From Megasphaera hominis (GTDB taxonomy: Bacteria; Bacillota; Negativicutes; Veillonellales; Megasphaeraceae): a stretch of 14,793 bases of DNA. Every line of letters begins with the position of its first letter. Position 1 is the first letter of the stretch. The notes beneath the pieces were generated by a model. It saw nothing but the letters and a program-made list of their open reading frames with translations, ran no database searches and was not told where the DNA came from. The stretch lies in NCBI RefSeq assembly GCF_014269395.1, contig NZ_JACOGK010000047.1, positions 1 to 14,793 of the forward strand. The letters are read 5' to 3'. This document shows positions 1-14,793 of the stretch, piece after piece. The translations under genes and the position numbers were made by a program.

Positions 1-69
1 TCGTTCGACTTGCATGTGTTAAGCACGCCGCCAGCGTTCGTCCTGAGCCAGGATCAAACTCTCCATGAT
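1..69 (-). rRNA. 16S ribosomal RNA, 5' end (partial)
   Basis: Read on the minus strand, this stretch holds the universal bacterial 16S start: AGAGTTTGATCCTGGCTCAG lies at 62-43, followed by GACGAACGCTGGCGGCGTG and ACACATGCAAGTCGA. That 20-mer corresponds to E. coli positions 8-27, so the mature 5' end should be near position 69. Only about 69 nt are present; the gene continues past the left edge. It lies downstream of three tandem promoters and a leader with a boxA-like element, so it opens an rRNA operon. The part present is too short and too conserved to name the genus. Confidence 0.97.
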
Positions 70-211
70 ATGTGAAGAGCTATCTAGCTCTGTCTTACTT
101 ATTGTTTGTGTTACATTTGGTTGACGTTCTATAAAAATAGAATCTCGCACTGGCATTTCATATGTTTACATTGTTCAGTTTTCAAAGGTCATCATGTCGT
201 CTTGCGACGAC
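70..211 (-). other. rRNA operon leader with boxA-like element and processing hairpins
   Basis: Transcribed leader between the most downstream rRNA promoter and 16S. On the minus strand it contains CTTTGAAAACTGAACAA at 187-171, which resembles the boxA-type antitermination and spacer motif of Firmicute rRNA operons. Three hairpins are visible: GTCGTC-GCAA-GACGAC at 211-196 (GNRA-type tetraloop, right at the expected transcript start), a 6-bp A/T hairpin with a 4-nt loop at 127-142, and AGAGCTA/TAGCTCT at 76-91 just ahead of 16S. The last may take part in 5' processing. These roles are inferred from position and motif. Confidence 0.7.
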
Positions 212-217
212 TTGTAT

Positions 218-246
218 ATCTTATCAGGATTCATGCGGCTTGTCAA
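218..246 (-). promoter_or_regulatory. rRNA promoter P3 (proximal)
   Basis: On the minus strand there is a perfect -35 TTGACA (246-241), a 17-nt spacer and a -10 TAAGAT (223-218). Upstream of the -35, at about 247-275, lie A-tracts (CAAAAAACTTAAAAAACTGC) that look like an UP element. Transcription would start near 211, at the foot of the GCAA-capped hairpin. It is the closest of three promoters driving the 16S gene. Confidence 0.85.
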
Positions 247-333
247 GCAGTTTTTTAAGTTTTTTGAACTTATTTGTCCACTCGACACACTACATTCAGG
301 GCTTTTTGTTCGCCCTCACCTGACAGCTATTGA

Positions 334-362
334 AGTATATCATTTGCTCCCTTCTCTGTCAA
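334..362 (-). promoter_or_regulatory. rRNA promoter P2 (middle)
   Basis: On the minus strand: -35 TTGACA (362-357), 17-nt spacer, -10 TATACT (339-334). An A-rich stretch (TTCAAAAAAAGTGC) directly precedes the -35. The flanking GCTTGACAGAGA is shared with P1, pointing to duplication of the promoter unit. Confidence 0.83.
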
Positions 363-484
363 GCACTTTTTTTGAAGAACTTTTAAAACAGAAAAAGACA
401 ATAGCAAACACACTGACACACATAAAGGAATTAGCAAAATTACTATATTCATTCATTTGCACGTCCGCAATAGCTGGTTATTAC

Positions 485-513
485 ATAGTACTACGGATTG
501 GCGTCTCTGTCAA
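485..513 (-). promoter_or_regulatory. rRNA promoter P1 (distal)
   Basis: On the minus strand: -35 TTGACA (513-508), 17-nt spacer, -10 TACTAT (490-485). It shares GCTTGACAGAGA with P2 and lies about 50 nt downstream of the gyrA terminator, so rRNA synthesis here does not depend on gyrA read-through. The -10 is weaker than those of P2 and P3. Confidence 0.72.
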
Positions 514-564
514 GCCATTTCTTTACACGCCCTATACTTCTCTTATATATATGTACAGTGGCAT

Positions 565-598
565 AAAAAAGGAAGGCCTCCAGGAGACCTTCCTTTTT
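565..598 (-). terminator. Rho-independent terminator of gyrA
   Basis: An inverted repeat of two 11-nt arms (571-581 and 583-593, one G.U wobble on the minus strand) is flanked by runs of A and T on both sides. It starts about 9 nt after the gyrA stop. The flanks make it bidirectional in principle. It separates gyrA from the rRNA promoters. Confidence 0.92.
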
Positions 599-606
599 AG
601 AGCGTC

Positions 607-3090
607 TTATTGTTTGCCGAACAGATCGTCTTGCTGCTCTTCTGCTTCTGTATCTTCACCGTCAATGGTAATCGTATCGAGAGCCATTACTTTGTCGTCT
701 TCTTCCAGCTTCTGGATTTTGACGCCAGATGTAATCTTGCCCTTCTTGATGCCAATACTTTCGACATCCGTACGAATCACGATGCCATTGCCTGTAATGA
801 GCATCAATTCCTGATCATCGTGGACGACTTCTACCCCTACGACGTCACCGGTCTTCGGTGTAATCTTGAAGTTCTTTACGCCTTTACCGCCCCGCAGCTG
901 AACCTTATAGGCTTCTACGTTATTGCGTTTGCCAAAGCCTTCTTCGCTGACTGTCAGGACCTGGCACCCTGGCGTGAGAATATCCGCACCGATGACCATA
1001 TCACCGGCAGCCAGATCGATGCCGCGGACGCCGCGTGTATTGCGGCCCATAGGACGTACATCGGCTTCGTTAAAGCAGATGGCCATGCCCTGCTTAGTGG
1101 CCAAAATGATATTCTGGTCCCCTGTCGTCAGGCGCACCTTGGCCAGGTGGTCACCTTCTACGAGGGAAATGGCAATGAGGCCGTTACGGCGGACATTTTT
1201 AAATTCCTGCAATTCTGTCTTCTTCACGCGGCCCTGTTCCGTCGCCATGAAGAGGTTCATAGACGGATCTGCCTGATCGAGGTCGATGAGGGCATTGACC
1301 TTTTCCCCGCTTTCCAGGGGCAAGAGGTTAATCGCTGCCACGCCTTTCGAATTACGGCTGTTGGCTTCCGGAATTTCGTAGGCCTTCAGACGATAGACAC
1401 GGCCCAGGTTGGTAAAGAAAAGGACCGTATTGAGGGACGATGTGTAGAGCAAGTGATTGACTACGTCTTCGTCCTTCGTGCCCATGCCTTTAATGCCCCG
1501 GCCGCCTTTGTTTTGCGTATGGTATACGTTGGCATTAATCCGCTTGATATACCCACGGCGGGTGAGTGTCAGTACCATGCGTTCGTCGGGAATCATGTCT
1601 TCTACAGCGAAGTCAGACGTATCCGCTACGATTTGCGTACGGCGCTTGTCGGCGAATTTTCTCTTGGCTTCGAGCAATTCCGTTTTTACGATTTCCATGA
1701 TTTTATGCGTATCTGCCAGGACGTCGCGCAAATAAGCGATCCGTTCTTCCAGTTCCTTATATTCTGCTTCGATCTTTTCCCGTTCCAGGCCGGTCAGGCG
1801 GCGCAGACGCATGTCGAGGATGGCCACAGACTGCTTTTCACTGAGACCAAAGCGGCTCATGAGAGAATTCTTGGCAATTTCATCGGTCTGCGATTCACGG
1901 ATCGTCCGGATGACTTCATCAATATGATCGAGGGCGATGAGCAGGCCTTCCAATATGTGGGCTCTGGCCAAGGCCTTATCCAGTTCGAATTTGCTGCGAC
2001 GCGTAATGACATCCTGCTGATGGGCCAGATAATAGTGCAAAATCTGTTTCAGCGTCAGGACGCGGGGATGGCCGTCTACGAGGGCCAGCATGATGACGCC
2101 AAAGGTTTCCTGAAGCTGTGTATGCTTATAGAGCTTGTTCAGGACGATGTCCGGATTGGCATCGGCGCGCAGTTCGACGACAATGCGCATGCCCTTACGG
2201 TCTGATTCATCACGCAAGGCCGTAATGCCGTCGATTTCCTTATTGCGGGACAGGTCGGCAATCGTTTCAATGACCCGGGCTTTGTTGACCTGGTAAGGGA
2301 TTTCCGTTACGACAATCCGGTGTTTGCCCTTGCTCATCGGTTCAATTTCTGCACAGGAACGCATCTTAATGCTGCCCCGGCCTGTCGAATAGGCTTTGAG
2401 GATACCGTCCCGGCCCATGATTTTGGCTCCTGTCGGGAAATCAGGCCCCTGGATCTTGGTCATCAACTCTTCCAGGCTGGCATCCGGATTATCGATGAGC
2501 AGTACACAGCCATCGATGACTTCCCCCAAATTATGGGGCGGAATATTGGTTGCCATACCTACGGCAATACCGGCCGAGCCATTGACCAGGAGGTTCGGGA
2601 TCTTTGCCGGCAATACAGTCGGTTCCTGCAGGGAGCCGTCGTAGTTGGGCATGAAATCCACTGTATCTTTGTCGATATCTTCCAGCATTTCGCCGGTAAT
2701 CTTGGCCATACGCACTTCTGTATAACGCATAGCAGCAGCCGAGTCGCCATCGACGGAACCAAAGTTGCCGTGGCCGTCTACGAGCGGATAGCGCGTAGAA
2801 AAGTCCTGGGCCAGACGGACTGTTGCATCGTATACAGAGCTGTCACCATGAGGATGGTATTTACCAAGTACTTCACCGACGATACGTGCTGATTTCTTGT
2901 ACGGCTTGTTGGGCGTCATGCCCGCTTCGTGCATGGCGTACAAAATGCGGCGGTGTACGGGCTTTAAGCCGTCGCGCACATCCGGTAAGGCGCGGGTAAT
3001 GATAACGCTCATCGCATAGTCGATGTACGATGTCTGCATTTCATCTTCCAGGCATACCGGTAAAATCTTATCAACCTGTTGTTCGTCCAC
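607..3090 (-). CDS. gyrA: DNA gyrase subunit A
   Basis: The breakage-reunion subunit of DNA gyrase, which with GyrB introduces negative supercoils using ATP; cytoplasmic. The 827-residue product is full length for GyrA. The N-terminal domain carries the quinolone-resistance region [17 protein letters not shown] (residues 79-95) and the catalytic tyrosine in [10 protein letters not shown] (Tyr123). The C-terminal beta-pinwheel has repeated strand motifs from about residue 500 and a GyrA-box QLRGGKG at 731-737, the mark of gyrase rather than topoisomerase IV. A short acidic tail ends the protein. Ser84 and Asp88, the equivalents of E. coli Ser83 and Asp87, are the quinolone-sensitive residues. 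The start is GTG at 3090-3088, with AGGTGA four nt upstream. The gene has an extended -10 promoter upstream and a terminator downstream, so it appears monocistronic. gyrB is not next to it in this window; rRNA promoters follow it, as in the Bacillus gyrA-rrnO layout. Confidence 0.98.
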
Positions 3091-3164
3091 AATGTCACCT
3101 CATAAAAAAAATAAAACCAACGTCCCTGTCTGTCTATCTCACAGATCACGAGCGCATTATCTAT

Positions 3165-3173
3165 ATTATAGCA
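3165..3173 (-). promoter_or_regulatory. gyrA promoter, extended -10
   Basis: Minus strand TGCTATAAT (3173-3165) is a perfect extended -10 element. No good TTGACA lies 17 nt upstream, as is usual for extended -10 promoters. It would give a 5' UTR of about 70 nt before the GTG start of gyrA. Confidence 0.65.
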
Positions 3174-3245
3174 AATTTTTGTCCCTTTTGATAGGTTTTT
3201 GTCGTCTTAAGGCAAACAGAGCCCTTGCAGGGCCGTTTAGGGCGA

Positions 3246-3279
3246 AAAGAAAAGAGGAGGCAGTATCTGGTCTGCCCCC
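3246..3279 (-). terminator. Terminator of the But-like CoA-transferase gene
   Basis: On the minus strand, GGGGGCAG (3279-3272) pairs with CTGCCTCC (3263-3256) around an 8-nt loop, with one G.U pair, and is followed by TCTTTTCTTTT. It begins about 22 nt after the stop codon and separates the CoA-transferase from gyrA. Confidence 0.75.
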
Positions 3280-3301
3280 TCCGGCTATCGTTCTGCCGTG
3301 C

Positions 3302-4657
3302 TTATTTCTTATTGCTGTATCTCCAGATTTTCATTTCTTCCGCTTTTTTGATCAGTTCATCGCGGAAATCCGGATGGGCAATGCTGATCAGTGCTTCTGC
3401 CCGTTCCCAGGTCGATTTGCCCATGAGGTTGACCATACCGTATTCCGTGGCGATCCAGCAGGTCTGGGAACGCGGATCCGTGACGGTCGTGCCTTGTGCC
3501 AGTGTCGGGCAGATATTGGACGTCGTCACGCCGCTCTTTTTATCCGTATGGGTCGAGTGCATGGCAATGATCCCTTTGCCGCCGCGGGAACGATAGGCCC
3601 CGTCCGTGAAGTCCAGCTGGCCGCCGGTACCACTGATTTGGTGCGGGCCCTTCGATTCTGCCGATACCTGGCCGAAGAGATCGACTTCGATACAGCTGTT
3701 AATCGAAATGAAATTGTCCATCTGACCGATGACGGCCGGATCGTTGACGTAATCAATAGGAAAAGCCGCCAGGCTGGGGTTATCATCAATCCAGTCGTAC
3801 AGTTTCTGTGAGCCCAGGGCAAAGGAGTATACACCTTTATTGCGGTTCAGCCGTTTGGCCTTATTGGTCAGGCGGCCTTCTTTATACATGAGATAGAAGG
3901 CGTCGACGAGCATTTCCGTATGGAAACCCAGATCCTTCAGATCCGATTTGGCAATCATGGCGCCTACACTGTTCGGCAGGCCGCCGATTCCCAGTTGCAG
4001 TGTAGCTCCGTCCGGAATGGCTTCGACAATCGGTTTGGCGATCATGGCGTCAATTTCGTCACCGGCCACAAAGGGAATCGTCGGAATGGCAATCCCCGGT
4101 GCTTCTACGATGGCATCGACGTCCGAAATGTGGATAGCTTCGCCCAAGCCGCCGAGACAGCGGGGCATATTGGGATTGACTTCTACAATGACTTTTTTGG
4201 CCTTTTGTACCATTGCTTCCGTAGCAGCGGCGCAGAGGCCGAAGTTGAAATAGCCGTGTCCATCCATAGAAGCGACAGTAATCATGGCTACATCCACGTC
4301 GAGCAGGTCGCGGTAGATAGAGGGCTGATTACGGAAGCACATAGGGCTGAAATTCATAGCACCTTGTGCACAGGCCTTGCGGTCATAGCCGCTCATGTGC
4401 CAGTTCGATACGGTAAAGGTATCACGCATAGGATCACACTCTACGACCTTACGCGGGAAAAGAGACATGGTTTCCCGTACTTTAATATCCTTTAATTCCT
4501 CTTTCCGGGCTGCCAAAGCTGCATCTAACAGCACGGGCTGCGAAGTGGTCATGCCATATTCAACCCAATCTCCGTCTTTTACTAGTTTTACCGCTTCTTC
4601 TGGCGTCGTCAGTTTTTGCTGATACATTTCTGTCCATTCAGACACATCGTTCACCAT
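3302..4657 (-). CDS. Butyryl-CoA:acetate CoA-transferase-like family 1 enzyme
   Basis: Family 1 CoA-transferase, 451 aa. It moves CoA between an acyl-CoA and a free acid through a glutamyl-CoA thioester. The likely catalytic Glu is E248 in FHTEM (245-249), next to the glycine-rich QLGIGGLPN (221-229). The CoA-binding loop is SGTGGQLDF (342-350). Overall pattern, including HGYFNFG, NMPRCLGG and the ending STWERAEALISIAHPDF...WRYSNK, matches my memory of the But enzymes of gut butyrate producers, which release butyrate and form acetyl-CoA. Substrate choice cannot be proven from sequence; 4-hydroxybutyrate or propionate CoA-transferase activity is possible. Start: GAAAGGT directly abuts the ATG at 4657, too close for a normal ribosome site. 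GTG at 4645 (Val5), five nt after GGTGA, fits better and gives the shorter N-terminus seen in relatives. It lies downstream of a paralogue in the same direction. Confidence 0.88.
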   Translation of the reverse strand: MVNDVSEWTEMYQQKLTTPEEAVKLVKDGDWVEYGMTTSQPVLLDAALAARKEELKDIKVRETMSLFPRKVVECDPMRDTFTVSNWHMSGYDRKACAQGAMNFSPMCFRNQPSIYRDLLDVDVAMITVASMDGHGYFNFGLCAAATEAMVQKAKKVIVEVNPNMPRCLGGLGEAIHISDVDAIVEAPGIAIPTIPFVAGDEIDAMIAKPIVEAIPDGATLQLGIGGLPNSVGAMIAKSDLKDLGFHTEMLVDAFYLMYKEGRLTNKAKRLNRNKGVYSFALGSQKLYDWIDDNPSLAAFPIDYVNDPAVIGQMDNFISINSCIEVDLFGQVSAESKGPHQISGTGGQLDFTDGAYRSRGGKGIIAMHSTHTDKKSGVTTSNICPTLAQGTTVTDPRSQTCWIATEYGMVNLMGKSTWERAEALISIAHPDFRDELIKKAEEMKIWRYSNKK

Positions 4658-4698
4658 ACCTTTCTATCGTTTTACTACATGTGTTCTGTTTTTCACAG

Positions 4699-4725
4699 AT
4701 TATACCTATAGTATACGTTGTTCAA
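4699..4725 (-). promoter_or_regulatory. Promoter of the But-like gene
   Basis: On the minus strand a perfect -10 TATAAT (4704-4699) follows TTGAAC (4725-4720) with a short 15-nt spacer, or TTTGAA (4726-4721) with 16 nt. An overlapping alternative, TTGCGT-17-TATACT, uses TATACT at 4715-4710. Either would let this gene be transcribed apart from the upstream paralogue. The -10 is convincing, the -35 less so. Confidence 0.55.
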
Positions 4726-4789
4726 ACGTTTTACGCAAGGTTCTGAATGTAAAGAAAGAATGTGTTTCATGCTTTTTCTGCAAGAAAAA

Positions 4790-6091
4790 TCAGATCAGCA
4801 GGTTTTCCTTTTTGGCTTTAAATGTCAGCTCTTCCCGGAATTTAGGATGGGCAATGCGGATCAGTTCCTTCGCCCGCTGGGACACGGTCTTGCCGCGCAG
4901 TTTGGCTACGCCGTATTCCGTTACGATGTAGTCGACATCGTTCTTGCTCGTCGTAACGATAGCGCCCGGTGCCAAGGTCGGCACGATTTTGCTGATCGTA
5001 TCATTCTTGGCCGTCGACGGGAAAGCAATGAAGCTCTTGCCGCCTTTAGAGGAAATGGCGCCGCGTACATAATCTGCCTGGCCGCCCGTACCGGAAATAT
5101 GACGGGTTCCGGCCGATTCCGAGCAGACCTGGCCAAAGAAATCGACTTCGATGGCGGCGTTAACGGAAATGAAGTTGGGATGCTGGGCGATGATGGCCGG
5201 GTCGTTGACGTAGTTGACGGGCAGCATGAGGAACATCGGGTTGTCATCGATGAAATCATAGATCCGCTGGGAGCCGAAGGTCAGGGTCGCTACGGTTTTG
5301 CCCCGGTGGAGGGGTTTTTGCATATTCGTCACGGCGCCACACTCGATAAGCTCTACCATGCTGTCCGTAAAGAGCTCCGTGTGGATGCCTAAATCGCGTT
5401 TATCTTTGAGGGCCAGGCCTACCGCTTCCGGCACGGCGCCAATCCCCAGCTGCAAGGTCGCACCATTAGGTACTTCTTCAGCAATATAACCGCCAATGGT
5501 CTGGCTGATCGTGTCGATTTTGGCAGGCGGCATGATGGGCAGGGGGTGGGACGTTTCACACAGGGCATCGACCTGGGAAATATGAATCTGCGGGACCGTG
5601 ACGACACGCGGCGCCTGATCGTTGACTTCCAAATAAATATGTTTTGCTTTCCGTATCATGGCTTCACTGCACGAGCCGTCCAGGCAGGTGCTGAAATAGC
5701 CGTGCTTGTCCATGGGCGACACTTGGGCAAAAAAGGCGTCTATTTCGATGTACCGTTCAAAAAGGCCCGGTGCATCCCGGTAATAGCAGGGCATGATATC
5801 GCAGCGGCCTTCGCTAACGGCTTTACGCAGGCCGCCACCGGAAAACCAGCTGACCGGCGTGAGCTGCGGGAAGGCTTCCGGCGCCAGCGTGCCCAAAGGG
5901 GTAATATCCAAGAGGGAATGGTAGACCAAATCCTTCACTTCGCCGGCTGCGGCCCGTTTCCCCAATGCGTCTGCCAGCACCGTTGGGATGGCGCCGGAAA
6001 TGTCCGAGCTGCAGGACCAGCCTGATTCGATAGAGGCAGCGATCTGTTCGGCTGTCTTTGTTTTGTCCGCATACATTTGTTTAAGGTCCAT
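4790..6091 (-). CDS. Acetyl-CoA hydrolase/4-hydroxybutyrate CoA-transferase family protein
   Basis: A second family 1 CoA-transferase, 433 aa, cytoplasmic, clearly paralogous to the But-like neighbour: both share VNDPA, NFISxN, IEVDxFGQV and SGTGGQ blocks in the same order. The likely catalytic Glu is E239 in IHTEL (236-240). The CoA loop is SGTGGQADY (333-341). A conserved glycine-rich QLGIGAVPEAVG lies at 214-225. Expected reaction: transfer of CoA from an acyl-CoA (for example 4-hydroxybutyryl-, butyryl- or propionyl-CoA) to acetate or another acid. The paired genes suggest different acyl preferences in short-chain fatty acid fermentation. The ATG at 6091 follows AAAGGAGT with 8 nt spacing. 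About 130 nt separate it from the next gene with no clear terminator between, so read-through is possible. Confidence 0.87.
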   Translation of the reverse strand: MDLKQMYADKTKTAEQIAASIESGWSCSSDISGAIPTVLADALGKRAAAGEVKDLVYHSLLDITPLGTLAPEAFPQLTPVSWFSGGGLRKAVSEGRCDIMPCYYRDAPGLFERYIEIDAFFAQVSPMDKHGYFSTCLDGSCSEAMIRKAKHIYLEVNDQAPRVVTVPQIHISQVDALCETSHPLPIMPPAKIDTISQTIGGYIAEEVPNGATLQLGIGAVPEAVGLALKDKRDLGIHTELFTDSMVELIECGAVTNMQKPLHRGKTVATLTFGSQRIYDFIDDNPMFLMLPVNYVNDPAIIAQHPNFISVNAAIEVDFFGQVCSESAGTRHISGTGGQADYVRGAISSKGGKSFIAFPSTAKNDTISKIVPTLAPGAIVTTSKNDVDYIVTEYGVAKLRGKTVSQRAKELIRIAHPKFREELTFKAKKENLLI

Positions 6092-6150
6092 GGAAAAAAC
6101 TCCTTTCTTTGCGTCTGCATACTATACATATCCCTGTAATCACACAAAGA

Positions 6151-6181
6151 ATTCCCGTCACACACGAGGTGCGGCGGGAAT
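6151..6181 (-). terminator. Probable terminator of the EF-G-like gene
   Basis: On the minus strand ATTCCCG-c-CGCAC pairs with GTGTG-a-CGGGAAT around a CTCGT loop, giving about 12 pairs with one internal mismatch and one G.U. It lies 14 nt after the stop codon. The following TTCTTTG is a poor T-run, so termination may be partial. It also sits just upstream of the 4-hydroxybutyrate CoA-transferase-like gene. Confidence 0.55.
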
Positions 6182-6194
6182 CCATAGGAGGGAT

Positions 6195-8270
6195 TTATTC
6201 TTCCTTACCTGCCTGAGCAGCGGCAATGATTTCGTCCATTGTCTTCTTTGGTACTTCTTCGTAGTTAAAGAAGCTCATATTGAACGTTCCTTTGCCCTGG
6301 GTCATAGAGCGCAGCACCGTCACATATCCGTTCATTTCCGACAAGGGAACCTGCGCTTTGACAACGATCAGGTTCTTATGGCTCGGATGGTGTTCCATAC
6401 CGAGGATACGGCCGCGACGGCCACTGAAATCGCCCATGACATCGCCCATGTATTCTTCCGGTACGATGACATCGACGTTATATACCGGTTCGAGGATAGC
6501 CGGTTTTGCTTCCGGTACGCCTTTCTTCAAGGCCAATGCCGCAGCTACTTTAAAGGCCATTTCCGACGAATCTACCGGGTGATACGAGCCGTCTTCCAGC
6601 GTCACTTTCACACGGATCATGGGGTAGCCGGCAATGAGGCCTTTTTCCAGCGTTTCCTTTACGCCCTTTTCGACGGCCGGAATGTACTGACGCGGTACGG
6701 CACCGCCAAAAATGGCATCGACAAATTCAAAATCTTCACCGGTTGTAAGCGGTTCAATTTTCAGTTTGACGTGACCGTACTGCCCGTGGCCGCCACTTTG
6801 TTTTTTATGCTTGCCTTCCACTTCCGTAACGCCGTTGATGGTTTCACGATACGGGATGTATACCGGTTCGAGTACGCCTTTGACGCCGTATTTGCGTTCC
6901 ATCTTATTCATGATGTGGTCGAGATGGACGTCACCCATGCAGCGTACGAGGAGCTGCTTGCCTTCGGCATTCTTTTCGACCTGGCACGTCGGATCTTCTT
7001 CGCTGATACGCAGAAGCGCCGTCATGAGCTTGTCGTCTTCGCCTTTCTTTTCCGGTACCATCGCTACTGTGTGGAGCGGATTCGGGAAGCGGATAGGATC
7101 GTATTCAACAGGGAATTCCGGCGTACCGAAGGTATCGCCTGTCTTAGCGTGAGCCAGTTTCGGAATGACGATGATATCACCGGCAATGGCTTCTTTGATA
7201 GGAATCTGTTCTTTGCCGACGAGGGTAAAGAATTTGCCCATTTTTTCATCGGCATCCTGGGTTACGTTGTAGAGCTTGTCCCCTTCTTTGAGTTCGCCCG
7301 AGAAGATGCGGACGTAGCTCAGCTTGCCGGCAAAGGGATCGATGAGTGTCTTGAAGACAAAGCCTGTAAAGGGCTTATTCGGATATACCATGACCGGGTC
7401 GCCTGTTTTCTTATCGGTGCCCATCATGACTTTTTGCGATGCATCCGGCATGTAGCGGATGAGACGGCCCAGGAGTTCTGTCGTGCCGATATGGTTGGTC
7501 GCACTGCCGCACATAACCGGGCACACGCGGCCTGTGAGCATACCCTGGCGCAGGCCCTGACGCAGTTCTTCCAAGGTCAGTTCATCGCCGTTTAAGTATT
7601 TTTCCAGCAGTTCGTCGTCCCCTTCGGCGGCAGCTTCCATGCACATTTCCCGGACTTCCCGTGCCTTCGGTACGTATTCTGTCGGTACTTTGATTTCATT
7701 GACTTTGCCATCGCTCCATTCCCAGGCGATCATCTTGCACACGTCGATGATGCCGCGGAAGTCTTTGCCTTCGCCAATAGGAATCTGCAAGGGCATGATC
7801 GATTTGCCGAAAACGGCACGCATTTTTTCCAGGCAGCCAAAGAAGTCTGCATTTTCCGTATCCATCTTATTGATATAAATCATCCGCGGCAGCTGCAATT
7901 CTACGCCGTATTCCCAGGCCCGTTCCGTGTCCATTTCTACGCCTGCATCGGCCGATACGACCATGAGGATGCCGTCAGCAGCCCGCAGGGCAGCCCGTAC
8001 TTCACCACAAAATTCACCATACCCCGGTGTATCGAGGAAATTCAGCTTATAGCCCTGCCATTCGCACGGCGCAATGCCCAGCTGGATGGTGACATTCCGT
8101 TTGATTTCTTCCGGCTCAAAATCCATGATATGTTTATTATCCTTACCTGTACCTACAGCCGGGACAGCACCGCAGGCCAGAAGCAGAGATTCAACAACGG
8201 CCGTCTTACCGGCTCCATCATGAGAAAGTACAGCTACGTTCCGTATCATATCACTAGCATATTCTTTCAT
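6195..8270 (-). CDS. Elongation factor G-like translational GTPase (accessory type)
   Basis: A 691-aa five-domain translational GTPase related to EF-G, cytoplasmic. GTPase motifs: P-loop SHDGAGKT (16-23), switch I RNVTI (58-62), G3 DTPGY (80-84), G4 NKMD (134-137). Domain II and III follow, and domain IV has SGGHGQYGHVKL, as in EF-G. Two features separate it from canonical EF-G: the P-loop is HDGAGKT rather than HVDAGKT, and the His after DTPG that activates hydrolytic water in EF-G is Tyr84. Both are typical of the second EF-G-like group found beside a normal fusA; its role is unclear (a ribosome-associated or stress function has been suggested). No rpsL, rpsG or tuf lies nearby, unlike the usual fusA site. 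The ATG is 11 nt after AGGAGG, and this ribosome site is part of a 10-bp inverted repeat. Confidence 0.9.
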   Translation of the reverse strand: MKEYASDMIRNVAVLSHDGAGKTAVVESLLLACGAVPAVGTGKDNKHIMDFEPEEIKRNVTIQLGIAPCEWQGYKLNFLDTPGYGEFCGEVRAALRAADGILMVVSADAGVEMDTERAWEYGVELQLPRMIYINKMDTENADFFGCLEKMRAVFGKSIMPLQIPIGEGKDFRGIIDVCKMIAWEWSDGKVNEIKVPTEYVPKAREVREMCMEAAAEGDDELLEKYLNGDELTLEELRQGLRQGMLTGRVCPVMCGSATNHIGTTELLGRLIRYMPDASQKVMMGTDKKTGDPVMVYPNKPFTGFVFKTLIDPFAGKLSYVRIFSGELKEGDKLYNVTQDADEKMGKFFTLVGKEQIPIKEAIAGDIIVIPKLAHAKTGDTFGTPEFPVEYDPIRFPNPLHTVAMVPEKKGEDDKLMTALLRISEEDPTCQVEKNAEGKQLLVRCMGDVHLDHIMNKMERKYGVKGVLEPVYIPYRETINGVTEVEGKHKKQSGGHGQYGHVKLKIEPLTTGEDFEFVDAIFGGAVPRQYIPAVEKGVKETLEKGLIAGYPMIRVKVTLEDGSYHPVDSSEMAFKVAAALALKKGVPEAKPAILEPVYNVDVIVPEEYMGDVMGDFSGRRGRILGMEHHPSHKNLIVVKAQVPLSEMNGYVTVLRSMTQGKGTFNMSFFNYEEVPKKTMDEIIAAAQAGKEE

Positions 8271-8275
8271 AATAT

Positions 8276-8331
8276 AAATCGCCTCCTAAAAATCACGTTA
8301 TTAATATGTATTCGTGCTAAAGAGGCGATTT
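8276..8331 (-). promoter_or_regulatory. Inverted repeat that overlaps the ribosome site of the EF-G-like gene
   Basis: A perfect 10-bp inverted repeat: AAATCGCCTC at 8331-8322 and GAGGCGATTT at 8285-8276 on the minus strand. The second arm contains the GAGG part of the AGGAGG ribosome site (8287-8282). The 36-nt loop holds a further 4-bp stem (8294-8297 with 8313-8316). In an mRNA that starts upstream of 8331 the ribosome site would be paired. This suggests translational control, but it is unproven. On the plus strand the hairpin is followed by CCTTTTTTA, so it could instead act as an antisense terminator. Confidence 0.55.
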
Positions 8332-8390
8332 CCTTTTTTATTTATGATTTTTTTCTAACCTGTTTATGCCTTTTTTTAAAAAACGCTGTG

Positions 8391-9581
8391 TTATTCCTGC
8401 AACGCTGCCAAGGCTAAGGCGGCCATCATTTCAGTGCCCACAGGCAGGCACGCTTCATCTACAGCAAAATGCGCGTTGTGAAGGGGCCAAACGGGCTTGC
8501 CCGGTGCCGTCGCCCCCAGCCAGATGAAGGCGCCGGGATAGGCCTTGAGGTAGCCCGAGAAGTCTTCGGCTGTCATAGCCGGTTCATTGACAGCAGCCAG
8601 GGCGCCGGCACCAAAGCGGTCAGTCACGACGCGGCGGACGAGATCCGCCTGGTCGGGCTGGTTGAAGACGGCGCCGTAGCCCCGTTCGTACTGGAGCTCG
8701 CTCTGCGTTCCATACATGACATCAAGGCCTTGCAGGAGGCCTTCTAATTTCGTTTCCATGAGATCCTGGGCTTCTGCGTGATACGTACGGCACGTGCCTT
8801 CGAGCGTAACTTCATCAGCGACGATATTATAGCGGCTGCCGCCGGCGATGCGGCCAAAGGTCAGTACGGCCGGATAGAGCGGGTTAATCTGGCGGCTGAC
8901 GAGGGTCTGCGCCGCCATGATGAACTGGCCGGCAGCGACGATGGCATCGACACCGCGGTGGGGCATAGCCGCATGGCTGGACTGACCGTGCAAGGTGACC
9001 GTTACGTGATCCGAAGCGGCCATGACGGGCCCATTGAGAACGCCTACCTGACCCACTGGCAGGGTAGGCCAGACGTGCAGGCCATAGACGGCCTTGACGC
9101 CTTCTAAGATGCCCGAAGCGACAATTGCCCGGGCCCCGCCGTGCGGTGATTTTTCTTCTGCCGGCTGGCCGATAAAGATAACCGTACCTGACAATTCCTG
9201 CCGTAAGGACGCCAGGACCCTTGCCGCGCCGAGAAGAATGGCCATATGGCCGTCGTGGCCGCAGGCATGCATGATCCCGGGGCGCTCAGAAGCAAAGGGA
9301 AGGTCTGTGGCTTCCGTAATCTGCAGGGCATCCATATCCGCCCGCAAAGCGACAGTTGGGCCGGCGCCCTGCGCACCGTGTAAGATGCCAATAACCGAGG
9401 GAATACCGCCAACCCCTTCGTGTACTTCCAGGCCGAGAGAACGGAATTCCGCGGCGATGACCCGGGCGGTTCCCTGTTCCTCGTATGATAATTCAGGCTG
9501 TCTGTGAAAGGTTCTGCGCAGCTCACAAATATGCGGTGTATATTGTTCAACCAGTGTTTTCAATCTATCTTCTGCGGCCAT
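8391..9581 (-). CDS. M20D family metal-dependent amidohydrolase
   Basis: A 396-aa cytoplasmic peptidase-family M20D enzyme (aminoacylase/hippurate hydrolase/IAA-amino acid hydrolase type) that cleaves the amide bond of N-acylated amino acids or related compounds. Expected di-metal site: Cys107 and His109 in HACGHDGH (105-112), Glu142/Glu143 in GQPAEE (138-143), His169 in GLHVWP, and His368 in LHNAHF (367-372). The inserted dimerisation domain follows from about residue 187, with the usual GQSSHAAMPHRGVD (199-212). Length matches the family. No signal peptide is seen. The ATG at 9581 has GGGGG 9 nt upstream. It is transcribed away from the M18 aminopeptidase; both deal with peptide or amino acid derivatives. 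The true substrate cannot be told from sequence. No clear terminator follows it before the EF-G-like gene. Confidence 0.93.
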   Translation of the reverse strand: MAAEDRLKTLVEQYTPHICELRRTFHRQPELSYEEQGTARVIAAEFRSLGLEVHEGVGGIPSVIGILHGAQGAGPTVALRADMDALQITEATDLPFASERPGIMHACGHDGHMAILLGAARVLASLRQELSGTVIFIGQPAEEKSPHGGARAIVASGILEGVKAVYGLHVWPTLPVGQVGVLNGPVMAASDHVTVTLHGQSSHAAMPHRGVDAIVAAGQFIMAAQTLVSRQINPLYPAVLTFGRIAGGSRYNIVADEVTLEGTCRTYHAEAQDLMETKLEGLLQGLDVMYGTQSELQYERGYGAVFNQPDQADLVRRVVTDRFGAGALAAVNEPAMTAEDFSGYLKAYPGAFIWLGATAPGKPVWPLHNAHFAVDEACLPVGTEMMAALALAALQE

Positions 9582-9690
9582 GGCCTGGTTCCCCCTTTTA
9601 TTTTGTTTCCTATATCATTATAATATTAGTAAAGCCGCCTTGCGACTGTCTTGAGGCCCCCGGCCTGTACGGCAGGGCTTCAATTGACTA

Positions 9691-9699
9691 ATTATACCA
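9691..9699 (-). promoter_or_regulatory. Possible extended -10 promoter for the amidohydrolase
   Basis: Minus strand TGGTATAAT (9699-9691) matches an extended -10. No good -35 is seen. It would give a leader of about 100 nt and overlaps the region just ahead of the divergent aminopeptidase's ribosome site. A further TATAAT-like stretch lies near 9618-9623. No convincing plus-strand promoter for the aminopeptidase was found here. Confidence 0.35.
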
Positions 9700-9714
9700 T
9701 AAGGAGGAATATAA

Positions 9715-11082
9715 ATGAAAGCATTTGACAGAGAAAACAGTGTTTGGTCCCGTTTTTCTGAAGAAGAACGGTTAGAAATGGAAGCATACAGCAAAAAATA
9801 CCGCCATTTTCTGGATACAGCCCGGACGGAACGGCTGGCCGCTGCAGAAATCATCAGCCAGGCAGAAGCCCAGGGCTTCCGGCCCCTGGAAAGCTATACG
9901 GGCCTCAAAGCCGGCGATAAGGTATATTGGAATCAAAAGGGCAAATCGGTCATTCTCGCCGTCATCGGTACGGATCCTATCGAAACAGGCATGAAGATCG
10001 TCGGCTCCCACATCGATTGCCCGCGCCTGGACGTAAAAGCGATGCCCGTCGTCGAAAAGGATGGCATCGTCTACTTAAAAACGCATTATTACGGCGGTCT
10101 CCTGAAATACCAGTGGGTCTGCCTGCCCCTGAGCCTCATCGGCGTCGTCTACACGGCTGACGGCCGGCGCGTAGACATTTCCATTGGCGAAGACGCAGAC
10201 GATCCGGTTCTCTTCATCAACGACCTCCTGCCGCATTTGGGCCGCAAGCAGGCCGAAAAGAAGCTGAGCGAAGCCATTGAAGGGGAAATGCTCATGCCCT
10301 TAGTCGGCACGAACAGTGAAGAAGAAAAAACGAAACCGGCAATCCTGCAGCTTTTGAAAGAAAAATATAACATTGAAGAAGAAGACTTTGCCAGTGCCGA
10401 ACTGGAAATTATTCCTGCCGTTAAGAGCCGCGACGTCGGCCTCGATCGTTCTATGATTATGAGCCACGGTCATGATGATCGCGTTTGCTCATATGGTAAC
10501 CTGGCTGCCATCTTGACGGCCAAACCAGGCGTCAAGACGCAAATGGCCCTCTTTGCCGATAAGGAAGAAATCGGCTCCGTCGGCAATACAGGCGTCAATT
10601 CGTCGTACTTCCTCGATTTCACGGCTGAACTCCTGGCACTCCAAGGCCACACAGAAGAAATCTGGCTGCGCCGGGCCCTGCGCCATAGTGAAGTCCTTTC
10701 GGCTGACGTGTGCGCGGCCTATGATCCCGTCTTTGCTGATGCCTACGAAGAAAACAATGCCGCCAAACTAGGCTACGGCATTTGCCTGTGCAAATATACA
10801 GGTGCCCGCGGCAAATCGGGCAGCAACGATGCAAACGCTGAATTTTTATCCAAAGTACGGCAAATCTTCAACACTGCCAATGTGCCCTGGCAGACAGGCG
10901 AGCTCGGCAAAGTCGATCAGGGCGGTGGCGGTACGATCGCCTATATCATGGCCGACTGGGGCTGTGACGTCGTCGACTGCGGCGTCGCCATGCACAGCAT
11001 GCACGCACCGCTGGAAATCGTCGCCAAGGCCGATGCCTATAGCGGCTACCTGGCTTATAAAGCATTTTTTGAAAGTGTATAA
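9715..11082 (+). CDS. M18 family aminopeptidase (aspartyl aminopeptidase type)
   Basis: A 455-aa cytoplasmic metallo-aminopeptidase of family M18, which removes N-terminal residues, often acidic ones, from peptides using two metal ions. Candidate ligands and catalytic residues: His99 in GSHIDCPRLDVK (97-108), Asp254/Asp255 in SHGHDDR (250-256), Glu284/Glu285 in DKEEIGS (282-288), and His427/His430 in MHSMHAP (426-432). The GGGG loop at 403-406 and the central insertion domain (about 110-245) are as expected. Length is normal for the family. The ATG follows AAGGAGG by 7 nt, which decides the start. It appears monocistronic, with a strong terminator 24 nt after its stop. It probably recycles peptides in an amino-acid-using anaerobe (inference). 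Confidence 0.95.
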   Translation: MKAFDRENSVWSRFSEEERLEMEAYSKKYRHFLDTARTERLAAAEIISQAEAQGFRPLESYTGLKAGDKVYWNQKGKSVILAVIGTDPIETGMKIVGSHIDCPRLDVKAMPVVEKDGIVYLKTHYYGGLLKYQWVCLPLSLIGVVYTADGRRVDISIGEDADDPVLFINDLLPHLGRKQAEKKLSEAIEGEMLMPLVGTNSEEEKTKPAILQLLKEKYNIEEEDFASAELEIIPAVKSRDVGLDRSMIMSHGHDDRVCSYGNLAAILTAKPGVKTQMALFADKEEIGSVGNTGVNSSYFLDFTAELLALQGHTEEIWLRRALRHSEVLSADVCAAYDPVFADAYEENNAAKLGYGICLCKYTGARGKSGSNDANAEFLSKVRQIFNTANVPWQTGELGKVDQGGGGTIAYIMADWGCDVVDCGVAMHSMHAPLEIVAKADAYSGYLAYKAFFESV

Positions 11083-11105
11083 TACTCGTTACGCTTTCAG
11101 CAAGG

Positions 11106-11136
11106 CTCCTGTCGCCGCAGCGTGGCAGGAGTTTTT
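11106..11136 (+). terminator. Rho-independent terminator of the M18 aminopeptidase gene
   Basis: CTCCTGTC (11106-11113) pairs with GGCAGGAG (11124-11131), one G.U, followed by TTTTT. It separates the aminopeptidase from the nitrogenase-like operon. Confidence 0.88.
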
Positions 11137-11139
11137 GTC

Positions 11140-11160
11140 TGCCCGGCCCTAGTGCGGGCA
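11140..11160. other. Second hairpin in the intergenic region
   Basis: TGCCCG (11140-11145) pairs with CGGGCA (11155-11160) around a 9-nt loop. No T-run follows on either strand. It lies directly before the -35 of the nitrogenase-like operon, so it may be a back-up terminator stem or part of a control site. No function can be assigned. Confidence 0.35.
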
Positions 11161-11161
11161 C

Positions 11162-11190
11162 TTGCCAATACTATACCAGGCATATATACT
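11162..11190 (+). promoter_or_regulatory. Promoter of the nitrogenase-like operon
   Basis: -35 TTGCCA (11162-11167), spacer of exactly 17 nt, -10 TATACT (11185-11190). Start of transcription would be near 11197, leaving a 5' UTR of about 45 nt. It is close to the vegetative consensus. No -24/-12 sigma-54 site, as used by classical nif genes, is seen. Confidence 0.75.
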
Positions 11191-11241
11191 TTATGATAGA
11201 ATTGTTGTTTCTATTTTGTCTGTCAAAAGAAAGGATATCTC

Positions 11242-12591
11242 ATGATTTACGAAAACGAAATCAGACCGCGTGTCCTCATCCCTAAGGTTAGTCCTGCGGG
11301 CGCGGAAACAGACATTGGTCATGCTTCCTTCCCGGAGCCTTTCCACATCGGGCTCCAGTACAGCTCGCCGGCCCGGGGCCACTGGACCATTGCCCATTCC
11401 CCCATGCTCATTCCGGAGTGCCACGAAATCTACGTGTGCTATGCCTGCTGCCTCCACGGCGTCGTCCTTTCAGCGGACGAAGTGCCTGACGGCGCCGGAC
11501 GCTTCTCCATGGTGACCCTGACGAACGAAAACATTCTCAAGGGGAACCTGGAAGAAATGATGATCGACGGTATTAGCGACATCATCGACCACCTGCCTGA
11601 ACGGCCACGCTGCGTCGAAGGCTTTACGAGCTGCATGCAGCATTTCCTGCACATCGACCTGAAGCTGGTTTACGGGACGCTGCGCAAAAAATACCCGGAT
11701 ATCGATTTTATCGACGGCTATATGATCCCGACGCTGCAGCACCGCTTTTCGCCAGACGTCTTGGGACGGCGGCAGCTGACGCGGGCTATACAAAAACAGC
11801 CCCGGAAAAAGGCTGTCAATTTCGTCGTCAATTATTTCCCTGTCGACCCGGAATGCGAGCTCGTCACGATGCTGCAGGCTGGAGGCTACACGATTCACGA
11901 CTTTGCCGCCTGCCCGACGTACGACGAGTACAAAGCCATGGGTGAATCAATCGCCAACATTTATTTTCATGAAAATGCCCGGCCGGCCGCTCTTGATATG
12001 GAAAAGCGGCTGGAGCAAACGCCCTTATATATCCCTTACGCCTTTTGCTACGACGAAATCCGTGCCCACCTGCAAGAAGCGGCAGACTGCTTACAGCTGT
12101 CCATGCCTGACACGGACGCCTATGAAGCGCGCTGCGAAGCGGCCCTGGAACGGCTGCACGACGAAGTCGGTAACACGCACATGTCCATCGACTACACGGC
12201 AACACCGCGGCCCTTGAATCTGGCACGGCTGCTTCTTACGCACGGCTTCAACGTCTACGCCGTCTATTTGGATACGGTTCTTGCCGACGATAAGGACGAT
12301 TTCTATTTTCTCCAAGAGCACTATCCGGAGTTGCAGCTGCGCTCGACGATGCACTTCAAACGCAGCCTCCTGCCGCGGGACGACACGCGCCGCTACGGCA
12401 AGGTCCTGGCCATTGGCCAGATGGCTGCGTACTTTACGGATTCTAACTATTTCGTCAATATCGTAGAAAACAGCGGCCTTTACGGCTACACCGGTCTCTT
12501 GAAACTCATCAGCCTGACCTCAGAAGCCTTTAAAGAAGAAAAGGATATGCGCCGCATCGTCCAAATTAAAGCTTGGGGGTGTCACGGTTGA
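11242..12591 (+). CDS. NifD-like nitrogenase component 1-type oxidoreductase subunit, function unknown
   Basis: First gene of a three-gene operon; 449 aa, cytoplasmic. It resembles the nitrogenase component-1 superfamily (NifD/NifK/BchN/BchB type) in fold-level patterns: a Cys-rich N-terminal region, EGFTSCMQHFLHID (126-139) in the place of the usual Cys-x-x-x-(I/V)GDD block, a middle domain, and a C-terminal loop SGLYGYTG (411-418) like the NifD SGPYAGFKG loop. Cysteines cluster at 60, 66, 69 and 70 (C-x5-C-x2-CC), plus 124 and 131; these could hold an Fe-S cluster. By my eye alignment the cofactor ligands of true NifD are not kept: the Cys275 position falls near His243-Glu244 and the His442 position falls at Asn406. 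It should pair with the next gene's product and receive electrons from the NifH-like protein. The ATG has AAAGGA 6 nt upstream. The substrate is unknown; a nitrogenase is unlikely. Confidence 0.82.
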   Translation: MIYENEIRPRVLIPKVSPAGAETDIGHASFPEPFHIGLQYSSPARGHWTIAHSPMLIPECHEIYVCYACCLHGVVLSADEVPDGAGRFSMVTLTNENILKGNLEEMMIDGISDIIDHLPERPRCVEGFTSCMQHFLHIDLKLVYGTLRKKYPDIDFIDGYMIPTLQHRFSPDVLGRRQLTRAIQKQPRKKAVNFVVNYFPVDPECELVTMLQAGGYTIHDFAACPTYDEYKAMGESIANIYFHENARPAALDMEKRLEQTPLYIPYAFCYDEIRAHLQEAADCLQLSMPDTDAYEARCEAALERLHDEVGNTHMSIDYTATPRPLNLARLLLTHGFNVYAVYLDTVLADDKDDFYFLQEHYPELQLRSTMHFKRSLLPRDDTRRYGKVLAIGQMAAYFTDSNYFVNIVENSGLYGYTGLLKLISLTSEAFKEEKDMRRIVQIKAWGCHG

Positions 12592-13817
12592 AACAAGCAC
12601 AACAGGTTCTCTCGACATATGCCGTCGATGTTTTCGGCATCGCCTCAGCGCTCTATGAGCTGGGCGGTTTGATCATTATGCACGATGCATCGGGCTGCAA
12701 TTCTACATATAATACACACGATGAACCGCGCTGGTATGATTTGCCGGCTATGGTCTATATTTCCGGCCTCAACGAAGCCGATACGATTTACGGCAACGAC
12801 CAGCGCCTCATCGATAATATTGCCGAAGTCGTCGACGCCGGTAAGCCGACGTTCATCGCCATTGGCGGCAGTCCCATGCCTAATGCCATCGGCACGGACT
12901 ATAAGGCTATCGCCCAAATGGCATCGCGCCGTACAGGCATTCCTGCCTTCGGCTTCCGCACAGACGGCATCCACAGCTATCTCCCCGGCGCGGGCGCAGC
13001 CTTTTTGACGTACGCCAAAGAATTCCTTCAGGCACCGCAAAAGAAACCGCAACAGCCGGCCCGGCGGGTTAATCTCCTGGGGCTGACGCCCCTTGATTTT
13101 TCCGTCGTCGGCAACGCTACGACCTTAAAAAACCTGATTACGGAAAACGGCTTCATCCTGCAGAGCTCCTGGGCTATGGGCGAATCGCCGGAAGGCCTGG
13201 CCCAGGCCGCTAATGCAGACGTGAACGCCGTCGTCTCCGCTACGGGTTTTTACCTGGCCCAATATATGCAGGAAGCCTACGGCATTCCCTATGTCTGCGG
13301 CTTGCCCATGGGCAAAAAGGGCACAGCCGGCTGGCTCCAGGCCCTGCGTGACGGCGACACGTCGTATCTGACAGGCCTTACAGGCAAAGAAAAGCCTGCG
13401 CGCCTCAACCGGGCCCTGACCAAACTGGACGCCTGGAAGGTAGAACAGGTCTACGACGACACGCCGTGCGACGTGCTCCTCATTAACGGGGAGCCCTTAC
13501 AGCTCCTGTCTATGCGCCAGTTCCTGGCTGACGAATACGGGCTTCACGACGTGCGCCTCCTGTGCCCCTTAGCCGACGCACCGGAGCCATTAACTACGCA
13601 AATAGAAACGGCCTGCTCAGAAGAGGCCATTCGCCGCGAATGCCGCAAAGCACGCCGCATCATTGCCGACCCCATTTATGCCCGGCTCCTGCCTGGCGAA
13701 GAAAAGAAATTCCTTTCCTTCCCGCACGAAGCCTATTCGGGCCGTCATTACCGGGACGACCTGCCCCTCTTCGTCGGCCCTGACGCGCGGAAATGGCTGG
13801 ACGAAAAAGGATTTTAA
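12588..13817 (+). CDS. NifK-like nitrogenase component 1-type oxidoreductase subunit, function unknown
   Basis: Second subunit of the presumed component 1; 409 aa from the chosen TTG start. The TTG at 12588 overlaps the preceding stop as TTGA and lies 7 nt after GGGGGTG, so translation is probably coupled. In-frame TTG at 12573 and GTG at 12579 are less likely because they sit in or next to that ribosome site. Family signs: HDASGCNSTY (32-41) as in the NifK/BchB Cys region, ISGLNEADTIYGNDQRLI (58-75) like the NifK GGLxN helix, and a C-terminal DPIYARLLP...PHEAYSGRHY (361-388) as in component-1 proteins. Cys37 is the only N-terminal cysteine; the usual STTC...GDD position reads GGSPMPNAIGTD (93-104), with no Cys. 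A full P-cluster is thus unlikely; a [4Fe-4S] cluster shared with the first subunit is a reasonable guess. Confidence 0.82.
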   Translation: MKQAQQVLSTYAVDVFGIASALYELGGLIIMHDASGCNSTYNTHDEPRWYDLPAMVYISGLNEADTIYGNDQRLIDNIAEVVDAGKPTFIAIGGSPMPNAIGTDYKAIAQMASRRTGIPAFGFRTDGIHSYLPGAGAAFLTYAKEFLQAPQKKPQQPARRVNLLGLTPLDFSVVGNATTLKNLITENGFILQSSWAMGESPEGLAQAANADVNAVVSATGFYLAQYMQEAYGIPYVCGLPMGKKGTAGWLQALRDGDTSYLTGLTGKEKPARLNRALTKLDAWKVEQVYDDTPCDVLLINGEPLQLLSMRQFLADEYGLHDVRLLCPLADAPEPLTTQIETACSEEAIRRECRKARRIIADPIYARLLPGEEKKFLSFPHEAYSGRHYRDDLPLFVGPDARKWLDEKGF

Positions 13818-13827
13818 GGAGGATACT

Positions 13828-14580
13828 ATGAGAAAAATTGCAATATATGGCAAAGGCGGGATTGGCAAATCGACGACCTCGGCCAATATTTCCGCAGCCC
13901 TGGCCCTAATGGGCAAAAAAGTGATCCAGATCGGCTGCGACCCTAAGGCCGACTCCACCCTCAACCTGCTGCACGGTGAACCGGTCATGCCGGTCATGGA
14001 CTATTACCGCGAATTCGATGACGAACCGGATTTCGAACACGTCGGCCGCGAAGGCTTCGGCGGTGTCTTCTGCATCGAAACAGGCGGGCCTACACCGGGC
14101 CTTGGCTGTGCCGGCCGCGGCATTATCGCCACCTTCGACCTCCTGGAAGATCTGGAGGTCTTCGACCGCATCAACCCGGACGTCGTCATTTACGACGTCT
14201 TAGGCGACGTCGTCTGCGGCGGCTTTGCGGCGCCTATCCGGGAAGGCTACGCCAATGAAGTCTTCATCGTCACGTCCGGCGAAAAGATGTCCCTCTACGC
14301 AGCCAACAACATCAGCCGGGCTGTAGAAAATTTCCAGGACCGGGGCTACGCCCAGGTCAAGGGGCTCATCCTCAACCGCCGCAACATTGAAGACGAACGG
14401 GAAAAGGTAGATGAGTTTGCTGCTAAACGCGGTCTCCCTGTCATTGCTGATATTCCCCGCAGCAAGGAAATTCAGCGCTGTGAAGAACTGGGCATGACCG
14501 TCGTCGAAGATAATCCCGACGCACCGCTCAGCCGGATCTATATCCAGCTGGCCAAGGATTTGCTAAAAGAAGAAGGCTAA
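13828..14580 (+). CDS. NifH-like iron-sulfur ATPase (nitrogenase reductase-like)
   Basis: Third operon gene, 250 aa, member of the NifH/BchL/CfbC family. It should form a homodimer that bridges one [4Fe-4S] cluster and passes single electrons to the component-1 pair at the cost of ATP. P-loop GKGGIGKST (8-16); GCDPKADST at 36-44; cluster ligands Cys94 in GLGCAGRGI (91-99) and Cys130 in YDVLGDVVCGGFA (122-134); Arg97 matches the NifH Arg that is ADP-ribosylated in some bacteria. All essential residues are kept, so it is likely active. It is shorter than classical NifH (about 290 aa) because the C-terminal extension is missing. The ATG at 13828 lies 5 nt after AAGGAGG, 10 nt past the previous stop. 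A longer in-frame reading from 13663 is rejected because it overlaps the upstream gene. No nifB, nifE or nifN lies in the window. Confidence 0.93.
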   Translation: MRKIAIYGKGGIGKSTTSANISAALALMGKKVIQIGCDPKADSTLNLLHGEPVMPVMDYYREFDDEPDFEHVGREGFGGVFCIETGGPTPGLGCAGRGIIATFDLLEDLEVFDRINPDVVIYDVLGDVVCGGFAAPIREGYANEVFIVTSGEKMSLYAANNISRAVENFQDRGYAQVKGLILNRRNIEDEREKVDEFAAKRGLPVIADIPRSKEIQRCEELGMTVVEDNPDAPLSRIYIQLAKDLLKEEG

Positions 14581-14658
14581 ATATAAAAAATCGCCCAGGC
14601 TGCGTTGAACCGCTCCCCGTCAAGTAGACAGAGCAAAAAATAAAACATGTACTTATTA

Positions 14659-14686
14659 CTGCCACCGATATCCGGTGGCAGTTTTT
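14659..14686 (+). terminator. Rho-independent terminator after the nitrogenase-like operon
   Basis: CTGCCACCG (14659-14667) pairs perfectly with CGGTGGCAG (14673-14681) around ATATC, followed by TTTTT on the plus strand. It would stop transcription leaving the nitrogenase-like operon before it runs antisense into the transposase. It lies 78 nt after the operon and may belong to the IS end rather than to the operon. On the minus strand it lacks a T-run. Confidence 0.8.
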
Positions 14687-14793
14687 ATGCTGCCACGTAA
14701 TAGTTATTGTGCTTTTCCATCGGGGTTACTACACCCAGTTTTCTCTGTAAACGCTTAGTATTGTAATAGCCAATGTAATCTTCAATCATTGCA
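14685..14793 (-). CDS. IS3-family transposase, C-terminal fragment (partial)
   Basis: The minus strand reads 35 codons to a TAA at 14687-14685. The product contains EDYIGYYNTKRLQRKLG and VVTPMEKHN, the typical C-terminal end of IS3-family OrfB transposases of the DDE type (Y-I-x-Y-Y-N-x-x-R-x-Q...TPxE). The catalytic residues lie beyond the right edge, so whether the enzyme is intact cannot be seen. The T-tract of the neighbouring terminator overlaps its stop codon. Confidence 0.9.
   Translation of the reverse strand, partial: AMIEDYIGYYNTKRLQRKLGVVTPMEKHNNYYVAA

Follow-up and report, generated by a model that had tools for sequence, protein, structure and literature searches.

A nitrogenase-like D-K-H operon of Megasphaera hominis, probably part of a HydG-independent pathway to the H-cluster of [FeFe]-hydrogenases

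The stretch of DNA of the gut anaerobe Megasphaera hominis analyzed here (14,793 nucleotides, hereafter the window) carries on its forward strand three tightly packed genes: D (11242-12591, 449 aa, ATG start) and K (12588-13817, 409 aa, TTG start), which encode nitrogenase component-1-like subunits, and H (13828-14580, 250 aa, ATG start), which encodes an Fe-protein-like ATPase recognized by its PF00142 score of 303 bits, its conserved cysteines and its place in a tree. The four letters TTGA hold both the start of K and the stop of D, and K and H are separated by exactly 10 nt (GGAGGATACT), so that the coordinates confirm the operon described in an earlier note on this DNA. The same note placed the genes under one promoter; a possible sigma-70 type promoter (TTGCCA-17-TATACT, 11162-11190, forward strand) is present upstream of D and matches the consensus at 10 of 12 positions, and the claim stands as such a consensus match and goes no further, the scan having found six promoter-like sites in the region versus 2.5 +/- 1.4 in shuffles. 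The remaining genes of the window are gyrA, two genes of the acetyl-CoA hydrolase/transferase family, an EF-G-like gene, an M20 peptidase and an M18 aminopeptidase, and 14685-14792 looks like the end of an IS3-like transposase. As had been remarked, the cofactor-assembly genes nifB, nifE and nifN are not among the window genes. A plasmid location of the operon finds no support, the plasmid collection searched containing no near match to it.

Component-1 domain hits, on which the nitrogenase-like reading of the operon depended, were found for D and K, and both present the nitrogenase component-1 fold. H contains the P-loop GKGGIGKST and the cluster cysteines Cys94 (14107-14109) and Cys130 (14215-14217). 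The proposed cluster ligands of D are Cys66 (11437-11439), Cys70 (11449-11451) and Cys131 (11632-11634), its C-terminal Cys447 (12580-12582) is conserved as well, and Cys37 (12696-12698) is the sole invariant cysteine of K. By analogy with NifEN, D-K probably carries one [4Fe-4S] cluster, bound by three cysteines of D and one of K, and no FeMo-type cofactor; in profile alignments neither protein has a cysteine at the position of NifD VQCHRS and NifE VCSKAM, which is that of the cysteine ligand of the FeMo-cofactor. The curated NCBIfam cut-offs were missed by H for NifH (316.2 versus 394.35 needed), BchL (209.7 versus 345.15), BchX (205 versus 331.2) and CfbCD (316.6 versus 402), and by K for NifD (45.7 versus 653.55), NifK (27.1 versus 427.3), BchB (46.3 versus 490.35), BchN, BchY and BchZ (lower still) and CfbCD (20.3 versus 268.4), while D gave no NCBIfam match, CfbCD included, at E up to 1. 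Because of these missed cut-offs and the missing cofactor ligand we ruled out nitrogen fixation, DPOR/COR and CfbCD, the last being a placement that the earlier note had weighed against its own proposal. MarHDK is disfavored, as a starred branch separates H from NifH, MarH and BchL in a tree with one MarH row and one, very long-branched, BchL row and without CfbC, BchX and NflH. By curated score the set is thus distinct from NifHDK, DPOR/COR and CfbCD, and what had been offered as a possible new reductase is probably one.

What this reductase may do was approached through its homologs in relatives, on which, and not on the M. hominis genome, the role proposed for D-K-H rests; window D is 41-72% identical to homologs in the examined loci and 38-74% across all aligned proteins. 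Altogether 341 genomes were seen. We call core those whose D scores at least 475 bits in the A1 search, the next hits reaching at most 340 bits; this gap was visible first and the term was fixed only after the HydG result was known. The searches for HydE, HydF, HypD and PF00374 covered 80 hand-picked genomes, namely the 32 core ones, five with distant D, 15 that gave cross-hits and a weak HydG score or none, 20 HydG-negative without cross-hits and eight HydG-positive.

HydG is the accepted maker of the CO and CN ligands of the H-cluster and, according to textbooks, an essential maturase. A review presents HydE, HydF and HydG as the minimal machinery, found in all microorganisms with an [FeFe]-hydrogenase (PMC6212873). 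Among the core relatives, a set that does not comprise the window's host, HydG exceeded the TIGR03955 cut-off in 0 of 32 genomes, while the [FeFe]-hydrogenase domain PF02906 was found in all 32, HydE above cut-off in 30 and HydF in 31, the remaining HydF being split. HydE and HydF were present in all eight HydG-positive controls. At the level of single genomes, G013 has both HydE and HydF split by frame breaks, G032 gave no HydE match above cut-off, and the HydA of G028 is 484 aa long from a start that we chose. Among the 61 genomes of the order to which G004 belongs, the 44 with PF02906 divide into 28 with HydG and 16 with D, without overlap or leftover, two hits of about 25 bits being left out of the D count; the Fisher value of 2e-12 assumes independent genomes, which these are not. 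Since core D genomes cluster by lineage, such co-occurrence statistics overstate independence. In a Clostridia sample of 274 genomes, HydG occurs in about 65% of those with the hydrogenase domain and in none of the ten with core D. When this sample's D-like hits of at least 198 bits are taken together, core and distant, 11 of the 15 come without HydG, and four of the five genomes with distant D-like genes have it.

Core D does not account for every HydG-less genome: 81-82 of the 91-92 HydG-less Clostridia with PF02906 are without it (the HydG tally is 171 versus 170 listed, G197 probably being the differing genome). Four genomes combine HydE, HydF and the hydrogenase domain with neither HydG nor D (G167, G228, G326 and, with a partial HydF, G251), and they may be incomplete or use a further solution. 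Among the 15 genomes with weak or no HydG score, HydE was above cut-off in eight (G133, G142, G167, G197, G228, G251, G283, G326) and HydF in five (G125, G142, G167, G228, G326). Six ORFs beside HydE/HydF in G167, G228, G251, G283 and G326 were scanned; five are ordinary genes and the sixth, in G228, looks similar to radical SAM proteins of the B12 type. A 2022 survey did not detect HydG in five out of eight acetogenic species of Clostridium and had no straightforward explanation for this (PMC9431212).

The gene neighborhoods of these relatives were compared by BLAST to named representatives, of which HydE, HydF, HypF, HypD and HypE each exceed their NCBIfam cut-off. D shares a locus with HydE, HydF and/or Hyp genes in 29 of the 32 core genomes (all except G007, G008 and G210), and a second nitrogenase-like set, H2-D2-K2, whose representatives have Pfam matches, was seen in 26. 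HypC and a TM1266-like "iron-only hydrogenase system regulator" (PF21699) also lie within such loci, and an AspA-like lyase adjoins HydF in L049. In E. pyruvativorans (G007), HydA, HydE, HydF, TM1266, H2, D2, K2, HypF, HypC, HypD and HypE are contiguous, and D-K-H stands apart from them, alone as in the window. Chance linkage was rejected because these neighbors recur across diverged loci. In its relatives the operon, first taken for a stand-alone three-gene system, is thus embedded as a module in a larger locus for [FeFe]-hydrogenase maturation. Gene order D-K-H, which had been expected to define the system, does mark a branch comprising Megasphaera, E. pyruvativorans and Lachnospiraceae, but it is not general: other branches have H-D-K, or a single H per locus serving two D-K pairs.

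In the known chemistry of the Hyp proteins, carbamoyl phosphate is the source of the cyanide that HypF and HypE produce and that HypC-HypD then attach to iron. Of the 32 core genomes 29 have HypD, and 25 of these 29 gave no match to PF00374 ([NiFe]-hydrogenase), whereas in the 48 other tested genomes HypD occurs in seven, every one with PF00374. Since PF00374 is absent, a [NiFe]-hydrogenase role of the Hyp genes was ruled out in 25 of the 29 hosts. PF00374 is absent in 28 of the 32 core genomes; the matches in the other four (G006, G009, G011, G012) score 46-49 bits, above the cut-off of 25.8, and cover only the first 69 of 508 positions, and three of the four have a second HypD. The key cysteines are retained, namely the C-terminal PRIC of HypE, Cys2 of HypC and the three N-terminal cysteines of HypD.

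Comparison across genomes establishes that the genes are linked, that they co-occur and that HydG is missing. It also gives strong support to the membership of D-K-H in H-cluster maturation, which we consider very likely, and quite probably as part of a HydG-independent pathway with HypFCDE, two nitrogenase-like reductases and HydE/HydF. In the scheme that we propose, HypF and HypE would first form cyanide from carbamoyl phosphate and HypC-HypD would bind it to iron, in most hosts with no [NiFe]-hydrogenase as client; that this cyanide serves the H-cluster is likely. H2-D2-K2, encoded beside HypFCDE, would then supply the reductant needed for completing the iron complex; its likeliest job is to form CO, with CO2 or a carbamoyl or formyl group as possible sources. 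D-K-H would perform the last reduction or ligand remodeling to yield the Fe(CO)2(CN)-type unit otherwise supplied by HydG, and HydE and HydF would turn this unit into the [2Fe] cluster, which they would then place in HydA. The exact reactions given to the two reductases are tentative. Taken whole, a second natural route to the H-cluster, in which the HypFCDE cyanide machinery and two nitrogenase-like reductases making or installing CO and reducing iron deliver an Fe(CO)(CN) unit to HydE/HydF without the radical SAM enzyme HydG, is the reading to which we lean slightly. Three core genomes (G137, G210, G296) have no HypD and no D2 hit, with a FecBCD-type importer beside H-D-K instead; they retain the D-K-H module, beside HydE in two of the three, and their Fe-CN source is not accounted for by the scheme.

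Such importers also bear on another reading, in which D-K-H and H2-D2-K2 are siderophore- or metallophore-type iron-complex reductases feeding iron to hydrogenase assembly and some other, unseen protein replaces HydG. The sister branch of the H proteins adjoins FecBCD-type importers (L060, L061, L068, L069), a Sporomusa plasmid has H-D-K beside a siderophore receptor, an iron importer and an esterase-like gene, and the importer is retained in three core loci (L051, L053, L055). We nevertheless regard this reading as unlikely, for it leaves unexplained both the absence of HydG in 32 of 32 core genomes and the 29 HypD-bearing genomes, 25 of which gave no hit for a [NiFe]-hydrogenase. A ThiH-like radical SAM protein replacing HydG, with the nitrogenase-like genes doing something else, is suggested by ThiH-sized hits that score 188-207 bits against the HydG model (and that length and score would mark as ThiH) in 14 of the 16 core genomes of G004's order; many HydG-positive genomes of that order, however, have HydG and a ThiH-sized gene together, and 13 core genomes (G007, G008, G009, G014, G031, G032, G126, G137, G189, G203, G226, G268, G296) have no ThiH-sized hit, which rules the stand-in out for them and makes it very improbable overall. 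Searched with the HydG model, these 13 give at best a HydE-like hit (E about 1e-14 to 4e-24) or none at all, and therefore no ThiH-type stand-in is visible. That D-K-H belongs to one of the established groups (which fix nitrogen, reduce chlorophyll precursors or methylthio-alkanes, or make coenzyme F430), with which it has superfamily and fold in common, deserves almost no credence given the missed NifHDK, Bch and Cfb cut-offs, the non-cysteine FeMo-cofactor ligand position in D and K, the starred branch setting H apart from NifH, MarH and BchL, and the hydrogenase-maturation context.

The HydG-independent pathway, if it is real, would be an apparently undescribed way to build an iron-carbonyl-cyanide active site in bacteria without HydG, and we found no such pathway in the open-access literature searched. 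Nitrogenase-superfamily enzymes would then build a hydrogenase active site and possibly represent a long-missing anaerobic source of CO. To our knowledge the CO source of [NiFe]-hydrogenases without HypX is still open. Two independent CO routes are spoken of in one article (PMC6802093). The 32 genomes with an [FeFe]-hydrogenase domain and core D but no HydG have in common a set of genes that could take its place, and the locus offers a defined gene list for deletion or expression. The Megasphaera genomes of L001, L003, L004, L005 and L010 are all without HydG, M. elsdenii itself not being identified among the searched genomes, and the maturation of the M. elsdenii hydrogenase therefore needs a fresh look; this classic enzyme was the first [FeFe]-hydrogenase to be examined electrochemically, in 1997 (PMC7820892).

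Several known systems resemble parts of this assembly. In a profile alignment D matches NifE over positions 83-421, and D Cys131 and K Cys37 (the latter a weak match of 22.7 bits) align with NifE/NifN cysteines that serve as cluster ligands, but the later cysteine of NifE (VCSKAM, the FeMo-cofactor ligand position) is not a cysteine in D. BchLNB, the dark-operative protochlorophyllide reductase, differs in that the curated scores of D-K-H are far under its cut-offs, K provides a cysteine as bridging ligand where BchB has an aspartate, and the D-K-H hosts are fermentative anaerobes. The FecBCD-linked H-D-K clusters of Clostridia and Sporomusa contain the nearest H proteins in the tree and K proteins 35-38% identical to the reference K proteins, whereas their D is only 28-30% identical to that of L014, their neighbors are importer or siderophore genes, and HydG is present in four of the five distant-D genomes examined. 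With HypCDEF maturation of [NiFe]-hydrogenases the relatives share HypF, HypC, HypD and HypE with their key cysteines; they differ from it by the location of these genes beside Hyd and nitrogenase-like genes and, in 25 of 29 HypD-bearing core genomes, by the absence of a match to the [NiFe]-hydrogenase large subunit. Finally, HydE-HydF-HydG maturation has in common with these loci HydE, HydF, the TM1266-like regulator and in some cases HydA, all linked to the D-K-H set, but the core genomes (32 of 32) are without HydG and most present HypFCDE and two nitrogenase-like sets instead.

HydG above the TIGR03955 cut-off was found in none of the 32 genomes that carry a core D (a homolog of the window D at 475 bits or more, the next scoring at most 340), relatives among which the host of the window is not counted, and the [FeFe]-hydrogenase domain PF02906 was present in all 32. 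HydG was searched in 14, 61 and 274 genomes, sets that overlap. In the order of genome G004 (61 genomes), the domain occurs in 44, of which 28 have HydG and 16 have D; in the Clostridia sample, the domain is found in 259 of the 274 genomes, HydG in 171 and a core D without HydG in 10; the genomes with the domain but without HydG amount to 91 or 92 (G197 is doubtful), ten of them with a core D. Among the core genomes, HydE passes its cut-off in 30 (it is split by a frame break in G013 and was not found in G032) and HydF in 31 (split in G013), and both are present in the eight HydG-positive controls. Fisher values for these co-occurrences ignore shared ancestry.

D cannot be predicted from a missing HydG alone. 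Of 20 sampled HydG-negative, domain-bearing Clostridia without cross-hits (e.g., G070, G076, G079, G080 and G083), none had HydE or HydF above cut-off. Three genomes (G167, G228 and G326) have HydE, HydF and the domain with neither HydG above cut-off nor D, and G251 has HydE, the domain and a partial HydF, again with neither; the weak match of G167 to the HydG model (6.5e-32) may be a fragment. In G228, a TM1266-like gene, HydE and HydF are followed by a cobalamin-type radical SAM-like protein (locus L074, 9047-13298; 97.8 bits for a cut-off of 700), possibly a third solution in a genome without D and without HydG above cut-off. G142 has HydE and HydF without a domain match, and G133 and G283 have HydE without HydF; completeness is not given for any of these exceptions. 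Distant D-like genes (198-340 bits) occur in five genomes, four of which have HydG; G209, with such a gene, has neither HydG nor HydE.

The neighbourhood in relatives gives D-K-H its putative role. When one genome per species was scanned for the pattern, 14 loci came up; the window D is 63-72% identical to the D of named Megasphaera loci, which, with the placement of H, points to a host of the Megasphaera family. The neighbourhood comparison proposed in the earlier note brought out a recurring operon among the ORFs of the D loci, while the D-K-H order that it took as distinctive is not uniform. In Megasphaera and kin, the order is TM1266-like regulator, H2, D2, K2, HypF, HypC, HypD, HypE, D, K, H and HydF, with H-D-K instead of D-K-H in some loci; in L006 and L009, it is HydE, D, K, H, D2, K2, HypF, HypC, HypD and HypE. 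Representative HydE, HydF, HypF, HypD and HypE (from L004 and L009) exceed their NCBIfam cut-offs, the regulator was identified as PF21699, and the remaining genes were named by BLAST to the L004 and L009 representatives. One E. pyruvativorans locus has, in this order, HydA, HydE, HydF, the regulator, H2, D2, K2, HypF, HypC, HypD and HypE, and D-K-H lies by itself in another place, as in the window.

Of the 32 core genomes, 26 showed D2 (16 in the search of the order of G004, seven in the Clostridia search, and G006, G007 and G014 by locus), and the contigs of G008, G011 and G012 end too early to show it. Neither D2 nor HypD was found in G137, G210 and G296, whose loci (L053, L055 and L051) present H-D-K with an importer that we judged from the sequences to be of FecBCD type, HydE adjoining in two; in L055 (12266-13321), the importer ATPase, adjoining H-D-K, forms a fusion with the PF21699 hydrogenase-regulator domain. 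Fusions also occur elsewhere: an 821-residue frame in L009 (13623-16088) joins D2 and probably K2, with two PF00148 stretches, a 1082-residue frame in L011 (1285-4533) begins with D, and proteins P0281, P0283 and P0284, one from Megasphaera cerevisiae, join an [FeFe]-hydrogenase to phosphate acetyltransferase (PF02906 and PF01515), to which 826-residue open frames in G003, G004 and G010 are tied by length only. In Anaeroglobus geminatus (L013), D, H and HydF, as well as HydE elsewhere in the genome, are broken by frame breaks, through poor assembly or decay. About 100 bp downstream of the window H, a minus-strand frame (14685-14792), which we take by eye to be an IS3-type transposase C-terminus, continues past the window end; an insertion here may be the border of an operon that was rearranged.

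Of the 32 core genomes, 29 contain HypD and four match the [NiFe]-hydrogenase domain PF00374, at 46-49 bits, above cut-off, over the first 69 positions of its 508; a second HypD occurs in three of the four. Among 48 non-core genomes tested, HypD occurs in seven, all with PF00374. HypE retains its C-terminal PRIC in 29 of 30 rows (with one gene entered twice and two rows taken from second, [NiFe]-type sets) and HypC its Cys2 in 27 of 28, the remaining rows being cut by a locus end and a contig end, respectively; Cys28, Cys56 and Cys59 of HypD are kept in all 29. Because these residues are kept, the Hyp set of the relatives should be capable of iron-cyanide synthesis.

The phylogeny suggested earlier was built for H only, from 58 rows with a midpoint root and one long BchL branch; it sets H apart from NifH, MarH and BchL, the CfbC, BchX and NflH rows being absent. 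One starred branch (97/93) has on one side all 48 H and H2 rows linked to hydrogenase, with window H among them; together with five importer-linked rows they are split from the three families by another (100/99); window H and eight Megasphaera-type rows form a starred set of nine. The H and H2 labels were assigned by the closest component-1 gene, an arbitrary choice in loci where only one H was found per two D-K pairs (L006, L009, L054, L056-L059). A swap or duplication of the Fe protein is likely, because the H of D-K-H loci falls within the H2 side. The importer-linked sister branch takes in a locus of Sporomusa termitida plasmid pSPTER (L100, 13879-32562), in which H-D-K adjoins a siderophore TonB receptor, an iron ABC importer and an esterase-like gene; this suggests that a nitrogenase-like enzyme reduces an iron chelate after import and, since this locus belongs to the sister branch, the ancestral function may be iron-complex reduction.

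D, K and H attain none of the curated NCBIfam cut-offs for NifH, NifD, NifK, NifE, BchL, BchX, BchB and CfbCD; by these scores the set lies outside NifHDK, Bch and CfbCD. In alignments, Cys66 of D is kept in at least 90% of proteins, Cys70 and Cys131 in 64 of 64, and Cys37 of K in 54 of 54. By profile alignment, Cys131 corresponds to a NifE cysteine and Cys37, weakly, to a NifN cysteine, pointing to a single [4Fe-4S] cluster at the D-K interface; the aligned cysteines of NifEN and nitrogenase, that of the FeMo-cofactor included, serve as ligands. Unlike nitrogenase, D and K (profile alignments), like D2 and K2, have no cysteine at the FeMo-cofactor cysteine position.

In the open-access literature, among the matches listed (the top 15-20 for broad queries; subscription papers and preprint servers lie largely outside), no report places nitrogenase-like genes in hydrogenase maturation, and PMC9431212 uses "nitrogenase" once. 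Of eight acetogenic Clostridium species, that paper names five as having no detected HydG, with atypical HydG-like proteins or free diatomics proposed as possible reasons. AspA is reported near hydF in PMC11736057, and an AspA-like lyase (PF00206) adjoins HydF in L049. The functional readings of D-K-H are wholly comparative. D-K-H would act at the HydE end of the route, because it is retained in the three genomes in which HypD and D2 were not found, next to HydE in two of them; the choice of the CO-making complex and of its substrate is one that we infer. According to published work, HydG provides CO and CN either as free diatomics or in an Fe(CO)2(CN) synthon (PMC9431212; PMC6212873); HypE and HypF convert carbamoyl phosphate to CN, and Fe(CO)(CN)2 sits on the HypC/HypD scaffold (PMC6802093). 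Compared with HydG, the Hyp set lacks a supply of two CO for each iron and the right ligand ratio, a gap that the operons would fill by contributing two low-potential, ATP-driven reductases.
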